Shown here in pieces: positions 1 to 64,000 of a stretch of DNA of 64,000 nucleotides; the stretch's first letter is position 1, and every line of letters begins with the position of its first letter. Origin of the DNA: Bacteroidia bacterium (GTDB lineage Bacteria; Bacteroidota; Bacteroidia; Flavobacteriales; Flavobacteriaceae); contig JAUIBP010000004.1 in NCBI GenBank assembly GCA_030427735.1, positions 62,001 to 126,000 of the forward strand, in the 5' to 3' direction. The translations under genes were made by a program, and so were the position numbers. The notes below the pieces were generated by a model. It saw nothing but the letters and a program-made list of their open reading frames with translations, searched no databases and was not told the DNA's origin.

Positions 1-782
1 TTGTAAAGCGTACCTCGAGAAAAATCTTTAGCGCTTAAATTGTGATTTTCGAAAACCGTAAGCAAATCTTTAGCTTTGCTAATTATGGTTTTTTTTGTGC
101 TTTGTATTTCAGATTTTAAATGGGTCTTTAGGGCTTTAAAATCGTCTAAGTTTTTATCTTTTAGAGTGTCTAAATATATAATGTCGTTTTCGTTTACCAG
201 TAGTTTTGCAATTTTATTCAGGTCTAAGGCTATGTCCCAACTTTTATCGTCATCTGCCTTTTCCAGAGCGAATTGAACCAGAACATCGGTTAGAGTTTGG
301 TCTGTGCCAGCTTTAGCTATTAGCCTGTCTACAGCTTCGGTAAGCAAAGCATCGGTGTCCAATTCAACTTCAAAGTTTAAAGGCAATTTTAAATCGTGGG
401 CAAAAGTGCGAATAATGCGGTGTGTAAAACCATCTATAGTAGAAATTTCGAAAGCTGCATAATTATGGACTATTGTGTTTAAAAGGGTTTGCGATTTGCT
501 ATGTAATGCTTCGGGTTGCATATTTAATTCGGCGCAAAGCAAATTAAACATGGTGTGTTCTTCTTTTAAAATAGTTGGATCTGCAAAAGCTTTAAGCGTT
601 TTAATAATACGCTCTTTCATTTCGAAAACCGCCTTATTGGTAAAAGTTATTGCTAATATGTTTTTAAATTGGAAATAACTGTCAGATTCAAATAGAATTT
701 TTAAATACGATTTTACTAAGGTGAAGGTTTTGCCACTACCTGCCGAGGCATCGTAAATTGTAAAAGAAGTCTGGTTTTGCAT
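1..782 (-). CDS. UvrD/RecB-like helicase, N-terminal part (cut by window edge)
   Basis: An open frame runs from an ATG at 782 on the minus strand off the left end of the window, giving about 260 N-terminal residues. The N-terminus carries a Walker A motif, DASAGSGKTFTL (about residues 11-22), followed by ILAITFTNKAVFEMKER, the motif Ia region of superfamily 1 UvrD/RecB helicases. These are ATP-driven 3'-5' DNA translocases. In flavobacteria this class is usually the AddA/RecB-like subunit of a double-strand-break repair helicase-nuclease, but the nuclease domain would lie outside the window, so the subtype is inference. It diverges from the superoxide dismutase gene. Confidence 0.85.
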   Translation of the reverse strand, partial: MQNQTSFTIYDASAGSGKTFTLVKSYLKILFESDSYFQFKNILAITFTNKAVFEMKERIIKTLKAFADPTILKEEHTMFNLLCAELNMQPEALHSKSQTLLNTIVHNYAAFEISTIDGFTHRIIRTFAHDLKLPLNFEVELDTDALLTEAVDRLIAKAGTDQTLTDVLVQFALEKADDDKSWDIALDLNKIAKLLVNENDIIYLDTLKDKNLDDFKALKTHLKSEIQSTKKTIISKAKDLLTVFENHNLSAKDFSRGTLY

Positions 783-863
783 ATTAAACAATTTTGTAGA
801 CAAGATAAAAACTATTGATGGTTTCATAACCATTAATTATTTTTAATTACCGTGTATAATCCT

Positions 864-871
864 TAAATTTG
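864..871 (+). promoter_or_regulatory. TAnnTTTG -7 promoter box for sod
   Basis: TAAATTTG matches the Bacteroidota primary sigma -7 consensus TAnnTTTG and lies 39 nt before the sod ATG. No clear -33 box is visible. Confidence 0.5.
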
Positions 872-910
872 AAATGAAATATTTATTAATCATTAAAATA
901 TAAAAATATT

Positions 911-1519
911 ATGGCTTTCGAATTACCGAAATTACAATATGCGTACGATGCATTAGAACCAAACATTGATGCACGTACTATGGAAATACATCATACAAAA
1001 CATCACCAAGGTTATACCAATAACCTAAATAATGCCATTGCTGGTACAGATTTAGAGGGTAAATCTATCGAAGATATTTTAACAGGTTTAGACATGAGTA
1101 ATGCAGCTGTTAGAAATAACGGTGGTGGATTTTACAATCACTCATTATTTTGGGAAGTAATGAATCCAGAAGGTAAAGGTGTGTTGTCTGGCGAATTAAA
1201 AACAGCTATCGAAACTGCTTTTGGTTCTGTAGATGCTTTTAAAGATGCTTTTAGTAAAGCAGCAGCTACACAATTTGGTTCTGGTTGGGCTTGGTTGTGT
1301 GTACACAAAGGTGGTAAAGTAGAAGTTTGTTCTACACCTAACCAAGACAATCCGTTAATGCCAGGAGTAGCTTGCGAAGGAACTCCTATTTTAGGATTAG
1401 ATGTTTGGGAGCACGCTTATTATTTAAACTACCAAAACAGAAGACCAGATTATATTAATGCGTTCTTTAACGTAATTAACTGGAACGAGGTAGAGCGTCG
1501 TTACGCCGAAGCAAAATAA
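911..1519 (+). CDS. sodA: Superoxide dismutase, Mn-type (Fe/Mn family)
   Basis: The 202-residue protein is a full-length Fe/Mn superoxide dismutase, which converts superoxide to hydrogen peroxide and oxygen. Metal ligands are visible as H27 (in IHHTKHH), H77 (NHSLFW), D164 and H168 (DVWEHAYY). Two positions that usually separate metal types read as in Mn enzymes: a glycine four residues before H77, and Gln in the NQD motif near residue 145. Mn use, or cambialistic use, is therefore likelier than strict Fe. There is no signal peptide, so it should be cytoplasmic. It is monocistronic, with its own promoter box and a strong terminator. Confidence 0.95.
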
Positions 1520-1540
1520 ACGCTTAAGTTTTAAATAAAA

Positions 1541-1577
1541 ACGGGCTACAAACGTAAATGTTTTGTAGCCCGTTTTT
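1541..1577 (+). terminator. Intrinsic terminator of sodA
   Basis: A 12-bp stem, ACGGGCTACAAA paired with TTTGTAGCCCGT, is followed by a T run 21 nt after the sodA stop codon. Confidence 0.9.
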
Positions 1578-1587
1578 TTATGTGTTT

Positions 1588-1665
1588 AAAAATAAAAAGG
1601 TGAACTTATTCAGTTCACCTTTTTGCCCCAAATCTACCATGAACTTAACCTACTTATGTTATGGT
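1588..1665 (-). ncRNA. Candidate small RNA, copy 1
   Basis: Read on the minus strand, the 5' part forms an 8-bp hairpin with one bulged C (ACCATAAC with GTTCATGGT). A linker AGATTTGGGGCAAAA follows, then a perfect terminator hairpin (AGGTGAAC with GTTCACCT) and a T-rich tail. A TATATTTG box (1677-1670) sits 4 nt upstream of the conserved body, matching TAnnTTTG. The body of about 45 nt is repeated exactly at 2017-2063. The transcript is inferred, not observed. The Rfam Flavo-1 family would be the first comparison to make. Confidence 0.6.
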
Positions 1666-1669
1666 GAAA

Positions 1670-1677
1670 CAAATATA
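1670..1677 (-). promoter_or_regulatory. TAnnTTTG -7 box for small RNA copy 1
   Basis: TATATTTG on the minus strand is an exact match to the Bacteroidota -7 box. It is placed so that transcription would begin at or just before the conserved ACCATAAC. Confidence 0.5.
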
Positions 1678-1680
1678 AAG

Positions 1681-1984
1681 TGGATTTAGGTCTACTTAAA
1701 ATAATACTAGTTGAAATGCTAATAAATTAGTCTAACGGGATAAATATGGAGTCTTGTTCTGTTTTAGTTAATCGTAATCGCTATTTTTTATGAATATGAA
1801 AAAAATAGTCAGGTAGGTTAATTTTGAGATGTTCCAAAAAATGAAGTCAAGCCTCTTAAACTGAAGTTGCTAACGTTAAGTTAAAGAGCAGGGAATTAAA
1901 TTTATGTACTTGAAAATTGGAGCATGTCCAATATAAAATATTAAAGAATCTGTTTTGGGAAAACGAATTGAAAGACGTAAAATT
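1681..1984. other. Spacer between the two small RNA copies, nothing recognised
   Basis: AT-rich sequence of about 300 bp. No open frame with coding character, no terminator and no repeat was seen on either strand. Confidence 0.5.
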
Positions 1985-2063
1985 TTAAAAATAAAAAAGG
2001 CGAAAATTAATTCGCCTTTTTTGCCCCAAATCTACCATGAACTTAACCTACTTATGTTATGGT
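1985..2063 (-). ncRNA. Candidate small RNA, copy 2
   Basis: This copy has the same body as copy 1: the 5' bulged hairpin and the GATTTGGGGCAAAA linker are identical. It ends in a different terminator stem (AGGCGAA with TTCGCCT) plus T tail. The third stem pair changes from T-A to C-G on both sides, so pairing is kept while the sequence changes. The upstream box CTAATTTG keeps TTTG but not the TA, so its promoter looks weaker than that of copy 1. The 320 bp between the copies contains no gene that I can recognise. Confidence 0.6.
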
Positions 2064-2167
2064 TCAGCCAAATTAGATTATTTTTAGGTTATCAAATAAT
2101 CTTTTAGATTAAATGCATTTTTATTAGGTAAAATGTAATTTTACACATGTAAAGCATTAAAAACCAG

Positions 2168-4066
2168 TTAGTAGGCGCGTTCTTTGTTGCCTTCAAAAAA
2201 GTTTATAAATGCTCTGTTTACCACACGATTTCCTCCAGGGGTAGGATAGTTTCCTGTAAAATACCAGTCTCCTAAATTTTTAGGACAGGCTTTATTTAGG
2301 TTTTCTACACTTTGGAAAATAGTATGTACTTCTGCGTTTGTAGATTCATCCGAAATTAATTCAGCAATTTTTTCTGAAATTTCATCATCGGTAAATTGGT
2401 CGTACAACTCTTTTACGTAGTTTACTATTTTCTTGTCTTTTAGCTCTACCTGCTCTTTACATTTATTGTAAACTTCTTCTACCATATGGTATTTGTTGTT
2501 TTCTTTTAAAAGACTAAGCATGGCTCTAAATGCTACCAAACCTTCTAGGTTAGCCATATCTATACCATAGCAGTCTGGATAACGTATTTGTGGAGCCGAC
2601 GATACTACAACGATGCGCTTAGGGTGCAGGCGATCTAGCATTCTAATAATACTTTTCTTTAAAGTGGTGCCGCGTACAATACTATCGTCTATAATTACAA
2701 TATTGTCTGTAGGTTTAATTACGCCATACGTAACATCGTAAACGTGCTCTACAAGGTCGTCTCGACTACTGTCTTCGGTAATAAAGGTTCTTAGTTTAGC
2801 GTCTTTTATAGCTATTTTTTCTATTCTGGAGCGTTCAGATAAAATGTCTGTAACTTGTTTTTCCGATAAACTTCTGCTGCCGTCTAAAATGGCTTTAGTT
2901 TTCTTCTTGTTTAGAAAATCTTCAACCGTTTCTATCATTCCGTAAAACGAGGTTTCAGCAGTGTTTGGTATGTAAGAAAAAACAGTGTTTTTGGTATCGT
3001 TATCTATAGTTTTAAGAACTTTAGGCATGATTAATCGGCCCAAGGCTTTGCGTTCTTGATAAATTTCGGCATCGCTACCTCTAGAAAAATAGATGCGTTC
3101 GAAAGAACAGGCTTTGCGCTCTGTGGGTTCTAATATTTGCTCTATTTTTACTTTTCCAGATTTTTTGGTAATTATCGCATGTCCTGGTTCTAGTTCCTTA
3201 ACTTTATCAAAATCGACATTAAATACCGTTTGGATTACAGGGCGCTCTGAAGCTACCACTACAATTTCGTCGTCTTTATAATAGTAAGCAGGGCGAATAC
3301 CAGCTGGATCTCTTAAAACAAAAGAATCTCCATGTCCAAGCATACCTGCCATAGCATAACCGCCATCAAAATTTTTGGCAGCACGTTTTAAAATTTTACC
3401 AACGTTTAATCGATCTGCTATTAAAGGAGAACATTCTGTTTTAGTGTAGCCTTCGGCTTTTAATTGTTTGTATTTTTTGGCAACGGCATCGTCTAGAAAA
3501 TGACCTATTTTTTCCATAATGGTAATCGTATCTGCCTTTTCTTTTGGGTGCTGCCCAATGCGTAGTAAATTGTCGAATAACTCGTTAACATTGGTCATGT
3601 TAAAGTTACCTGCAACAATTAAGTTTCTGTGCATCCAGTTGTTCTGTCTTAAAAAAGGATGTACACTTTCTACACTGTTTTTACCAAAAGTACCGTAGCG
3701 AACATGTCCTAATAACACTTCCCCAATGTATGGAATATGGCGCTTTTGCGAGGCCACGTCGTCTGCGTATTCTGGGTGTTCTTTAAGTTCTTGATTAATG
3801 CGGTCGTTTATTTGGCCAAAAATATCTTGTATGGGTTGTTGGGCATTAGAGCGTACTCTGCTAATGTAGCGTTCTCCAGGCTGGGTGTCTAGTTTTATAC
3901 TTGCAAATCCAGCACCGTCTTGCCCGCGATTGTGCTGTTTTTCCATCATTAAGTACATTTTATTTACGCCATAAAATGCAGTACCATATTTTTCTTTATA
4001 GTATTCTAATGGTTTTAAAAGTCTAATAAGTGCAATACCACACTCGTGTTTTAAAGCATCGCTCAT
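2168..4066 (-). CDS. purF: Amidophosphoribosyltransferase (PurF-type, long Bacteroidota form)
   Basis: The protein should catalyse the first committed step of purine synthesis, using glutamine and PRPP to make 5-phosphoribosylamine. C9 in HECGIALIRL would be the glutaminase nucleophile, exposed after removal of an eight-residue propeptide. The PRPP-binding loop is seen as VIIDDSIVRGTT around residue 456. At 632 residues it is longer than the roughly 500-residue enterobacterial enzyme, as I recall for flavobacterial homologues. purN lies 2.5 kb upstream on the same strand. A hairpin with T run precedes the gene, so it may be transcribed apart from the PfkB gene or attenuated. Confidence 0.85.
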   Translation of the reverse strand: MSDALKHECGIALIRLLKPLEYYKEKYGTAFYGVNKMYLMMEKQHNRGQDGAGFASIKLDTQPGERYISRVRSNAQQPIQDIFGQINDRINQELKEHPEYADDVASQKRHIPYIGEVLLGHVRYGTFGKNSVESVHPFLRQNNWMHRNLIVAGNFNMTNVNELFDNLLRIGQHPKEKADTITIMEKIGHFLDDAVAKKYKQLKAEGYTKTECSPLIADRLNVGKILKRAAKNFDGGYAMAGMLGHGDSFVLRDPAGIRPAYYYKDDEIVVVASERPVIQTVFNVDFDKVKELEPGHAIITKKSGKVKIEQILEPTERKACSFERIYFSRGSDAEIYQERKALGRLIMPKVLKTIDNDTKNTVFSYIPNTAETSFYGMIETVEDFLNKKKTKAILDGSRSLSEKQVTDILSERSRIEKIAIKDAKLRTFITEDSSRDDLVEHVYDVTYGVIKPTDNIVIIDDSIVRGTTLKKSIIRMLDRLHPKRIVVVSSAPQIRYPDCYGIDMANLEGLVAFRAMLSLLKENNKYHMVEEVYNKCKEQVELKDKKIVNYVKELYDQFTDDEISEKIAELISDESTNAEVHTIFQSVENLNKACPKNLGDWYFTGNYPTPGGNRVVNRAFINFFEGNKERAY

Positions 4067-4094
4067 TGTGTTGTGTATAAAAGTGTAATTAAGT

Positions 4095-4130
4095 AAAAAC
4101 GCGCTTTTAGTAAGCGCGCATTTTTTATTC
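4095..4130 (-). terminator. Hairpin with T run between the PfkB gene and purF
   Basis: On the minus strand CGCGCTT pairs with AAGCGCG across a 5-nt loop and is followed by TTTTTA. It starts at the pfkB-family stop codon and ends about 30 nt before the purF ATG. It can act as the terminator of the kinase gene or as an attenuator for purF. The plus-strand reading also ends in a T run. Confidence 0.7.
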
Positions 4131-5054
4131 TGATAATTCTATATTAAATGTTGTTAAGTCTCTAAACTGTTTCAGCCGAAGGCTTAGTGCTTGTTCCGAG
4201 ACGTTTTGTAATTGTTCTGTGCCAAAAGCTTCAACACAAAACGAGGCTAAAGCCGACCCGTAAATAATTGCGGTTTTCATGTTGTTGAACGAGAAGTCTT
4301 TAGTGCTTGCTAAATATCCTGCAAATCCACCTGCAAAGGTATCTCCAGCTCCTGTGGGATCGTAAACGTTTTCTAATGGTAATGCTGGTGCCGAGAAAAT
4401 TTCATTTTCATGAAACAATAACGCGCCGTGTTCTCCTTTTTTTATGACAACGAATTTCGGCCCCATATCGTAAATTTTACGGGCAGCAACAACCAACGAA
4501 TATTCGTCAGTAAGCTGTCTTGCTTCTTCGTCGTTTATGGTTAAAACATCTACTTTGGCAATAACCTTGTGTAAATCTTCTAAGGCATTGTCCATCCAGA
4601 AATTCATGGTGTCCAGAATGGTTAGCTTAGGCGAATCGTCCATCTGCTCTAATACGCTTAGTTGCACAAGAGGATGCAAATTGCCTAGCATAACAACATC
4701 TGCATTCTTATAGGCTTCGGGAACAACAGGATTAAAATCGGCCAGAACATTTAGTTCTGTTGCCAAGGTATCGCGCGTATTCATATCGTAATGGTAGCGA
4801 CCGCTCCAAAAAAACGTTTTACCGTCTTTTACGATTTCTATTCCTGAAATATCGATGTTTTTGTTTGATAATAAATCGAGATAGTCTTGCGGAAAATCGT
4901 TTCCTACAACAGAAACAATAGCGCTATCTACATTAAACTGCGATGCCGAGAGCCCAATAAATGTGGCAGCACCACCAAGGATTTTGTCGGTTTTTCCAAA
5001 AGGGGTTTCAATAGCATCAAAGGCTACTGTTCCTACAATTACTAATTTGCTCAT
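4125..5054 (-). CDS. PfkB-family (ribokinase-like) sugar or nucleoside kinase
   Basis: The 309-residue protein has the PfkB fold: an N-terminal GGAA substrate-binding turn (about residues 27-30) and the C-terminal signature DPTGAGDTFAGG (232-243), with D238 as the expected catalytic base next to the GAGD anion hole. The family phosphorylates sugars or nucleosides with ATP. Which substrate is used cannot be read from the sequence. Position next to purF and near purN suggests, as inference only, nucleoside or ribose metabolism. It has its own TAnnTTTG box. Confidence 0.85.
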   Translation of the reverse strand: MSKLVIVGTVAFDAIETPFGKTDKILGGAATFIGLSASQFNVDSAIVSVVGNDFPQDYLDLLSNKNIDISGIEIVKDGKTFFWSGRYHYDMNTRDTLATELNVLADFNPVVPEAYKNADVVMLGNLHPLVQLSVLEQMDDSPKLTILDTMNFWMDNALEDLHKVIAKVDVLTINDEEARQLTDEYSLVVAARKIYDMGPKFVVIKKGEHGALLFHENEIFSAPALPLENVYDPTGAGDTFAGGFAGYLASTKDFSFNNMKTAIIYGSALASFCVEAFGTEQLQNVSEQALSLRLKQFRDLTTFNIELSE

Positions 5055-5075
5055 AAAGAGGTGTCAAATTTTTTG

Positions 5076-5083
5076 CAAATATA
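5076..5083 (-). promoter_or_regulatory. TAnnTTTG -7 box for the PfkB-family gene
   Basis: TATATTTG on the minus strand lies 21 nt upstream of the kinase ATG, in the 109-bp gap after the RNase HI gene. Confidence 0.45.
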
Positions 5084-5163
5084 TGGTTTTATGGGCGAAT
5101 TTAAATAATTATTAGACTTAAATAAAATCTAAATTAACAAGTTGATTATTTGGAGTCTAAGTG

Positions 5164-5799
5164 TTATTTTCGACCAAAATCGGCAGGGATTTCTCCCCAA
5201 GCTTTGGTTTCCCATTTAACAATTGTAGTGGTGTAGTCGTTATTTTTTAACCAACTTACAGCTCGCGATATTAAATCGAATAGAGGTTTGTTTTTCTCTG
5301 AAGGCGTTAGTTTGGTATTGCACGACTTTTTCTTTACCCAGCTTATAGCTGTTTTAGAGTCGGTGTAAATGATGCGGTCGCTTTGGTGTTGTTTTAAAAA
5401 GGCTAAACCGTGAACGATGGCTAAAAATTCGCCAATATTATTAGTGCCTTCAGGAAAGGGACCCTGTATAAAAAGTTGCTTTTTGGTTTTAGTGTCTACG
5501 CCTCGGTATTCCATAACCCCGGGATTGCCACTGGAAGCTGCGTCTACAGCAATAGAGTTGTAATTAGGTTGACCTATTTTTTTGAGTTGTTCTGGAGTTA
5601 AGGTGCTTTTAAAATTACTGTTGCCAATAAAATCTTTAGGATTGTTGTTTAAGGCGTGCTTGGCAGCCTCGAAAGTAGGAAACGATTTGTAAACAGCTCC
5701 TGGGTAATCTTTAATTTGGGCTTTACAGTCGTTCCAAGTATCGAATACACCAACGCGGTGCCCTTTCCAAACGGTGTAATATTTTTTCTTTTTAGACAT
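5164..5799 (-). CDS. Ribonuclease HI with N-terminal viroplasmin domain
   Basis: The 211-residue protein joins a viroplasmin-like nucleic-acid-binding domain (residues about 5-52, KYYTVWKGHRVGVFDTW) to an RNase H domain (about 80-211). Catalytic acids are visible as D86 (VDAASSGNPG), E124 (NNIGEF), D147 (YTDSKT) and D207. It should cleave RNA in RNA-DNA hybrids, such as R-loops and primers. I chose the ATG at 5799 rather than an in-frame codon at 5832, because the protein family begins near MSKKKKYY and the longer form would overlap the upstream gene. It is the third gene of a purN-cyclase-rnh run. Confidence 0.9.
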   Translation of the reverse strand: MSKKKKYYTVWKGHRVGVFDTWNDCKAQIKDYPGAVYKSFPTFEAAKHALNNNPKDFIGNSNFKSTLTPEQLKKIGQPNYNSIAVDAASSGNPGVMEYRGVDTKTKKQLFIQGPFPEGTNNIGEFLAIVHGLAFLKQHQSDRIIYTDSKTAISWVKKKSCNTKLTPSEKNKPLFDLISRAVSWLKNNDYTTTIVKWETKAWGEIPADFGRK

Positions 5800-5821
5800 A
5801 AATAGTATTCGTTTGCTTAAA

Positions 5822-6517
5822 TTAATCTTCAAAAATGGCTACAGCTCGAACAGGAGAGCCTGTACCACCTTTTATTTTTAAAGGAAATCCTATAAACCTA
5901 AAACGCCCTCTACCTATTAATAGGTGTAAATTTATTAAGTTTTCGTAATGCGTAAAATGTAATTCGCCACAAATATGGTGTATGGTTTTGTTGCCTTTTT
6001 TTGGTACGCCAGGAGACATGGTCTCTACGCCAAAAGCCGCTATGTTTTGTTCGCCTAACCATCTGGCAGCTTCTGGTGTTAATCCAGGGCCTTTGCTCCA
6101 ATTGTTAGTGCCAAACGCGTTTCTGTAATGGTTTGTATAAATTAAAACGGTATCGTTTTTTTTAATGGTTACATTGGCTTTTGTGCAAGCCTGTTTTAAT
6201 TCTTCGGTGGTTATCAGTTCTTCAAAATGTTTGTAAGATAAATCTAAGCAAATGCCTTCGGTATAAAACATAGAGAGCGGCATGGTGTCTATAGAATGCT
6301 GCTTGTATTGCATGGCCATATGGTTTATGGCGTCTACGTGTGTACCTGTGTGCTCGCCAAGTTCTAGTTTGTGTACCGCGGGGGTTTTTGTTGTAGCACC
6401 TTCTAATCCGTCCCAAGCTTCATGAGTATTGTGAATACTCATTTTTACTTGTGGTAAATCTTTGTAAACAGGCATGTTTTCGTAAATATCTTGACTTAAA
6501 TCTATAATTTCAGCCAT
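5822..6517 (-). CDS. Cyclase-family metal-dependent hydrolase (kynurenine formamidase fold)
   Basis: The 231-residue protein contains HTGTHVDAINH (residues 56-66), a form of the HxGTHxDxxxH metal-binding signature of the cyclase/arylformamidase family. The usual proline before the last His is missing. The family hydrolyses amide or ester bonds, for example N-formylkynurenine, but the substrate here is unknown. No tryptophan-degradation genes are nearby, so a kynurenine role is not supported by context. The gene starts 12 nt after the purN stop and ends 22 nt before rnh, so the three are probably co-transcribed. Confidence 0.85.
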   Translation of the reverse strand: MAEIIDLSQDIYENMPVYKDLPQVKMSIHNTHEAWDGLEGATTKTPAVHKLELGEHTGTHVDAINHMAMQYKQHSIDTMPLSMFYTEGICLDLSYKHFEELITTEELKQACTKANVTIKKNDTVLIYTNHYRNAFGTNNWSKGPGLTPEAARWLGEQNIAAFGVETMSPGVPKKGNKTIHHICGELHFTHYENLINLHLLIGRGRFRFIGFPLKIKGGTGSPVRAVAIFED

Positions 6518-6529
6518 AATCAGATTTTT

Positions 6530-7093
6530 TTAGCTTAGAAGTTTTTGAACTGTTTTAGGAAAATGTTCCATTTCTAATTCATGAATTTTAGCAGCAACAT
6601 CTTCGGCGGTGTCGTTTGGCAACACGTCGCATTTTGCTTGAAAAATCGTAGCGCCTTCATCGTAATTCTCGTTTACATAATGTATGGTAATACCAGTTTC
6701 AGTTTCTTGGTTTGCGACTACAGCTTCGTGAACATGCATGCCGTACATGCCTTTACCTCCAAATTTTGGCAATAGGGCAGGGTGCACATTAATTACTTTG
6801 TTTGGGAATTCATTTAAAATATGCTCTGGGAATTTCCATAAAAAACCAGCGAGTATTATTAAATCTGGTGCTGTAGCTTGTAAAAGGTCTAATACGGTAT
6901 TAGTTTTTGTAAATGCCGTTCTGTTAAACGACATGGCGCTAACACCTAATGTCTTGCAGCGGTCCAGCACTTTGGCCTGCGGGTTGTTTGTAAGTACTAA
7001 AACCACTTTGGCGTCTTGGGTTGTGTTAAAGAATTTTATAAGGTTTTCTGCATTCGACCCAGAACCAGAAGCAAAGATTACAATTCGTTTCAT
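6530..7093 (-). CDS. purN: Phosphoribosylglycinamide formyltransferase
   Basis: The 187-residue protein transfers a formyl group from 10-formyltetrahydrofolate to glycinamide ribonucleotide, the third step of purine synthesis. It starts with the nucleotide-binding ASGSGSNAENL. Catalytic residues are visible as N102 and H104 in NVHPALLPK and D145 in NYDEGATI. Length matches the family. It is the first gene of the minus-strand run and diverges from acpP across a 237-bp spacer. Confidence 0.95.
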   Translation of the reverse strand: MKRIVIFASGSGSNAENLIKFFNTTQDAKVVLVLTNNPQAKVLDRCKTLGVSAMSFNRTAFTKTNTVLDLLQATAPDLIILAGFLWKFPEHILNEFPNKVINVHPALLPKFGGKGMYGMHVHEAVVANQETETGITIHYVNENYDEGATIFQAKCDVLPNDTAEDVAAKIHELEMEHFPKTVQKLLS

Positions 7094-7292
7094 GTTGTAA
7101 ATAATTAAAATAATACTAACCTAGTTAAAAATAAAAATGTAGCGCCTAGGAAGTAAAAAAGATTTTAAATTTATAGGGTATAAAAAGGATTATTAATAAT
7201 AAATAAGGTGTAAAATTAATTTACTTCAATTTAATTTTAGTAATTTACAATCACATTTTTTAACTAATGGTGTGTTTTAAAATAAAGTTTTT

Positions 7293-7300
7293 TATTTTTG
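7293..7300 (+). promoter_or_regulatory. TAnnTTTG -7 box for the acpP operon
   Basis: TATTTTTG is an exact match 30 nt upstream of the acpP ATG, in the purN-acpP divergent spacer. Confidence 0.5.
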
Positions 7301-7330
7301 CGACTTATTTAAAACTTAAAATTAAAGATT

Positions 7331-7564
7331 ATGTCAGACATTGCATCAAGAGTAAAAGCGATTATCGTAGACAAATTAGGTGTTGATGAAAACGAAGTTG
7401 TAACAGAAGCTAGCTTCACTAACGATTTAGGAGCAGATTCATTAGACACTGTAGAATTAATTATGGAATTCGAAAAAGAATTCGATATTCAAATTCCAGA
7501 TGATCAAGCAGAAAATATTGCAACAGTAGGTCAAGCTATATCATATATTGAAGCTGCAAAATAA
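7331..7564 (+). CDS. acpP: Acyl carrier protein
   Basis: The 77-residue acidic protein carries growing acyl chains in type II fatty acid synthesis. S37 in [10 protein letters not shown] is the site for the phosphopantetheine arm. The context acpP-fabF-rnc, with 13-nt and 5-nt gaps, is the classic fatty acid synthesis cluster, which supports a housekeeping rather than a polyketide carrier. Confidence 0.97.
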
Positions 7565-7577
7565 GGAATAATATTTT

Positions 7578-8828
7578 ATGGAATTAAAGCGAGTTGTAGT
7601 TACAGGTTTAGGGGCTCTTACACCAATTGGAAATACCAAAGACGAATACTGGAATGGTCTAATTAGTGGTAAAAGTGGAGCTGCTCCTATAACATATTTT
7701 GATGCTGAGAAGTTCAAAACGAAATTCGCTTGCGAATTAAAAAATTTTAATCCTACCGATTTTCTAGATAGAAAAGAGGCTCGTAAAATGGATCGATTTA
7801 CACAGTATGCGATGGTAGCTTCAGACGAAGCTATCGCCGATGCTAAGTTAGATTTAGATACCATTAATAAATTACGAGTAGGTGTAATTTGGGGCGCAGG
7901 AATTGGAGGTTTAGAAACATTTCAGGATGAAGTTTTAAACTTTGCCGCTGGAGATGGTTCGCCGCGATTCAATCCGTTTTTTATACCTAAAATGATTGCA
8001 GATATAGCACCTGGTAACATATCTATTAAAAATGGATTTATGGGACCAAACTATACTACGGTTTCTGCCTGTGCCTCCTCTGCAAATGCTATGATAGATG
8101 CTCTAAATTATATTAGATTAGGGCATTGCGATGTTGTAGTTACTGGAGGAAGCGAAGCAGCAGTTACCATTGCAGGAATGGGTGGTTTTAATGCGATGCA
8201 CGCTTTATCTACAAGAAATGAAAGCCCAGAAACAGCATCTCGACCTTTTGATGCAACCAGAGATGGTTTTGTGTTAGGCGAAGGCGCTGGAGCAATTATT
8301 CTTGAAGAATACGAGCATGCTAAAGCTAGAGGAGCCAAAATTTATGCAGAGTTAGTAGGTGGAGGTATGTCGTCTGATGCACACCATATGACGGCGCCAC
8401 ACCCAGACGGTATAGGTGTTATGGCTGTAATGAGAAATTGTTTGGAAAATGCAGGATTAAAACCAGAAGATGTAGACCATATTAATACCCATGGTACATC
8501 TACACCACTTGGTGATGTTGCAGAATTAAAAGCAATTACCGAAGTTTTTGGCGAACACGCTAAAACAATCAATATCAATTCAACAAAATCTATGACTGGC
8601 CATTTGTTAGGCGCTGCAGGAGCCATAGAAGCCATAGCCTCTATTTTAGCTATGGAAAATGGTATCGTGCCTCCTACAATAAACCATGAGGTTGTTGATG
8701 AAAAAATTGATCCGGAACTAAACTTAACACTTAACAAAGCGCAAAAACGCGAAGTTAAAGTAGCTATGAGTAATACCTTTGGATTTGGCGGACATAACGC
8801 CTGTGTATTATTCAGAAAATTAGATTAA
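7578..8828 (+). CDS. fabF: Beta-ketoacyl-ACP synthase II
   Basis: The 416-residue condensing enzyme elongates acyl-ACP with malonyl-ACP. The Cys-His-His triad is visible: C165 in VSACASS, H305 in NTHGTSTPLGD and H342 in SMTGHLLGA, with K337 just before. Length is normal for KAS II. It lies 13 nt after acpP and 5 nt before rnc. Confidence 0.97.
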   Translation: MELKRVVVTGLGALTPIGNTKDEYWNGLISGKSGAAPITYFDAEKFKTKFACELKNFNPTDFLDRKEARKMDRFTQYAMVASDEAIADAKLDLDTINKLRVGVIWGAGIGGLETFQDEVLNFAAGDGSPRFNPFFIPKMIADIAPGNISIKNGFMGPNYTTVSACASSANAMIDALNYIRLGHCDVVVTGGSEAAVTIAGMGGFNAMHALSTRNESPETASRPFDATRDGFVLGEGAGAIILEEYEHAKARGAKIYAELVGGGMSSDAHHMTAPHPDGIGVMAVMRNCLENAGLKPEDVDHINTHGTSTPLGDVAELKAITEVFGEHAKTININSTKSMTGHLLGAAGAIEAIASILAMENGIVPPTINHEVVDEKIDPELNLTLNKAQKREVKVAMSNTFGFGGHNACVLFRKLD

Positions 8829-8833
8829 ATCGA

Positions 8834-9574
8834 ATGAAGTACATTCGTAACATATTAAATTCCCGTTTTAACAACAACGGGAATTTTTTTATATCTATAC
8901 GTAAAATCTTAGGTTTTAAACCTAAACACTTGGCTATTTATAAAACAGCCTTTACCCACCGCTCTATGAATATTAGAGATAAAGAGGGTAATATAATTAA
9001 CTACGAGCGTTTAGAATTTCTTGGCGATGCCATGCTGGGCGCTGTAATAGCATCGCATTTATTTACCGAAGTCCCAGGAGGAGACGAAGGTTATCTTACC
9101 AAAATGCGTTCAAAAATTGTAAGTCGCGAACATCTAAACGATTTGGGTAAAGACCTGGATTTAATAGATTTGGTAGAGAGTAAAATACCAAAAGGCCAAT
9201 TTGGCGACAACATACATGGTAACTTATTTGAAGCCTTGGTGGGAGCCATATTTTTGGATAGGGGATATAAGTATTGCGAAAAATTCATTTATAAACGTAT
9301 CATCATTCCTTTTGTCGATATCGAAAAGTTAGAAGGCAAGGTTATCAGTTATAAGAGCTTGCTTATAGAATGGTGCCAAAAAGAAAAAAAGACGTTTAAT
9401 TATGAAGTTTACGACGATACCGGAAACGACGATGTAAGGCATTTTGCCGTAAAGCTTTCTATCGATAAAAAAGTGGTAGCCAAAGCCAGAGCTACATCAA
9501 AAAAGAAGGCCGAAGAAAAAGCATCTAAACGCGCCTTTTTTGTATTTCAAAAACAAATTACCAAAGGAAATTAA
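8834..9574 (+). CDS. rnc: Ribonuclease III
   Basis: The 246-residue protein cleaves double-stranded RNA, including rRNA precursors. The RNase III signature ERLEFLGDAM is at residues 58-67. A second acidic cluster, NLFEALVGAIF, follows, and a C-terminal double-stranded RNA-binding domain covers about residues 175-243 with a basic SKKKAEEKASKRA helix. It is the last gene of the acpP operon. Confidence 0.96.
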   Translation: MKYIRNILNSRFNNNGNFFISIRKILGFKPKHLAIYKTAFTHRSMNIRDKEGNIINYERLEFLGDAMLGAVIASHLFTEVPGGDEGYLTKMRSKIVSREHLNDLGKDLDLIDLVESKIPKGQFGDNIHGNLFEALVGAIFLDRGYKYCEKFIYKRIIIPFVDIEKLEGKVISYKSLLIEWCQKEKKTFNYEVYDDTGNDDVRHFAVKLSIDKKVVAKARATSKKKAEEKASKRAFFVFQKQITKGN

Positions 9575-9702
9575 ATTCTTTAACTTTTGTTAAAAAAACA
9601 CTAAAACTAAAACGTTTTCGTGAAAATATAACATTAAGATTAGCTTAAACCTCAGTTTTTAACGGTTATAAATGTTATATTTACATCTATAATTGTGTAC
9701 TA

Positions 9703-10188
9703 ATGGCTATTCATAAACTTAATCTTGAAGACTTTTTAGACGATATAGATTATATATTAATTGCCATACATAGCAGATTAGACGATTATAGGCTAGCCTA
9801 TTTTTTAAATAAAGTTTTAAACATTAAGCTAGCACGAAGAAAACAAGATGTAGACTATAAATATTTTTCGGCGTCTTATGCCTTATTCGAATGGAAAGAT
9901 ATTAAGCACTTAATCACTTATCATTTAGTGTCTAATATTTGTAAGCGCGAAGAAGATAGTTTACAAAGTTCGGGGTCTTTATTTAACACGCAGCATAAAA
10001 TAATAAAATCTTATAACCTGCTTCCCGAACTCAAGAACGTAGATTTTTTATTGAAAATAACCAAAGAAGATCTGCAAATAAGTGAAAAACTAATAGTAAA
10101 TAAAATACAACAAATACCACAGGTAATTACTACTTATACGGTAAATGTTGAACAATTAAAATCGAAAGACAATTTAATTTTTAATTAA
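9703..10188 (+). CDS. IPExxxVDY family protein
   Basis: The 161-residue protein has no assigned function. It carries LPELKNVDF (107-115), a slightly degenerate form of the IPExxxVDY motif that names a Bacteroidota-restricted family. There is no signal peptide or membrane segment, so it is probably cytoplasmic. Its stop overlaps the pyk start codon (TAATG), so pyk translation is likely coupled to it. That linkage suggests a role connected to glycolysis or its control, but this is inference. Confidence 0.85.
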   Translation: MAIHKLNLEDFLDDIDYILIAIHSRLDDYRLAYFLNKVLNIKLARRKQDVDYKYFSASYALFEWKDIKHLITYHLVSNICKREEDSLQSSGSLFNTQHKIIKSYNLLPELKNVDFLLKITKEDLQISEKLIVNKIQQIPQVITTYTVNVEQLKSKDNLIFN

Positions 10189-11639
10189 TGTTAAGAAGAA
10201 AGAAAACCAAAATAGTGGCTACCCTAGGGCCAGCAACAAGCACCAAAGAAGTATTAAAGGGTATGTTAGAAGAAGGTGTAGATGTGTTTAGAGTAAACTT
10301 TTCGCATGCCGATTATGCCGATGTTGCCGAACGCATAAAAATGATTCGGGAGTTAAACGATGAATTTGGATATAATGCAGCGATACTTGGTGACTTACAA
10401 GGGCCTAAACTTCGTGTAGGCGTAATGAAAGGCGAGGTTTTTGTAAATCCAGGCGACGAAATAATTTTTGCAACTGGAAAAAAGTTTGAAGGCACAAAAG
10501 AGCGTGTTTACATGACTTACGAGCAGTTTCCGCAAGATGCTAAACCAGGAGAGCGCATTCTTCTTGATGATGGTAAATTAATTTTTGAAGTCGTTTCAAC
10601 CGATAAAAAGAGCGAAGTTAAAGCACGAGTTATTCAAGGAGGTCCTTTAAAATCTAAAAAAGGAGTAAACTTACCAAACACCAATATTTCTCAGCCAGCA
10701 CTTACCGAAAAAGATGTGGAAGATGCCATCTTTGCGTGTTCGCAACAAGTAGATTGGATGGCACTATCGTTTGTGCGCCACGCCGAAGATTTAATGCAAT
10801 TACAAGAGCTTATTAAACAACACAGCGATCATAAAATTCCTATTGTTGCAAAAATAGAAAAGCCAGAAGCGGTAGAAAATATCGATAAAATTGTAGCGTA
10901 TTGCGATGGTTTAATGGTAGCTCGTGGCGATTTAGGGGTTGAAATTCCAGCTCAGGAAGTACCTTTAATTCAGAAACAATTAGTGCGTTGTGCAAAAAAA
11001 GCCAGAATTCCTGTAATTATTGCAACCCAAATGATGGAAACCATGATTTCTAGCCTAACACCAACGCGTGCAGAGGTTAACGACGTTGCAAACTCGGTTA
11101 TGGATGGTGCCGATGCGGTAATGCTTTCTGGAGAAACTTCGGTAGGGCAGTACCCTGTTCAGGTAATCAGACAAATGTCTGATATTATTAAAAGTGTAGA
11201 AGATTCTCCGCTTATTAAAGTACCACAATCACCGCCACACATTCGTACAAAACGTTATATCACTAAATCTATTTGTTTCCACGCCGCTAATATGGCTAAC
11301 GAAATTAATGCAAAAGCCATTTCTACACTTACGAATAGTGGATATACAGCGTTTCAGATTTCAGCTTGGAGGCCATCGGCACATATTTTAGTGTTTACAT
11401 CTAATAAGCGTATTTTAACGCAGTTAAATTTACTTTGGGGGGTTAAGGCATTTTATTACGATAAGTTTGTAACAACCGATGAAACTATCGAGGATGTTAA
11501 TGCTTTGGCTTGCGAAAAAGGATATTTAGAAGAAGGCGACATGTTAATTAGTTTAGCCGCGATGCCAATTCAAGAAAAAGGCATGGTGAATACCTTACGT
11601 GTGTCTGAAATTACAGATTGTAACTTAAGAAAAAAGTAA
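10188..11639 (+). CDS. pyk: Pyruvate kinase
   Basis: The 483-residue enzyme converts phosphoenolpyruvate and ADP to pyruvate and ATP. It starts with the family hallmark KIVATLGPATS and contains VAKIEKPEAVENID, with the active-site lysine, MVARGDLGVEI and IIATQMMETMI. A C-terminal alpha/beta domain follows (about residues 350-480). It is translationally coupled to the preceding IPExxxVDY gene and ends at a good terminator. Confidence 0.96.
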   Translation: MLRRKKTKIVATLGPATSTKEVLKGMLEEGVDVFRVNFSHADYADVAERIKMIRELNDEFGYNAAILGDLQGPKLRVGVMKGEVFVNPGDEIIFATGKKFEGTKERVYMTYEQFPQDAKPGERILLDDGKLIFEVVSTDKKSEVKARVIQGGPLKSKKGVNLPNTNISQPALTEKDVEDAIFACSQQVDWMALSFVRHAEDLMQLQELIKQHSDHKIPIVAKIEKPEAVENIDKIVAYCDGLMVARGDLGVEIPAQEVPLIQKQLVRCAKKARIPVIIATQMMETMISSLTPTRAEVNDVANSVMDGADAVMLSGETSVGQYPVQVIRQMSDIIKSVEDSPLIKVPQSPPHIRTKRYITKSICFHAANMANEINAKAISTLTNSGYTAFQISAWRPSAHILVFTSNKRILTQLNLLWGVKAFYYDKFVTTDETIEDVNALACEKGYLEEGDMLISLAAMPIQEKGMVNTLRVSEITDCNLRKK

Positions 11640-11667
11640 TAAAAGTAGTATTACTTTAATGATAAAT

Positions 11668-11703
11668 AAAAGCCTCAACATTATTTTGTTGAGGCTTTTT
11701 TAA
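11668..11703. terminator. Bidirectional intrinsic terminator between pyk and the DUF4374 gene
   Basis: AAAAGCCTCAACA pairs with TGTTGAGGCTTTT, followed by a T run on the plus strand. The minus strand also ends in TTTTATTT. It separates two convergent genes. Confidence 0.9.
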
Positions 11704-11751
11704 TAGCTTAATTTTTAAAATTAAGTCTATTTTAATTAACACAATTCTGTT

Positions 11752-13113
11752 TTAGAATGTTCCAATATAGTGGCTACCTTCAACATTTACTAATTCAGCA
11801 CCTTTTGTAACTTCACCAGTTTCGGTTTCTATAGCATAAATGTTTCCGTTTTTACCAACAGGAGCTTCTGTAACGAATATTTCTGTACCATTAACAGCAA
11901 AACCTTGGTATTGGAATAAGTAAAAATCTGGCTCGTAAGGAATAGCATCAATTTTTTGAGCTGTTCTTGCATTTAAATCAATAAGTGCAAAATAGCCTTG
12001 TGCTCCAGCTGCACCTTCAGCAGAACCTGCATGACGGTATGCTAAAACACCTTTACCATTTTCTGCTGGTCTCCATGCTAAAATGTAAGCATCTTCTACA
12101 CCTAAGGCATCATCTAAATTGAATACATAAGAATCATCATATTGATTATTAGCACCTATTCTTAAAATGTGAGAACCGTTAGGATCGCCTTGGTTTGCTT
12201 GGTAAACAGCACCATTATACTCAAAAGAATTAATACTACGGTAACCATTTGTGTTACCATAGCCAACAGTAGAAGTAATTACAGTTGGGTTTAATAGTGA
12301 TGGATAATCTAACACTATAGTTTTAGAAGCTAAAATATCGTAACCGTTATCAGATTCTCCAGTTGCAGGATCTACTTTACTTAAACGTGCGCCAATGTAT
12401 AGTTTATCGCCAGCAGCGTTTAACGTTGGCATGTCTATTCTTGAAATGTAATAACCTTGTGCTTCCTCTTCGGCACTTAACGGAATGCTAGATTCTTGAA
12501 AGTTTCTTATTAAGGAATTTTCTAAATCTAAAGTTAGCACACCCATGGTTGCTTCAGTACGTAGGTAGGTGTCGTCTGTAACGTCATCTGGAGTTCCGTT
12601 ATCGTCTACTTGATGTTCGGTAGAAACGTAAACAGCACAACCAGTTTTATCGCCATCAAATAATTTTATCCATCTTGGAGCAGTACCAACATAAGGCGCA
12701 ATACTAATTTCTGAACCTGTTGGCGTAAAGTTTTGGTCACCTTTTACGGTATACTTTGAATAGTTTCCTCCTGTATCTCCGGCGTAGCTTATATTAAAAA
12801 TAGTATTGCCGTCTTCTGAAGCTTGTAAACGTGCTGTACGGTTTGATGGAACAATAAAACCATTGTCGAAAGGCGCAATAGATTTTGTAGGATCTTTAGC
12901 ATCTTCTGCACTGATGGAATAGATTAAAGTTCCACCGTTTCCATCACCAGGGTTTGAGCCCATTCTTGCTCCTGCAACGGTTATCCATCGGGTATCTTCA
13001 AGTTGCTCTTCTTCTTTTTCGTCCGAAGAGTCATCGTCACTACAGCTAGTCGTAAGTACTAATGCACTTAAGGCAAGCGACATAAATTTAAGGTTTAAAA
13101 ATCGATTTTTCAT
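11752..13113 (-). CDS. DUF4374 surface lipoprotein, XusB-like siderophore-binding candidate
   Basis: The 453-residue protein has a lipoprotein signal with C24 in LTTSCSDDD. The run of acidic residues after the Cys is the type that directs Bacteroidota lipoproteins to the cell surface. The mature part begins TRWITVAGARMG and looks like a repetitive beta-propeller, as in DUF4374. It follows a TonB receptor gene by 14 nt. In Bacteroides thetaiotaomicron the receptor XusA works with the lipoprotein XusB, which I recall as belonging to DUF4374, to take up enterobactin-type siderophores. The same role here is inference. The PepSY partner XusC is not next door. Confidence 0.75.
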   Translation of the reverse strand: MKNRFLNLKFMSLALSALVLTTSCSDDDSSDEKEEEQLEDTRWITVAGARMGSNPGDGNGGTLIYSISAEDAKDPTKSIAPFDNGFIVPSNRTARLQASEDGNTIFNISYAGDTGGNYSKYTVKGDQNFTPTGSEISIAPYVGTAPRWIKLFDGDKTGCAVYVSTEHQVDDNGTPDDVTDDTYLRTEATMGVLTLDLENSLIRNFQESSIPLSAEEEAQGYYISRIDMPTLNAAGDKLYIGARLSKVDPATGESDNGYDILASKTIVLDYPSLLNPTVITSTVGYGNTNGYRSINSFEYNGAVYQANQGDPNGSHILRIGANNQYDDSYVFNLDDALGVEDAYILAWRPAENGKGVLAYRHAGSAEGAAGAQGYFALIDLNARTAQKIDAIPYEPDFYLFQYQGFAVNGTEIFVTEAPVGKNGNIYAIETETGEVTKGAELVNVEGSHYIGTF

Positions 13114-13127
13114 AGTTATTAATTGAT

Positions 13128-15572
13128 TTATAATTTATTGAATATGTAATTTAATTTTAAATAGAATGCTCTTCCTGGCTTTTGAACAGATCGGTTATCA
13201 TAAGCGGCTTGGTCAAAAATATTTTTGACATCAAAGCTTAGTACGAAGTTTTCTTTTGGAAACGAATAGCTAAGTCCAAAATCATTTATAAATTGTGTAG
13301 GAACCAAATTTCTACCATCATCTATCGTGTTTCCATAAACAATAATATATGAGAATTCGTCTGTAAAGTAAGCGTTGTAAAATAAGTTTAAACGCCCTTT
13401 TTCTTGAATAAAATTATTTATAGAGTAACGCAAAGCACCATTCATGGTAAATAACGGTGTATTAGGTACATCAGTAATATTACCGTACTGATTTTCAAAT
13501 TCTAGTGTTAGTCGAGAAAGGTTGAAGTTGAATCCAAAATTATTTTTATACGTGTAGTTTAGTTGAAATTCTATACCTTGGGAGGTGGTTTCTTCATTAA
13601 AGTTGTCGTATTGAACAAGTTCGTCGTTTTCCCATCTGTCTCCAGCACTTGGAGGTAAGCCTATTATGTCCTGAATTTTTCTGGAAAACAGATTTGTTGT
13701 TACCAGTAATTTGTGATTATTGAAATTGAATTCCCCGAACCTAAACCCCAAATTTATATTGTTACTTATTTCGGGTTTTATGCTTGGGTTTTCTACAACA
13801 TTATCTCCAGCATCTCCAAAAACCTCAGTTTCATTAGGCAATCGGATAGCTCTTTCTGCAGAAGCTAGTACCGTAAAATTTTGGAAAAGTGCATAAGATG
13901 AGGCAAATCCAAAACCGTTATAATGTTTATTACTGGTATATATATCTTCAATTACTTCGGTTCTATCATCGTTAAATTCAGGCCTAATGCGTTCTACCTT
14001 TTGACGATAATGTTTGCCAAATAGGTTGAATTTTAATTTATCGTCGAATGCGTTTAATTCATAACTTAAAGAAAAAATGTTTTTGTGTAAATTACTGGTT
14101 TGTCTAAACGTGTTTTCCAATAAAGAAACCATCTCGTCGTGGTCTTCTCTATCTACTCCACTGTAAATATGATTTAATAATAATTTATGATGATTATTAA
14201 TTTCATAATTGATTCCAGAACGTATTGAAGCTACTTTTCTATTTATGTTGAGTAAAGTTGGGCCGCCTTCTTGTTGCGAGCCCCAAGAGTTTTCTAAATC
14301 GATAGACTCCCCATAGGGATCTGAAAAATCTACAGGGCGTTGTTGTCTAACACCTAGCCAAGTGTAAGCGTAGGCTGTTGTGTCGTTAACAATTCTGTTT
14401 CTTTCTCCAATTAATCCGTTTGTATTAAAATCCAGACCTTGTACGAATAAATCTTTCTTTTGGTAGTTGAAATTAGTAAGTAAAGCATCAGATTCTAAAA
14501 AACGACCTTTATATGGGTGAATAGTCATAAAAGCACCATGCTGTACTTCTTTGTAGTCATCAGAACCAGTTATACCAATAAAAAATTGGTCAGCCCATTT
14601 TACATTAGTAAAACCAAACTCCATCATCCCTCCAGTAGATTTATAGGCGTCGTTAAAACGTCTTGCTGTTATTGGGATTTGACTACCATCAACCTCAATG
14701 TGTTTTACTTGTCCGCCCCAAACTTTATAATCGTTGTCGGAATAATTATAAAAGCCAGAAGCTTTTACAGTAAAGCCCGATTTATCGAATCTATACAGGC
14801 CGTTAGCGCTGGTTTGTAACGTGTTAAATGAGCCGTAAGATACCGAAGCATTAAAGTTTGTTCTGGTAGAATTCTGTAAAACAATATTAATGGCTCCTCC
14901 TAAAGCATCATCGGCTAAATGCCCGGGCACAACACCTTTGTATACTTCAATACGTTTAATCATTGATGGCGGGATACTGTTTAAGTTAAACGAAGAACCA
15001 TAAACCGAGATAGGAATACCATCAATAAAAATACGAACAGCGCCACCAGACAAACCGTTTAAACTATACTGTACTTGTGAACCTAAACCACCATTTTGTC
15101 TTAGTTTTACACCAACTGTGGTGTTTAACAGTTCGTTGGTTTGTATGTTTCTTAAACTAGCCTCTTTGGTTTCAACAACATTTACGGAAAACCCCTCATT
15201 TTCTATTTTCGACTTTGTAGATTGAGTTTGTACTAAAACTTCTTCTAAGTCATGAAATTCGGTGATTTCTAAAGTAGCATGATGGGTTTTATCAGTCGCA
15301 TCATGAACAACATTTATACTGTGAGACTTTGCATTCAAGGAATGCATTTGAATATTATAATTACCGTACGGAATGTTTTTAAACAAATACTCACCATTAA
15401 TATCCGAAATGGTTTCGTGTTTAAGATCGTTTCCTGTTAAAACAATATGTGCACCTAAAACGGGTTCGTTATTATCAAAAATAACGGAGCCCTTTAAATG
15501 CCCTTGTTGAGCGATTAAAATATAGCTAGTTAGAAAAAAACAAATACTTAAAAGTCTTTGGTTTAAGACCAT
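13128..15572 (-). CDS. TonB-dependent outer-membrane receptor (siderophore type, XusA-like)
   Basis: The 814-residue protein has a signal peptide ending in LIAQ, a carboxypeptidase-regulatory-like domain (about residues 25-110), a plug domain (about 115-230, with LNGLSGGAVRIFIDGIPI) and a 22-strand barrel to the C-terminus. It would import a bulky iron complex or similar ligand with TonB energy. The adjacent DUF4374 lipoprotein points to a siderophore, but no iron-responsive operator could be identified. A TAGTTTTG box lies just upstream. Confidence 0.85.
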   Translation of the reverse strand: MVLNQRLLSICFFLTSYILIAQQGHLKGSVIFDNNEPVLGAHIVLTGNDLKHETISDINGEYLFKNIPYGNYNIQMHSLNAKSHSINVVHDATDKTHHATLEITEFHDLEEVLVQTQSTKSKIENEGFSVNVVETKEASLRNIQTNELLNTTVGVKLRQNGGLGSQVQYSLNGLSGGAVRIFIDGIPISVYGSSFNLNSIPPSMIKRIEVYKGVVPGHLADDALGGAINIVLQNSTRTNFNASVSYGSFNTLQTSANGLYRFDKSGFTVKASGFYNYSDNDYKVWGGQVKHIEVDGSQIPITARRFNDAYKSTGGMMEFGFTNVKWADQFFIGITGSDDYKEVQHGAFMTIHPYKGRFLESDALLTNFNYQKKDLFVQGLDFNTNGLIGERNRIVNDTTAYAYTWLGVRQQRPVDFSDPYGESIDLENSWGSQQEGGPTLLNINRKVASIRSGINYEINNHHKLLLNHIYSGVDREDHDEMVSLLENTFRQTSNLHKNIFSLSYELNAFDDKLKFNLFGKHYRQKVERIRPEFNDDRTEVIEDIYTSNKHYNGFGFASSYALFQNFTVLASAERAIRLPNETEVFGDAGDNVVENPSIKPEISNNINLGFRFGEFNFNNHKLLVTTNLFSRKIQDIIGLPPSAGDRWENDELVQYDNFNEETTSQGIEFQLNYTYKNNFGFNFNLSRLTLEFENQYGNITDVPNTPLFTMNGALRYSINNFIQEKGRLNLFYNAYFTDEFSYIIVYGNTIDDGRNLVPTQFINDFGLSYSFPKENFVLSFDVKNIFDQAAYDNRSVQKPGRAFYLKLNYIFNKL

Positions 15573-15589
15573 GATTAAAAATTTTCACG

Positions 15590-15597
15590 CAAAACTA
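15590..15597 (-). promoter_or_regulatory. TAnnTTTG -7 box for the XusA/XusB-like operon
   Basis: TAGTTTTG on the minus strand lies 17 nt upstream of the TonB receptor ATG. Confidence 0.45.
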
Positions 15598-15787
15598 ATT
15601 TTTATTTAGATTTATTACAAATAAAAATAGCGGTTTTAGACAAGAGTATTGCGGTTTTGGAAATACTTAAGTTTGTTGTTTAAAATGTTATGAATTTGTT
15701 AATTATTCTCGTTTTAATAGAGGATATGATAATTGATGTGGGTGAATATGAAGTGATTTCATAAAATAAAGCAATCTGGTTGCCAAC

Positions 15788-16885
15788 TTAAAAACCAAAT
15801 TTTAGTTGAATACTTACACTTTTTTGTTCTGTTTGGCCTTTGGTTTCAGTATTTAAATTCGAAATAGAAATGCCCAGTAATCGCACCGAATTGTTTATTT
15901 TTTCTTGCGCTAATAGTGTTTTAACGGTGTCTAAAATTAAAGATGTATCGCTTACAAAGTACGGTAAGGTTTTGCTTCGTGTTTGTATGGTAAAATCACT
16001 GTATTTTATTTTAAGGGTAATGGTTTTGCCTGCAACTTTGTTTTTTGTTAAACGTTTAGATACTTCTTGGGCAATGTGTTTTAGCTTTTCCAGCATAAAT
16101 ATTTCGCTAGATAAATTTTCGCTAAAGGTGCGTTCTGCTGCTAAAGATTTTCTAATGCGGTTTGGCTTTACTTCGCTATTGTGTATGCCACGAACTACAT
16201 GGTAATAGTACCTTCCAGATTTACCAAAATGCGTATCGAGATAATCTATAGATTTTGCTTTTAAGTCTTTGCCCGTAAAAATGCCTAATTGGTACATTTT
16301 TTCGGCAGTAACCTTGCCAACGCCATAAAATTTTCTGATGTCTAAATCTTCTAAAAAAAGCAATACATCTTCTGGGTTTACCGTTTTTTGTCCGTTAGGT
16401 TTGTTGTAGTCGCTAGCTACTTTTGCAATAAATTTATTGATGGAAATTCCCGCAGATGCTGTTAAACCGACTTCGTTAAAAATGCGTTGTCTTATCTCTT
16501 GTGCAATTAGCGAGGCACTTGGGTTTCCTTTTTTGTTAATGGTAACATCTAAATACGCTTCATCTAGCGATAAAGGTTCAACTAAGTCGGTGTAATCGAA
16601 AAATATAGCTCTAATCTTCTTCGAAATATCACGATAACGTTCAAAGCGTGGTTTTACAAAAATTAAATCGGGACAAAGGCGTTTGGCTTGCAATCCGCTC
16701 ATGGCACTTTTAACACCAAATTTTCGGGCTTCATAACTAGCGGCGCTAACTACTCCGCGCTTCTCACTGCCTCCTACAGCAATGGGTTTACCTTTAAGTT
16801 CAGGGAAATCCATCTGCTCTACAGAAGCGTAAAACGCATCCATATCTACATGAATTATTTTTCTTATTGGTAAATCGCTTTGCAT
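15788..16885 (-). CDS. dinB: DNA polymerase IV (Y-family, translesion)
   Basis: The 365-residue protein is an error-prone polymerase that bypasses DNA lesions. The palm acids are visible as D14 and D16 in HVDMDAFYAS and D108-E109 in PLSLDEAYLD. Thumb and little-finger domains follow. The extreme C-terminus, SIQLKFGF, resembles a sliding-clamp-binding peptide (QLxLF type). No SOS box was recognised. The start codon is only 32 nt from the ATG of the divergent CYTH gene, so promoters must overlap neighbouring coding sequence. Confidence 0.95.
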   Translation of the reverse strand: MQSDLPIRKIIHVDMDAFYASVEQMDFPELKGKPIAVGGSEKRGVVSAASYEARKFGVKSAMSGLQAKRLCPDLIFVKPRFERYRDISKKIRAIFFDYTDLVEPLSLDEAYLDVTINKKGNPSASLIAQEIRQRIFNEVGLTASAGISINKFIAKVASDYNKPNGQKTVNPEDVLLFLEDLDIRKFYGVGKVTAEKMYQLGIFTGKDLKAKSIDYLDTHFGKSGRYYYHVVRGIHNSEVKPNRIRKSLAAERTFSENLSSEIFMLEKLKHIAQEVSKRLTKNKVAGKTITLKIKYSDFTIQTRSKTLPYFVSDTSLILDTVKTLLAQEKINNSVRLLGISISNLNTETKGQTEQKSVSIQLKFGF

Positions 16886-16917
16886 CGTGTAAATTTATAA
16901 CATCTTTTAAAAATTGT

Positions 16918-17391
16918 ATGGTAGAGATAGAACGTAAATTTTTAGTGAATTCTGATGCTTTTAAAGCCGAGGCAATTAAGAGCACAAGAATTATTCAAGG
17001 CTTTTTAAATACCGATAAAGCCAGAACTGTTAGAGTGCGTTTAAAAGGAGAAGAAGGGTTTTTAACCATTAAAGGACTGTCTACAGCCGATGGTTTGTCG
17101 CGTTTTGAATGGGAAAAACGTATTGCTAAATCGGATGCCGAATCGTTATTGAAATTATGTGAAGAAGGTGTTATCGATAAAATACGTTACGAGATTAAAG
17201 AAAAGGAACATATTTTTGAAGTCGATGAATTTTTTGGAAGCAATGCAGGTTTAATAATCGCAGAAGTAGAACTCAATCATGTTAATGAAAAATTTGCCAA
17301 ACCCTCGTGGTTAGGACAGGAAGTTACAGGAAATATTAAGTATTATAATTCACAATTAAGCAAACACCCGTACACAACATGGAAAAGATAA
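16918..17391 (+). CDS. CYTH-domain (triphosphate tunnel) protein
   Basis: The 157-residue protein starts VEIERKFLV, the ExExK signature of the CYTH superfamily. These enzymes bind triphosphates in a beta-barrel tunnel with a divalent metal. Bacterial members of this length are often inorganic triphosphatases. The ATG at 16918 was chosen because it places the ExExK motif at the N-terminus, as in the family. An upstream in-frame codon would overlap dinB. The 3' end overlaps the next gene by 13 nt. Confidence 0.85.
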   Translation: MVEIERKFLVNSDAFKAEAIKSTRIIQGFLNTDKARTVRVRLKGEEGFLTIKGLSTADGLSRFEWEKRIAKSDAESLLKLCEEGVIDKIRYEIKEKEHIFEVDEFFGSNAGLIIAEVELNHVNEKFAKPSWLGQEVTGNIKYYNSQLSKHPYTTWKR

Positions 17392-17936
17392 AACACATCA
17401 TTTTGTTATCTGTTCTAATTTTGGTTTTAAGTTGTAAAAATGAAACCAAACCAGAGCCTTTAAATGCAAATACAGAGATAGATACATTGTCTACAGAAGC
17501 GATAACAGATACCTTAGATGTATTTGAAGACGAAGTCGTAAAAACGAAATCGCAAAAAGAAATTAAAGCCGAATTAGAAGCCCAAGGTTTTAAGACGTTT
17601 GATTATATAGACGAAAAAACTAAAGACACCATTTTAATGCAACAATACTTTATTGCATTCTTAAAAAGCGGGTCGGTAAGAACACAAAATGAGGAAGAAG
17701 CCCAGAAATTACAGGAAGCTCATTTAGCCCACTTAGGGAAAATGTACGAATTGGGTTATGCCGATATTTCTGGTCCATTTGGAGATAACGGAAAAATACG
17801 TGGTATTACCATTTATAATGTGCCTACGCTTAAAATGGCCGATAGTTTAGCCAATGCAGACCCTATGGTGCAAGCTGGTAGATTGGAAATAGAAGTGCAC
17901 CCGTGGTGGGCAGCCAAAGGTTTTATGTTGCGTTAA
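17379..17936 (+). CDS. Lipoprotein with YCII-related domain
   Basis: The 185-residue protein has a lipoprotein signal (LILVLSCKNE), a variable acidic linker, and from about residue 70 a YCII-like alpha+beta barrel: YFIAFLKSGSVRTQ, then AHLAHLGKMYELGYADISGP, ending DPMVQAGRLEIEVHPWWAA. YCII domains are small dimeric folds of mostly unknown function, and a surface- or periplasm-anchored version is typical of flavobacteria. It overlaps the CYTH gene by 13 nt and precedes a HAD phosphatase by 18 nt. Confidence 0.75.
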   Translation: MEKIKHIILLSVLILVLSCKNETKPEPLNANTEIDTLSTEAITDTLDVFEDEVVKTKSQKEIKAELEAQGFKTFDYIDEKTKDTILMQQYFIAFLKSGSVRTQNEEEAQKLQEAHLAHLGKMYELGYADISGPFGDNGKIRGITIYNVPTLKMADSLANADPMVQAGRLEIEVHPWWAAKGFMLR

Positions 17937-17954
17937 TTCTCTAAATATTAAAAA

Positions 17955-18608
17955 ATGAAGTTTAAAGCCGTTATTTTTGATTTGGATGGCACTTTAGTCG
18001 ATTCGGTTGCAGATATTGCCGATGCCATGAATCAGGTATTAGAGCGTTACGATTATCCAACATTCACTTACGAAGAATACAAAATTTTTATAGGTCATGG
18101 CCTTAAAAATCTCGCCGAAAAAGTGATACCTGCACCCGATAAAACAGAGCAGTTGGTAGACGAGGTATTTAAAGGCATGTTGGAGGTTTATAAAGCAAAC
18201 TGTGTGGTTAAAACAAAACCGTATCCAGATATTTTATCACTTTTAAATCAATTGGCGGAAACCGATTTAAATTTAAGTATTTTCTCGAATAAAGCCGATG
18301 CGCTTACCAAAGAAATTGCCATGACTTTGCTTCCAGATTGTTTCGATTTTGTTTTGGGTTTAACAGACGAAACTTTAAAAAAACCAAATCCGTTTAAAGC
18401 CTTAGAAATTGCAAAAGCTTACAACTGCGAGACTACAGACATACTTTTTGTAGGCGATACGAATGTTGATATGCAAACAGCCAACAATGCAAATATGCAC
18501 GGTGTTGGTGTAACTTGGGGATTTAGAACTAAAACAGAATTAGAAGCCAATGGCGCTCGGTATGTTATAGATTCTCCGTTAGAATTATTGGATGTACTAA
18601 GTGTATAA
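17955..18608 (+). CDS. HAD-superfamily hydrolase, phosphoglycolate phosphatase-like
   Basis: The 217-residue protein has all four HAD motifs: FDLDGTLVDS (nucleophile D9, acid D11), SNKAD (motif II), KKPNPF (motif III lysine) and FVGDTNVDMQTA (motif IV). The helical cap and length fit the Gph/PGPase branch, which removes phosphate from 2-phosphoglycolate or similar small molecules. The true substrate is not readable from sequence. It is the last gene of the CYTH-YCII-HAD run. Confidence 0.85.
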   Translation: MKFKAVIFDLDGTLVDSVADIADAMNQVLERYDYPTFTYEEYKIFIGHGLKNLAEKVIPAPDKTEQLVDEVFKGMLEVYKANCVVKTKPYPDILSLLNQLAETDLNLSIFSNKADALTKEIAMTLLPDCFDFVLGLTDETLKKPNPFKALEIAKAYNCETTDILFVGDTNVDMQTANNANMHGVGVTWGFRTKTELEANGARYVIDSPLELLDVLSV

Positions 18609-18672
18609 AGGTTTATGTATATACCGTGGTGGATTTTATGTCGTTGCTGTTCGGTTAACGAGATACCTATTA

Positions 18673-18711
18673 TAAAAAAACAAAAACGGTTCAAGTTGAC
18701 ACTCAAACCGC
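18673..18711 (-). terminator. Terminator of the DsbA-like/NmrA-like operon
   Basis: On the minus strand CGGTTTGAG pairs with CTTGAACCG (two wobbles), followed by TTTTTGTTTTTTT, 30 nt after the NmrA-like stop codon. Confidence 0.75.
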
Positions 18712-18739
18712 TATGCTTACATAAATTTATATTCAGTTA

Positions 18740-19624
18740 TTATCTCTTTTCTACTTGTTGTATATAAGTTTCTTTCAAAAAGTCCTCAACTGAAACTGGT
18801 TCTCGTCCCAATATATTAGCTAAATCCTGAGTAGGATGGTCAAAATATCCATTCTTTACTTGGTTAGCAAACCCCAGGTTAGATTGAATGTACATTTCAG
18901 GGATACCCGCTTCTTTACTTTGTTGTTCGTAGGTTTCAGAATCAATTGGATTGTATTCCAGATTTTTACCCGTCAATTCAGATAGTATTTCCATAACCTC
19001 ATTGAAACCTACTGAAACAGTACCTCCAAATTCATAAGTTTTATGATCATGCTCATCTGTGGATAACACTATGGCTGAGCCAATTGCCATATCCTGTCTA
19101 GTAGCAAACGATAGTTTTCCTTCGCCCATTGGCATTGAATAACCAGTATCTAAAACGCTTTCACCTAATATCATTGGTAAGGATTCCATATAAGGTGCAT
19201 TTCGAAGTATGGTATAGTTTAAACCGGATTGTTTAATAGCTTCTTCGGTTAAGGCGTGCATATCAGCAGCTCCTTCAGGATTATTCTTACCTAGTGACTT
19301 TTCACCTTGTGTACTTGTATATACTATACTTTGAACGTTGCTATTTACTGCTGCATCAATAACATTTTTATGAACTGTAAAATCTTGTGCTGCTTCGTGA
19401 GTAGATACAAAGAAAAGGGTTTTAATACCATTGAAAGCTTTTAGCAAGGACTCCTTACTGGCATATTCACCAATTCTTACTTCAACGCCTAATGCGGCAA
19501 TTTCTTTAGTTTTGTCACTTACTTTACGAGCTAATACTGCTATTTCGGATGCTGACTTTTCTTTTAATAGTTCTGTTAAGGTCAAATAGCCTAAATGACC
19601 TGTTGCTCCTGTTATTAGTATCAT
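18740..19624 (-). CDS. NmrA-like NAD(P)-binding oxidoreductase (QOR2-like)
   Basis: The 294-residue protein begins MILITGATGHLG, a Rossmann TGxxGxxG motif, and continues like the atypical short-chain dehydrogenases of the NmrA/QOR2 type. These either reduce quinones with NADPH or act as redox sensors. It has no signal peptide. It follows a DsbA-like gene by 23 nt, and a TetR regulator diverges from that operon. The context suggests a redox or electrophile response, which is inference. Confidence 0.85.
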   Translation of the reverse strand: MILITGATGHLGYLTLTELLKEKSASEIAVLARKVSDKTKEIAALGVEVRIGEYASKESLLKAFNGIKTLFFVSTHEAAQDFTVHKNVIDAAVNSNVQSIVYTSTQGEKSLGKNNPEGAADMHALTEEAIKQSGLNYTILRNAPYMESLPMILGESVLDTGYSMPMGEGKLSFATRQDMAIGSAIVLSTDEHDHKTYEFGGTVSVGFNEVMEILSELTGKNLEYNPIDSETYEQQSKEAGIPEMYIQSNLGFANQVKNGYFDHPTQDLANILGREPVSVEDFLKETYIQQVEKR

Positions 19625-19647
19625 GATTTCTTAAAATTTAAAGTTGA

Positions 19648-20541
19648 TTATCGTTTAATTGGAACCTCACAGCCATTTTCATCACAGGTATAACCAGATA
19701 GGCTTTTGCTAATTAAAGGTTTGTAAGGACCATCATCTTTTAAAATGCCTGAGAGTGTCTCTTTAAACACCTCTTTAGGTTGTGCTCCCGATAGCGAGTA
19801 TTTTTTATTAATTACAAAATACGGTACGCCACGTAGGCCATTATTAATACCGTCTTGTATTTCCGATTTGATTTCAGCTCTATATTGGTCGCTTTTCAAC
19901 ATGGCTAAAGTTTCTTCTTTTGAGATACCAAATTCTTCACCTAATCCTGCCAACACATTTGGGTCTGCTATATTTTTAGCCTCCAAATAGGAAGCTTCAA
20001 AAAGTCGCTTTGCCATTGCTTTGCCATGACCTCTTTGTTTGGCCATATAAGCAAAACGGTGTGCATCCATTGTGTTTACCATAATTACCGAATCCATGTG
20101 TAGTTCCACATTTGCACTACTAGCCATATCCTCGATGTATTTTGACTTTTTTCTCGCTTCCTCTAAGCTAAAACCGCTTTGCTTAGCGATTTCATTTACG
20201 GTAAAAGCTCCTTGCAATGTAGGGTTTGACTGAAAGCTCTTGTATACCACTGTAGCATTGATACCTAAATCAGCAATCGCATTATCAAGGTTGGCTTCCC
20301 CTATATAACACCACGGACATAGGTAATCTGACCACACTTCTACAAGTACGGTACTATCTTCATTTATTGCGGTTTCTGATATTTTGTTTTCTGTAATCAT
20401 CATTTCTTGATTTTGATTATTGGACTGTGCTGTTACTTTAAAAATGGCTATCGTACCGATGACAATGGTGCAAATACCAATAAAGGAAACTGCTTTTAGT
20501 CTGTTTTTTTTATAAGCTATTTTCAATTCCATATTGTGCAT
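19648..20541 (-). CDS. DsbA/FrnE-family thiol oxidoreductase with membrane anchor
   Basis: The 297-residue protein has an N-terminal hydrophobic segment (about residues 17-36), followed by a DsbA-like domain with a CPWC active site (C75-C78, in DYLCPWCYIG). Near the C-terminus there is a CX4C pair (C286 and C291, CDENGC), as in Deinococcus FrnE, where such a pair forms a second disulfide. FrnE proteins are usually cytoplasmic. The anchor here would place the enzyme outside the cytoplasm. A second ATG at 20532 is also possible. It is first in an operon with the NmrA-like gene. Confidence 0.85.
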   Translation of the reverse strand: MHNMELKIAYKKNRLKAVSFIGICTIVIGTIAIFKVTAQSNNQNQEMMITENKISETAINEDSTVLVEVWSDYLCPWCYIGEANLDNAIADLGINATVVYKSFQSNPTLQGAFTVNEIAKQSGFSLEEARKKSKYIEDMASSANVELHMDSVIMVNTMDAHRFAYMAKQRGHGKAMAKRLFEASYLEAKNIADPNVLAGLGEEFGISKEETLAMLKSDQYRAEIKSEIQDGINNGLRGVPYFVINKKYSLSGAQPKEVFKETLSGILKDDGPYKPLISKSLSGYTCDENGCEVPIKR

Positions 20542-20579
20542 TTAGAGTTATAAGTGGCTAATAATCTTTAATTCTCACA

Positions 20580-20587
20580 CAAAAATA
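20580..20587 (-). promoter_or_regulatory. TAnnTTTG -7 box for the DsbA-like/NmrA-like operon
   Basis: TATTTTTG on the minus strand lies 38 nt upstream of the DsbA-like start. It faces away from the tetR box and is separated from it by the two direct repeats. Confidence 0.5.
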
Positions 20588-20592
20588 GACAG

Positions 20593-20623
20593 GTGTTTAT
20601 TTATCAACAAGTGTTTATTTATC
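20593..20623. promoter_or_regulatory. Two 13-bp direct repeats, probable TetR operator
   Basis: GTGTTTATTTATC occurs at 20593-20605 and again, exactly, at 20611-20623, an 18-bp period. The second copy overlaps the -7 box of the tetR gene and the first lies where its -33 region would be. Both are upstream of the opposing promoter. Binding by the adjacent TetR protein is inference. TetR operators are usually inverted repeats, so this arrangement is unusual. Confidence 0.5.
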
Positions 20624-20627
20624 TTTG
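20620..20627 (+). promoter_or_regulatory. TAnnTTTG -7 box for the TetR gene
   Basis: TATCTTTG is an exact match 95 nt upstream of the tetR ATG and overlaps the second direct repeat. Confidence 0.5.
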
Positions 20628-20722
20628 CAGAAAGATTTAAGAAATTATAGATTAGATATGTTGCTTAATGAACATTTTAAAGAAATCTGTTGAATAATAC
20701 CGCTTTGAAAACACAATGAAAA

Positions 20723-21262
20723 ATGGACAGAAGAGTTAAAAAATCGAGACAGGCTTTATTTGATGCTTTTACGAAATTGATGGTCGAACATCCTTTTCAA
20801 AAGTTATCTATTGCGATGGTCACAAAAGAAGCTGATGTAAATAGAGGTACATTTTACCTTCATTTTAAGGATAAATTTGAGTTACGAGAACAATGCATTG
20901 ATATGCATCTTACACAACTCATGACCAGTTGCGCAGGTGGAATTAAAGAAGAGTTTACGTCTAAAAAAGCCATGCTGACCACCTTTGATTACTTAAATGA
21001 CAATGCTGCTTTTTATAAGGTGATGTTAACAGGAGAGGACAATACTTTCTTTCGAAAAAGAATGGAAGAAATTCTAAAAGTTGGATTAAGTGATTTTATT
21101 GAAAGCAAGACCATAAAAGACCCAATTGATAAAGAAATCATGATACAGGCTACAATTTCAGCAGGTGCAGGTTTAATAGAGTGGTGGCTAACAACCAAAA
21201 CTGATCTTGAACCGAGTTATTTGGTAGAACGATTTTGGGGTATTATTAATGTTGAGCGGTAG
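20723..21262 (+). CDS. TetR/AcrR-family transcriptional regulator
   Basis: The 179-residue protein has an N-terminal TetR helix-turn-helix (about residues 7-50, with LSIAMVTKEADVNRGTFYLHFKDK), followed by a helical ligand-binding domain of the TetR_C type. It diverges from the DsbA-like/NmrA-like operon, and the shared 180-bp region holds two exact direct repeats. It probably represses that operon and itself. The inducer is unknown. Confidence 0.9.
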   Translation: MDRRVKKSRQALFDAFTKLMVEHPFQKLSIAMVTKEADVNRGTFYLHFKDKFELREQCIDMHLTQLMTSCAGGIKEEFTSKKAMLTTFDYLNDNAAFYKVMLTGEDNTFFRKRMEEILKVGLSDFIESKTIKDPIDKEIMIQATISAGAGLIEWWLTTKTDLEPSYLVERFWGIINVER

Positions 21263-21288
21263 TTTTTTTAATGGTATACAACAAGTTG

Positions 21289-21591
21289 TTAAACCGAAAA
21301 TTCGTATTCACGTTCTACTTTACAAATTTTAACGTTGTAGTACGAATACCATTTTAATTTGCCCAATGCTTGCGCTTGTTTGTGTTCGGTTTGTTGTTTC
21401 CATAATTTAATGGCTTCAAGGTCTTTCCAGTAACTCACAGTAATTCCTATGGTACTTCTAGCGCTATCTACACCTAAAAATCCAGGTTGGTGTTTGGCCA
21501 ATTGTTCCATATGTAGCGCTATGTCGTCGTAACCAGAATTAATTTCGGTGCGTTTAGATGTAAAAATAACAGCGTAATAAGGTGGTTTCAT
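21289..21591 (-). CDS. Antibiotic biosynthesis monooxygenase-like (ABM) domain protein
   Basis: The 100-residue protein is a single dimeric alpha+beta barrel domain: YYAVIFTSKRTE at the start, HQPGFLGVDSARS in the middle and the SYWKDLEAIKLWKQQTEH helix. The superfamily includes small monooxygenases and heme-degrading enzymes, but most members have no known substrate. I chose the ATG at 21591, because a longer reading would overlap the start of the divergent T9SS gene. Confidence 0.8.
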   Translation of the reverse strand: MKPPYYAVIFTSKRTEINSGYDDIALHMEQLAKHQPGFLGVDSARSTIGITVSYWKDLEAIKLWKQQTEHKQAQALGKLKWYSYYNVKICKVEREYEFSV

Positions 21592-21647
21592 AATAAAGGG
21601 TATAAAAAAGCAATGCGATTTAAATTCAAAATTAATATATTTAAAGT

Positions 21648-23534
21648 GTGAATACACTAACTAATAGCATTAAAATAATTGGTTGTTTCCTATTGTTTTT
21701 TTACTCAAACTCAACCTTAGCACAGCTTGGTTTTTGCTCTGGAAATTCAGGAGCGCCAATTTTTAAAGAAGATTTCGGGGCAGGTTTAACAAACGGACCA
21801 GCACTTCCTGAAGGCACTACTACATATATTTATGTAAACGATTCTCCTAACGACGGTTACTATACAATATCTAGTAATACGAATTGGTTTGGGTGGCATA
21901 ATACGAGCGATCATACTGTAAATGATACAGATGGTAGAATGCTGATTGTGAATGCTAACGATAATAAGGCCGATGAATTTTTTAGAACATCTATTGAAGA
22001 TTTGTGCGAGAATACTACTTACGAATTCTCTGCCTGGGTTTTAAATTTATTGCCCGCATCTGGATGTAATGGTATTGGCATTCCTATTAATGTAAAGTTT
22101 CAAATTTGGGACGATACAGATACTGTTTTACTTGCAGCTGGCGATACTGGAGCCATTAGCGGTACAACATCGCCTAATTGGGAACAATACGGATTGGTAT
22201 TTACCTCGGAACCTGGACAAGACTCTGTTATTCTCAAAATGATAAATAATGGTGTTGGTGGCTGTGGGAATGATATTGCAATAGACGATATTGTTTTTAA
22301 GTCTTGTGGCGATAAAATTATTGTTGAAGATATTAACCTGCAAACAGATGTAGTCGCCTGTGAATCTGAAACCCCTGTGGCTTTAGGTACGCTTAAAGCA
22401 AATCCTACAACAGGAATTTCGTCATCTCATTATTATCAATGGCAAATTAGTAACGACGATATTATTTGGACAGATATAGTTGGTGCGGTAAATAGTGAGT
22501 TTACTCCTAACCCAGTGTTGCAAACAACGTTTTATAGGGCTAAAGTGGCCGAAGACCAAATAAATGTGAATAACGATAATTGTAATTCGTTAACCGATGT
22601 TTTTAAAATTGAAGTAATTCCAACTCCAAAAGACGCTGTAAGTAACGGAGATGTTGTTGTTTGCGACAATAACCAACAACCTATTAGTGTGAGTGTACCT
22701 TCGGGAATAACTGTTAATTGGTACGATTCGGTTTCTGGAGGAAATTTAATTGAAGCCAATAATACATCATATCAACCTAATAAAACAGGTACGTATTATG
22801 CTGAAGCAGTTTCTGTTGCAGGCGCTTGTACTTCTAACAGCAGGACTGCGGTAACTTATACTGTTTCTGATGCGCCAATAGTTTTTGATGAAACCTTGTT
22901 ATTGTGTAATTCCGAACCCTTAATTTTAAATGCTACACAGCCAGATGTAAGTTATTTATGGAATACAGGAGAAACATCATCCTCAATTACAATTACTACA
23001 CCAGGAATTTATACTGTTACAATTACTAATTTAGCAGGCTGTTCTAGTCTAAAAACATTTACTGTAAATCAAATTTTAACACCAGAAATAGAAAGTGTTA
23101 CTTCTAAGGGGAGCGCTATTAATGTTAAAACGACATTACCTGGCGATTTTGAGTATTCTTTAGATGGAAATAATTATCAAGCAAGTAATGTGTTTAAAGG
23201 TATAGATGGTGGCTATTATACTATTTTTGTACGCGAACGCAATGGTTGTGGTGTAGATATCCAGACGGATTATCTTCATTTTGTTATTCCGTTATTTTTT
23301 ACCCCAAATGGAGATGGTAATCATGATGTTTTCAATTTAATAGGTATCGAAACGTATAACACTTCAGAAGTATCTATTTTTAATCGCTATGGGAAGTTAA
23401 TTATGTATTCAAAAAATCAGCCTTTTTCTTGGGATGGAACTTTTAATAATGAAAATTTACCAGAATCGGATTACTGGTATGTAATAGAAATCAATTCGCA
23501 AAAGTTTACAGGCCATTTTACCTTAAAAAGATAA
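21648..23534 (+). CDS. Secreted protein with T9SS type B sorting domain
   Basis: The 628-residue protein starts at GTG, since an in-frame stop lies 2 codons upstream and no ATG is available. A signal peptide ends at STLAQ. The mature part has a lectin- or CBM-like N-terminal module (about residues 30-220), then Ig-like/PKD-like repeats. The C-terminal gliding-motility-type domain contains FFTPNGDGNHDVFNLIG and VSIFNRYGKLI. That domain targets proteins to the type IX secretion system. The cargo function is unknown, and cell-surface adhesion is likely. Confidence 0.85.
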   Translation: MNTLTNSIKIIGCFLLFFYSNSTLAQLGFCSGNSGAPIFKEDFGAGLTNGPALPEGTTTYIYVNDSPNDGYYTISSNTNWFGWHNTSDHTVNDTDGRMLIVNANDNKADEFFRTSIEDLCENTTYEFSAWVLNLLPASGCNGIGIPINVKFQIWDDTDTVLLAAGDTGAISGTTSPNWEQYGLVFTSEPGQDSVILKMINNGVGGCGNDIAIDDIVFKSCGDKIIVEDINLQTDVVACESETPVALGTLKANPTTGISSSHYYQWQISNDDIIWTDIVGAVNSEFTPNPVLQTTFYRAKVAEDQINVNNDNCNSLTDVFKIEVIPTPKDAVSNGDVVVCDNNQQPISVSVPSGITVNWYDSVSGGNLIEANNTSYQPNKTGTYYAEAVSVAGACTSNSRTAVTYTVSDAPIVFDETLLLCNSEPLILNATQPDVSYLWNTGETSSSITITTPGIYTVTITNLAGCSSLKTFTVNQILTPEIESVTSKGSAINVKTTLPGDFEYSLDGNNYQASNVFKGIDGGYYTIFVRERNGCGVDIQTDYLHFVIPLFFTPNGDGNHDVFNLIGIETYNTSEVSIFNRYGKLIMYSKNQPFSWDGTFNNENLPESDYWYVIEINSQKFTGHFTLKR

Positions 23535-23623
23535 CTTTATTTTATAAGTCACTGTCAATTTAAAGCCGTTTATAATGGTTATATTCGCAATAATGTATTG
23601 TGTAAATTGAAAAAAAATATAAA

Positions 23624-25180
23624 ATGAAGTCAGTTTCAGCAAAATTCGAAATAAAAAAAGTGCTTAAATCATTTGGAATTAAAGAGATAAATGATGGCAC
23701 ATCTACAGGAGTTAAATCATTTGCAAGTGGTTCGGAAACTATACAAAGTTACTCGCCTGTCGACGGACAATTAATTGGTGCTGTAAAAATTACAACACAA
23801 GCAGATTACGAAACTGTTATAACGTCGGCTCAAGAAGCTTTTAAAATCTGGAGAACAACACCAGCACCGCAACGTGGTGAGGTTGTTAGGCAGTTCGGAG
23901 ATAAATTGCGAAAGCATAAAAAGAATTTGGGCACCTTAGTATCCTACGAGATGGGAAAGAGTTTTCAAGAAGGCTTAGGCGAGGTTCAAGAAATGATAGA
24001 TATCTGCGATTTTGCTGTGGGGTTATCGCGTCAATTACATGGTTTAACCATGCATTCCGAGCGCGCTGGCCATCGCATGTACGAGCAATATCATCCTTTA
24101 GGCGTGGTTGGTATTATTTCGGCTTTTAATTTTCCTGTAGCCGTTTGGTCTTGGAACACCGCATTGGCTTGGGTTTGTGGCGATGTTTGTATTTGGAAAC
24201 CTAGCGAAAAAACACCATTAACAGGTATTGCCTGTCAGTATTTAGCAGCCGAAGTGTTTGCGGAAAATAATTTGCCTGAAGGCATTTCTTGTTTAGTAAA
24301 TGGCGATTTTCATGTAGGCGAAATGTTAACTAAAGACAAGCGTATACCTTTAATTTCTGCAACCGGATCTACCCGAATGGGTAAAATTGTAGCGCAGGAT
24401 GTTGCTGCCCGACTGGGTAAATCGTTATTGGAATTAGGCGGGAACAATGCAATAATTGTAACGCCCGATGCCGATATAAAAATGACGGTTATTGGTGCTG
24501 TTTTTGGTGCGGTAGGAACTTGTGGTCAACGGTGTACGTCTACAAGACGTCTAATTATTCACGAGAGTATTTACGATACTGTTAAAGATGCTTTAGTACA
24601 TGCGTACAAACAATTAAAGATAGGAAATCCTTTAGATGAGAAGCATCATGTAGGGCCTTTAATCGATACAGATGCGGTTGCAATGTATAACGATGCCTTA
24701 AAAAAAGTGGTAGAAGCAGGTGGAAATATTATTATTGAAGGAGGTGTGTTAACTGGCAAGGGCTACGAAAGCGGGTGCTATGTTAAACCAGCTATAGCCG
24801 AAGCTAAGCCTGAATTTGAAATTGTGCAACACGAAACTTTTGCTCCAGTATTATATTTATTAAAATATTCAGGAGATGTTTCTGAAGCTATTGAAATTCA
24901 AAATAACGTAGCTCAAGGATTATCGTCTGCAATAATGACTAATAATTTAAGAGAAGCCGAACAATTTTTATCGGTTAATGGTTCCGATTGCGGTATTGCT
25001 AATGTTAATATAGGAACTTCGGGTGCCGAAATTGGTGGTGCTTTTGGAGGTGAAAAGGAAACAGGTGGCGGAAGAGAATCTGGTTCCGACGCATGGAAGG
25101 TGTATATGAGACGACAAACCAATACCATTAATTATACCGCTAATCTGCCTTTGGCACAAGGTATTAAGTTCGAATTGTAA
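23624..25180 (+). CDS. ALDH7-family aldehyde dehydrogenase (alpha-aminoadipic semialdehyde type)
   Basis: The 518-residue NAD-dependent dehydrogenase has its catalytic Cys at C304 in GQRCTSTRRL, the general-base Glu in SLLELGGNNA, and the C-terminal run GGEKETGGGRESGSDAWK that is typical of ALDH7A1/AmaB. Family members oxidise alpha-aminoadipic semialdehyde (lysine degradation) and related aldehydes. Lysine catabolism is the likely role, but no other pathway gene is adjacent. It is monocistronic with a terminator. Confidence 0.9.
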   Translation: MKSVSAKFEIKKVLKSFGIKEINDGTSTGVKSFASGSETIQSYSPVDGQLIGAVKITTQADYETVITSAQEAFKIWRTTPAPQRGEVVRQFGDKLRKHKKNLGTLVSYEMGKSFQEGLGEVQEMIDICDFAVGLSRQLHGLTMHSERAGHRMYEQYHPLGVVGIISAFNFPVAVWSWNTALAWVCGDVCIWKPSEKTPLTGIACQYLAAEVFAENNLPEGISCLVNGDFHVGEMLTKDKRIPLISATGSTRMGKIVAQDVAARLGKSLLELGGNNAIIVTPDADIKMTVIGAVFGAVGTCGQRCTSTRRLIIHESIYDTVKDALVHAYKQLKIGNPLDEKHHVGPLIDTDAVAMYNDALKKVVEAGGNIIIEGGVLTGKGYESGCYVKPAIAEAKPEFEIVQHETFAPVLYLLKYSGDVSEAIEIQNNVAQGLSSAIMTNNLREAEQFLSVNGSDCGIANVNIGTSGAEIGGAFGGEKETGGGRESGSDAWKVYMRRQTNTINYTANLPLAQGIKFEL

Positions 25181-25200
25181 GGATTAGAAATACAATTGAA

Positions 25201-25236
25201 AAAAGCGTCATCAAATATTTTTGGTGACGCTTTTTA
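25201..25236 (+). terminator. Terminator of the ALDH7-family gene
   Basis: AAAAGCGTCATCAAA pairs with TTTGGTGACGCTTTT (one wobble), with a T run, 21 nt after the stop codon. Confidence 0.9.
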
Positions 25237-25364
25237 CTTTATAACAGATTTTTTAACAGTTAAACGATAAGTACTTTGTATTTAATCGGTTATGTTTTTT
25301 TAATCTAAAATCTTATTGAAAAAATTAATACCTTAATGGTCAATAACTTAAAATTAATTAACCA

Positions 25365-26285
25365 ATGAGTAAAAAAGCACTTTACCTACTCGGTATTTTG
25401 TTAACCATTTTTCTTGGTACAGTTTTGTATAACAGTTTGTGTGCAACCTGTTGTGCAGAAGAAGAAATTGTAGAAGAAACCATGGTAATAGAAGAACCTG
25501 TAGCGGCCACAATGAATCCGTTTTTGGTAAACGATTCTAACGGAGATTTAAACATTAATGTTAACGATAACATTAATTTTAAGGTTTCTGGTATTTCAAT
25601 TTTACAACCTGTCTCTCAAAAGGTTGAAAATGGTATAGATAGCCTAAAGCGTTATTTAGGGGCATATCCTTTAAAAACACTTAAAATTACAGGGTATTAC
25701 ACGAGCGACGAGATTAATAATTCTGCATTTCCTAATCTAGGGTTAGCGCGTGCCAATGCGGTAAAAAACTATTTTGTGTCTAAAGGCATGTCTTCGCGAC
25801 AAATAGATACATTTGGCGAACTTAATGATACATTGGTTCCCGATCAAGACGATGTGTTTTATGGTCCGGAAGCTTACGAGATTGTTACCAGAGAGGAGGG
25901 AGACGAGTCGCATTTAGAGGGGCTTACTTTAATAGCAGAAGATATTAAAGCAAATCCGTTAGTGTTGTATTTCGATACTGCCGAATCTAGTATTAATTTA
26001 AGTACAGAACAACGCGAGAAAGTAGCTAAAATTTCTAGGTATTTAGATAAAGTAGACGGTGCAGCCATTACTATTGTAGGACATACAGATAACACTGGGA
26101 ATGCAGAAAGTAATATGGTGCTTGGGCAAAAACGCGCCGATTTCGCAAAATCTTATTTTATAAGAAATCATATACCAGAAAGTAAAATAACTACCATTTC
26201 TAAAGGGCAAACAGAACCTATAGCCGATAATACAACCGATGAAGGTAAAGCCCAAAATAGAAGAACCATTGTAACCTTAAACTAA
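25365..26285 (+). CDS. OmpA-family protein with membrane anchor
   Basis: The 306-residue protein has an N-terminal membrane or signal segment (residues 5-26, followed by CATCC) and a C-terminal OmpA peptidoglycan-binding domain: LYFDTAESSINLS, then VGHTDNTGNAESNMVLGQKRA and NRRTIVTLN. The middle (about residues 65-165) resembles a second, weaker OmpA-like unit (LKITGYYTSDE, LGLARANAVKNYFVSKGM). It probably ties an envelope layer to the cell wall. The next gene follows by 22 nt. Confidence 0.9.
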   Translation: MSKKALYLLGILLTIFLGTVLYNSLCATCCAEEEIVEETMVIEEPVAATMNPFLVNDSNGDLNINVNDNINFKVSGISILQPVSQKVENGIDSLKRYLGAYPLKTLKITGYYTSDEINNSAFPNLGLARANAVKNYFVSKGMSSRQIDTFGELNDTLVPDQDDVFYGPEAYEIVTREEGDESHLEGLTLIAEDIKANPLVLYFDTAESSINLSTEQREKVAKISRYLDKVDGAAITIVGHTDNTGNAESNMVLGQKRADFAKSYFIRNHIPESKITTISKGQTEPIADNTTDEGKAQNRRTIVTLN

Positions 26286-26307
26286 AAAATCAATAAAAAT
26301 ATAAATT

Positions 26308-26820
26308 ATGAATATGTGTATTTTAATCCCGTTAATTGTTGGACTAATAAGTGCTTTACTAGGCTATTTGTTAGGCAAAGCAGGTCAGAAACCAGTAGAT
26401 GTTAGTGGTTACACCTCTAAGATATCTAAATTAGAAGCCGATTTAAAAGATTGTAACTCTAAGCTTGGCGCTTTAAAAATGCAAGACAGCAGAATGGCGG
26501 CTGCTATGGCAGCTCCTTTAATTGCTTTTAATGCGGCAGAAGCTAAAGCAATTTATGGTAAACTGATAAAAGAAAACGATTTAAAAATTGTAGAGGGTAT
26601 TGGGCCTAAAATAGAACAATTGTTTCACGACTCTGGAATTACAACTTGGAAATCGTTGTCCGAAGCGAGTATTGCTACCTGCCAGAAAGTGCTTGACGGA
26701 GGCGGTGAGGCTTACAAAGTGCATAACCCTGGAACTTGGCCAGAACAAGCTAAGTTGGCTTACGAAGGACAGTGGAAAAAACTATACGAATGGCAACAGG
26801 TTTTAAAAGGCGGTAAATAG
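26308..26820 (+). CDS. Membrane-anchored helix-hairpin-helix protein
   Basis: The 170-residue protein has one N-terminal transmembrane helix with a glycine-rich end (LIVGLISALLGYLLGKAG), a short coiled coil (KISKLEADLKDCNSKL) and a C-terminal domain with LKIVEGIGPKIEQLFHDSGI, a helix-hairpin-helix of the type described as a predicted 5' DNA nuclease-like fold. HhH units usually bind DNA without sequence specificity. Nuclease residues are not evident. It is co-transcribed with the OmpA gene, an association I recall from other flavobacteria. Confidence 0.8.
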   Translation: MNMCILIPLIVGLISALLGYLLGKAGQKPVDVSGYTSKISKLEADLKDCNSKLGALKMQDSRMAAAMAAPLIAFNAAEAKAIYGKLIKENDLKIVEGIGPKIEQLFHDSGITTWKSLSEASIATCQKVLDGGGEAYKVHNPGTWPEQAKLAYEGQWKKLYEWQQVLKGGK

Positions 26821-26840
26821 TATTTTAAAACTTATATTTA

Positions 26841-26873
26841 AAAAAAACCATCTGTTCGCAGGTGGTTTTTTTT
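26841..26873 (+). terminator. Terminator of the OmpA/HhH operon
   Basis: CCATCTG pairs with CAGGTGG (one wobble) around a TTCG tetraloop, flanked by A and T runs. Confidence 0.9.
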
Positions 26874-26887
26874 GGATCCTGATAAGG

Positions 26888-26921
26888 CACTAAAACCATT
26901 GCGTCTACAATGGTTTTAGTG
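26888..26921. repeat. Perfect 14-bp inverted repeat, 6-nt loop
   Basis: CACTAAAACCATTG (26888-26901) and CAATGGTTTTAGTG (26908-26921) are exact reverse complements. No T run follows on either strand, so it does not look like an intrinsic terminator. It sits at the left edge of a decayed gene. Confidence 0.8.
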
Positions 26922-27303
26922 TATATTGAAGTAATACTAAACCTTGAAAATGATCGATATGGTTCAAAGCGGGGTTTTATTTTGGAATACTATGAAGATA
27001 CAAAGAATTGCTGACAGGTAGTCTTTCTCTTTTCCTTTGGAGGAAGATTATGACCTTTTTTACTATGTTTTTTTACAGAGTGCTTTAGGTGAAATTTAAC
27101 AAACTATTCTTTGGGATGAGCTAGTTTACAATTTAAAATTAAAGAGTAAAAATTGGGCAATACCATGTTGTTCAGACCTGAAGCTTGTTGATCAACTCAA
27201 TGGAAATTTGGATTATCAGTTTTACTGTTTAGATTCCGCTTTATATTACATATTAAAATTCCCAGAAACCACAAGTTATGGTTTTTCCGTAGTAAAGTTT
27301 TAA
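26910..27303 (+). pseudogene. Degraded gene of about 130 codons, family unknown
   Basis: Coding-like sequence continues across two frames. In the first frame the reading is IEVILNLENDRYGSKRGF to a TGA at 27012. In a shifted frame it continues as FPLEEDYDLFYYVFLQSALG, then an in-frame TAA at 27097, then ILWDELVYNLKLKSKNW up to TAA at 27301. At least one frameshift and one stop therefore interrupt it. The composition is clearly protein-like, but I do not recognise the family. It may be a relic of a small accessory or immunity-type gene, which is a guess. Confidence 0.45.
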
Positions 27304-27338
27304 AAGAAAAACTTAGTTTTAGAGAAAAAAAATGCAGT

Positions 27339-27878
27339 ATGATAACACGAATGTTTAAGTCGTTTTTTATAAGTCTATTATGTATTGTTTTAGTAGGTTG
27401 TAGTAATGATGATGACAATAACCAATCCCTACCTCCTGAAACACAAATAGGTGCGGGAACTTTTGCCTGTAAGGTTAATGGTAAGTCTTTTATAGATACT
27501 AGTGGGGGGTATTTTAATTGTTATTATCAATATATAGATGGTGGATATTATTTTGGTATACAAGGTGATGATAGGGTAGGATCCTTTATAAGCGTAAATA
27601 TTGGTACAGAAAAAAAAGAAATTAAAGAAAATGAAACATATAAATTAATGGATATTGTCCCTAATAATGCGTGGGCAGGAAGTAGTTTTAATCCTAATTC
27701 TACATCTCAAATATTTACAACAACAAATTCAAAATATACGGGTGAGCTATATATAAGTAAATTTGATTTGGTAAATAATATCGTGTCGGGTACGTTTTGG
27801 TATGATATAGAAAATCCATATACTGGAGAAATTGTCGAAATACGCGAAGGCCGTTTTGATACGCTGTTTACGCAATAG
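27339..27878 (+). CDS. Lipoprotein, DUF6252-like
   Basis: The 179-residue protein has a lipoprotein signal (CIVLVGCSNDDDNN), with acidic residues after the Cys that favour surface export. The mature domain contains GAGTFACKVNGKSF and ends in VSGTFWYDIENP and VEIREGRFD, matching a common flavobacterial lipoprotein family (DUF6252, from memory). Function is unknown. A start at the second Met (27351) is also possible. Confidence 0.7.
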   Translation: MITRMFKSFFISLLCIVLVGCSNDDDNNQSLPPETQIGAGTFACKVNGKSFIDTSGGYFNCYYQYIDGGYYFGIQGDDRVGSFISVNIGTEKKEIKENETYKLMDIVPNNAWAGSSFNPNSTSQIFTTTNSKYTGELYISKFDLVNNIVSGTFWYDIENPYTGEIVEIREGRFDTLFTQ

Positions 27879-27935
27879 TAGCGTCAGTTTATTCGAATAT
27901 TACCTCAGTAGGCTAGGCGTTGCAAGTTTAAAAGC

Positions 27936-28133
27936 TTACTTTTTTCTTCTTTTACTATATATCTGAAAGAGCATAAAAATGGTAAATAAAATTAAAATAG
28001 GAAGAATAACCACCAAGTCGAATCGAACCATAGCTGTACCTTGTTGGTTGGCCCAATTCATAAACAGAATTTCCCAAACAATAAAAGCCAGCCAACACAC
28101 CGATAAAATAATAATTGCTCTTTTTTTATTCAT
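27936..28133 (-). CDS. Small two-helix membrane protein
   Basis: The 65-residue protein has two hydrophobic segments (about residues 5-25 and 38-60), separated by a polar loop and ended by a basic tail, IYSKRRKK. This predicts an inner-membrane hairpin. I do not recognise a family. The ATG start and the membrane pattern support a real gene, but conservation would be the test. Confidence 0.55.
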   Translation of the reverse strand: MNKKRAIIILSVCWLAFIVWEILFMNWANQQGTAMVRFDLVVILPILILFTIFMLFQIYSKRRKK

Positions 28134-28304
28134 AACACATTACTGAATTATTTTTTTAAGTTAAATTTTAACGAAAACGTTTTTTTATTCATAAAAATTA
28201 ATCAAATAATTCGTATAAATTAAATTTACATAAAAATTGTAAAACTATACCAAGCTTTCGGATAACCTTTAGTATTTTTATGAAAATTAAAGAAGAAGTA
28301 AATA

Positions 28305-30890
28305 ATGTCAGTACAACCAAAATTAACTAGATTTAATCAAAACGTTTTATCTAAGTATCAAATCTACAACAGCATCTTCATGACGCTGCCCTTCGATGCG
28401 ATAACCAAAACAGGTGTGTTATTGCCCCTTTTTCATGAAACCTGTACCAAAGGGTTTCAAAATGGGGATAATCCATCTACAATCGTAGAGACTTTTTTTA
28501 AGAAGTATCAGGCACGCCGTTCAGAAGAGAGTCAGATAAATTTACTCTTTCGTTTCATTCAATATATAGAACGCCAAGTGGTGTTGTTTGATGCTATTGA
28601 AGATGCCGCTTTTCCGGTGGTTAATAATATGGAGGGTATTGGTACGCTCCGTAGTTTAAAAGAAACAGCATCATCAGAACAGCGTCGCGAAGAGTTAAAA
28701 AAATATTTAGAAGAATTTAATGTAAGAATTGTGTTAACAGCACATCCAACACAATTTTATCCGGGTTCTGTTTTAGGTATTATTACCGAATTAACTAAGG
28801 CTATTCGCGAAGATAACTTATTGCAAATAAACGATCTTTTAGGCCAGTTGGGTAAAACACCGTTTTACAAGCATAATAAACCAACACCTTACGACGAAGC
28901 CATTAGCCTTATTTGGTATTTAGAAAATGTTTTCTACTACTCGTTCGGAACCATTTACGATTATATTCAACAAAACATTTTTGATAATGGCCCGATAGAT
29001 AACGATATTTTAAACATTGGTTTTTGGCCGGGTGGCGATCGCGATGGAAATCCATTTGTAACGCCAGAAATAACCATGCAAGTGGCACGCCGTTTAAAGC
29101 AGACCGTGTTAAAGAATTATTATAGAGATGCTCGAAAATTACGCCGCCGCTTAACATTTAAAGGGGTAGAGCACCGTATAGTGGCTATAGAGACCAAGCT
29201 TTGGGACCACATGATTAATCCTTTAGATACGTCTATTTTGCCGTTAGAAGAATTAAAAAGCGAATTGGAAGTTATTAAGCAATTGCTAAAAGACGAGCAC
29301 CAATCGTTATACCTTACAGAAGTTAATAGCTTTATAAATAAGATTAAGTTGTTTGGCTATCATTTCGCTAATTTAGATATCCGTCAAGATAGCCGCGCTC
29401 ACGATAAAGTATTTACCCAAATGGTAGAAGCGGTTATTGCTTCGGGAAGTGATATTTTCCCAGAGGATTATTTGAGTTTGTCTCAAGACGAACAAGTTGC
29501 CGTTCTATCTAAAGTAAAAGGGAAAGTAGATTTAGCTTTATTTGAAGACGAAGAAGTTTTAAAAGCCTTAAAAACCATGCAGGTTATTAAGGAAATTCAA
29601 GAAGGCAATGGCGAGCAAGCCGCAAACCGCTATATTATTAGTAATAACCAAACCACTTTAAATGTTATGCAGTTGTTTGCCATGTTAAAGTTAGTGGCAT
29701 TTCACGATGAATTGACTGTAGACATTGGGCCGTTATTCGAAACGGTACCCGATTTAGAGAATGCACATTTGGTTATGGAAGAGTTATATACCAACCCAGC
29801 ATACAGTGCTCACTTAAAAAATCGCGGTAACAGACAGCATATTATGTTAGGTTTCTCCGACGGTACAAAAGATGGTGGGTATTTAATGGCCAACTGGGCA
29901 ATTTTTAAAGCCAAAGAACGCCTAACAGAAGTCTCTAGAAAATACGATGTAACCGTTATATTTTTTGATGGTCGCGGTGGACCTCCTGCACGTGGTGGCG
30001 GAAAAACGCACCAGTTTTATGCGTCTTTAGGGCCAACAATTGAAGATAAAGAGGTGCAGTTAACCATACAAGGACAAACCATAAGCTCGAATTTCGGAAC
30101 TTTAGACTCGTCGCAATACAATTTAGAGCAGTTAATAAGCTCGGGTATTTATAACCGTTTTAACGAGAAGGAAAACGCCATGTCTGAGACTAATACAGAA
30201 GTTATGAACGATCTGGCGACTATCAGTTATAAAACCTATGTCGATTTTAAAAATCATCCGATGTTCGTGCCGTATTTAGAGCGTATGAGTACGTTAAAAT
30301 ACTATGCTAAAACCAATATTGGTAGTAGACCATCTAAACGCGGTAAAGGCGATGGCTTGGTTTTTGAAGATTTAAGAGCTATTCCGTTTGTAGGGTCTTG
30401 GAGCCAACTAAAACAAAACGTACCTGGATTCTTTGGTGTTGGTACTGCCCTTAAAAAATACGAAGATGCAGGAGATTTCGATAAAGTACAACAATTGTAC
30501 AAAGACTCTAAATTCTTTAAAACGCTTATAGAAAACAGTATGATGTCGCTGTCTAAATCGTTTTTCGATTTAACAAAATACATGGCCGACGACCCTGAGT
30601 TTGGTGCATTTTGGACTATCATTTACACCGAATTCGAAACGACTAAGCGTTTATTGTTAAAGCTTACGGGGTACGAAGTCTTAATGCAAGACGAGCCTGC
30701 TGGTAAAGCTTCTATCGACATTAGAGAATCTATAGTGTTACCATTGTTAACCATTCAGCAATTTGCATTGCGTAAAATCCAAGAGTTGGAAAAAGCAGAG
30801 GTAAGAGATGAAGAGCAAATTAAAATTTACGAAAATCTTGTAACACGCTCGTTATTTGGTAATATTAATGCCAGTCGTAATTCGGCTTAA
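28305..30890 (+). CDS. ppc: Phosphoenolpyruvate carboxylase, Bacteroidota type
   Basis: The 861-residue enzyme fixes bicarbonate onto phosphoenolpyruvate to make oxaloacetate, refilling the TCA cycle. The first essential His is H147 in LTAHPTQ, and FWPGGDRDGNPFVTPE is typical. In the second motif the usual FHGRGG reads FDGRGGPPARGGG, with Asp (D555) where the Escherichia coli enzyme has His579. The C-terminus ends ASRNSA, against RNTG in the allosteric enterobacterial form. I believe this variant is normal for the phylum. It is monocistronic with a terminator. Confidence 0.93.
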   Translation: MSVQPKLTRFNQNVLSKYQIYNSIFMTLPFDAITKTGVLLPLFHETCTKGFQNGDNPSTIVETFFKKYQARRSEESQINLLFRFIQYIERQVVLFDAIEDAAFPVVNNMEGIGTLRSLKETASSEQRREELKKYLEEFNVRIVLTAHPTQFYPGSVLGIITELTKAIREDNLLQINDLLGQLGKTPFYKHNKPTPYDEAISLIWYLENVFYYSFGTIYDYIQQNIFDNGPIDNDILNIGFWPGGDRDGNPFVTPEITMQVARRLKQTVLKNYYRDARKLRRRLTFKGVEHRIVAIETKLWDHMINPLDTSILPLEELKSELEVIKQLLKDEHQSLYLTEVNSFINKIKLFGYHFANLDIRQDSRAHDKVFTQMVEAVIASGSDIFPEDYLSLSQDEQVAVLSKVKGKVDLALFEDEEVLKALKTMQVIKEIQEGNGEQAANRYIISNNQTTLNVMQLFAMLKLVAFHDELTVDIGPLFETVPDLENAHLVMEELYTNPAYSAHLKNRGNRQHIMLGFSDGTKDGGYLMANWAIFKAKERLTEVSRKYDVTVIFFDGRGGPPARGGGKTHQFYASLGPTIEDKEVQLTIQGQTISSNFGTLDSSQYNLEQLISSGIYNRFNEKENAMSETNTEVMNDLATISYKTYVDFKNHPMFVPYLERMSTLKYYAKTNIGSRPSKRGKGDGLVFEDLRAIPFVGSWSQLKQNVPGFFGVGTALKKYEDAGDFDKVQQLYKDSKFFKTLIENSMMSLSKSFFDLTKYMADDPEFGAFWTIIYTEFETTKRLLLKLTGYEVLMQDEPAGKASIDIRESIVLPLLTIQQFALRKIQELEKAEVRDEEQIKIYENLVTRSLFGNINASRNSA

Positions 30891-30909
30891 TTAAGAAACT
30901 TATATATTG

Positions 30910-30944
30910 AAAAACCTCCGAACACAAATTCGGAGGTTTTTTTA
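30910..30944 (+). terminator. Terminator of ppc
   Basis: AAAACCTCCGAA pairs with TTCGGAGGTTTT, followed by a T run, 20 nt after the stop. Confidence 0.9.
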
Positions 30945-30961
30945 TGGGCAGAGGTTCAAAA

Positions 30962-31001
30962 TTAAAAAGCCCTTCAAAGTTTTTAAAACCTTGAAGGGCT
31001 A
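30962..31001 (-). terminator. Terminator of the small Cys/Lys-rich gene
   Basis: On the minus strand AGCCCTTCAA pairs with TTGAAGGGCT and is followed by TTTTTAAT, 20 nt after the stop of the gene at 31021. Confidence 0.8.
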
Positions 31002-31020
31002 AGTTTTCTTTATATATCAA

Positions 31021-31206
31021 TTACGCTACTTTCTTCAATAAATCGAAACACGGGCATTTTTTGCAACGTTTCTTTTCCGATTTCTGATACTTTTCGCAGC
31101 ATTTGGTTTTGCACTTATCCGAAATTTCTATTCCGGCATTCAATAAAATTTTCTTAGCTTTTTTAAGCTCTTTTTTTTGTGTCTTTTTATCTTTTTTCTT
31201 GCCCAA
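31021..31206 (-). CDS. Small lysine- and cysteine-rich protein beside ferritin
   Basis: The 61-residue protein begins with a very basic stretch (MGKKKDKKTQKKELKKAKK) and ends with six cysteines, C32, C36, C37, C48, C51 and C53, in a CxxxCC then CxxCxC pattern. This looks like a metal-binding module. The only usable start is TTG at 31206, because an in-frame TGA stands two codons upstream and there is no other Met. It follows the ferritin gene on the same strand. Family not recognised. Metal handling is inference from the cysteines and the neighbour. Confidence 0.6.
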   Translation of the reverse strand: MGKKKDKKTQKKELKKAKKILLNAGIEISDKCKTKCCEKYQKSEKKRCKKCPCFDLLKKVA

Positions 31207-31279
31207 AACTCATGTGTGTTAGCATGTTGGGTTCAAAAATAATTATTTTAAATTAATCTAAATAAGATTAAATGTTAAA

Positions 31280-31798
31280 TTATTCTGGACTTTCTTGGAC
31301 GGCAGTGCTTACGGTAAGTTGGTTAATATCACGGTCAAATAAATATAATCCGCCTTTGTCGTCTCCAATCATATTTATCTTATCTAAAATAGTGCGTGCC
31401 ATGGCTTCTTCTTCTATTTGTTCGGACACATACCATTGTAAGAAGTTGTGTGTCGAGTAGTCTTTCTGTTCTAAAGAAATATGTACTAATTCGTTTATAC
31501 TTTCGCTTACAAAAACTTCGTGTTCAAATAACATTTCAAACATCCCTTTAAACGATTTAAAGGTAACGTTTGGTGCTTTCAATTCAGAGATTTGTGCATG
31601 TCCGCCACGTTCGTTAACAAAACGGACTAATTTTAGCATGTGCTCACGCTCTTCGTCAGACTGTTTGTACATAAAATTAGCAACACCTTCTAGGCCTTTC
31701 ACTTCTGCCCAACATGCCATGGCAAGATAGATTTGCGAAGATTCGGCTTCAATTCGTATTTGCTTGTTTAATGCTTTTTCTATAATTTTTGATAACAT
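31280..31798 (-). CDS. ftnA: Ferritin
   Basis: The 172-residue protein stores iron in a 24-subunit shell. Ferroxidase ligands are all in the usual places: E17, E50 and H53 (EEREH), E94, Q127 and E130 (EQIEEE). No heme-ligand Met of bacterioferritin type was noted. It is expected to be cytoplasmic. Its upstream region had no clear TAnnTTTG box. Confidence 0.96.
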   Translation of the reverse strand: MLSKIIEKALNKQIRIEAESSQIYLAMACWAEVKGLEGVANFMYKQSDEEREHMLKLVRFVNERGGHAQISELKAPNVTFKSFKGMFEMLFEHEVFVSESINELVHISLEQKDYSTHNFLQWYVSEQIEEEAMARTILDKINMIGDDKGGLYLFDRDINQLTVSTAVQESPE

Positions 31799-31958
31799 AA
31801 TTTCTTTTTTATATTTAGTAATTTATATTTAGGAAAGCCTGTATCGTAACATGTCATGGTGTTTATATATCATGCTTTCCATCGTGTTTTACTACGATTT
31901 ATAAGTAAAGTTACGCAATTTAAAGGCTTCTTTTAATAGAACAATTTTAAATTAGGTT

Positions 31959-32864
31959 TTAAAAGAAAAGTTCTTGAGCCAGTCTAAACGTATTGGCATG
32001 TGCCTCAATAATGGTTTTTAATTCTGGCGAATACCCACCTCCCATACTGCACATAACAGGAATGTTATTTGTTTTACAAGTTTCTAACACCATTTTATCT
32101 CTAGCTTTACAGCCTAAAAGTGTTAAACCCAATTTGCCTAATTTATCCGTTGCTAAAACATCTACCCCCGACAGGTAAAATATAAAATCGGGCTGCACCT
32201 GATCTATCAATTGGGCTAAGGTGTTTTTAAGAATGCTTAAATACGAGGTATCGTTGGTGTTATTTTCTAAAGCGATATCTAGATTGCTGTGTTCCTTTTT
32301 AAACGGATAGTTGTTTTTACCATGCATAGAAAAGGTAAAGACGCGCGGCTCGTTTTTAAAAATTTCAGCGGTGCCATTGCCTTGATGCACATCTAAATCT
32401 ATAATTAAAATTTGAGAGGCTTTACCTGTATCGAGTAAAAATTTAGCCGCAATGGCTTGGTCGTTTAGCAAGCAAAACGCTTCGCCATGTGTGGTGTATG
32501 CATGGTGCGTGCCGCCTGCAATATTCATAGCTATACCATATTTTAGAGCGTGTTTACAGGCTGTAATGGTACCGTCGGCAATTATAATTTCACGCTTCAC
32601 TAAGGTTCTGCTTAATGGAAATCCTATTTTTCGTATTGTTTTTTGATCTAAAGTCAAGTTAAGTAAATCGTAAAAATAATTGGCGTCATGAACTTGTAAA
32701 ATAGTATTGTGATTTTGAATGTATTCAGGTGTGAAAAAATGACTAGAAGTACAGGTGCCTTCATATATTAATTGTTCTGGAAGCAGATCGTATTTTTCCA
32801 TAGGAAACCGATGCCCTTCGGGTAACGGATGGTTGTATAATGGATGATACGCAATTTTTAGCAT
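31959..32864 (-). CDS. Histone-deacetylase-family amidohydrolase
   Basis: The 301-residue protein belongs to the zinc-dependent arginase/deacetylase fold. GGTHHAYTTHGEAFCLLND contains the paired active-site histidines, and IIDLDVHQGNGTAEIF contains the zinc-binding DxH. A C-terminal CSMGGGYSP supplies the glycine-rich loop. Bacterial members act on acetylated polyamines, acetoin metabolites (AcuC) or unknown amides. The substrate is not predictable here, and the gene stands alone. Confidence 0.9.
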   Translation of the reverse strand: MLKIAYHPLYNHPLPEGHRFPMEKYDLLPEQLIYEGTCTSSHFFTPEYIQNHNTILQVHDANYFYDLLNLTLDQKTIRKIGFPLSRTLVKREIIIADGTITACKHALKYGIAMNIAGGTHHAYTTHGEAFCLLNDQAIAAKFLLDTGKASQILIIDLDVHQGNGTAEIFKNEPRVFTFSMHGKNNYPFKKEHSNLDIALENNTNDTSYLSILKNTLAQLIDQVQPDFIFYLSGVDVLATDKLGKLGLTLLGCKARDKMVLETCKTNNIPVMCSMGGGYSPELKTIIEAHANTFRLAQELFF

Positions 32865-32982
32865 GCTATTTAAAGGGTGTTCGGATGAATTTTTTTAACT
32901 TAACTTAGTTACTTTGTCTTTAACGGCGTTTTGTTAGGTTGAGCGCCATTGAAATCCTTTACAGGTTGAAACTTTTTATTAT

Positions 32983-33005
32983 TCTCGACTGCGCTCGAAT
33001 TGACA
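32983..33005 (+). repeat. REP-like flavobacterial palindromic element (short form)
   Basis: TCTCGACTGCGCTCGAATTGACA, split as TCTCGACTGCG and CTCGAATTGACA, is an imperfect palindrome, richer in G+C than its surroundings. The same two halves occur inside metG (38325-38372), where they are separated by an extra hairpin. Similar sequences are scattered through many flavobacterial genomes, from memory. Confidence 0.65.
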
Positions 33006-33026
33006 ATCTTTTAAATTGAACTTTAA

Positions 33027-35153
33027 TTATTTATGAAGCTTTAATTGGATGCGTTTCCTCGCCACATCCACCTCCAACACTTTTACGATAATTTGCTGAT
33101 GCAAACTCACATGTTCGCTAACATCGCTAACAAAACTATCGGATAAATTAGAGACATGAATTAAACCGCTTTCTTTTATACCGATATCTACAAAACAGCC
33201 AAAATTGGTAATGTTATTTACAATACCCGGTAGTAATTGACCTTCGTTTAAATCGTTAATCGTTTTAATATTTTGATTAAAAGTGAAAACTTTGGCTTGT
33301 TCGCGTATGTCTAAACCAGGTTTTTCCAATTCTTTAATGATGTCTTCCAGGGTTGGTAAACCTACTGTTTCCGAACAATAGGTTTTTAGGTTGATAGTTT
33401 TTAAAACGGAACTGTTGCCTATAAGGGCATCGACAGTTTTACCCGTATCTTTCGCCATTTGTTTAACAATGGCGTAGCGTTCTGGGTGTACAGCCGAATC
33501 GTCTAAAGGGTTTTTCGGGTCTTTAATGCGGAGGAATGCCGCACTCTGTTCAAAAGCCTTGTCGCCTAAACGGGGCACTTGCTTAATTTCCGATCGCGAT
33601 GTAAATGGCCCTTGTTTGGAACGGTGGTTTACAATGTTTTCGGCGAGTTTAGGGCCTATTCCCGACACGTAACTTAAAAGCGATGTACTAGCAGTATTGA
33701 TGTTTACACCCACGGCATTCACGCAATTTTCGACTACCAAATCTAAAGATTGTTTGAGTTTGGTTTGATCGACATCGTGCTGGTATTGCCCAACGCCAAT
33801 CGATTTAGCATCGATTTTCACCAATTCTGCCAATGGATCTTGAAGACGACGCCCAATAGACACCGAACCTCTAACGGTAACATCGTAATTTGGGAATTCA
33901 TCGCGAGCAATTTTTGATGCCGAATAAATAGATGCACCAGCTTCGCTAACTACAAATACTTGTACATCGGTTTTAAAACGTATTTTTCTAATAAGTTGTT
34001 CGGTTTCGCGCGACGCCGTACCGTTGCCAATAGCAATAGCTTCAATTTTATAAGCTTCAACCAGCGAACTGATTTTTTTAATGGCTCCTGTAGTGTCGTT
34101 TTTTGGTGGATGCGGATATATGGTTTCATTGTATTTTAAATCGCCTTGGGCATCTAGACATACAATTTTACAACCTGTTCTAAAACCGGGATCTATGGCT
34201 AACACGCGTTTTTCGCCTAATGGCGACCCTAAAAGCAACTGTTTTAAGTTTTTGGCAAAAACAGTTATAGCCGATTCGTCGGCTTTTTCTTTGGCTAATT
34301 GTAACGCCTCATTGCTTAAAGCTGGTAGCAATAAACGTTTGTAAGCATCTTTTATGGCCAGTTGTATCTGTTGGGCACTTTCTGAATTAGACCTAATAAT
34401 TCTACTTTCTATTTTAGTTAAAACGGCTTCGTCGTCCAATTCAATTTTTAAACGGATGTATCCTTCACTTTCTGCTCTTAAAATGGCGAGTAGTCGGTGC
34501 GATGGGATGCGGCTTAAGTTTTCGGACCAATCGAAATAATCTCTGAATTTCTGTGCTTTTTCATCATCGGCTTTTGTTTTTACAACTTTAGTGCTAATGT
34601 TCGCAAACCGCTGCAATTGGTAACGTATGTTGTTTCGCACATCGCTACGTTCGTTAACCCATTCGGCAATGATGTGTCTGGCGCCTTCTAAAGCGGCATC
34701 GACCGTGTCTATTTCCCCTTTTACATAATTATAAGCAGCAGATTCCAAATCTCTTGCATTTTGGCTCATGATAATTTTCGCCAAAGGTTCCAGACCAGCT
34801 TGTCGTGCTTTTTCTGCTTTGGTTTTTCTACTCTTTTTGAAGGGTAAGTACAAGTCTTCTAAACTAATTAGATCTGTAGTTGCTTCAATCTTTGCCTGTA
34901 GTTCTGTGCTTAAAACTTCTTGTTCTTCTAGCGCTTTTAAAATGGTTTGTTTACGCTTTTCTAAAGTTTCAAAAGCATCTTTATGTTTTAAAATTTCGGC
35001 AATTTGGACTTCATCTAAATTTCCTGTTAATTCTTTACGATACCTAGAAATGAAGGGAATGGTACAGTCTTCGTTTAATAGTTTTAGGGTATTTTGGACA
35101 CTACTTTCATTTAATTGTGTAGATGTAGTTATATATTGAATTATTGATGTCAT
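33027..35153 (-). CDS. tex: Tex-family S1 RNA-binding protein
   Basis: The 708-residue protein has the Tex layout: a helical N-terminal domain, a YqgF/RNase H-like domain with VLAIDPGFRTGCKIV (about residue 320), a helix-hairpin-helix (SYVSGIGPKLAENIV, about 490) and a C-terminal S1 domain (GQLLPGIVNNITNFGCFVDI, about 635). Tex associates with RNA polymerase and RNA and affects transcription or RNA decay. It is cytoplasmic and monocistronic as far as can be seen. Confidence 0.95.
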   Translation of the reverse strand: MTSIIQYITTSTQLNESSVQNTLKLLNEDCTIPFISRYRKELTGNLDEVQIAEILKHKDAFETLEKRKQTILKALEEQEVLSTELQAKIEATTDLISLEDLYLPFKKSRKTKAEKARQAGLEPLAKIIMSQNARDLESAAYNYVKGEIDTVDAALEGARHIIAEWVNERSDVRNNIRYQLQRFANISTKVVKTKADDEKAQKFRDYFDWSENLSRIPSHRLLAILRAESEGYIRLKIELDDEAVLTKIESRIIRSNSESAQQIQLAIKDAYKRLLLPALSNEALQLAKEKADESAITVFAKNLKQLLLGSPLGEKRVLAIDPGFRTGCKIVCLDAQGDLKYNETIYPHPPKNDTTGAIKKISSLVEAYKIEAIAIGNGTASRETEQLIRKIRFKTDVQVFVVSEAGASIYSASKIARDEFPNYDVTVRGSVSIGRRLQDPLAELVKIDAKSIGVGQYQHDVDQTKLKQSLDLVVENCVNAVGVNINTASTSLLSYVSGIGPKLAENIVNHRSKQGPFTSRSEIKQVPRLGDKAFEQSAAFLRIKDPKNPLDDSAVHPERYAIVKQMAKDTGKTVDALIGNSSVLKTINLKTYCSETVGLPTLEDIIKELEKPGLDIREQAKVFTFNQNIKTINDLNEGQLLPGIVNNITNFGCFVDIGIKESGLIHVSNLSDSFVSDVSEHVSLHQQIIVKVLEVDVARKRIQLKLHK

Positions 35154-35233
35154 TAGGATAGGATATTATAGAAAAAATCTCGCTTTCAAAGGTAACATGG
35201 AAAAAGAGATGTAAACAAATAAAATAATTGTTA

Positions 35234-36817
35234 TTAATTTACAATGTGGTTTTCTTTACCAGATGTAGCAGGTTTAAATTGTCTTAAAATGTATGTTTTA
35301 GATTTGATATGGTATTCTCCAAAAATTAAATAACTTTTGTATTTAAAAATGGTTTCAGCATCTTTATTAAATCCGTTAATAATAAGGTTGTTTTTATCGC
35401 TGAATATGTCACTGCCAGGTTGGTTTTTAGGAATTTTGTATTGGTTTATATACTCTTTTCGATTTTCGGTGTAATCCTTCACCAAATCGAAAATGTTTTT
35501 ACTTATTTCTCCTTTTATATGATTGAAATCTTTATCGAAAAGCGATTTTACGTACACCGATCGAGTTCCGTTATAATTGTAATAAGCAAATAGCGTAGGG
35601 TTAAAAAACATGTTTACAGAGCCTAAAGATGCTATTGGTATGGCGCCGAAATTTCCCATGGGCGTTAGCATTGGGCTAGTAGTTTTCATTTCTTTTTTAC
35701 TACCAATCGTAATTTCGTATTGGTCTTGTGGTTTGTATACCGAAATGCCTAAATCTGCTAATCTTAGTTTTCTTAAAAGTTTTTGAGTACTTTCTAGTTC
35801 TCTATACTTATCGTAAACGCCACCTTCTTGGACAATACTAGTGTTTTTGAAGGTAATAGAGTCGTTTTTGTTTATACGAATTTGTTTAATTACTTCGTTA
35901 GAATGATAATTTGTGGCTTGGAAACCCAAGGAGTCTTTAGAAACTTCTAAGGTATATAGGGCATCTTTACCAAGAAAGCTGTTACTCTTTTTTGTAGGCT
36001 GGTCGATTTCTAAAACATTTTTAGAATGTGTTTTAAAGGTGTAACTAAAATCTTCCGGATGTATCGTTATAATTTGAATAAGGTCCTTGTTGATATCAAA
36101 CGTGAAAACAATTTTATGATCTCTAACATATATTTTTTTTTCTTCAGATACGACTTCCACCGTGTTGGGTAAATCGTAATCTATTTTGGGTGTGTCAGCT
36201 TCTGTAATCGTGCCACTACTTGTTACTTTAAATAGGGTATAGAGTTTGGTTTTACCACCTTTGCGGTCGATGAAATGTTCATCTGAAAAATCTATTTGGT
36301 TTGATTTTGGAGGATTTAAACCATCTAATTTATAAAATTTTAAACTGTTACTATCTCGAGCGATTGCTATTAAATAACAAATGTTGTTAATTGTAACGGT
36401 TTGAATAAATTTTTCTTGAGGATTGTCAAGCTCAAATTCTTTTAATTCTGAAGTACCCGTATTAAAAGAAAAATTTACTGTTGCAAATTTCGTTTTATTG
36501 GTATTCGTTAAAATAATGTCGTAGTTAAATTTATCTATGATACCATAGCCAATTAAAGTTTTATACTTTCTTCTTCGATCTTCTGAGCTTAAACTTTTTT
36601 CTATTTCGAAATTTTCATTTAGTAAATAGCCGTATACGTTTTTAGAATTTAACACGAAAAAACATAAATCGTTGTTTCGTTGGTTAATAACAGGAATAAC
36701 TTCTTTGATAGATAAGTTGGTGTCGTCTACTTTGTTTTTAAAGGTTGCTAATACGTCTTGCGCAAATAGATTAGAGGCAAAACAGTAAATACATAATAAG
36801 GCTGTAAGTCTTTTCAT
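35234..36817 (-). CDS. Secreted protein of unknown function
   Basis: The 527-residue protein has a signal peptide (MKRLTALLCIYCFASNLFAQ, cleaved after AQ). The mature part is rich in beta-strand-like repeats of hydrophobic and polar residues, with frequent Lys, Asn and Asp, and may be a propeller. There is no lipobox and no T9SS C-terminal domain. I recognise no family motif. It is probably periplasmic. It stands alone on the minus strand, 80 bp upstream of tex. Confidence 0.75.
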   Translation of the reverse strand: MKRLTALLCIYCFASNLFAQDVLATFKNKVDDTNLSIKEVIPVINQRNNDLCFFVLNSKNVYGYLLNENFEIEKSLSSEDRRRKYKTLIGYGIIDKFNYDIILTNTNKTKFATVNFSFNTGTSELKEFELDNPQEKFIQTVTINNICYLIAIARDSNSLKFYKLDGLNPPKSNQIDFSDEHFIDRKGGKTKLYTLFKVTSSGTITEADTPKIDYDLPNTVEVVSEEKKIYVRDHKIVFTFDINKDLIQIITIHPEDFSYTFKTHSKNVLEIDQPTKKSNSFLGKDALYTLEVSKDSLGFQATNYHSNEVIKQIRINKNDSITFKNTSIVQEGGVYDKYRELESTQKLLRKLRLADLGISVYKPQDQYEITIGSKKEMKTTSPMLTPMGNFGAIPIASLGSVNMFFNPTLFAYYNYNGTRSVYVKSLFDKDFNHIKGEISKNIFDLVKDYTENRKEYINQYKIPKNQPGSDIFSDKNNLIINGFNKDAETIFKYKSYLIFGEYHIKSKTYILRQFKPATSGKENHIVN

Positions 36818-36964
36818 ATGAGGTTAAGTTTTTTTAGGCGATGCAAAGTAATATATTTTAGTAAAAAAATAGCGCTTTCCGTGAAGGAAGCTTATGGTTT
36901 AATTTACACTATTTCTATTTTTGTAAGAGACGTTGTACTTATAAAAAAGAGAATAATAAAGAAA

Positions 36965-37004
36965 TAAAAAAAGACCTCCCAATATAAGATTGTGAGGTCT
37001 TTAA
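36965..37004 (-). terminator. Terminator of the NlpE/META lipoprotein gene
   Basis: On the minus strand AAAGACCTC pairs with GAGGTCTTT, followed by a T run, 24 nt after the stop codon at 37028. Confidence 0.85.
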
Positions 37005-37027
37005 TAATTGATTTAGGGCAAAAAGAT

Positions 37028-37798
37028 TTAGTTGCTTAATAAATAATCAACTTTAAATTTTGCTAAAGTAGCCATTCTGCCTTTGTTAATATTTAGAACG
37101 CCATTTACCACAGAATAATTGTCTGCCATTTCTAAAACTTTCATAAATTGATTTTCGACAGTCATGTCTGGGCATGCCATCATGGTGTGCATCATTTTAG
37201 AAAATTTTATACGGTTGCCTTCTAGTAATTCGTATTCGCCACCAAAACCGTTGCAACTGGTATTACCACTTACTCGGTTGTCGGTACCGCTTAACAATAA
37301 AAACGGTTGTTTAGAAACGTTGGCTATCGGTTTACCGTTAAGTTCTACTAATTTCCAAGGCGTGTCTATAAGCATGTTTTCGGGTTGTTGTTTTAAAACG
37401 TATTTATCGGCTAAATCGCCAGTTATTTTTTTACCATTTAGGTCTAGATGTGTTAACGTGCCTTCGCCAACAAAATAAGCCTGCGTGTTACCATTGGCTT
37501 TTAAAGTTACGGTGTTTCCTGCTGCATTCCAAGAGAATGTTCCGGTTTCGCTAGTTGCATCAACAGGGCGTTCTAGATATTTGGTTTGTTTTGTATACGT
37601 TAAATCGTTGTTTAGGATAATTACCGTTTTAATACCCGGGCAATCGGCGCAAGGCGTCGTGCCAACATAGATGCCATTCCAATCTAAACTGGTTTGACTG
37701 GTATCGCCAACAGGTGTGTCGGTAGATGTTTCTGAAGTTGATTTACAACTGATAATCGTAATAGCTAGGACTAAAAAGAGTGAAATGTTCTTCATCAT
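37028..37798 (-). CDS. Lipoprotein with NlpE-N and META (HslJ-like) domains
   Basis: The 256-residue protein has a lipoprotein signal (AITIISCKST), then an NlpE N-terminal domain with GIYVGTTPCADCPGI (a CxxC, about residues 52-55) and LTYTKQTKYL. A META domain follows from about residue 145: DTPWKLVELNGKPI, SGNTSCNGFGGEYEL and MMACPDM. NlpE senses copper and surface contact in enterobacteria, and META/HslJ proteins are heat-stress lipoproteins. The same combination here suggests envelope stress, which is inference. Confidence 0.85.
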   Translation of the reverse strand: MMKNISLFLVLAITIISCKSTSETSTDTPVGDTSQTSLDWNGIYVGTTPCADCPGIKTVIILNNDLTYTKQTKYLERPVDATSETGTFSWNAAGNTVTLKANGNTQAYFVGEGTLTHLDLNGKKITGDLADKYVLKQQPENMLIDTPWKLVELNGKPIANVSKQPFLLLSGTDNRVSGNTSCNGFGGEYELLEGNRIKFSKMMHTMMACPDMTVENQFMKVLEMADNYSVVNGVLNINKGRMATLAKFKVDYLLSN

Positions 37799-37821
37799 AA
37801 TAGTTTCTGTTTTAAGTTTGT

Positions 37822-39903
37822 TTAACTGATCTGCAAACCGTTGCTAACCCCTTTTTCATCAGGATTAACAAATACTAATTTGCCGTCGGCGGTTTCGGTC
37901 ATTAAAATCATACCTTGGCTCTCTACACCTCGTAATGCTCTTGGTGCTAAATTCACTAAAACCGTAACGCGTTTACCGACAACTTCTTCCGGTGTAAAAC
38001 TTTCGGCAATACCAGAAACGATGGTTCTAACATCCAAGCCGGTATCGACTTTTAAAACCAATAATTTCTTTGCTTTTGGCATTTTTTCAGCTTCTAAAAT
38101 GGTACCAACACGCATGTCTAATTTGGTGAAATCGTCGAAAGTGATGGTGTCTTTTTGAGGCTCCACAGTTTTATTTGCTGCTTCGTTGGCTTTCTTACTA
38201 GCTTCCAATTTATCCAATTGTTGCTGAATGGTTTCATCTTCAATTTTGCTGAATAACAATTCGGCTTTACCTATTTGGTGATTGGCAGGAAGTAAAATAT
38301 CTTGAGTTGAAATGCTATCCCAAGACATCTCGACTGCGCCTGTCTGTCCGCCAGGCAGGCTCGATGTGACATTCAACATTGTTTTTAGTTTCGCTGAAGT
38401 AAACGGTAAAAACGGTTCGCTTAAAGTAGCTAAACCAGCTGCAATTTGCAAAGCAACAAACATGATGGTTTGCGTACGCGCTTCGTCTTCCTTAATGACT
38501 TTCCACGGCTCTTCATCGGCCAAATATTTGTTTCCTAAGCGTGCTAAATTCATTAATTCCTGACTCGCTTCGCGGAAGCGGTAACGTTCAATTGAACTAG
38601 AAATCACAGCTGGATAAGCTTTTAAAGCCGCTAAAGTTTCTTCGTCTACCGCAGTAAATTCGCTTGGCGTTGGAATTATTCCGTTGTAATATTTGTTAGT
38701 CAGTACGACTACTCGGTTAATGAAGTTTCCAAAAATCGCCACCAATTCGTTGTTGTTTCTGGCTTGGAAATCTTTCCAAGTAAAATCGTTATCCTTAGTT
38801 TCTGGCGCGTTGGCCGTTAAAGCATAACGCAACACATCCTGCTGATTTGGGAAATCTTGTAAATATTCTGGCAACCAAACCGCCCAGTTTTTAGAGGTTG
38901 ACAACTTGTTACCTTCTAAATTTAAAAACTCGTTAGCCGGAACGTTTTCTGGTAAAATATACGAACCTTCCGCTTTTAACATGGCTGGAAAAATAATACA
39001 GTGAAACACAATATTATCCTTACCAATAAAATGAATCAACTTGGTGTCCTTATCTTTCCAATACGGTTCCCAGTCTTTGCCTACACGAGCCGCCCATTCT
39101 TTGGTAGACGAAATGTAACCAATTGGCGCATCGAACCACACGTAAAGCACTTTGCCTTCGCCACCTTCAACCGGAACGGGAATTCCCCAATCCAAATCGC
39201 GGGTTACGGCACGCGGACGTAAACCGTCGTCGATCCACGATTTTACCTGACCGTAAACATTCGGTTTCCAGTCTTTTTTATGATCTTTTAAAATCCATTC
39301 TTTTAAAAAATCTTCGTGTTTGTCCAACGGTAAAAACCAGTGTTTGGTTTGTTTTAAGGTCGGAGTATTTCCAGTAATAGTGGATTTTGGATTGATAAGA
39401 TCCGTTGCGTTTAAACTGGTACCACACTTCTCGCACTGGTCGCCATAAGCTTCCTCGTTACCACATTTTGGACAGGTTCCGGTTACAAACCGATCGGCCA
39501 AAAACTGATTGGCTTGTTCGTCGTAAAGTTGCTCGGTGGTTTCTTCAATAAATTCGTTTTTATCGTATAAAGTCTTGAAGAATTCTGAAGCTGTTTCGTG
39601 ATGAATTTTAGCTGAAGTACGCGAATAATTGTCAAAAGATATACCAAAATCTTCAAAAGAGGTTTTAATTATCGCGTTGTATTTATCGACAATATCTTGT
39701 GGGGTTACGCCTTCATTTTTCGCTTTAATGGTAATCGGCACACCGTGTTCGTCGCTTCCGCAAATAAACGCTACATCGTTTCCTGTTAAGCGTAAATAAC
39801 GCGCATAAATATCGGCTGGAACGTAAACGCCAGCTAAATGACCAATATGTATAGGACCGTTTGTGTACGGTAATGCAGCCGTGATGGTATATCGTTGAGA
39901 CAT
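37822..39903 (-). CDS. metG: Methionyl-tRNA synthetase, with an in-frame repeat insertion
   Basis: The 693-residue enzyme charges tRNA-Met. HIGH is at residues 19-22, a zinc knuckle CPKC/CEKC at about 143-160, a KMSKS variant KLSTSK near 335, and a C-terminal EMAPII-like tRNA-binding domain begins near residue 590 ([14 protein letters not shown]). Residues about 511-527 are encoded by a REP-like palindrome. They lie in the linker after the anticodon-binding helices, so the insertion should be tolerated. The promoter box TACTTTTG is at 39935-39928. Confidence 0.96.
38325..38372 (+). repeat. REP-like palindromic element (long form) inside metG
   Basis: The halves TCTCGACTGCG and CTCGATGTGACA match the element at 32983. 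Here an inner imperfect hairpin (GCCTGTCTG pairing with CAGGCAGGC) lies between them. The element is GC-rich in an AT-rich gene, keeps the reading frame and has no stop in the metG frame. Confidence 0.7.
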
Positions 39904-39927
39904 GTGTATTTTTGTTTTTTGAAGCTA

Positions 39928-39935
39928 CAAAAGTA
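39928..39935 (-). promoter_or_regulatory. TAnnTTTG -7 box for metG
   Basis: TACTTTTG on the minus strand lies 24 nt upstream of the metG ATG, in the 86-bp gap to the divergent carboxypeptidase gene. Confidence 0.5.
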
Positions 39936-39989
39936 CGGAATTACTTATGCATTTAGAAAAAAAATGTACTTTTACAAAAAGCACTTTTT

Positions 39990-41018
39990 ATGCCTTTAAA
40001 CCGATTTTTTCTACCCTTATTTTTACTTGTTTTTAGTATTATTGGAGGGCGTGTTAACGCTCAAAACGCAACTGAATCTTTTTTGAATATGACGACTACT
40101 ACTTACATAAAACCGCCGTACTTAAAAGCTGGCGATACGGTTGCAATTGTGGCGCCTTCAGGTGTTTTAAAGCATAGATACGATGAGGTTAATAAAGCCA
40201 AAGCTTTGCTAGAGCGTTGGGGGTTGCATTATGTGGTCGGGCAGCATGTGTTTAGTCAGTATGGACATTTTGCTGGTAGCGACGACGAACGGGCAGCCGA
40301 TTTTCAATGGGCTTTAGACGACCCCAAAATAAAAGCCATTTGGTGTGCCAGAGGTGGTTATGGTACGGTTCGGATTTTGGACAAGTTGGATTACTCCGCT
40401 TTTAAAAAACAACCGAAATGGCTGATTGGCTACTCGGATATTACGGCCTTACACAATCAGATTCACAATTTAGGCTACCAGACCATTCACGGCATGATGT
40501 GTACCAGTTTATCGGATAGCGAACAGGATATTGTAGAAACCATAGCAACATTTAAAGCTGCTATTTTTGGAGATGATTTGTCGTATACGCTAGAAGGTTC
40601 GCCATATAATAAATCGGGATCGGTAACAGCACCCATTACGGGCGGTAATTTAACTTTACTGCATACCATGCTGGGTTCAAATACGAGTATTGATACAACT
40701 GGTTCTATTCTTTTTATTGAAGAAATTGGCGAATACGCTTACCATATCGACCGTATGTTACAGAGTTTAAAGCGCGCTGGGTACTTTAAAAACTGTAAAG
40801 GTTTGGTTATTGGTGATATTACCAAAGTGCGCAAAAACACGACCGAATTTGGGCGCACCATCGAAGAAATTATTTTAGATGTGGTTGCCGAATACAATTT
40901 TCCTGTAGCGTTTAATATGCCAGCCGGACATGCCAAAGATAATCGCGCTTTAATTTTAGGGCGAACGGTAAAATTAACGGTTGCCAAAGGTGGTTCTACA
41001 TTGATTTTTGAAGAGTAG
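39990..41018 (+). CDS. LD-carboxypeptidase (peptidase family S66)
   Basis: The 342-residue protein has a signal peptide ending in RVNAQ. The S66 fold is visible: GDTVAIVAPSG near the start of the mature part, WCARGGYGTVRILDKLDY and GYSDITALHNQIH with the nucleophile Ser, then IEEIGEYAYHIDRML. Family members cleave the L-D bond of murein tetrapeptides for recycling, or hydrolyse peptidyl nucleotides (MccF). The signal points to action in the periplasm on murein. The gene diverges from metG. Confidence 0.9.
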   Translation: MPLNRFFLPLFLLVFSIIGGRVNAQNATESFLNMTTTTYIKPPYLKAGDTVAIVAPSGVLKHRYDEVNKAKALLERWGLHYVVGQHVFSQYGHFAGSDDERAADFQWALDDPKIKAIWCARGGYGTVRILDKLDYSAFKKQPKWLIGYSDITALHNQIHNLGYQTIHGMMCTSLSDSEQDIVETIATFKAAIFGDDLSYTLEGSPYNKSGSVTAPITGGNLTLLHTMLGSNTSIDTTGSILFIEEIGEYAYHIDRMLQSLKRAGYFKNCKGLVIGDITKVRKNTTEFGRTIEEIILDVVAEYNFPVAFNMPAGHAKDNRALILGRTVKLTVAKGGSTLIFEE

Positions 41019-41090
41019 TTATTTTAAGTTATTCTAAATTTAAACTACTGTTTGTTAGTTGTTTAAATTGTTTCTAAGCAATGCTGTTCG

Positions 41091-41098
41091 TACTTTTG
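41091..41098 (+). promoter_or_regulatory. TAnnTTTG -7 box for the Cys-rich mini-protein
   Basis: TACTTTTG lies 26 nt upstream of the ATG, with a possible TTG -33 element about 22 nt further up. Confidence 0.5.
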
Positions 41099-41124
41099 CT
41101 TAGTAACATTTAATACTTAATATT

Positions 41125-41370
41125 ATGGCAATTCGATTATCTAATAACTGCGACCATTGTGCTAATATGGAGGCAGGTCATACTTGTGCAGTACACCACG
41201 TAAAAGTGAATAAAGACTATACCTGTGATTCTTTCGATATGAAACTGGCTTTAAAAGACGATACCAGTTGTGCGACTTGTTTGCGTTTTTCAACAACAAG
41301 TTGTCCTAACCCAACAAAGGCGGCACCAGATATGTTGTGTTCACATTGGGGACCTAAAAATATTGCTTAA
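41125..41370 (+). CDS. Cys-rich mini-protein with two four-cysteine modules
   Basis: The 81-residue protein has eight cysteines in two matching sets. C9-x2-C12-x8-C21-x12-C34 is followed by C49-x2-C52-x7-C60-x11-C72. The spacing is nearly identical, so the protein looks like an internal duplication. Each half could bind one metal (Zn, or Fe as in rubredoxin-like knuckles) or one iron-sulfur cluster. There is no signal peptide. I do not recognise a named family. It has its own promoter box and terminator, which fits a monocistronic and perhaps abundant small protein. Confidence 0.75.
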   Translation: MAIRLSNNCDHCANMEAGHTCAVHHVKVNKDYTCDSFDMKLALKDDTSCATCLRFSTTSCPNPTKAAPDMLCSHWGPKNIA

Positions 41371-41399
41371 TTTGCATAGACTCTAATATTATTTTTTGA

Positions 41400-41429
41400 A
41401 AAGGACTGCTTAAAGGGCAGTCCTTTTTA
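41400..41429 (+). terminator. Terminator of the Cys-rich mini-protein gene
   Basis: AAGGACTGC pairs with GCAGTCCTT, followed by a T run, 29 nt after the stop. Confidence 0.9.
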
Positions 41430-41499
41430 TTTTGTCTCGAGGTTAAACTTATACGGTTTAATTAAAAAATGTAACTTTAATATTTAGAATATAAAGGTT

Positions 41500-41859
41500 A
41501 TGGCAAAGCACAACACGTTAGGACAATTAGGGGAAGATGAAGCCGTAGCTTATTTGATTAAAAAAGGGTATGAAATTTTAGACCGAAACTATCGTTACCA
41601 GAAAGCCGAGGTTGATATTTTGGCATTAAAAGCGGATGTTTTGACGGCTGTAGAAGTGAAAACCCGATCGACCACAGAGTTTGGAAACCCACAAGATTTT
41701 GTAAAGCCTAAACAAATACAACGGCTAGTTGGCGCTGTTGATGCTTTTATTGGAATTCACGATTTAGATGTCGAGGTTCGCTTTGATATTATTGCAATTG
41801 TAAAAACGCCATCAGGTTTTGATATAGAGCATTTAGAAGATGCTTTTTATTATTTTTAG
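41500..41859 (+). CDS. YraN-family (UPF0102) endonuclease-like protein
   Basis: The 119-residue protein has the Holliday-junction-resolvase-like fold of YraN: GEDEAVAYLIKKGYEILDRNYR, EVDILALKADVLTAVEVKTRS (with a PD-(D/E)xK-like D...ExK) and FGNPQDFVKPKQIQRL. Family members are conserved in bacteria. DNA processing is presumed, but the cellular role is unsettled. Length fits the family. Confidence 0.9.
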   Translation: MAKHNTLGQLGEDEAVAYLIKKGYEILDRNYRYQKAEVDILALKADVLTAVEVKTRSTTEFGNPQDFVKPKQIQRLVGAVDAFIGIHDLDVEVRFDIIAIVKTPSGFDIEHLEDAFYYF

Positions 41860-41873
41860 AACTGTTTTAAAAG

Positions 41874-41902
41874 AAAAACCACGGCGACAAACCGTGGTTT
41901 TC
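41874..41902. terminator. Bidirectional terminator between yraN-like gene and phosphatase
   Basis: AAAACCACGG pairs with CCGTGGTTTT. T-rich tails are present on both strands between two convergent genes. Confidence 0.85.
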
Positions 41903-41930
41903 ATGAAAATAAACAAACAAACTAAATTAA

Positions 41931-43022
41931 TTAGTATAAGAATTTAGTTTTAAGTTTCGCTTTGGCTGTAGAATCTACACCAATAGCCATTAAATAATTA
42001 TCGAAAGACCCATATTGGGTGTCAATTTCATTAAATCCTTTTTTTAGCCATTCGGCTTTAACGCCCATCAGCGGTCTTAATATGCGTTGGTCCATGCCGT
42101 AGTAACGCGCCGCTTTTTTGACCATATCTTCGTTATGCTCGAAACGGAAATAGTTAGATAATAGGTATTCGTTAATTATGGTTTCTTGATCGACACCTAA
42201 AGCACGAAGAATAAATGCCGAAGAAAACCCGGTGCGGTCTTTTCCTGCGGTACAATGAAACAATAACGGTGTTTGTACCTCATCTTCGTTTAATAAGTCG
42301 GCAAACATTTTCTTGAATTGTTCGGTGCTGCCTACAAATTGAATAGAAGCTTCTTCCATTAATTTGCTACTATCAAAGGTTTCTGGATCGGCTTCTTTAA
42401 GTACTTTCATCATTTCTTCCATTTTACCATTTTTACCCATGTCGCCAATTGGCAGGTGTTTCCAATTCACCTGACTAGGATACGTGTCTGGTTTGTCTTC
42501 AATTTCTTGATCCGATCTTAAATCTAGGATGGTTTTAATGTTCAGCGTTTTCATATAGGCCAGATCAGCTTCAGATAATTCAGCAATTTCACCAGATCTA
42601 AATAACATACCCCATTTGGTTTGTTTGCCATCTGCAGTTTTAATACCGCCCATATCTCTAAAATTATACGCCTTTTCTAAATTGATTTCTCGTTCCGATA
42701 GGTATAAGGTATCGGCGCCATTTACGGCAGCAAAGAATAATCGTTTTGTAGGGCTTTCGTTTTTTATCTCTGCCGTATTGTTAGCTTCGTTTAAACTGGC
42801 CACTTCGTTCCATTGAATGGCGTTGGCGTTAGCTCCTTTGTAAATAGACCAATTGCCTTTGCTATTAAGTATTAATTGGTAATTGTTGTTATCTAAACGA
42901 TTTACAAGAATGGTTTCGTTTAAAGTGTATACTGGTTGTTCTGCTTTTTCGTAATCGGCGCAGCTATTAGCTAGAATAGCTGCGGCAATTAAACTGATGG
43001 TTTTATGTAAGTTGAATGTCAT
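41931..43022 (-). CDS. Tyrosine-phosphatase-like lipoprotein (IphP-type)
   Basis: The 363-residue protein has a lipoprotein signal (ILANSCADYEK). After an N-terminal beta-rich part it has a cysteine-phosphatase domain: YNFRDMGGIKTADGKQ, TILDLRSDQEI and the CX5R loop HCTAGKDRTG (C257, R263). This is the family of bacterial tyrosine/inositol phosphatases such as IphP. It is probably secreted to the envelope or surface. It follows a TonB receptor gene by 11 nt, so phosphate-ester scavenging is a reasonable inference. Confidence 0.85.
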   Translation of the reverse strand: MTFNLHKTISLIAAAILANSCADYEKAEQPVYTLNETILVNRLDNNNYQLILNSKGNWSIYKGANANAIQWNEVASLNEANNTAEIKNESPTKRLFFAAVNGADTLYLSEREINLEKAYNFRDMGGIKTADGKQTKWGMLFRSGEIAELSEADLAYMKTLNIKTILDLRSDQEIEDKPDTYPSQVNWKHLPIGDMGKNGKMEEMMKVLKEADPETFDSSKLMEEASIQFVGSTEQFKKMFADLLNEDEVQTPLLFHCTAGKDRTGFSSAFILRALGVDQETIINEYLLSNYFRFEHNEDMVKKAARYYGMDQRILRPLMGVKAEWLKKGFNEIDTQYGSFDNYLMAIGVDSTAKAKLKTKFLY

Positions 43023-43033
43023 TGTGTAACGAT

Positions 43034-45964
43034 TTAAAAGATGTTGTAATTAATACCAAGAATACCACGTAATGCATAATATTCTGTTTGTTCTGGTCTG
43101 TTGGTGTTGCCTTGGTAGTAACGCAATGGTGCGTTGGTAAGGTTGTTAAGCTCTACGTAAAAACGTAGTTTTGGGTTTAGTTTATACGACGCCGAAAAAT
43201 CTACGGTAAAGTTTTTGTCGTACCAACGGTAGTTTTCTGGATTACCTTGTACTACAGCTAAAGATTCGCCTTTGTAATTTCCTGCTACACGTGCTGTAAA
43301 GCCGTTGCTTTCGTAAAATAAAGCTGAATTAAAGATGTGTTTGGATTGATTCGGGATTTTTTCTGTAGCTGTTGTTACGATAATTTCTCCAGTATTCTCG
43401 TCTGTAGTGTACAATGGAACATTCATTTCGGAATCTGCAAAAGTATAGTTGGCTTCAACTCCAAAGTTGCTTAAAAACCCTGGTAAGAAAGTTAAACGTT
43501 TAGAAATACCAACTTCAAACCCAGCTAGCCAACCTTCTTCGGAGTTTTTAGGTTCTGTAATTTGAAACAATTCACTATCAATAGTTTCGTAACTACGAGC
43601 CGAATAGATTAGGTTTTTTAACGATTTGTAAAACACGCCTCCTGAGAGTAAACCAACATCTTTAAAATAATATTCGCCCATAAAATCGAAGTTATTGGAG
43701 TAGGTAGGTTCTAAATAAATATTACCTCTTACTATGGTGCTCGGTACGGTAAGTAAGCTTATTGTTTCGGTCGGATTTAAATCGGAGAAATTGGCTCTTG
43801 CGAACGTTTTGGTATACGCTAATTTTAGGTTTAAATGGTCGTTTGGCATGTATTTTACATGTAACATAGGTAGAAAAGAACCAAAGTCGTTAGAGTTTTC
43901 TATAGGATTGATTTCCTCACCTTCATCGGAAGTTGATACGCCGTAACCTTTGTATTTTAGATAGGTGTGTTCGTAACGGAAACCACCAATTAACGCCAAT
44001 TTATCGCCAATTGTAAGATCGCCCATCACATAAGCAGCAGCAACGTCTTCGTTACCTGTGTAGAAAGAGCCTGCAGACGCTGGATTTTCTTTATTGAAAT
44101 TGATGTGATAGTACATAGGGTTTTCCAAAGTTTCTTGATCGAACAATACAGGTAATTGCGATTTGTTAATCGGATCTAATAATACATTGTCGTAAGGACT
44201 ATCAATTTCTGTTAAAAAGCCGCCGTTATACGGGAATCCTGTAGTTTCGTAGTCGGTCATGTGTATTGGAGCACCGTAATTTCCTCCTAAATACAAATAG
44301 TAACTGTAAGGCGCGCCACGTTCTAATTTCATGGTTTTGTATTTCCCGCCCATTTTAAGTTTAAAATTGTCTGAAGGAATATAGGTAAGGTCTAATTGCC
44401 CCACGTAGTCGGTTTCTTTACTGTACGATTTGTAAGCCAATTGGTTGTCTAGTTGCAATTGAGAGTTTTGTACAGGCGAAGCTAGGTACGGCTGAATATT
44501 ATCGTAATGGTCGCCAGTATAGCCAGCAGGCGCATCGATGTCTAAGAATTTATAACCATCGCTAGTTACATTGTTGTAGGTTACAGGAGTAGAGAAGGTA
44601 GCCATTAAATAAGCAGGATCCCCTGTATTTTCAGAATTTGGTAAACGGCGATTGCCCATTTCGGCGTCGTAAGTCGAAGCTCGCCAATCTAAGTTTAATT
44701 TTCCATTGGCAAATTTGTGGTTACCACCAATTTCAGAACCGTACATGGTAATACCTGTTATACCATGTCGAACTCTTAAAGACATCTCGCTATCGGTAAA
44801 ACTGAAGGTGTGTTCTACGGCAGATTCTTCATCTTGAAAATCGGTGTACAATCCTCTAAAGTACACCTTGTTATTAGCGTTTGGAACGTATTCGAACCCA
44901 GCGTTAAAACCAGCAGTTGTTCGTTTTCCTAAATAATCGCGTAATTGCAGATTGTTTAAAGAAAAATTATCGTTGTATACAACTTCGTAATTATCTGTTC
45001 CCCAGCTTCTGTTCCAATAGGTACCAGATACCATAAAGCCTATTTTTCCGTCAGCCACACGATCACCATACACTAACGAAGCATTTTGTATAGGTTTTTG
45101 TGCCTGAAAGTTTTCGCCATAGCCTAAGTTAACGCTTAATGTTTTTTTGCTAGGTGCTGTACGTGTAATAAAGTTTACAGAGCCGCCAATGGCGTCGCCC
45201 TCCATATCTGGGGTAATGGCTTTAGAAAGCTGAACAAATTCTATCATTTCCGAAGGAAATATATCTAGCGGTGCAGCACGTGTTCCTCCAGTATTATCCG
45301 AAGTACCTTCGGTAGCTGGCATACGGTCGCCATTTATAAGGGTCGAGTTCCAGGCAATCGGGGTACCGCGAACGATAACGTAACGGCCTTCGCCTTGGTC
45401 TCTTTCTATAGAAACACCTTGCATACGTTGTACAGCTTCTGCCGCATTACGGTCTGGTAATTTACCAATCACGTCCGAAGCCATAACTTCCATAATGGCC
45501 AACGATTGCTTTTTAATGTTAAGCGCTTTTTGCTGTTGCGAACGGTAACCGCCGTTAATAACAATTTCGTTTAGCTTTTCGGAACCTGCAGATAAAACAA
45601 TTTTACCAACATTAACCTGTTTACTTTTAGGAACGTTAACTTCTAACTCTTGGGTTTCGTAACCTAAATACGAAATAATTAAAGTCTGATTTCCAGCATT
45701 AACGTGTGTTAAGGTAAAGTTTCCATCAAAATCGGTTGTAGTTCCGTTGTTTGTGCCTTTTATGCTAATGTTTGCTCCAGGAAGCGGGCCAAGTTCGTCT
45801 GTAACAATTCCAATAATCTCAGATTCATCTCCAAGCGGATCAGAAACGGAATAATTAGTTGCTATTAGTGTTGCACTTTGAGTGCCCTGTGCTTTAGTGT
45901 ATGCACTCGCAAAAAGTACCATAAGGATTGCTAAATAATTTAGTAATCTAAAAGTTGTTTTCAT
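43034..45964 (-). CDS. TonB-dependent receptor with carboxypeptidase-like N-terminal domain
   Basis: The 976-residue protein has a signal peptide (start at the ATG at 45964; an upstream TTG reading gives a poor signal), a carboxypeptidase-regulatory-like domain (about residues 50-125), a plug with LPDRNAAEAVQRMQGVSIERD and an outer-membrane barrel to the C-terminal phenylalanine. The plug wording is that of the TIGR01782-type receptors. The ligand is unknown. The co-transcribed phosphatase lipoprotein points to an organic phosphate. A membrane AraC regulator lies just upstream on the same strand. Confidence 0.88.
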   Translation of the reverse strand: MKTTFRLLNYLAILMVLFASAYTKAQGTQSATLIATNYSVSDPLGDESEIIGIVTDELGPLPGANISIKGTNNGTTTDFDGNFTLTHVNAGNQTLIISYLGYETQELEVNVPKSKQVNVGKIVLSAGSEKLNEIVINGGYRSQQQKALNIKKQSLAIMEVMASDVIGKLPDRNAAEAVQRMQGVSIERDQGEGRYVIVRGTPIAWNSTLINGDRMPATEGTSDNTGGTRAAPLDIFPSEMIEFVQLSKAITPDMEGDAIGGSVNFITRTAPSKKTLSVNLGYGENFQAQKPIQNASLVYGDRVADGKIGFMVSGTYWNRSWGTDNYEVVYNDNFSLNNLQLRDYLGKRTTAGFNAGFEYVPNANNKVYFRGLYTDFQDEESAVEHTFSFTDSEMSLRVRHGITGITMYGSEIGGNHKFANGKLNLDWRASTYDAEMGNRRLPNSENTGDPAYLMATFSTPVTYNNVTSDGYKFLDIDAPAGYTGDHYDNIQPYLASPVQNSQLQLDNQLAYKSYSKETDYVGQLDLTYIPSDNFKLKMGGKYKTMKLERGAPYSYYLYLGGNYGAPIHMTDYETTGFPYNGGFLTEIDSPYDNVLLDPINKSQLPVLFDQETLENPMYYHINFNKENPASAGSFYTGNEDVAAAYVMGDLTIGDKLALIGGFRYEHTYLKYKGYGVSTSDEGEEINPIENSNDFGSFLPMLHVKYMPNDHLNLKLAYTKTFARANFSDLNPTETISLLTVPSTIVRGNIYLEPTYSNNFDFMGEYYFKDVGLLSGGVFYKSLKNLIYSARSYETIDSELFQITEPKNSEEGWLAGFEVGISKRLTFLPGFLSNFGVEANYTFADSEMNVPLYTTDENTGEIIVTTATEKIPNQSKHIFNSALFYESNGFTARVAGNYKGESLAVVQGNPENYRWYDKNFTVDFSASYKLNPKLRFYVELNNLTNAPLRYYQGNTNRPEQTEYYALRGILGINYNIF

Positions 45965-46145
45965 TTTGTTATGATTAATTTTTTGGCAAATATGAAACAG
46001 GATTCTCAAGCAGGCGTTTAAGTTTACTGAGAAGGACGTTTTGTACGTGTATCTCGTGTGAGTTAAACAAAATACGACTGTAATTGGTTGATAATGAGTG
46101 TTTTATTTTGTTTTAATAAAACCGCGCCAGATTGTTAACAAACTA

Positions 46146-47207
46146 TTAAGTTGCCAAATCGTGTTGTTTTTTATACTCGCTGGGTGTAAATCCGGTAATT
46201 TTTTTGAAGTAATTATTGAAGGTAGATTTGGAATTAAATCCGCATTGATATGCTAAATCAACTAAAGAGACATTTTTGTGTTTAGACATTTTAGAGATCA
46301 CTTCCCGAACGCGAAATTCATTTACAAATTGATAGAAATTTTTATGAAATCGGGTATTCAATACTTGCGTAATATGATGCTTTGGAATACCAGAACGAAT
46401 GGATAGAATTTGTAAGGTTAATTCGGGTTCTAAATATGGTTTGTTGGTATTAAAATAGCGCTCTAATTGTGTTTGGTAAGCGTTTAAGTCGGTCTCGCTT
46501 AAATTAGAGCTGTTGTATTTTTGTGTTTTTTCCTGTGGCGAAGTAGTTGTATGTGGTTCGGCTTTTAATTCCTTGACCTTTACTTTGTAAATGGCAATAC
46601 ATACTACAATGACGAGAATAAAAATGTAAACAATTCTCGTGTCTAAAAATATACCTAAAGGTTCTAGTAATATAAAGAATAAGGGCAACAATACCATGCT
46701 TATAAACAGCAATGCAATACTTTTTAAGAGCTTAAATTTTAAGGGGTCTATATTCAATTTATTCTTACGAAGCAGTACTAAACTTAAACCATTGTATGTT
46801 GCTATAGACACTAAATCTAAAAAAGCTATTTTGTTGTATAATGGTAACGATAAATTGTTTTTAAGCGGAAACGCATGTAATTGAATAAGCACAAAAACAT
46901 AAGCGACACTCATAATTATAAATGGTAAAAAGTGAGTGATTATTGTAGAGCGCTTAAGTGTTTTGGTAGTAGAAATGGTTAATAAGTATACAACAGGGCC
47001 ATACACTAACGAAAAACTAGACGGTAAGGTAAAGTAGTCTGGGTTTGTTAACAGAAAAATTAGTTTTATAGAAAAATGCACCGACATTAGTAACAGTAAC
47101 ATGGTAAGCAGTTTTTCAAACACACCTGTGGTTTTCTGTCTGGTAACCATAATAAGCATTAAGGTAAACAAGGTTTGAAATACAATTATACTTACTAAAT
47201 ATCCCAT
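46146..47207 (-). CDS. Membrane-bound AraC-family regulator
   Basis: The 353-residue protein has six or seven hydrophobic segments (residues 1-210) and a C-terminal AraC DNA-binding domain with two helix-turn-helix units, the second in DLAYQCGFNSKSTFNNYFKK. It would sense a signal at the inner membrane and act on DNA directly. I used the ATG at 47207. An upstream TTG start at 47246 is less likely, as it adds a charged tail before the first helix. It lies 181 bp upstream of the TonB receptor, its likely target. Confidence 0.85.
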   Translation of the reverse strand: MGYLVSIIVFQTLFTLMLIMVTRQKTTGVFEKLLTMLLLLMSVHFSIKLIFLLTNPDYFTLPSSFSLVYGPVVYLLTISTTKTLKRSTIITHFLPFIIMSVAYVFVLIQLHAFPLKNNLSLPLYNKIAFLDLVSIATYNGLSLVLLRKNKLNIDPLKFKLLKSIALLFISMVLLPLFFILLEPLGIFLDTRIVYIFILVIVVCIAIYKVKVKELKAEPHTTTSPQEKTQKYNSSNLSETDLNAYQTQLERYFNTNKPYLEPELTLQILSIRSGIPKHHITQVLNTRFHKNFYQFVNEFRVREVISKMSKHKNVSLVDLAYQCGFNSKSTFNNYFKKITGFTPSEYKKQHDLAT

Positions 47208-47415
47208 GATGCGCAATTTTCTTTTCCGCAACAAAAATATTAACAAAGCAAAGTGCTGTTTTTAATACCTGGTTAAATGTAATTTAACTAAATGTTAAGA
47301 AAAATATAAAGACTTGGCGGTTTTGTGTTTTGTATAAAAGTTGATTAAGCACTTTACGTTTTTAAGTGTTTATGAAAAATGCTACATTAGTTAATAACAC
47401 GAAAAATTGCATATT

Positions 47416-48378
47416 ATGAAAATTTCTGTTTTAGATGGATATACTCTTAATCCTGACGATTTAAGTTGGGAGCCCTTAAAAAAGTTAGCATCAGTTGCTA
47501 TTCACGATCGTACACCAACAGATTCAGCTTCAATTGTAAAAGCTATTGGTGATGCCGAGTTGGTATTAACCAATAAAGTACCTATTGGCAAAACGGTAAT
47601 AGAGCAGGTGCCCAACTTAAAATACATTGGCGTAACCGCAACAGGTTATAATATTATTGATACCGAAGCTGCAAAAAAACAAGGTATTGTCGTTACCAAT
47701 GTGCCAGCTTATAGCACGCAGGCTGTGGCACAATTTACCATTGGTTTATTGTTGGAATTATGTCACCATATTGGCGCTCATAACCAAGCGGTTCAAAACG
47801 GCCAGTGGACTAGTTGTTCCGATTTTAGTTTTTGGAATTATCCTTTAGTCGAACTCGCTGGAAAAACCATGGGTATTGTGGGGTTTGGACAAATAGGGAA
47901 AGCAACAGCAACATTGGCACAGGCTTTTGGAATGCAAGTATTGGTGTACAATCGTACGAAATATCCTGAATTTGAAAATGATGCTTTACACTTTGTATCA
48001 TTCAAAGAATTATTGCAAACTTCAGATGTGATTAGTTTACACTGTCCGCAGACCCCAGAAACCGAGGGTTTGATACATAGAGACAGTCTGTCGAAAATGA
48101 AATCCCACGCGTTTTTAATTAACACCTCTCGTGGTGGTTTGGTAGTTGAATCCGATTTAGCAGAAGCTTTAAATTCGGGTAGCATTGCTGGCGCAGCTGT
48201 CGATGTGGTTTCCAAAGAGCCGATAGCTGCTAACAATCCTCTGTTGCAAGCTAAAAATTGCATCATTACGCCGCATATCGCTTGGGCGCCTATTGAAGCG
48301 CGGCGCAGATGTATGGAGGTAACAGTGGCTAATGTACAGGCCTTTTTAAATGGCGAGCCGCAACATGTGGTGAGTTAA
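47416..48378 (+). CDS. D-2-hydroxyacid dehydrogenase (glycerate dehydrogenase-like)
   Basis: The 320-residue protein has a Rossmann motif GIVGFGQIGKATATLA (about residue 148). The catalytic Arg is in INTSRGG, the Glu in VSKEP and the His in PHIAWAP. The family reduces 2-keto acids or hydroxypyruvate with NADH. The HIAWAP form fits the glycerate/2-hydroxyacid branch. I used the ATG at 47416; an upstream TTG reading adds only three residues. It appears monocistronic. Confidence 0.9.
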   Translation: MKISVLDGYTLNPDDLSWEPLKKLASVAIHDRTPTDSASIVKAIGDAELVLTNKVPIGKTVIEQVPNLKYIGVTATGYNIIDTEAAKKQGIVVTNVPAYSTQAVAQFTIGLLLELCHHIGAHNQAVQNGQWTSCSDFSFWNYPLVELAGKTMGIVGFGQIGKATATLAQAFGMQVLVYNRTKYPEFENDALHFVSFKELLQTSDVISLHCPQTPETEGLIHRDSLSKMKSHAFLINTSRGGLVVESDLAEALNSGSIAGAAVDVVSKEPIAANNPLLQAKNCIITPHIAWAPIEARRRCMEVTVANVQAFLNGEPQHVVS

Positions 48379-48559
48379 AACCTTAGATAAAGCAATGGTG
48401 TGTTTTTAAATGTAAGATATATGTTGTGTTAATTTTCGAGTTTATCTATCTGTAATTCAGTATTTTGAAATTTTTGTCTATGTTGTGTTCATGTAAATTT
48501 CATTGTGAAATTGAAGAATTGTTCAACCTTTGAAGCATCAATTCTTTAATATCATTTCT

Positions 48560-50251
48560 ATGAAAAAAACGTTACTTTTATTATGTTCAATGGTTGCTGG
48601 CTTTCAAGTTTCAGTAGCGCAACATAACTATGCTGAGTGGGTGCAATATGTTTCTGGAGAACATACCAATACCAATGTTAATAATGTTATAGCAACACAA
48701 GATGCTATTTTTGTAAATGGAGCTTATAATACTTCGGGGAGCTTTGGTAGTGTAGAATTACCTGCATTACCATCAACAAATGCTTTTATTACAAAAACCG
48801 ATTTAGATGGTAATCCGATTTGGACGGCTACTATGGGCGGAAGTGATTCGGATGCTTTTTTTGATATTCAGTTAGATAAGAATAAAGATATTTTAGCTGT
48901 TGGGTGGTCTAGTTCTATGGGAGATATCATCATTAACGATAAAGAGGTTATTGCTGGAAATGGTCCAGAATACACAAGTAGGGGGATTATTGCTAAATTT
49001 TCTGGCGAAACAGGAGGGTTATTATGGGTGAAGCATTGGTATGCTTCAGAATATAAAACGGCTAACCCTATTCGTTCTGCAGTAGATGCGGCAGGAAATA
49101 TTTATGTTTCTGGATATTACGATGGAGCATTTGCCATAGGTGAAACAGAATTTACTTACGATTTTGAATATGGTTATAATTTTTTTCTGCTTAAAATAAA
49201 TGCCGATGGGAACATAATTTGGAATAAACAAATTGAGGCTGAACAAAACAATACCTACGGTTCGGTACGTTCAATGGGGGTAAATGCAACAGGTTTGTAT
49301 TTAACTTTCGATTATGCACAGCCTTATGTTTTAGGTGACGAATCGATTCCGTATTCTGGATGGGGTTATATGATGTGCTTGGCAAAGTTTAATACAGGTA
49401 CGGGTGATGTTGTAGATTTTACAACTTACGGATCTGAAAATGTAAGTCAGGGACAATCTGCTTTAGCTTTAGATGCTAAAGGAAATGTTATAGTTGGTGG
49501 ACATTTTACACCAGAAAGTAATTTTAATATTCAAGGAACTCTATTAAATGGTTATGGCCTGGTTGATGCTTTTGTAGCAAAATTTAACTCAGATTTAGAC
49601 TTGGTTTGGGCCAAAGAGATGGGGGGAGATTATAACGATCGAGTATTTAATATTACAACAAATGCATCCAATGCTATTTTTGTAGGAGGAGGTTTCGATA
49701 ATTATTCTAATTTCAATTTTAACGGAACAGATATTTTAAACGCCCAAAGCCCTAACAGTTTAAGTATGTTTCAACTTCACTTAAATGAGGATGGATCGTT
49801 TAACGAAGCCTTTGCTGTAAATGGTATAGATGAAGGTACGATTATATCTAATAATTCCACTCAAATAACTGCTGATGGAGTTATGTATACAGGTGGTCGT
49901 TTTGTAGGGAAAACACAATTAATAGAGAATGGCCCAATTGAAGATGCTTTAGATCATACGCGAGGTTTCTTTATGAAATGGGAGAATCAAGCTACTTTAA
50001 GTACACAAGATGTTAACGATAACATACAAACTCAAATTTTTCCTAATCCATTTTCAAACGAGATTCATATTAATATTGCAAAAAGTGAGCCTTTGCAAGT
50101 ATCGCTATATACAGTAACGGGACAACAAGTTTATGTTAATACCAATTTTACTGGACGCACTATTTCAACAACTAATATGCAGCCTGGGGTTTACTTTTTA
50201 AAAATAGAGAAACAAGGATATGCTAAAACCGTTAAGTTGATTAAAAAATAA
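48560..50251 (+). CDS. Secreted beta-propeller protein with T9SS type A sorting domain
   Basis: The 563-residue protein has a signal peptide ending in SVAQ. SBBP-like propeller repeats follow (YVSGYYDG, FLLKINADGNIIW, FVAKFNSDLDLVWAKEMGG and others, about residues 25-480). A C-terminal type A sorting domain has FPNPFSNEIHINIA and ends VYFLKIEKQGYAKTVKLIKK. The type IX system should export and anchor it. Function is unknown. The ATG at 48560 was taken, because the upstream TTG start would spoil the signal peptide. Confidence 0.88.
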   Translation: MKKTLLLLCSMVAGFQVSVAQHNYAEWVQYVSGEHTNTNVNNVIATQDAIFVNGAYNTSGSFGSVELPALPSTNAFITKTDLDGNPIWTATMGGSDSDAFFDIQLDKNKDILAVGWSSSMGDIIINDKEVIAGNGPEYTSRGIIAKFSGETGGLLWVKHWYASEYKTANPIRSAVDAAGNIYVSGYYDGAFAIGETEFTYDFEYGYNFFLLKINADGNIIWNKQIEAEQNNTYGSVRSMGVNATGLYLTFDYAQPYVLGDESIPYSGWGYMMCLAKFNTGTGDVVDFTTYGSENVSQGQSALALDAKGNVIVGGHFTPESNFNIQGTLLNGYGLVDAFVAKFNSDLDLVWAKEMGGDYNDRVFNITTNASNAIFVGGGFDNYSNFNFNGTDILNAQSPNSLSMFQLHLNEDGSFNEAFAVNGIDEGTIISNNSTQITADGVMYTGGRFVGKTQLIENGPIEDALDHTRGFFMKWENQATLSTQDVNDNIQTQIFPNPFSNEIHINIAKSEPLQVSLYTVTGQQVYVNTNFTGRTISTTNMQPGVYFLKIEKQGYAKTVKLIKK

Positions 50252-50280
50252 CCAGTATCTTTTAAAAATAATTTAATTTA

Positions 50281-50311
50281 GGGCTGATAGTAGATTATCA
50301 GCTCTTTTTTT
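50281..50311 (+). terminator. Terminator of the T9SS propeller gene
   Basis: GGCTGATA pairs with TATCAGCT around a 6-nt loop, followed by seven Ts. It ends only 4 nt before the next start codon (50316), so the downstream regulator gene may depend on read-through. Confidence 0.75.
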
Positions 50312-50315
50312 GTCT

Positions 50316-51992
50316 ATGAAAGCAATTCAATATCTTTTAATTTTTCTTTGCTTTGGTCGAATAATCGGACAACAGATTGACTCTACCCAACAAATTAAAT
50401 TAAAAATTGAAGCACTGTCTGACGAAGATAACATTATGGCTATTAATAGGCTTATTAATAGTAATACATTTCTAGATCCAGAATATGCTTACGCCGTGCT
50501 TAATGAAAACTTGCAAAAGGCAAAAGAAGACAATTTAATGAAGGAGTATGCAGATTCGTATATTTCTTTAGGGAACTTTTGGTATACTAAAGGCAATTTG
50601 GCTAAAGCATTCGAAAGCTATTTGAAAGCTGAAGCAATTAGTAACTCTATAAATGATAATCGGTTAGTGGGGATTTCGGTAATGAACAGATCGCACATAA
50701 CCGAAAATCTAAATGAAAAAATAGAACTTTTAGAGCGAGCTATTAAAATGTTAGGTTTGGTAAAAGATACTGTAAACTTAGCAAAAGCTCATTTAAATTT
50801 GGGTAATACATTTAGTACAGGTGTTTTAGATAAAGCTTTAAATAATGGTGGTGTTAAGCAAGCACAAGTGCAAAGGCAAAAGGCATTTAAACAGTACGCT
50901 ATTGCTGAAGATTTGAATTCCACCCTTAAAAACCCTGAAATTGCAGCTTCTGTGTATGTGCATAGGGCAGAATGGTACAAATACGATGAGCAATATGTTA
51001 AAGCTCGCGAGGCTTTTATGAACGCCGAATCATCGTTTGAAGAAGCTGGGCGGATTAAGGGTAAAGTGTATGTGATGTTACAATTGGCAGAAATAGCCCT
51101 TGATGAGGAAAACTGGGAAGAGGTGCTTAACATGTTGGAACAAGCAGAACATCTAGCAAACTCTTTAGATTATCGCGATTATTTGTCTCAAATTTATAAT
51201 CTGTATTTTAATTATTATAAACAGCGAGAGCAATACAGCGAGGCTTTAGATTATTTTCAACGTTACCATGCCGAAAGCCAGAAATTAAGCGATTTAAATA
51301 GTAAAGATAAAATACATGGTATAAATTTAGAGCATCGGTTGGAAGATAAGCAACGCTTGTTGGATGAGTCTCAACAACAAAAAAACTTATATCGTATAAT
51401 TGTAATTATAGCTTTGGTGTTTATTGCTTGTATCGTAGGAATTTCTCATCTTACAATTCAAAATAAAAAAAGAAAAATAGAGAGTATTGCTCAAAAAAAG
51501 CAGGTAAGTGATATCAAAATAAAAAATCAAGAATTACAGGAAGCTTTAATGAAAGAAAAGTTAAAATTTAATCAAGAGCATCTCATATCGTTTGCTAATC
51601 AGGTGCATCAGATAGATGAATTTTTAGAAACTTTAAAAACGCAAGTCAAGCAAACTCAAGTTACTACCAAAGCAGATGTTAATGCTTTAAAATTGTCATT
51701 TTCAGAAATAATAAACGACCAAAATTATATTAAACAATTACAGTCGTTATCTAAAGAAATTAATCAAGATTTTTTAATACAGCTACGCAAGCAATATAAG
51801 AAATTGACTAAGAAAGATGAGCAACTTTTATTGTACTTAGTTTTAGAAATGAGTTCTAAAGAAATTGCAGGAGTATTAAAAATTTCTACCGAAAGCGTGC
51901 ATACTAAACGTTATCGATTACGTAAAAAGTTGAAGCTGAATGCAGATGAATCTTTTATAGATTTTTATAAGCGTATAGTGGCTCAATTATAA
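50316..51992 (+). CDS. Membrane-anchored TPR protein with C-terminal LuxR-type HTH
   Basis: The 558-residue protein has a signal peptide, tetratricopeptide repeats (about residues 70-330), one transmembrane helix (YRIIVIIALVFIACIVGISHL, near 360-380), a coiled coil and a C-terminal helix-turn-helix (LVLEMSSKEIAGVLKISTESVHTKRYRLRKKL). This is a one-protein signal system with the sensor outside and the DNA-binding part inside. The target genes are unknown. It follows the T9SS propeller gene, which may be its partner. Start taken at ATG 50316. Confidence 0.82.
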   Translation: MKAIQYLLIFLCFGRIIGQQIDSTQQIKLKIEALSDEDNIMAINRLINSNTFLDPEYAYAVLNENLQKAKEDNLMKEYADSYISLGNFWYTKGNLAKAFESYLKAEAISNSINDNRLVGISVMNRSHITENLNEKIELLERAIKMLGLVKDTVNLAKAHLNLGNTFSTGVLDKALNNGGVKQAQVQRQKAFKQYAIAEDLNSTLKNPEIAASVYVHRAEWYKYDEQYVKAREAFMNAESSFEEAGRIKGKVYVMLQLAEIALDEENWEEVLNMLEQAEHLANSLDYRDYLSQIYNLYFNYYKQREQYSEALDYFQRYHAESQKLSDLNSKDKIHGINLEHRLEDKQRLLDESQQQKNLYRIIVIIALVFIACIVGISHLTIQNKKRKIESIAQKKQVSDIKIKNQELQEALMKEKLKFNQEHLISFANQVHQIDEFLETLKTQVKQTQVTTKADVNALKLSFSEIINDQNYIKQLQSLSKEINQDFLIQLRKQYKKLTKKDEQLLLYLVLEMSSKEIAGVLKISTESVHTKRYRLRKKLKLNADESFIDFYKRIVAQL

Positions 51993-52009
51993 CAGTGGTT
52001 TACAATTTT

Positions 52010-52303
52010 TTACCCCTTAACTGGGTTAAGATCCAGGCCTTCTAATGCTTTTAACCAATTAGGACCATCTATATTGGTATTTACAGTTTCTAAAAGATAG
52101 CGCTCTCGCTTTACTTTATAGCTGTAACCCTTCAATAGCTTTTGTTCGGTATCCATAATGTATCCCAAATCCAAATGCTTGTCGGCATAAACTCGATAGG
52201 TGACGTGCTCATCGACTGAAAACGGATGATTGTAAATAAGGGTTCTTACTTCTTCGGCAATATTATCCATTGTAATTAAAATTAAGTCTTTACTTAGAGT
52301 CAT
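52010..52303 (-). CDS. Hypothetical protein, 97 residues
   Basis: A soluble-looking 97-residue protein with a mixed charged composition (YVRTLIYNHPFSVDE-like region in the middle, WLKALEGLDLNPVKG at the end). No signal or membrane segment and no recognised family. The ATG at 52270 (MDNIAEEVR) is an alternative start. It lies convergent with the TPR regulator and 47 bp from the divergent outer-membrane gene. Confidence 0.55.
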   Translation of the reverse strand: MTLSKDLILITMDNIAEEVRTLIYNHPFSVDEHVTYRVYADKHLDLGYIMDTEQKLLKGYSYKVKRERYLLETVNTNIDGPNWLKALEGLDLNPVKG

Positions 52304-52350
52304 ATTTTACTTTTTAAAATCAACAATATAAAATTATAACCATTATTAAG

Positions 52351-53172
52351 ATGAAACGTTTTTATAGATTTAATAGTTTAATTATCATTTTAAGTTTGAT
52401 GTTTTCTGTAGTTGTACATGCCCAAGAAGATACAGCTCCGTCAACAGGACCAACAGCCGAAGATTTAGCAAAACAATTAGCTAATCCTGTAGCGAATTTG
52501 ATAAGTGTTCCACTTCAAAACAATTTCGATTTTAATACAGGTCCAAATGAAGGATTTCGGTATAATTTAAATGTTCAGCCTGTTTTGCCATTTAGTTTAA
52601 ACGATGATTGGAATCTGATAAGCAGAACCATAGTGCCTATTATTTCGCAGAAAGATGTTTTGTACGATGGCGATAGTGCAGGAGGTCTGGGCGATATTGT
52701 ACAGAGTTTTTTCTTCTCGCCTAAAGAACCTACAAAAAGCGGTCTGGTTTGGGGTGTAGGCCCCGTATTGCTGTTAGATACCGCGTCTGAAAATACTTTA
52801 GGGGCGAACACTTGGGCAGCGGGACCTAATGCCGTATTTTTAAAATTAAGCGGGGCTTATACTTACGGGGCTTTGGTAAATCACATGTGGTCTTATGCTG
52901 GTAGCGGTAACGATATTAGTGCCTCTTTTGTGCAGCCTTTTGTAACTTATGCGAAACCTAATGGAGTATCGTATACTTTGGCTTCAGAAAACACACAAAG
53001 TTGGCTTAACGATATTTTTGGAGGTTTTGTTGGAGTGTATTTTGCTAAGGTTATGCATTTTGGATCTCAAACGGTTCAATTAGGTGGCGGGCCAAAAGTG
53101 TATTATGGGAATAATCCCTTAAATCCTGATTTTGGTTTTCGTGTAAATGTCATCTTTTTATTTCCGAAATAA
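52351..53172 (+). CDS. Outer-membrane beta-barrel protein (transporter-like, MetA-type)
   Basis: The 273-residue protein has a signal peptide ending in VVHAQ. The mature part is a small barrel with alternating strands (YNLNVQPVLPF, LNDDWNLISRTIVPI and SGLVWGVGPVLLLDT) and ends in the aromatic-rich FRVNVIFLFPK, typical of outer-membrane proteins. It resembles the phenol-degradation MetA-type porin-like family that genome pipelines often mislabel as neuromedin U. The substrate is unknown. Confidence 0.8.
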   Translation: MKRFYRFNSLIIILSLMFSVVVHAQEDTAPSTGPTAEDLAKQLANPVANLISVPLQNNFDFNTGPNEGFRYNLNVQPVLPFSLNDDWNLISRTIVPIISQKDVLYDGDSAGGLGDIVQSFFFSPKEPTKSGLVWGVGPVLLLDTASENTLGANTWAAGPNAVFLKLSGAYTYGALVNHMWSYAGSGNDISASFVQPFVTYAKPNGVSYTLASENTQSWLNDIFGGFVGVYFAKVMHFGSQTVQLGGGPKVYYGNNPLNPDFGFRVNVIFLFPK

Positions 53173-53302
53173 TATTTACAAAATATACTCTTGTTAAAAT
53201 TGTGTAGTGTTTTTTGTTAAGCATGTTAAGTTTAGCATATTGGTCTGTTTTCAGTATTTAGTTTTATACTTTTATAATTTTAAATGAGAATATCGTAGGC
53301 TA

Positions 53303-55672
53303 ATGTACAACAGATCACTATTTACTTTACTTGCATTTTTTATAAGCTTATATGCCCTTGCGCAACATCAAGAAGTTACAATATCTGGTGTGGTATTAGA
53401 GCAGGATACCAACATGCCTGTGCCTTATGCGACTGTAGTTTTGCTAGATTCGAATACCGATAAGCCTTTAACAGGCACGACAACTAACGAAGAAGGTAAG
53501 TTTACCATTCAGGTTAATGAAACATCAAAAGGAGGGTATTTGCAAATTAGTTTTATGGGATTCAAAACCTTAACGTTAAAAACTTTGGATACCAGTACAG
53601 ATTCCGATTTAGGTACCTTGTTTTTAGAGCAAGACGCCCAAGCTTTAGACGAAGTGGTGGTACGTGCCGAGGTGTCTAGCACCCAATTTAAATTAGATCG
53701 AAAAGTATTTAACGTGGGGCAAGATATTGCGAGTACCGGGGCAAGTGCCCTAGAAGTGTTGAATAATGTGCCATCGGTTAATGTGAATATTGAAGGACAA
53801 GTAAGCTTAAGAGGAAACAGTGGCGTGCAAATTCTAATTGACGGAAAGCCTTCGGTCTTGGCAGACGAAAGTAGCAACGCCTTAGGAACCATAACCGCCG
53901 ATATGATAGAGCGTATAGAAGTGATTACCAATCCGTCGGCTAAATATGATGCTGAAGGAACCGCCGGTATTTTAAACATCATCTTAAAAAAGGAAGAAAA
54001 AAAGGGACTGAACGGTTCCATTTCTTTAAATACAGGAATTCCAGACAACCATAGTTTGGGAGTGAGTTTAAACAGACGAACCGAAAAATTTAATCTGTTC
54101 ACCCAATTTGGTGGCGGTTATCGGTCTTTACCCCGAGACAACACGACCGAAAACACCGATTTCGAAACCCAATCCAGTGTGTTTAGCGAAGGCACAGAAT
54201 ACAGAAACGAAACGTTTTTTAATATCACTCTTGGGACCGATTATCATATAAACGATTTAAATGTGTTGACCCTTTCGGGGAATTTTGCTTACGAAATAGA
54301 AGATCAACCGTCACGCACCGATTTTAGCTCCTATCAAAATTCTGTTTTAGAGTCTACATGGTATCGCGAAGAAACCACAGATGCTACAAACCCAAAGTGG
54401 CAATACGAACTCAACTACAAAAAAGAATTCAAAAATAACGAAGAGCACACGTTGTTGTTCAGTGCATTAGGTAGCTTTTTTGGAAAAGAACAAGAATCGG
54501 AATTCGACAATACAACCACTTTTGGTGATATTGTTAATGTCGATCAGCAAACCGAAACAGCTTTCCAGCAAGCCGACTACACCTTTAAATTAGACTATAC
54601 CAACCCAATTTCTGATATTGTAACGCTAGAAGCAGGTCTGCAATATGTTATCAACGATGTAGGTAACGATTATGAAGTTCGCGAATTCGAATCTGGTGAA
54701 TGGGTGATAAACCCAGATCTAACCAACGATTTTGAATACAACCAAAAGGTATTTGGTGTGTACGGAACCGGTGCTTACGAAAAGGATAAATGGGGATTAA
54801 AACTGGGCCTACGTATTGAAGACACCAACCTGCATACCGTGTTAACCAATACCAATGAAAACAACCATCAGGCCTATACCGATTTTTTCCCAACCCTACA
54901 CAGTTCTTATAAATTCAACGACGATTTTTCGGTTCAAGCAGGATATTCTAAACGTATTTACAGACCGCGATTATGGGATTTAAATCCGTTCTTCAACTTT
55001 AGAAACAACTACAACATTAGTGTTGGTAATCCCGATTTGCAGCCAGAATATTCAAATTCTTATGAAGTAACAGGTATTTTTAAGTTTGGAAAAGCCACTT
55101 TAAACACCAGTGTTTTTTACCTGTACACTACCGATGTGGTTGAGCGGGTATCGACATTCCAAGACAATGTTACTATCACCACACCAATCAATGTTGGGAC
55201 AAATGGTGCGGTAGGTTTTGAGCTTAACGGAAAATATTCGCCTTTAGATTGGTTGACTTTTAATGGTGATTTTAACTTCAATTATTTTGAACGCGAAGGC
55301 AGTTTTGAATCCCAATCGTTCGATTTTAATGGAAACCGATGGAATGGTCGTTTAACAACCAAAGTAGGTTTACCGGCCGATTTCGATTTGGAAATGACCG
55401 GTCAATACGAATCCGATTATAAAACGGTACAAGGTGAATCCGAAGGATTTGCGTTTATGGATTTGGGCGTGCGCAAAAAAATACTAAAAGGTAAAGTGGT
55501 AGTAAATCTAGCTGTTAACGATGTTTTCGAATCTAGAATTTATACGTCCATCATTAACAATACTACCAATTTTAATTACAACCGAAGTATGCGTGGTCGC
55601 TTCTTTACATTAGGTTTTAGTTATGGGTTTGGAAAAGGCGAAGCCATGACGTATTCTGGCCGCAGACGTTAA
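53303..55672 (+). CDS. Outer-membrane beta-barrel receptor (TonB-receptor-like)
   Basis: The 789-residue protein has a signal peptide, a carboxypeptidase-regulatory-like domain (about residues 25-110), a plug (VLNNVPSVNVNIEGQVSLRG, VQILIDGKPSVL) and a barrel of the outer-membrane family 14 type, ending SYGFGKGEAMTYSGRRR. It probably transports or senses an unknown ligand across the outer membrane. A SIMPL-domain gene follows after 74 bp and a lipoprotein gene 28 bp after that. Confidence 0.85.
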   Translation: MYNRSLFTLLAFFISLYALAQHQEVTISGVVLEQDTNMPVPYATVVLLDSNTDKPLTGTTTNEEGKFTIQVNETSKGGYLQISFMGFKTLTLKTLDTSTDSDLGTLFLEQDAQALDEVVVRAEVSSTQFKLDRKVFNVGQDIASTGASALEVLNNVPSVNVNIEGQVSLRGNSGVQILIDGKPSVLADESSNALGTITADMIERIEVITNPSAKYDAEGTAGILNIILKKEEKKGLNGSISLNTGIPDNHSLGVSLNRRTEKFNLFTQFGGGYRSLPRDNTTENTDFETQSSVFSEGTEYRNETFFNITLGTDYHINDLNVLTLSGNFAYEIEDQPSRTDFSSYQNSVLESTWYREETTDATNPKWQYELNYKKEFKNNEEHTLLFSALGSFFGKEQESEFDNTTTFGDIVNVDQQTETAFQQADYTFKLDYTNPISDIVTLEAGLQYVINDVGNDYEVREFESGEWVINPDLTNDFEYNQKVFGVYGTGAYEKDKWGLKLGLRIEDTNLHTVLTNTNENNHQAYTDFFPTLHSSYKFNDDFSVQAGYSKRIYRPRLWDLNPFFNFRNNYNISVGNPDLQPEYSNSYEVTGIFKFGKATLNTSVFYLYTTDVVERVSTFQDNVTITTPINVGTNGAVGFELNGKYSPLDWLTFNGDFNFNYFEREGSFESQSFDFNGNRWNGRLTTKVGLPADFDLEMTGQYESDYKTVQGESEGFAFMDLGVRKKILKGKVVVNLAVNDVFESRIYTSIINNTTNFNYNRSMRGRFFTLGFSYGFGKGEAMTYSGRRR

Positions 55673-55746
55673 ATACCTGTTAATAGTGTGTAGAATACTA
55701 AAGCAGACTTCTAAATTAGTGGTTAATCACTTAATTTATTTGAAGT

Positions 55747-56451
55747 ATGAAACATGTTTTTTATTTAGTAGGCATAAGTATTTTTAGTTTACAATTACAA
55801 GCGCAATCCAAAAATTATATCGATCAGCCGTATATCGAGACCGAAGTAAGTGTAGATACGCTGGTTGTGCCAGATAAAATTCACTTAAAAATAATTTTAA
55901 ACGAAGAGGATAGCAAAAACAAGAAATCGACTGAAGCTTTAGAACGCGATATGTATAAGGTTTTAAAATCGTTGGATATAGACACAAAAAAAGACTTAAC
56001 CCTGTTAGATGCTAGCAGCGATTTTAAAAGTTACTTTTTAAGCGGACAAAAAGTTTTGAAGTCTAAAGTATATGCTGTAATTGTACACGATGCTGTAACT
56101 ACTGGAAAAGTTATGGCAGGTTTGGAACGCGAAGGTATATCGAATGTGTCTATCACTAAAACCGAATACTCAAAATCCGAACAATTGTTTCAAGCTTTAA
56201 GAGCTAAGGCTATTGTGCAGGCTAAAACCAATGCCGAAAATATGGTTGCGCCATTACAGCAAACAGTGGGTAAAGCCATTCATATTTCAGATTACAATGC
56301 AATTTCTGGTAATTTGTATGGTAAAGTATCTGGTATTCAAATTAGAGGTGTTGCAAGTATGTCCGATAATTATGAAAGCGCACCCATAGAGGTCGATTTC
56401 GAAAAGCTGAATTTTTCCGTTCGCGTTGGTGTAAAGTTCTTGATGAATTAG
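55747..56451 (+). CDS. SIMPL-domain (DUF541) protein
   Basis: The 234-residue protein has a signal peptide (GISIFSLQLQAQ) and a SIMPL domain: IETEVSVDTLVVPDKIHLKI in the opening strands, a long helix region with AIVQAKTNAENMV, and a closing EVDFEKLNFSVRVGVKF. SIMPL proteins form ring-like periplasmic assemblies, and some respond to oxidative stress. The role here is unknown. It is probably co-transcribed with the preceding outer-membrane gene. Confidence 0.85.
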   Translation: MKHVFYLVGISIFSLQLQAQSKNYIDQPYIETEVSVDTLVVPDKIHLKIILNEEDSKNKKSTEALERDMYKVLKSLDIDTKKDLTLLDASSDFKSYFLSGQKVLKSKVYAVIVHDAVTTGKVMAGLEREGISNVSITKTEYSKSEQLFQALRAKAIVQAKTNAENMVAPLQQTVGKAIHISDYNAISGNLYGKVSGIQIRGVASMSDNYESAPIEVDFEKLNFSVRVGVKFLMN

Positions 56452-56479
56452 AAGTTCAGATTTAGTAATATTATACAGT

Positions 56480-56962
56480 ATGAAATCTATTTTTTTTCTT
56501 TTAGCGGGGCTTTTAACTCTGCTGTCTTGTAAACAACAGGCTACTAATGCTGCCGTAAATAATCAAGAATCTGAAGTGTTTTCTCAACAGAAGAAATCAG
56601 ATTTAATGCTTCTGGGATGTTATACATACAATAATGCAGGAGATCGAGTGCGGATGGAAATTACAGAAGCAGGAACCTTAGTGAAAGGTACATTGGCTGT
56701 TCGCTACAACGAAAAAGACGCCAATACAGGATCTTTTATTGGGCAAGTTTATGGCGATACTTTAGTTATAGATTATACATTCCAGTCGGAAGGACTTAAC
56801 AGTACAAGACAAATGGCGTATTTGGTTTTAGATAATAAGCTACTTGAAGGCTACGGCGAATTAAATGCCGAAGGGACTGCCTTTAAAGATTTAGGAGCGC
56901 TTAAATTTCTTTCGGAAAAGCCCCTAGTTAAGACCGATTGTAACGATAATATGTCTCAGTAA
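56480..56962 (+). CDS. Lipoprotein, unknown function
   Basis: The 160-residue protein has a lipoprotein signal (LLAGLLTLLSCKQQ). The mature part has LLGCYTYNNAGDRVRMEITEAG and VDYTFQSEGL-like beta strands, and looks like a small lipocalin-sized barrel. I recognise no named family. The stop lies 3 bp from the convergent stop of the thioredoxin-like gene, with no terminator between, so the two transcripts must overlap. Confidence 0.7.
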   Translation: MKSIFFLLAGLLTLLSCKQQATNAAVNNQESEVFSQQKKSDLMLLGCYTYNNAGDRVRMEITEAGTLVKGTLAVRYNEKDANTGSFIGQVYGDTLVIDYTFQSEGLNSTRQMAYLVLDNKLLEGYGELNAEGTAFKDLGALKFLSEKPLVKTDCNDNMSQ

Positions 56963-56965
56963 TTA

Positions 56966-58270
56966 CTACTGATGTTGTAAGTCTAAAAACGACATAAGTT
57001 CTTCAACATCATCTGGTTTGGCTACAATTTTTTTGCTTGCATCTAAAACAAAAAACGATGGAGTTCCCGTTACGCCATACATTGTGCTAATAGGGTTGTC
57101 CCAATGGCCTTCGCCGTAAATATGTGTGAAATCCGGATAATTTTTAATGGTTTGTTGCCAATGTGTGGGCTCGTCTTCCAAACCAATAGCAATTACTTTT
57201 GTTTTAGGCTTATGGCTTAGGTATTGTTTTAGTACAGGTAGTTCCTCTAAACAATGCGAGCAGGTGCTGCTCCAAAATGTTACGATATAAAATGTATTGC
57301 CAGACAATTGGTCTAAACTTTTAGTGCCTTCTGGTGTTGGCCAACTAAAATTAGGCGCTGTTACGCCAATAGCCGTATTTTTAAACGCTTGTATCTCATC
57401 TAAAAAATCCTTGTCGGTTTCAGGATCTAAAAGCTGAAGTAAGTAGGTTGAAGAGATATAGTTGGCAACAACATTGTTTTGTTGGTCTTTAAACTGAGAC
57501 CACAGTATTTCTAAAATAGTTTTTTGTAAAGCTGTTTCATTTTGTAACTGCTCAACAACACGATCTATGTTGTTTTTATACGACGCGTTAGGTTGGTCTT
57601 TATCTACAAAAATAAAGACGTAGTTAAGTGCTGCATCTAATAAGGCATTGGAGTTTTTAAGGACAGGATCGCTAAAATCGATCGCGTCGAAATAATGTGT
57701 TTTATAGTTGTTGAAATACGTCGCGGCATCCTCGTAATTGTTTGGTGTGTATGGTTTTTCTGAAACTATAAAATGGTGAGCTAAAGTTCCTTTAGATTTA
57801 CTTTCAAATTGATTTTGAGTGGTTTTTAATGCGGTGATGTAATTTAAATAGTCTGATGGATTAGGGTTCGCATTGCTGTAAAACGAGTTTATAGCTGTTT
57901 TGGTTTTCTGCATTTCGCCCCGATATTGGGTAAGCAAAAGATTTTCATCTGAATTTAAAAACTTAACCCCTTCATCTTGATTGAAGGTAAATTGAATGTC
58001 TTCGTTGTTGTAAATGAAATCGAAATTGTATTCGTTTTGAGGCAAAGCGTATACAATGCGATACATGCCTGATTTTGCATCTGGCGGCAATGTGAGCTCG
58101 AACACTCCATTTTCTATATTCGCATGATTGATATATACCGAATTTGTAATTTCAATTTTATATAAAATGGCAGCTTTAAAATCTTCTGCAGGAGAAAAAC
58201 TTCCAGAAAGCTGATGTTGTGCTACGGCGAATAACGGGAGTAGGCAACAAATAAAAATTAATTTTTTCAT
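56966..58270 (-). CDS. TlpA-like thioredoxin-fold protein
   Basis: The 434-residue protein has a signal peptide (LPLFAVAQ), an N-terminal beta-rich domain of the DUF4369 type (about residues 20-110), a helical middle, and a C-terminal thioredoxin domain with active site CSHC in VTFWSSTCSHCLEELPV and the cis-Pro region GVTGTPSFFVLD. It is likely a periplasmic or outer-membrane-attached thiol reductase. It starts 6 nt after mfd, so the two are probably co-transcribed. Confidence 0.88.
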   Translation of the reverse strand: MKKLIFICCLLPLFAVAQHQLSGSFSPAEDFKAAILYKIEITNSVYINHANIENGVFELTLPPDAKSGMYRIVYALPQNEYNFDFIYNNEDIQFTFNQDEGVKFLNSDENLLLTQYRGEMQKTKTAINSFYSNANPNPSDYLNYITALKTTQNQFESKSKGTLAHHFIVSEKPYTPNNYEDAATYFNNYKTHYFDAIDFSDPVLKNSNALLDAALNYVFIFVDKDQPNASYKNNIDRVVEQLQNETALQKTILEILWSQFKDQQNNVVANYISSTYLLQLLDPETDKDFLDEIQAFKNTAIGVTAPNFSWPTPEGTKSLDQLSGNTFYIVTFWSSTCSHCLEELPVLKQYLSHKPKTKVIAIGLEDEPTHWQQTIKNYPDFTHIYGEGHWDNPISTMYGVTGTPSFFVLDASKKIVAKPDDVEELMSFLDLQHQ

Positions 58271-58276
58271 CTCTAT

Positions 58277-61200
58277 TTATGAGGTAATGGGTTGTAGGGC
58301 CATTACGGCTTGTTTAACGGTTTTAATGTGGTCGAAAGTCAATAATAAGCGCAATCCGGCACGGGTGTCTTTTTCTTTCATTTTACAGGCTTTAGGATTG
58401 GCTTGCACGTATTGTAATACTTTGGTAAAGCCTGGACTTTGGTAAAACGAACTTTGTTGGTCGCTTATAAAATAACCAACCATTTTACCGTGTTTCATTA
58501 CTACTTTTTCGAGGCCAATTTTGGCAGCCATCCATTTTATTCGAACACTATTTAATAAATCTATTACTTGAGTTGGCATGTCTCCAAAACGATCTATAAG
58601 TTCTTTCTCGAAGTTGAGTAATTCGCTTTCGTTTTTAAGATTGTTTAATTGGGTGTATAGATTAAGACGCTCGGTAATGTTATTAATGTAATCGTCTGGA
58701 AACAGTAATTCAAAATCGGTGTCTATAGTAATATCCTTAACGTATTCTTTTGGCTTTTTATCGTCTTGATAAAGGTCTTTAAATTCGTTTTCTTTTAATT
58801 CTTCTATGGCTTCATTTAGAATTTTCTGATAGGTATCGAAACCAATATCGTTTATAAACCCGCTTTGTTCTCCCCCCAGAAGATCGCCTGCACCACGAAT
58901 TTCCAAATCTTTCATAGCAATGTTAAATCCGCTACCAAGCTCTGTAAATTGTTCTAGCGCCGTAATACGTTTTCGGGCATCGGCAGTCATGGCAGAATAT
59001 TCTGGCGTGATAAAATAACAGAAGGCCTTTTTATTGCTTCTACCTACACGACCGCGCATTTGATGCAAATCACTCAAGCCAAAATTATTAGCGTTGTTTA
59101 TAAAAATAGTATTGGCATTCGGTACATCTAGTCCACTTTCTACTATGGTGGTACTTACCAGAACATCAAATTCACCATTCATAAAAGCGAGCATAAGTTG
59201 TTCTAGTTTTTTGCCATCCATTTGGCCGTGGCCAACACCCACTTTGGCATCGGGAACCAAACGCTGTATTAAACCGGCAACTTCCTTAATATTTTCGATA
59301 CGGTTATGAATAAAATATATTTGTCCACCACGCTGAATTTCGTAACTCACTGCGTCGCGAATGGTTTCTTCATCAAAGCGTACCACATGACTTTCGATAG
59401 GGTAGCGGTTAGGTGGCGGTGTGGTAATAACAGATAAATCGCGTGCTGCCATTAAACTAAATTGTAACGTTCTTGGTATAGGCGTGGCGGTAAGTGTTAG
59501 CACGTCTACATTGTCTTTAAGGGTTTTTAGTTTTTCTTTTACAGCTACACCAAACTTTTGTTCTTCGTCTACAATTAAAAGGCCTAAATCTTTAAAAACA
59601 ACACTTTTGTTAACCAATTGGTGGGTGCCAATAATAATGTCTACCTGTCCGTTTTCGAGTTGCTCTAAAGTTTCTCGTTTTTCTTTGGCTGTTCTAAATC
59701 GGTTTACATAATCTACAGTTACCGGAAAATCTTTTAAGCGTTCGCTAAATGTTTTAAAATGCTGATAAGCCAATATGGTGGTAGGCACTAAAACGGCCAC
59801 CTGTTTACCATTATCTACGGCTTTAAATGCGGCACGAATAGCGACTTCGGTTTTACCAAAGCCAACGTCTCCACAAACTAAGCGGTCCATTGGGCGTTCG
59901 CTTTCCATATCGTTTTTAATATCGGCTGTCGCTGTGCTTTGGTCGGGAGTATCTTCGTAAATAAAAGACGATTCTAGTTCCAGTTGCAAATGGCTGTCGG
60001 GATAGTATTGGTAACCTTTTTCCAGTTTACGTTTGGCGTAGAGTTTAATTAAATTGAAAGCAATTTCCTTAACTCGGGTTTTGGTTTTTTGCTTTAAGGT
60101 TTTCCAGGCATTGCTTCCTAGTTTATGAATTTTAGGAGGTTTACCATCCTTACCGTTAAATTTCGTGATTTTATGTAAGGCGTGAATACTTAAATATAAG
60201 ATATCGCGTTCGCCGTAAATAAGCTTTATGGCTTCTTGTTTTTTACCTTCAACATCTATTTTTTGAAGTCCACCAAAACGGCCAACGCCATGGTCGATGT
60301 GTGTTACGTAATCGCCAATTTCTAGGGTGGTAAGCTCTTTTAAGGTAATGGCCTGCTTTTTGGCATAACCGTTTTTAAGACTAAATTTATGATAGCGCTC
60401 AAAGATTTGATGGTCGGTATAACACAGCACTTTATTATCGTGGTCTATAAAACCTTGATGTAACGAAAGTACGAGTGTTTTGTAAGCTACACCTTGTTCT
60501 GTATCTTCAAAAATATCGTGAAAGCGTTTGGCTTGCTGTTCGCTGGCACACGTTATATAATTGGTAAAACCTTTGTTATGATTGCTGTTTAAATCGTCTA
60601 TCAACAAATTAAATTGTTTGTTAAAAGCGGGTTGGGGTGTAGTGTTAAACACAATAGCGGTATCGTTGGCATTGTTAAAGTAGTACCCGCTACCAAACTC
60701 AACAACCGTAAGTTTTAAGAGTTGTTTTTTTAAGCTTTCGGCATTGCAAAACAATTCGTTTGGGGTGTTGTGTTTGATGTCTTTAGAGAGCTTCTCGAAG
60801 GCTTCTTCGGCTTTAGCAAAAAGAGCGTCAGTACCTGAAAATAAAAGTTGTGAGTTTTTTGAAAACACTATGGTTTTAGACGAAATATATTGCAGGAAAC
60901 TTTCTCGGACTTCGTCTAAAAATTTGTTTTCGACATTGGGGATTATATTGATTTTTTTGATTTGTTCTGTCGAGAGCTGTGTTTCTACGTCAAAGGTTCT
61001 AATGCTGTCTACCTCGTCGCCAAAAAATTCGATACGGTAAGGTTCGTCGTGCGAAAACGAAAACACGTCTACAATACCGCCACGGACAGAAAATTCGCCC
61101 GGTTCGGTAACAAAATCTACACGTTTAAATTTATATTCAAAAAGAACTTCGTTTACAAAATCAATTGATAAGCTATCGCTAACTGCAATTTTAAGGGTGT

Positions 61201-61621
61201 TGCGTTCCAGTTCTTTTTTGGTGACTACTTTTTCGAATAAGGCATCGGTATAGGTGACAATTATGGCCGGCTTTTTACGCGAATTAATACGGTTTAAAAC
61301 TTCGGCTCTTAGCAATACATTGGCATTGTCGGTCTCTTCGATTTGGTAAGGTCTTCTGTAACTTCCCGGATAAAAAAGAACGTCTCTATCGTTTATAAGT
61401 TGCTCGAGATCGTTAAGGTAATAAGCGGCTTCTTCTTTATCGTTAAAAATAAGAAGGAACGGTTTTTCTGCTTGTTTAAAAATATTGGCAATAACAAACG
61501 AGAATGACGATCCAACTAGGCCTTTTAAAAGTGTTTTACTTTCGTTTTCGGCAATGGCAAGTTGCAAATTTTGCGTTTGCAAAGTTTGTGCAAAAGTTTG
61601 CAAGAGGTTGTTTTTACTCAA
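58277..61621 (-). CDS. mfd: Transcription-repair coupling factor
   Basis: The 1114-residue protein removes stalled RNA polymerase and recruits UvrA. It has the UvrB-like N-terminal region (LYPGSYRRPYQIEE), the polymerase-interaction domain (LEIGDYVTHIDHGVGRFGGL, about residue 440), the RecG-like motor with Walker A GDVGFGKTEVAIR and DEEQKFG (about 595-700), and the C-terminal TRCF domain. The start is TTG at 61621: it encodes the conserved MSK opening, and no in-frame ATG lies between it and an upstream stop. A TATATTTG box stands 16 nt upstream, so the leader is very short. Confidence 0.95.
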   Translation of the reverse strand: MSKNNLLQTFAQTLQTQNLQLAIAENESKTLLKGLVGSSFSFVIANIFKQAEKPFLLIFNDKEEAAYYLNDLEQLINDRDVLFYPGSYRRPYQIEETDNANVLLRAEVLNRINSRKKPAIIVTYTDALFEKVVTKKELERNTLKIAVSDSLSIDFVNEVLFEYKFKRVDFVTEPGEFSVRGGIVDVFSFSHDEPYRIEFFGDEVDSIRTFDVETQLSTEQIKKINIIPNVENKFLDEVRESFLQYISSKTIVFSKNSQLLFSGTDALFAKAEEAFEKLSKDIKHNTPNELFCNAESLKKQLLKLTVVEFGSGYYFNNANDTAIVFNTTPQPAFNKQFNLLIDDLNSNHNKGFTNYITCASEQQAKRFHDIFEDTEQGVAYKTLVLSLHQGFIDHDNKVLCYTDHQIFERYHKFSLKNGYAKKQAITLKELTTLEIGDYVTHIDHGVGRFGGLQKIDVEGKKQEAIKLIYGERDILYLSIHALHKITKFNGKDGKPPKIHKLGSNAWKTLKQKTKTRVKEIAFNLIKLYAKRKLEKGYQYYPDSHLQLELESSFIYEDTPDQSTATADIKNDMESERPMDRLVCGDVGFGKTEVAIRAAFKAVDNGKQVAVLVPTTILAYQHFKTFSERLKDFPVTVDYVNRFRTAKEKRETLEQLENGQVDIIIGTHQLVNKSVVFKDLGLLIVDEEQKFGVAVKEKLKTLKDNVDVLTLTATPIPRTLQFSLMAARDLSVITTPPPNRYPIESHVVRFDEETIRDAVSYEIQRGGQIYFIHNRIENIKEVAGLIQRLVPDAKVGVGHGQMDGKKLEQLMLAFMNGEFDVLVSTTIVESGLDVPNANTIFINNANNFGLSDLHQMRGRVGRSNKKAFCYFITPEYSAMTADARKRITALEQFTELGSGFNIAMKDLEIRGAGDLLGGEQSGFINDIGFDTYQKILNEAIEELKENEFKDLYQDDKKPKEYVKDITIDTDFELLFPDDYINNITERLNLYTQLNNLKNESELLNFEKELIDRFGDMPTQVIDLLNSVRIKWMAAKIGLEKVVMKHGKMVGYFISDQQSSFYQSPGFTKVLQYVQANPKACKMKEKDTRAGLRLLLTFDHIKTVKQAVMALQPITS

Positions 61622-61637
61622 AGCAATATAATTTGTG

Positions 61638-61645
61638 CAAATATA
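61638..61645 (-). promoter_or_regulatory. TAnnTTTG -7 box for mfd
   Basis: TATATTTG on the minus strand lies 16 nt upstream of the TTG start, implying a leader of about 10 nt or less. Confidence 0.5.
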
Positions 61646-61766
61646 AGGTTAATGTTTTTTATGTACTTTGTTTTAAAGCCTTCTAATTTAAGCGTTATGC
61701 GATAAAAGCTTGTACGAACGATTACAAAAAAAGCAAAGTTTCGTTATAAAACGATAGAAGTTTAAT

Positions 61767-61774
61767 TATCTTTG
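61767..61774 (+). promoter_or_regulatory. TAnnTTTG -7 box for the TerB-like gene
   Basis: TATCTTTG lies 22 nt upstream of the ATG. Confidence 0.5.
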
Positions 61775-61796
61775 CACGATTAAAAAACCAAAATAT

Positions 61797-62228
61797 ATGT
61801 CATTTTCAGATTTATTTGATAGTGGATTTAAAAAACGTAACGAAGATCATTTTGCCGCCATTGTACGTGTAGCTATGGACGATGGTATTATCTCTGATGA
61901 TGAAAAAGCGTTTTTAGACCGATTAGCTAGAAACTTGCACATAAACGAGCACGATTACGAGCTAATTTTAAAGGATTATAAATCGCATCCTATTAACCCA
62001 CCAACCTTGTACATTAACCGTTTAGAGCGTTTATACGACTTGGCGCGTATGGTGTATGTAGACCATATTAAAGGTGATAACGAAGAAATCTTATTGCGTA
62101 AAATAGGAATAGGATTAGGTTTTTCGCCAGAAAACGTAAAGTACGTAGTCGATAAAGCTTTAACTTTAGTATCTAACGGTGTAGATTTAGATACATTTAT
62201 AGAAGAAATAAAAATGATGAACCGCTAG
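61797..62228 (+). CDS. TerB-family protein
   Basis: The 143-residue protein is an all-helical TerB-like domain. VAMDDGIISDDEKAFLDRLAR holds the acidic loop that resembles a metal site, and VYVDHIKGDNEEILLRKIGIGLGF is the second repeat half. TerB domains occur in tellurite-resistance and stress systems. No other ter gene is nearby, so tellurite is not supported. It is cytoplasmic and monocistronic. Confidence 0.85.
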   Translation: MSFSDLFDSGFKKRNEDHFAAIVRVAMDDGIISDDEKAFLDRLARNLHINEHDYELILKDYKSHPINPPTLYINRLERLYDLARMVYVDHIKGDNEEILLRKIGIGLGFSPENVKYVVDKALTLVSNGVDLDTFIEEIKMMNR

Positions 62229-62252
62229 GTTTGTCCTCTATTATTAGATATT

Positions 62253-62283
62253 AAAAAAGCGACCCAAAAGGTCGCTTTTTTTT
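62253..62283. terminator. Bidirectional terminator between the TerB-like gene and fbp
   Basis: AAAAAAGCGACC pairs with GGTCGCTTTTTT around a 5-nt loop. The A/T runs serve both strands of two convergent genes. Confidence 0.92.
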
Positions 62284-62298
62284 ACACTTAAAAATTAT

Positions 62299-63306
62299 TT
62301 ATTTGGCATTGCGCATAAATTCTTCGGCTTTTTCAACCATGTGTTTACTGCCACAAATAAACGGTACACGTTCGTGTAGCTCGGTAGGTTGAATGTCTAA
62401 AATACGCTGAAAACCATCGCTAGCCTTACCGTTGGCTTGTTCTGCTAAAAAAGCCATTGGGTTGCATTCGTATAATAATCGTAGTTTTCCTTTTTCGTTT
62501 TTAGAACTTTTTGGGTATAAATAAATACCACCTTTAATCATGTTTCTGTGAAAGTCTGATACTAACGAGCCAATATATCGCGAAGTATATGGGCGGTCGC
62601 CTTCTTCCATCTGGCAATATTTTATGTAATCTTTAATGCCTTGTGGAAAATGAATGTAATTACCTTCGTTACAAGAATAAATTCGGCCATCTAACGGAAA
62701 GCTCATGTCTGGATGCGACAGGTAAAAGGTGCCTATCGCTGGGTTTAGGGTAAATCCGTTAACACCCGCTCCTGTGGTATACACCAACATGGTAGAGGTA
62801 CCATAAACAACATAGCCAGCGGCTACTTGCTGATTCCCTTTTTGTAAAAAATCATCAATGGTTACAGGGCTTCCTACGGGGGTAACACGGCGGTATACCG
62901 AAAAAATAGTCCCTACAGATACATTAACATCAATATTAGAAGAGCCATCTAATGGATCTATTAAAACAACATATTTGTTGCCGTTATTGGAGTCTTGACT
63001 GTTAATGCTAATAAAATCGTCTTCTTCTTCGCTGGCAATACCACAAACAATATTTCTATTGGTTAAGGTCTGTATAAATTTGTCGTTGGCGTAAACGTCT
63101 AATTTTTGTTGGTCTTCGCCTTGAATGTTCACTTCTCCAGCAGCACCAATAATATCTACTAATCCTGCTTTGTTTACTTCGTGGTTTACTACTTTAGCTG
63201 CTAATCGTATAGAGTTTATTAATCTGGATAATTCTCCCGAAGAGTATCTAAAGGCAGCTTGGTTTTCGATGATAAACTCACCGAGGGTTTTGTTTTTTTG
63301 ACTCAT
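62299..63306 (-). CDS. fbp: Fructose-1,6-bisphosphatase, class I
   Basis: The 335-residue enzyme makes fructose 6-phosphate in gluconeogenesis. The metal-binding motif [11 protein letters not shown] is at about residue 124, [10 protein letters not shown] precedes it, and the substrate site is in [13 protein letters not shown] with KGGIYLYP. Length and motifs are those of class I. The ATG at 63306 ([11 protein letters not shown]) was taken; an upstream in-frame TTG adds eight residues that are not family-like. The gene is convergent with the TerB-like gene. Confidence 0.95.
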
Positions 63307-63392
63307 TAATTGTGATGTTGGTTGGTACAAATATCGTGTTTTTTACGAAACTACAACGTTTGAAATGCAATTAAAATCCACTCAATTTTCTA

Positions 63393-63400
63393 TATCTTTG
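63393..63400 (+). promoter_or_regulatory. TAnnTTTG -7 box that fixes the GNAT start
   Basis: TATCTTTG ends 18 nt before the ATG at 63419. It lies downstream of an in-frame ATG at 63365, which therefore could not be in the transcript. Confidence 0.5.
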
Positions 63401-63418
63401 CAGGCACAAAACAAGATT

Positions 63419-63898
63419 ATGGATTTTAAAATTAGAGCGGCAAAAAAAGAAGATATCTCAGGAATTCTTCAATTGATTAACGAATTGGCAATTTTTGAAA
63501 ACGAACCCGATGCGGTAGAAGTAACTGCTAGCGATTTAGAACGCGATGGTTTTGGAGATGCGCCGCTTTTTATCTGTTTTGTTGCCGAGGTAGCTGCTGG
63601 TATAAAAGGCATTGCTTTGGTGTACAATAGATATTCTACTTGGAAAGGCCCAATCATTCATTTAGAAGATTTAATTGTAAATGAAGCGTATCGCGGCACA
63701 GGTATTGGCTCGGCTTTGTTAGACGAAGTTGTTAAATACGGCCATAGTCGTGGCGCTAAGCGCATTAATTGGGAAGTTTTAGATTGGAACGAAAGTGCTA
63801 TTTCGTTTTACGAAAGCAAAGGAGCACGCGTGTTGCGAGATTGGGATGTTGTGCATCTGGACGAGCAAGCCATTCGGGCCTACGTAGATAAACTATAA
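63419..63898 (+). CDS. GNAT-family N-acetyltransferase
   Basis: The 159-residue protein has the GNAT acetyl-CoA-binding motif EAYRGTGIGSALLDEVVKYG (about residues 92-111) and the C-terminal WNESAISFYESKGARVL. It resembles small-molecule amine acetyltransferases (SSAT/diamine type), but the substrate is unassigned. Start chosen at MDFKIRAAKK, because the promoter box lies between the two possible ATGs. lysC starts 1 nt after its stop, so the two are coupled. Confidence 0.9.
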   Translation: MDFKIRAAKKEDISGILQLINELAIFENEPDAVEVTASDLERDGFGDAPLFICFVAEVAAGIKGIALVYNRYSTWKGPIIHLEDLIVNEAYRGTGIGSALLDEVVKYGHSRGAKRINWEVLDWNESAISFYESKGARVLRDWDVVHLDEQAIRAYVDKL

Positions 63899-63899
63899 T

Positions 63900-64000
63900 A
63901 TGAAGGTTTTTAAATTTGGTGGTGCTTCTGTTAAAGATGCTCAAGCTGTAAAAAACCTTGGCACTATTGTAAAGCATTATGGAAGTAACGATACTTTAAT
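63900..64000 (+). CDS. lysC: Aspartate kinase, N-terminal fragment (cut by window edge)
   Basis: The first 33 residues read MKVFKFGGASVKDA and so on, the KFGGxS phosphate-binding opening of aspartokinases, which phosphorylate aspartate on the way to lysine, threonine and methionine. The gene runs off the right end, so whether it is fused to homoserine dehydrogenase cannot be seen. Confidence 0.85.
   Translation, partial: MKVFKFGGASVKDAQAVKNLGTIVKHYGSNDTL

Follow-up and report, generated by a model that had tools for sequence, protein, structure and literature searches.

The interval between sodA and purF in the 64,000-nt stretch of flavobacterial DNA analysed here ("the window") carries two short minus-strand sequences with a common body and different terminators, and raises the question of what these elements are and what keeps their body so nearly constant. 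The answer that we favor, with a probability of roughly 0.8, is that they belong to a family of ~74-nt trans-acting antisense sRNAs that would target the start region of a small gene at another locus, likely blocking initiation, and that a putative shared regulator governs both. The family, its synteny and structure, the complementarity, the codon constraint, the one-way co-occurrence and the shared upstream element described below were all computed from the genomes.

Two probable small RNA genes in the window

Both copies lie on the minus strand within the interval between sodA (911-1519, plus strand) and purF (2168-4066, minus strand), which are conserved neighbours outside the RNA and were named by ORF reading. 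Copy 1 occupies positions 1592-1665, with its 5' end near 1665, and copy 2 positions 1990-2063, with its 5' end near 2063; each is ~74 nt long. A block starting ACCATAACATAAGTAGGTTAAGTTCATGGTAGATTTGGGGC is identical in the two (1665-1625 and 2063-2023) and extends into a run of A; we refer to its 41 nt as the "body". The terminator hairpins follow at approximately 1624-1594 and 2022-1993. Each copy folds as two hairpins, a bulged one at the 5' end and the terminator, at -22.9 kcal/mol for copy 1 and -21.0 kcal/mol for copy 2, with z-scores of -4.5 and -4.3 and none of 200 shuffles equally stable; the z-scores drop to -4.0 and -2.8 when additional flanking bases are included. The identical body and bulged hairpin of the original prediction are thus borne out. 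The terminator stems, GGTGAAC/GTTCACC and GGCGAA/TTCGCC, do differ by a paired change as it had stated; one such change between two copies is weak evidence alone, and the same behavior across 94 distinct sequences (see below) is strong evidence for a conserved RNA structure. The covariance model scores the copies at 91.0 bits (1593-1665) and 87.4 bits (1993-2063).

An exact TAnnTTTG box, recognized at the outset, is present at copy 1 (TATATTTG, 1677-1670, minus strand, -7 box), and a -7-like box at copy 2 (TAATTTGG, 2075-2068, minus strand) matches this pattern imperfectly. The sequence between the copies had been described as unrelated, which is accurate for most of the flanks and overlooks a weak direct repeat, with its halves ~20 bp apart, upstream of both. 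This minus-strand element spans 1708-1735 at copy 1 (TTAGACTAA, 1735-1727, found by eye, and TTTCAACTA, 1716-1708, found by pattern) and 2105-2132 at copy 2 (TTTACCTAA, 2132-2124, by eye, and TTTAATCTA, 2113-2105, by pattern). At up to three mismatches the window copies, on contig C13, are the only two in the 3.64-Mb genome, and a reversed-pattern control gave none. The two copies are 400 bp apart in this genome, and ~40-220 kb apart or on separate contigs in five relatives of the genus (G001-G005). A strong terminator-like inverted repeat, ACGGGCTACAAA...TTTGTAGCCCGT, was seen by eye 3' of sodA at 1539-1576.

Distribution and conservation of the family

A 75-nt DNA query of 98 genomes found the sRNA in 46 of 59 Flavobacteriaceae genomes (one of them, G019, counted through partial copies) and in none of 39 genomes from other families of the order. 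The covariance model matched 19 of 148 genomes of the order, 17 of them Flavobacteriaceae with strong scores; the other two, from other families, scored 34 and 29 bits and are probably noise, since single stray matches inside the family reach the same level. A pattern scan of named genomes returned at least 118 stretches, in Formosa, Winogradskyella, Aquimarina, Salinimicrobium, Aequorivita, Flavobacterium and others, and the family spans many marine and freshwater flavobacteria. Either purF or sodA lies within 2.5 kb of the sRNA at 74 of the 80 loci examined out of these 118 or more. Of the six remaining loci, three (L072, L105 and L111) are elsewhere, and the others come within 200 bp of an end of their stretch. 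Arrays consist of one to six copies, spaced mostly ~150-550 bp apart.

The body is nearly invariant, apart from clade variants such as GGTAAGATTTGGGG and, in Flavobacterium, CATTAGT replacing CATAAGT. In an alignment of 94 distinct sequences that was fitted to the structure, 98.0% of cells pair and nine of 11 terminator pairs show changes on both sides; covariation in the 5' hairpin is low (two of 11 pairs). Of 283 distinct copies, a set that excludes antisense sites at the target described below, 185 have a TA..TT.G box beginning at -12, and in 111 an exact TAnnTTTG is present. A further alignment, A3, combines the two window copies with 48 from a script-selected, non-redundant set of 52; left out were two antisense target sites, one truncated row and the second copy of L088.

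Searching for the body across flavobacterial genomes recovered, as had been anticipated, the same body followed by varying terminators. Together with the promoter box, the covarying terminators and the fixed genomic place, this comparison strongly supports the view that the window elements are genes of a transcribed RNA; transcription itself we infer from these features. A plain dispersed DNA repeat was rejected, as there are only two copies in their own genome and the place is fixed across relatives.

Individual arrays show some departures. In one clade (L045-L049) the last copy of the array, the one nearest sodA, is preceded by a conserved sequence peculiar to it, TTTATTTCCC.CAATACCAG, and carries a variant GGGACGAAAAGGG, which hints at copy-specific control. 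Two diverged solo copies, GATTTGGGTAAAAG, lie outside the purF-sodA interval in G010 (L051, 1969-2037 and 10593-10661, minus strand).

A small open reading frame at an unlinked locus

Weak matches to the sRNA query were found outside the purF-sodA interval, in the sense of the sRNA, between scoB and a dipeptide-type ABC-transporter ATP-binding gene (names from ORF reading). Read on the opposite strand, these sRNA-like sequences form the leader and the beginning of a small ORF. We define "smORF-T" as this ORF of 26-46 aa, which is unlinked to the sRNA and has the scoB-ABC interval as its usual place. The window genome encodes a 42-aa version on the minus strand of a different contig from the sRNA (G000:C9:297059-297184). 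Among 50 scoB-side regions surveyed, 49 of which are from Flavobacteriaceae genomes, smORF-T was identified by its C-terminal pattern in 31 and by eye in six further, diverged versions; the G010 version is frameshifted. In that locus (L041) the ORF runs out of frame before the conserved C-terminus, and the leader sites are intact.

The 37 intact versions carry a coding signature, with pairwise differences of 0.50, 0.34 and 0.59 at codon positions 1, 2 and 3. A conserved KK[VIL]F-type motif (KKxFxL) marks the C-terminus, outside the sites complementary to the sRNA. The C-terminus is mostly amphipathic, with a hydrophobic moment of 0.23-0.60 and a net positive charge, and the N-terminal NLP part lacks hydrophobic character. 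The peptides that were tried against Pfam and NCBIfam matched no family. The profile used below (A2) was built from 33 of the 37 peptides, leaving out G004, G025, G034 and G046, and the peptides of G019, G030 and G044 begin in it at a chosen internal methionine.

Predicted pairing of the sRNA body around the smORF-T start

Sequence complementary to the body lies in the start region of smORF-T. RNAduplex, run on the body and the -75 to +45 region of the same genome, gave z-scores from -4.1 to -11.3 and at most one of 200 dinucleotide shuffles as good in all 31 genomes tested, each of which contributed both its own sRNA and its smORF-T sequence. In the window genome the duplex reaches -38.1 kcal/mol over 31 pairs and includes all three bases of the start codon. 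Among 55 window ORF starts (ORFs of at least 110 aa) none does better than -23.1 kcal/mol, and among 2,962 random windows none better than -32.5 kcal/mol. The smORF-T duplex is stronger than -51 kcal/mol in G013, G038 and G055, and at least two nucleotides of the start codon are part of the best duplex in 19 of the 31 genomes. The seven remaining start regions of the 38 available were tested with the canonical body only: G017 (-33.7 kcal/mol), G019 (-39.1), G022 (-30.4), G025 (-27.1), G030 (-20.9), G034 (-27.0) and G058 (-26.6).

The 38 start regions hold 63 sites resembling CCCAAATCTACC (two mismatches or fewer), where mononucleotide shuffles give 0.40. Most of the sites lie near -26 and +11, with up to four per region and none in six of the 38. 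The exact 12-mer occurs 116 times in the 59 Flavobacteriaceae genomes, against 14 times for the reversed control; by reading of coordinates, 18 of these sites (in 17 genomes) belong to smORF-T, which is the most recurrent locus after the sRNA copies themselves, and 31 to neither. A search of the window genome alone with a 15-mer and two mismatches did not separate from its control (18 matches, and 16 for the reversed sequence).

The +11 site lies inside smORF-T, where its codons AAT CTA CC encode N-L-P. The leucine of this site is CTA in 21 of 23 cases, compared with 31 of 178 other smORF-T leucines (p = 2 × 10-12, on related sequences), and the codon choice of a protein thus appears to be held by pairing with an sRNA.

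Binding is slightly stronger between cognate sRNA and smORF-T than between swapped partners (p = 0.008); the near-constancy of the sRNA keeps this signal small. The complement is shorter in the GGTAAGATTTGGGG clade, where the canonical body binds G006 (-20.7 kcal/mol) and G030 no better than typical shuffles. Among four genomes of this clade, the genome's own sRNA binds clearly better in G006 alone, and slightly worse in G016.

We conclude that antisense pairing to the smORF-T mRNA, the most conserved target found, best explains the near-invariance of the body. The two window genes would yield members of a multicopy purF-sodA family whose nucleotides ~2-44 pair with the mRNA of the unlinked gene near -26, often through the AUG; many genomes would offer a second pairing site within codons 4-8. 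From the complementarity to the start, the RNA most likely holds the mini-protein off, the probable effect being a block of initiation, that is, repression and not activation. A concrete, testable target is thereby proposed for an sRNA family conserved nearly letter for letter across many genera; this target and the family-wide distribution are additions to what had been observed in the window.

Co-occurrence and the case for other targets

The smORF-T profile matched 37 of the 59 Flavobacteriaceae genomes at E ≤ 3 × 10-4, and the frameshifted copy of G010 at E = 0.02. smORF-T is present in 38 of the 46 genomes with the sRNA and in none of the 13 without it (Fisher's exact test, p = 5 × 10-8, ignoring kinship among genomes that are related and hence not independent). 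Weak matches that were not counted, at E = 0.009-0.04 and several of them containing stops, came from one sRNA-negative genome (G051, E = 0.04) and six genomes of other families. A second sample, outside Flavobacterium, gave smORF-T in four of four Flavobacteriaceae genomes with the sRNA and none of four without, with one weak match containing stops (G100, E = 0.03). The dependence looks one-way, with the peptide present only alongside the sRNA.

The reverse does not hold. Eight of the 46 sRNA-positive genomes are without smORF-T, with G025 a candidate by pattern only; G012 and G035 are without both smORF-T and the ABC neighbour, and G024, G047, G050 and G057 have the neighbour with no smORF-T beside it. 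Ten Flavobacterium genomes, selected because they match the sRNA covariance model, gave no usable smORF-T match (one, at E = 0.017, contains stops) and no ABC neighbour at E ≤ 1 × 10-100. Since Flavobacterium keeps the sRNA without smORF-T, smORF-T cannot be the sole target, and in this genus and the other genomes that are without smORF-T the sRNA must have other partners.

These facts raise the alternative of a general multi-target riboregulator, FopS- or Qrr-like, whose body is kept for a whole regulon. It is compatible with the explanation we favor, and we rate it at a little under even odds. Besides the eight genomes and Flavobacterium, the 31 residual exact 12-mers point in its direction, set against the 14 occurrences of the reversed control, as do single extra sites in L232 and L241, each with an ORF starting 17 nt downstream. 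It is opposed by the finding that no other conserved start-site target recurs among the 19 of 31 residual sites inspected, most of which are within or antisense to genes, although short seeds would escape such a search. In the ten Flavobacterium genomes an 18-mer allowed three mismatches gave 161 matches, sRNA copies included, compared with 117 for the control, and 10 loci inspected shared no start site.

Two groups of residual sites have their own features; the others inspected, L232 and L241 aside, are scattered. In L231 (G048) and L238 (G004) the exact CCCAAATCTACC at position 1001 overlaps, in antisense, the beginning of 281-aa ORFs that are homologous to each other, and probably reflects coding conservation. 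Three sites (L245-L247, ~1001-1100) are one dispersed element, found twice in Salinimicrobium catena G012 and once in G035, both of them genomes without smORF-T and the ABC neighbour; it begins CCCCAAATCTACCATAACTTACC and holds the inverted repeat GCTGTTTTTA ... TAAAAACAG.

A shared upstream element and a search for Hfq

The region from -72 to -34 of the sRNA has the consensus CTTTTAACCGAATTTATAGGCATTTCATCTAAAATTTTT. A direct repeat of the type TTTNATCKA, ~20 bp apart, is found upstream of both the sRNA and smORF-T. Upstream of smORF-T, a position weight matrix of the sRNA region scored z ≥ 2 in 31 of 38 cases (mean 3.6), and it did so in one of 38 (mean -0.7) on a control stretch elsewhere in the same loci. 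The element is weak or absent (z ≤ 1.5) in G006, G016, G017, G019, G025, G034 and G041. From this shared element we infer a common transcription factor, so that one regulator acting on the direct repeat would probably govern the sRNA and smORF-T alike.

Hfq (PF17209) was not found in any of 20 genomes, the window genome included, and was matched in five of 14 control genomes. This search gives no sign of an Hfq-dependent sRNA in 20 of 20 genomes, which fits a long pairing made without that chaperone.

Comparison with known RNAs

Membership in Flavo-1, a flavobacterial RNA, had been put forward as a possibility. The Rfam covariance search placed no family at its gathering score, and Flavo-1 is absent from the 63 sub-threshold matches at E ≤ 10 (lowest E = 3.9 × 10-4), which we take as AU-rich terminator noise; Flavo-1 and the other Rfam families were therefore rejected, the likeness to Flavo-1 being that both are flavobacterial RNAs. 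The second possibility raised, an undescribed sRNA, holds with respect to Rfam, where the family is new. Within open-licence PMC papers the core sequence had no occurrence, and none of the matches listed there for flavobacterial sRNAs, FopS and type I systems names this RNA.

FopS (RF04319) scored 19.3 bits (E = 2.2) against the window sRNA, far from its gathering score of 56 bits. The FopS RNAs of Bacteroides are described as paralogous, multicopy short sRNAs that pair near start codons (PMC11697453). The present family resembles them as a set of multicopy short Bacteroidota sRNAs, with pairing near the start codon predicted here. The differences are that FopS, as described there, targets mostly SusC-type mRNAs and that its genes are intergenic, antisense or 3'UTR-derived (PMC11697453), in place of the single purF-sodA array seen here. 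Rfp18 of F. psychrophilum is presented as a conserved flavobacterial sRNA with a strong predicted structure, and differs by description in pairing with metalloprotease mRNAs via its third stem-loop (PMC9723704). Set beside each other by description only, Rfp18 and the present sRNA could be one RNA or two; F. psychrophilum is absent among the stretches, at least 118, listed by the sRNA pattern scan.

Relation to type I toxin-antitoxin systems

At 26-46 aa smORF-T is below the ~60 aa that bounds the proteins of type I systems, and the sRNA is complementary to its mRNA in 31 of 31 genomes, by computation only. The expectation of one locus fails, with the sRNA on C13 and smORF-T on C9, and separate places in other genomes too. 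The pair is not filed as type I because linkage fails and toxicity of the peptide is only putative. The best reading of the sequences is that the sRNA would work like a type I antitoxin, but an unlinked and multicopy one.

TisB/IstR-1, ZorO/OrzO, ShoB/OhsC and DinQ/AgrB are described as divergent genes at one locus whose antitoxins spare the initiation site, and SymR, whose gene lies opposite symE, as extending over the start codon (PMC4147584). The proposed system would share with the four divergent pairs the silencing of a small-peptide mRNA by an independently transcribed sRNA, and would differ in that the sRNA is unlinked, multicopy and predicted to pair over the start region.

Whether smORF-T harms its own cell, with the sRNA as its antitoxin, is a special case of the favored explanation. 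We regard it as possible and tentative, with the odds against it. The size of the peptide, its amphipathic, positively charged C-terminus, the antisense match to the start region and the failure to find the peptide without the sRNA are all consistent with a toxin. They are countered by the widely conserved chromosomal place of each of the two unlinked genes, by the persistence of the sRNA alone in Flavobacterium and by the non-hydrophobic N-terminal part. A conserved Flavobacteriaceae circuit of this kind, in which an unlinked, array-amplified antisense RNA holds off a membrane-active micropeptide under a shared regulator, is an equally tentative proposal. Were it true, it would to our knowledge be one of the first peptide/antisense-RNA systems of the Bacteroidota, and its antitoxin the first known that is unlinked and multicopy. 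A 2025 paper, whose own case is cyanobacterial, states that the type I systems identified before it all came from Proteobacteria, Firmicutes and Tenericutes (PMC12390103); a toxic smORF-T peptide would extend type I-like systems to Bacteroidota.

Other readings of the scoB-side locus

The smORF-T leader might act as a decoy, or sponge, that titrates the sRNA, leaving the peptide secondary. The clustering of up to four sites in one start region, and the 18 exact 12-mers in 17 genomes, would suit such a role. We consider it improbable in view of the coding signature, the KKxFxL motif conserved outside the sites, and the crowding of sites around the start codon. The scoB-side element holds repeats of the sRNA core in sRNA sense and might itself be a further sRNA of that sense, as it was initially read. 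This now seems very improbable: no conserved terminator was seen in that sense, and the reading was overturned by the opposite strand, where there are the shared upstream element and an ORF that is conserved and shows a codon signature.
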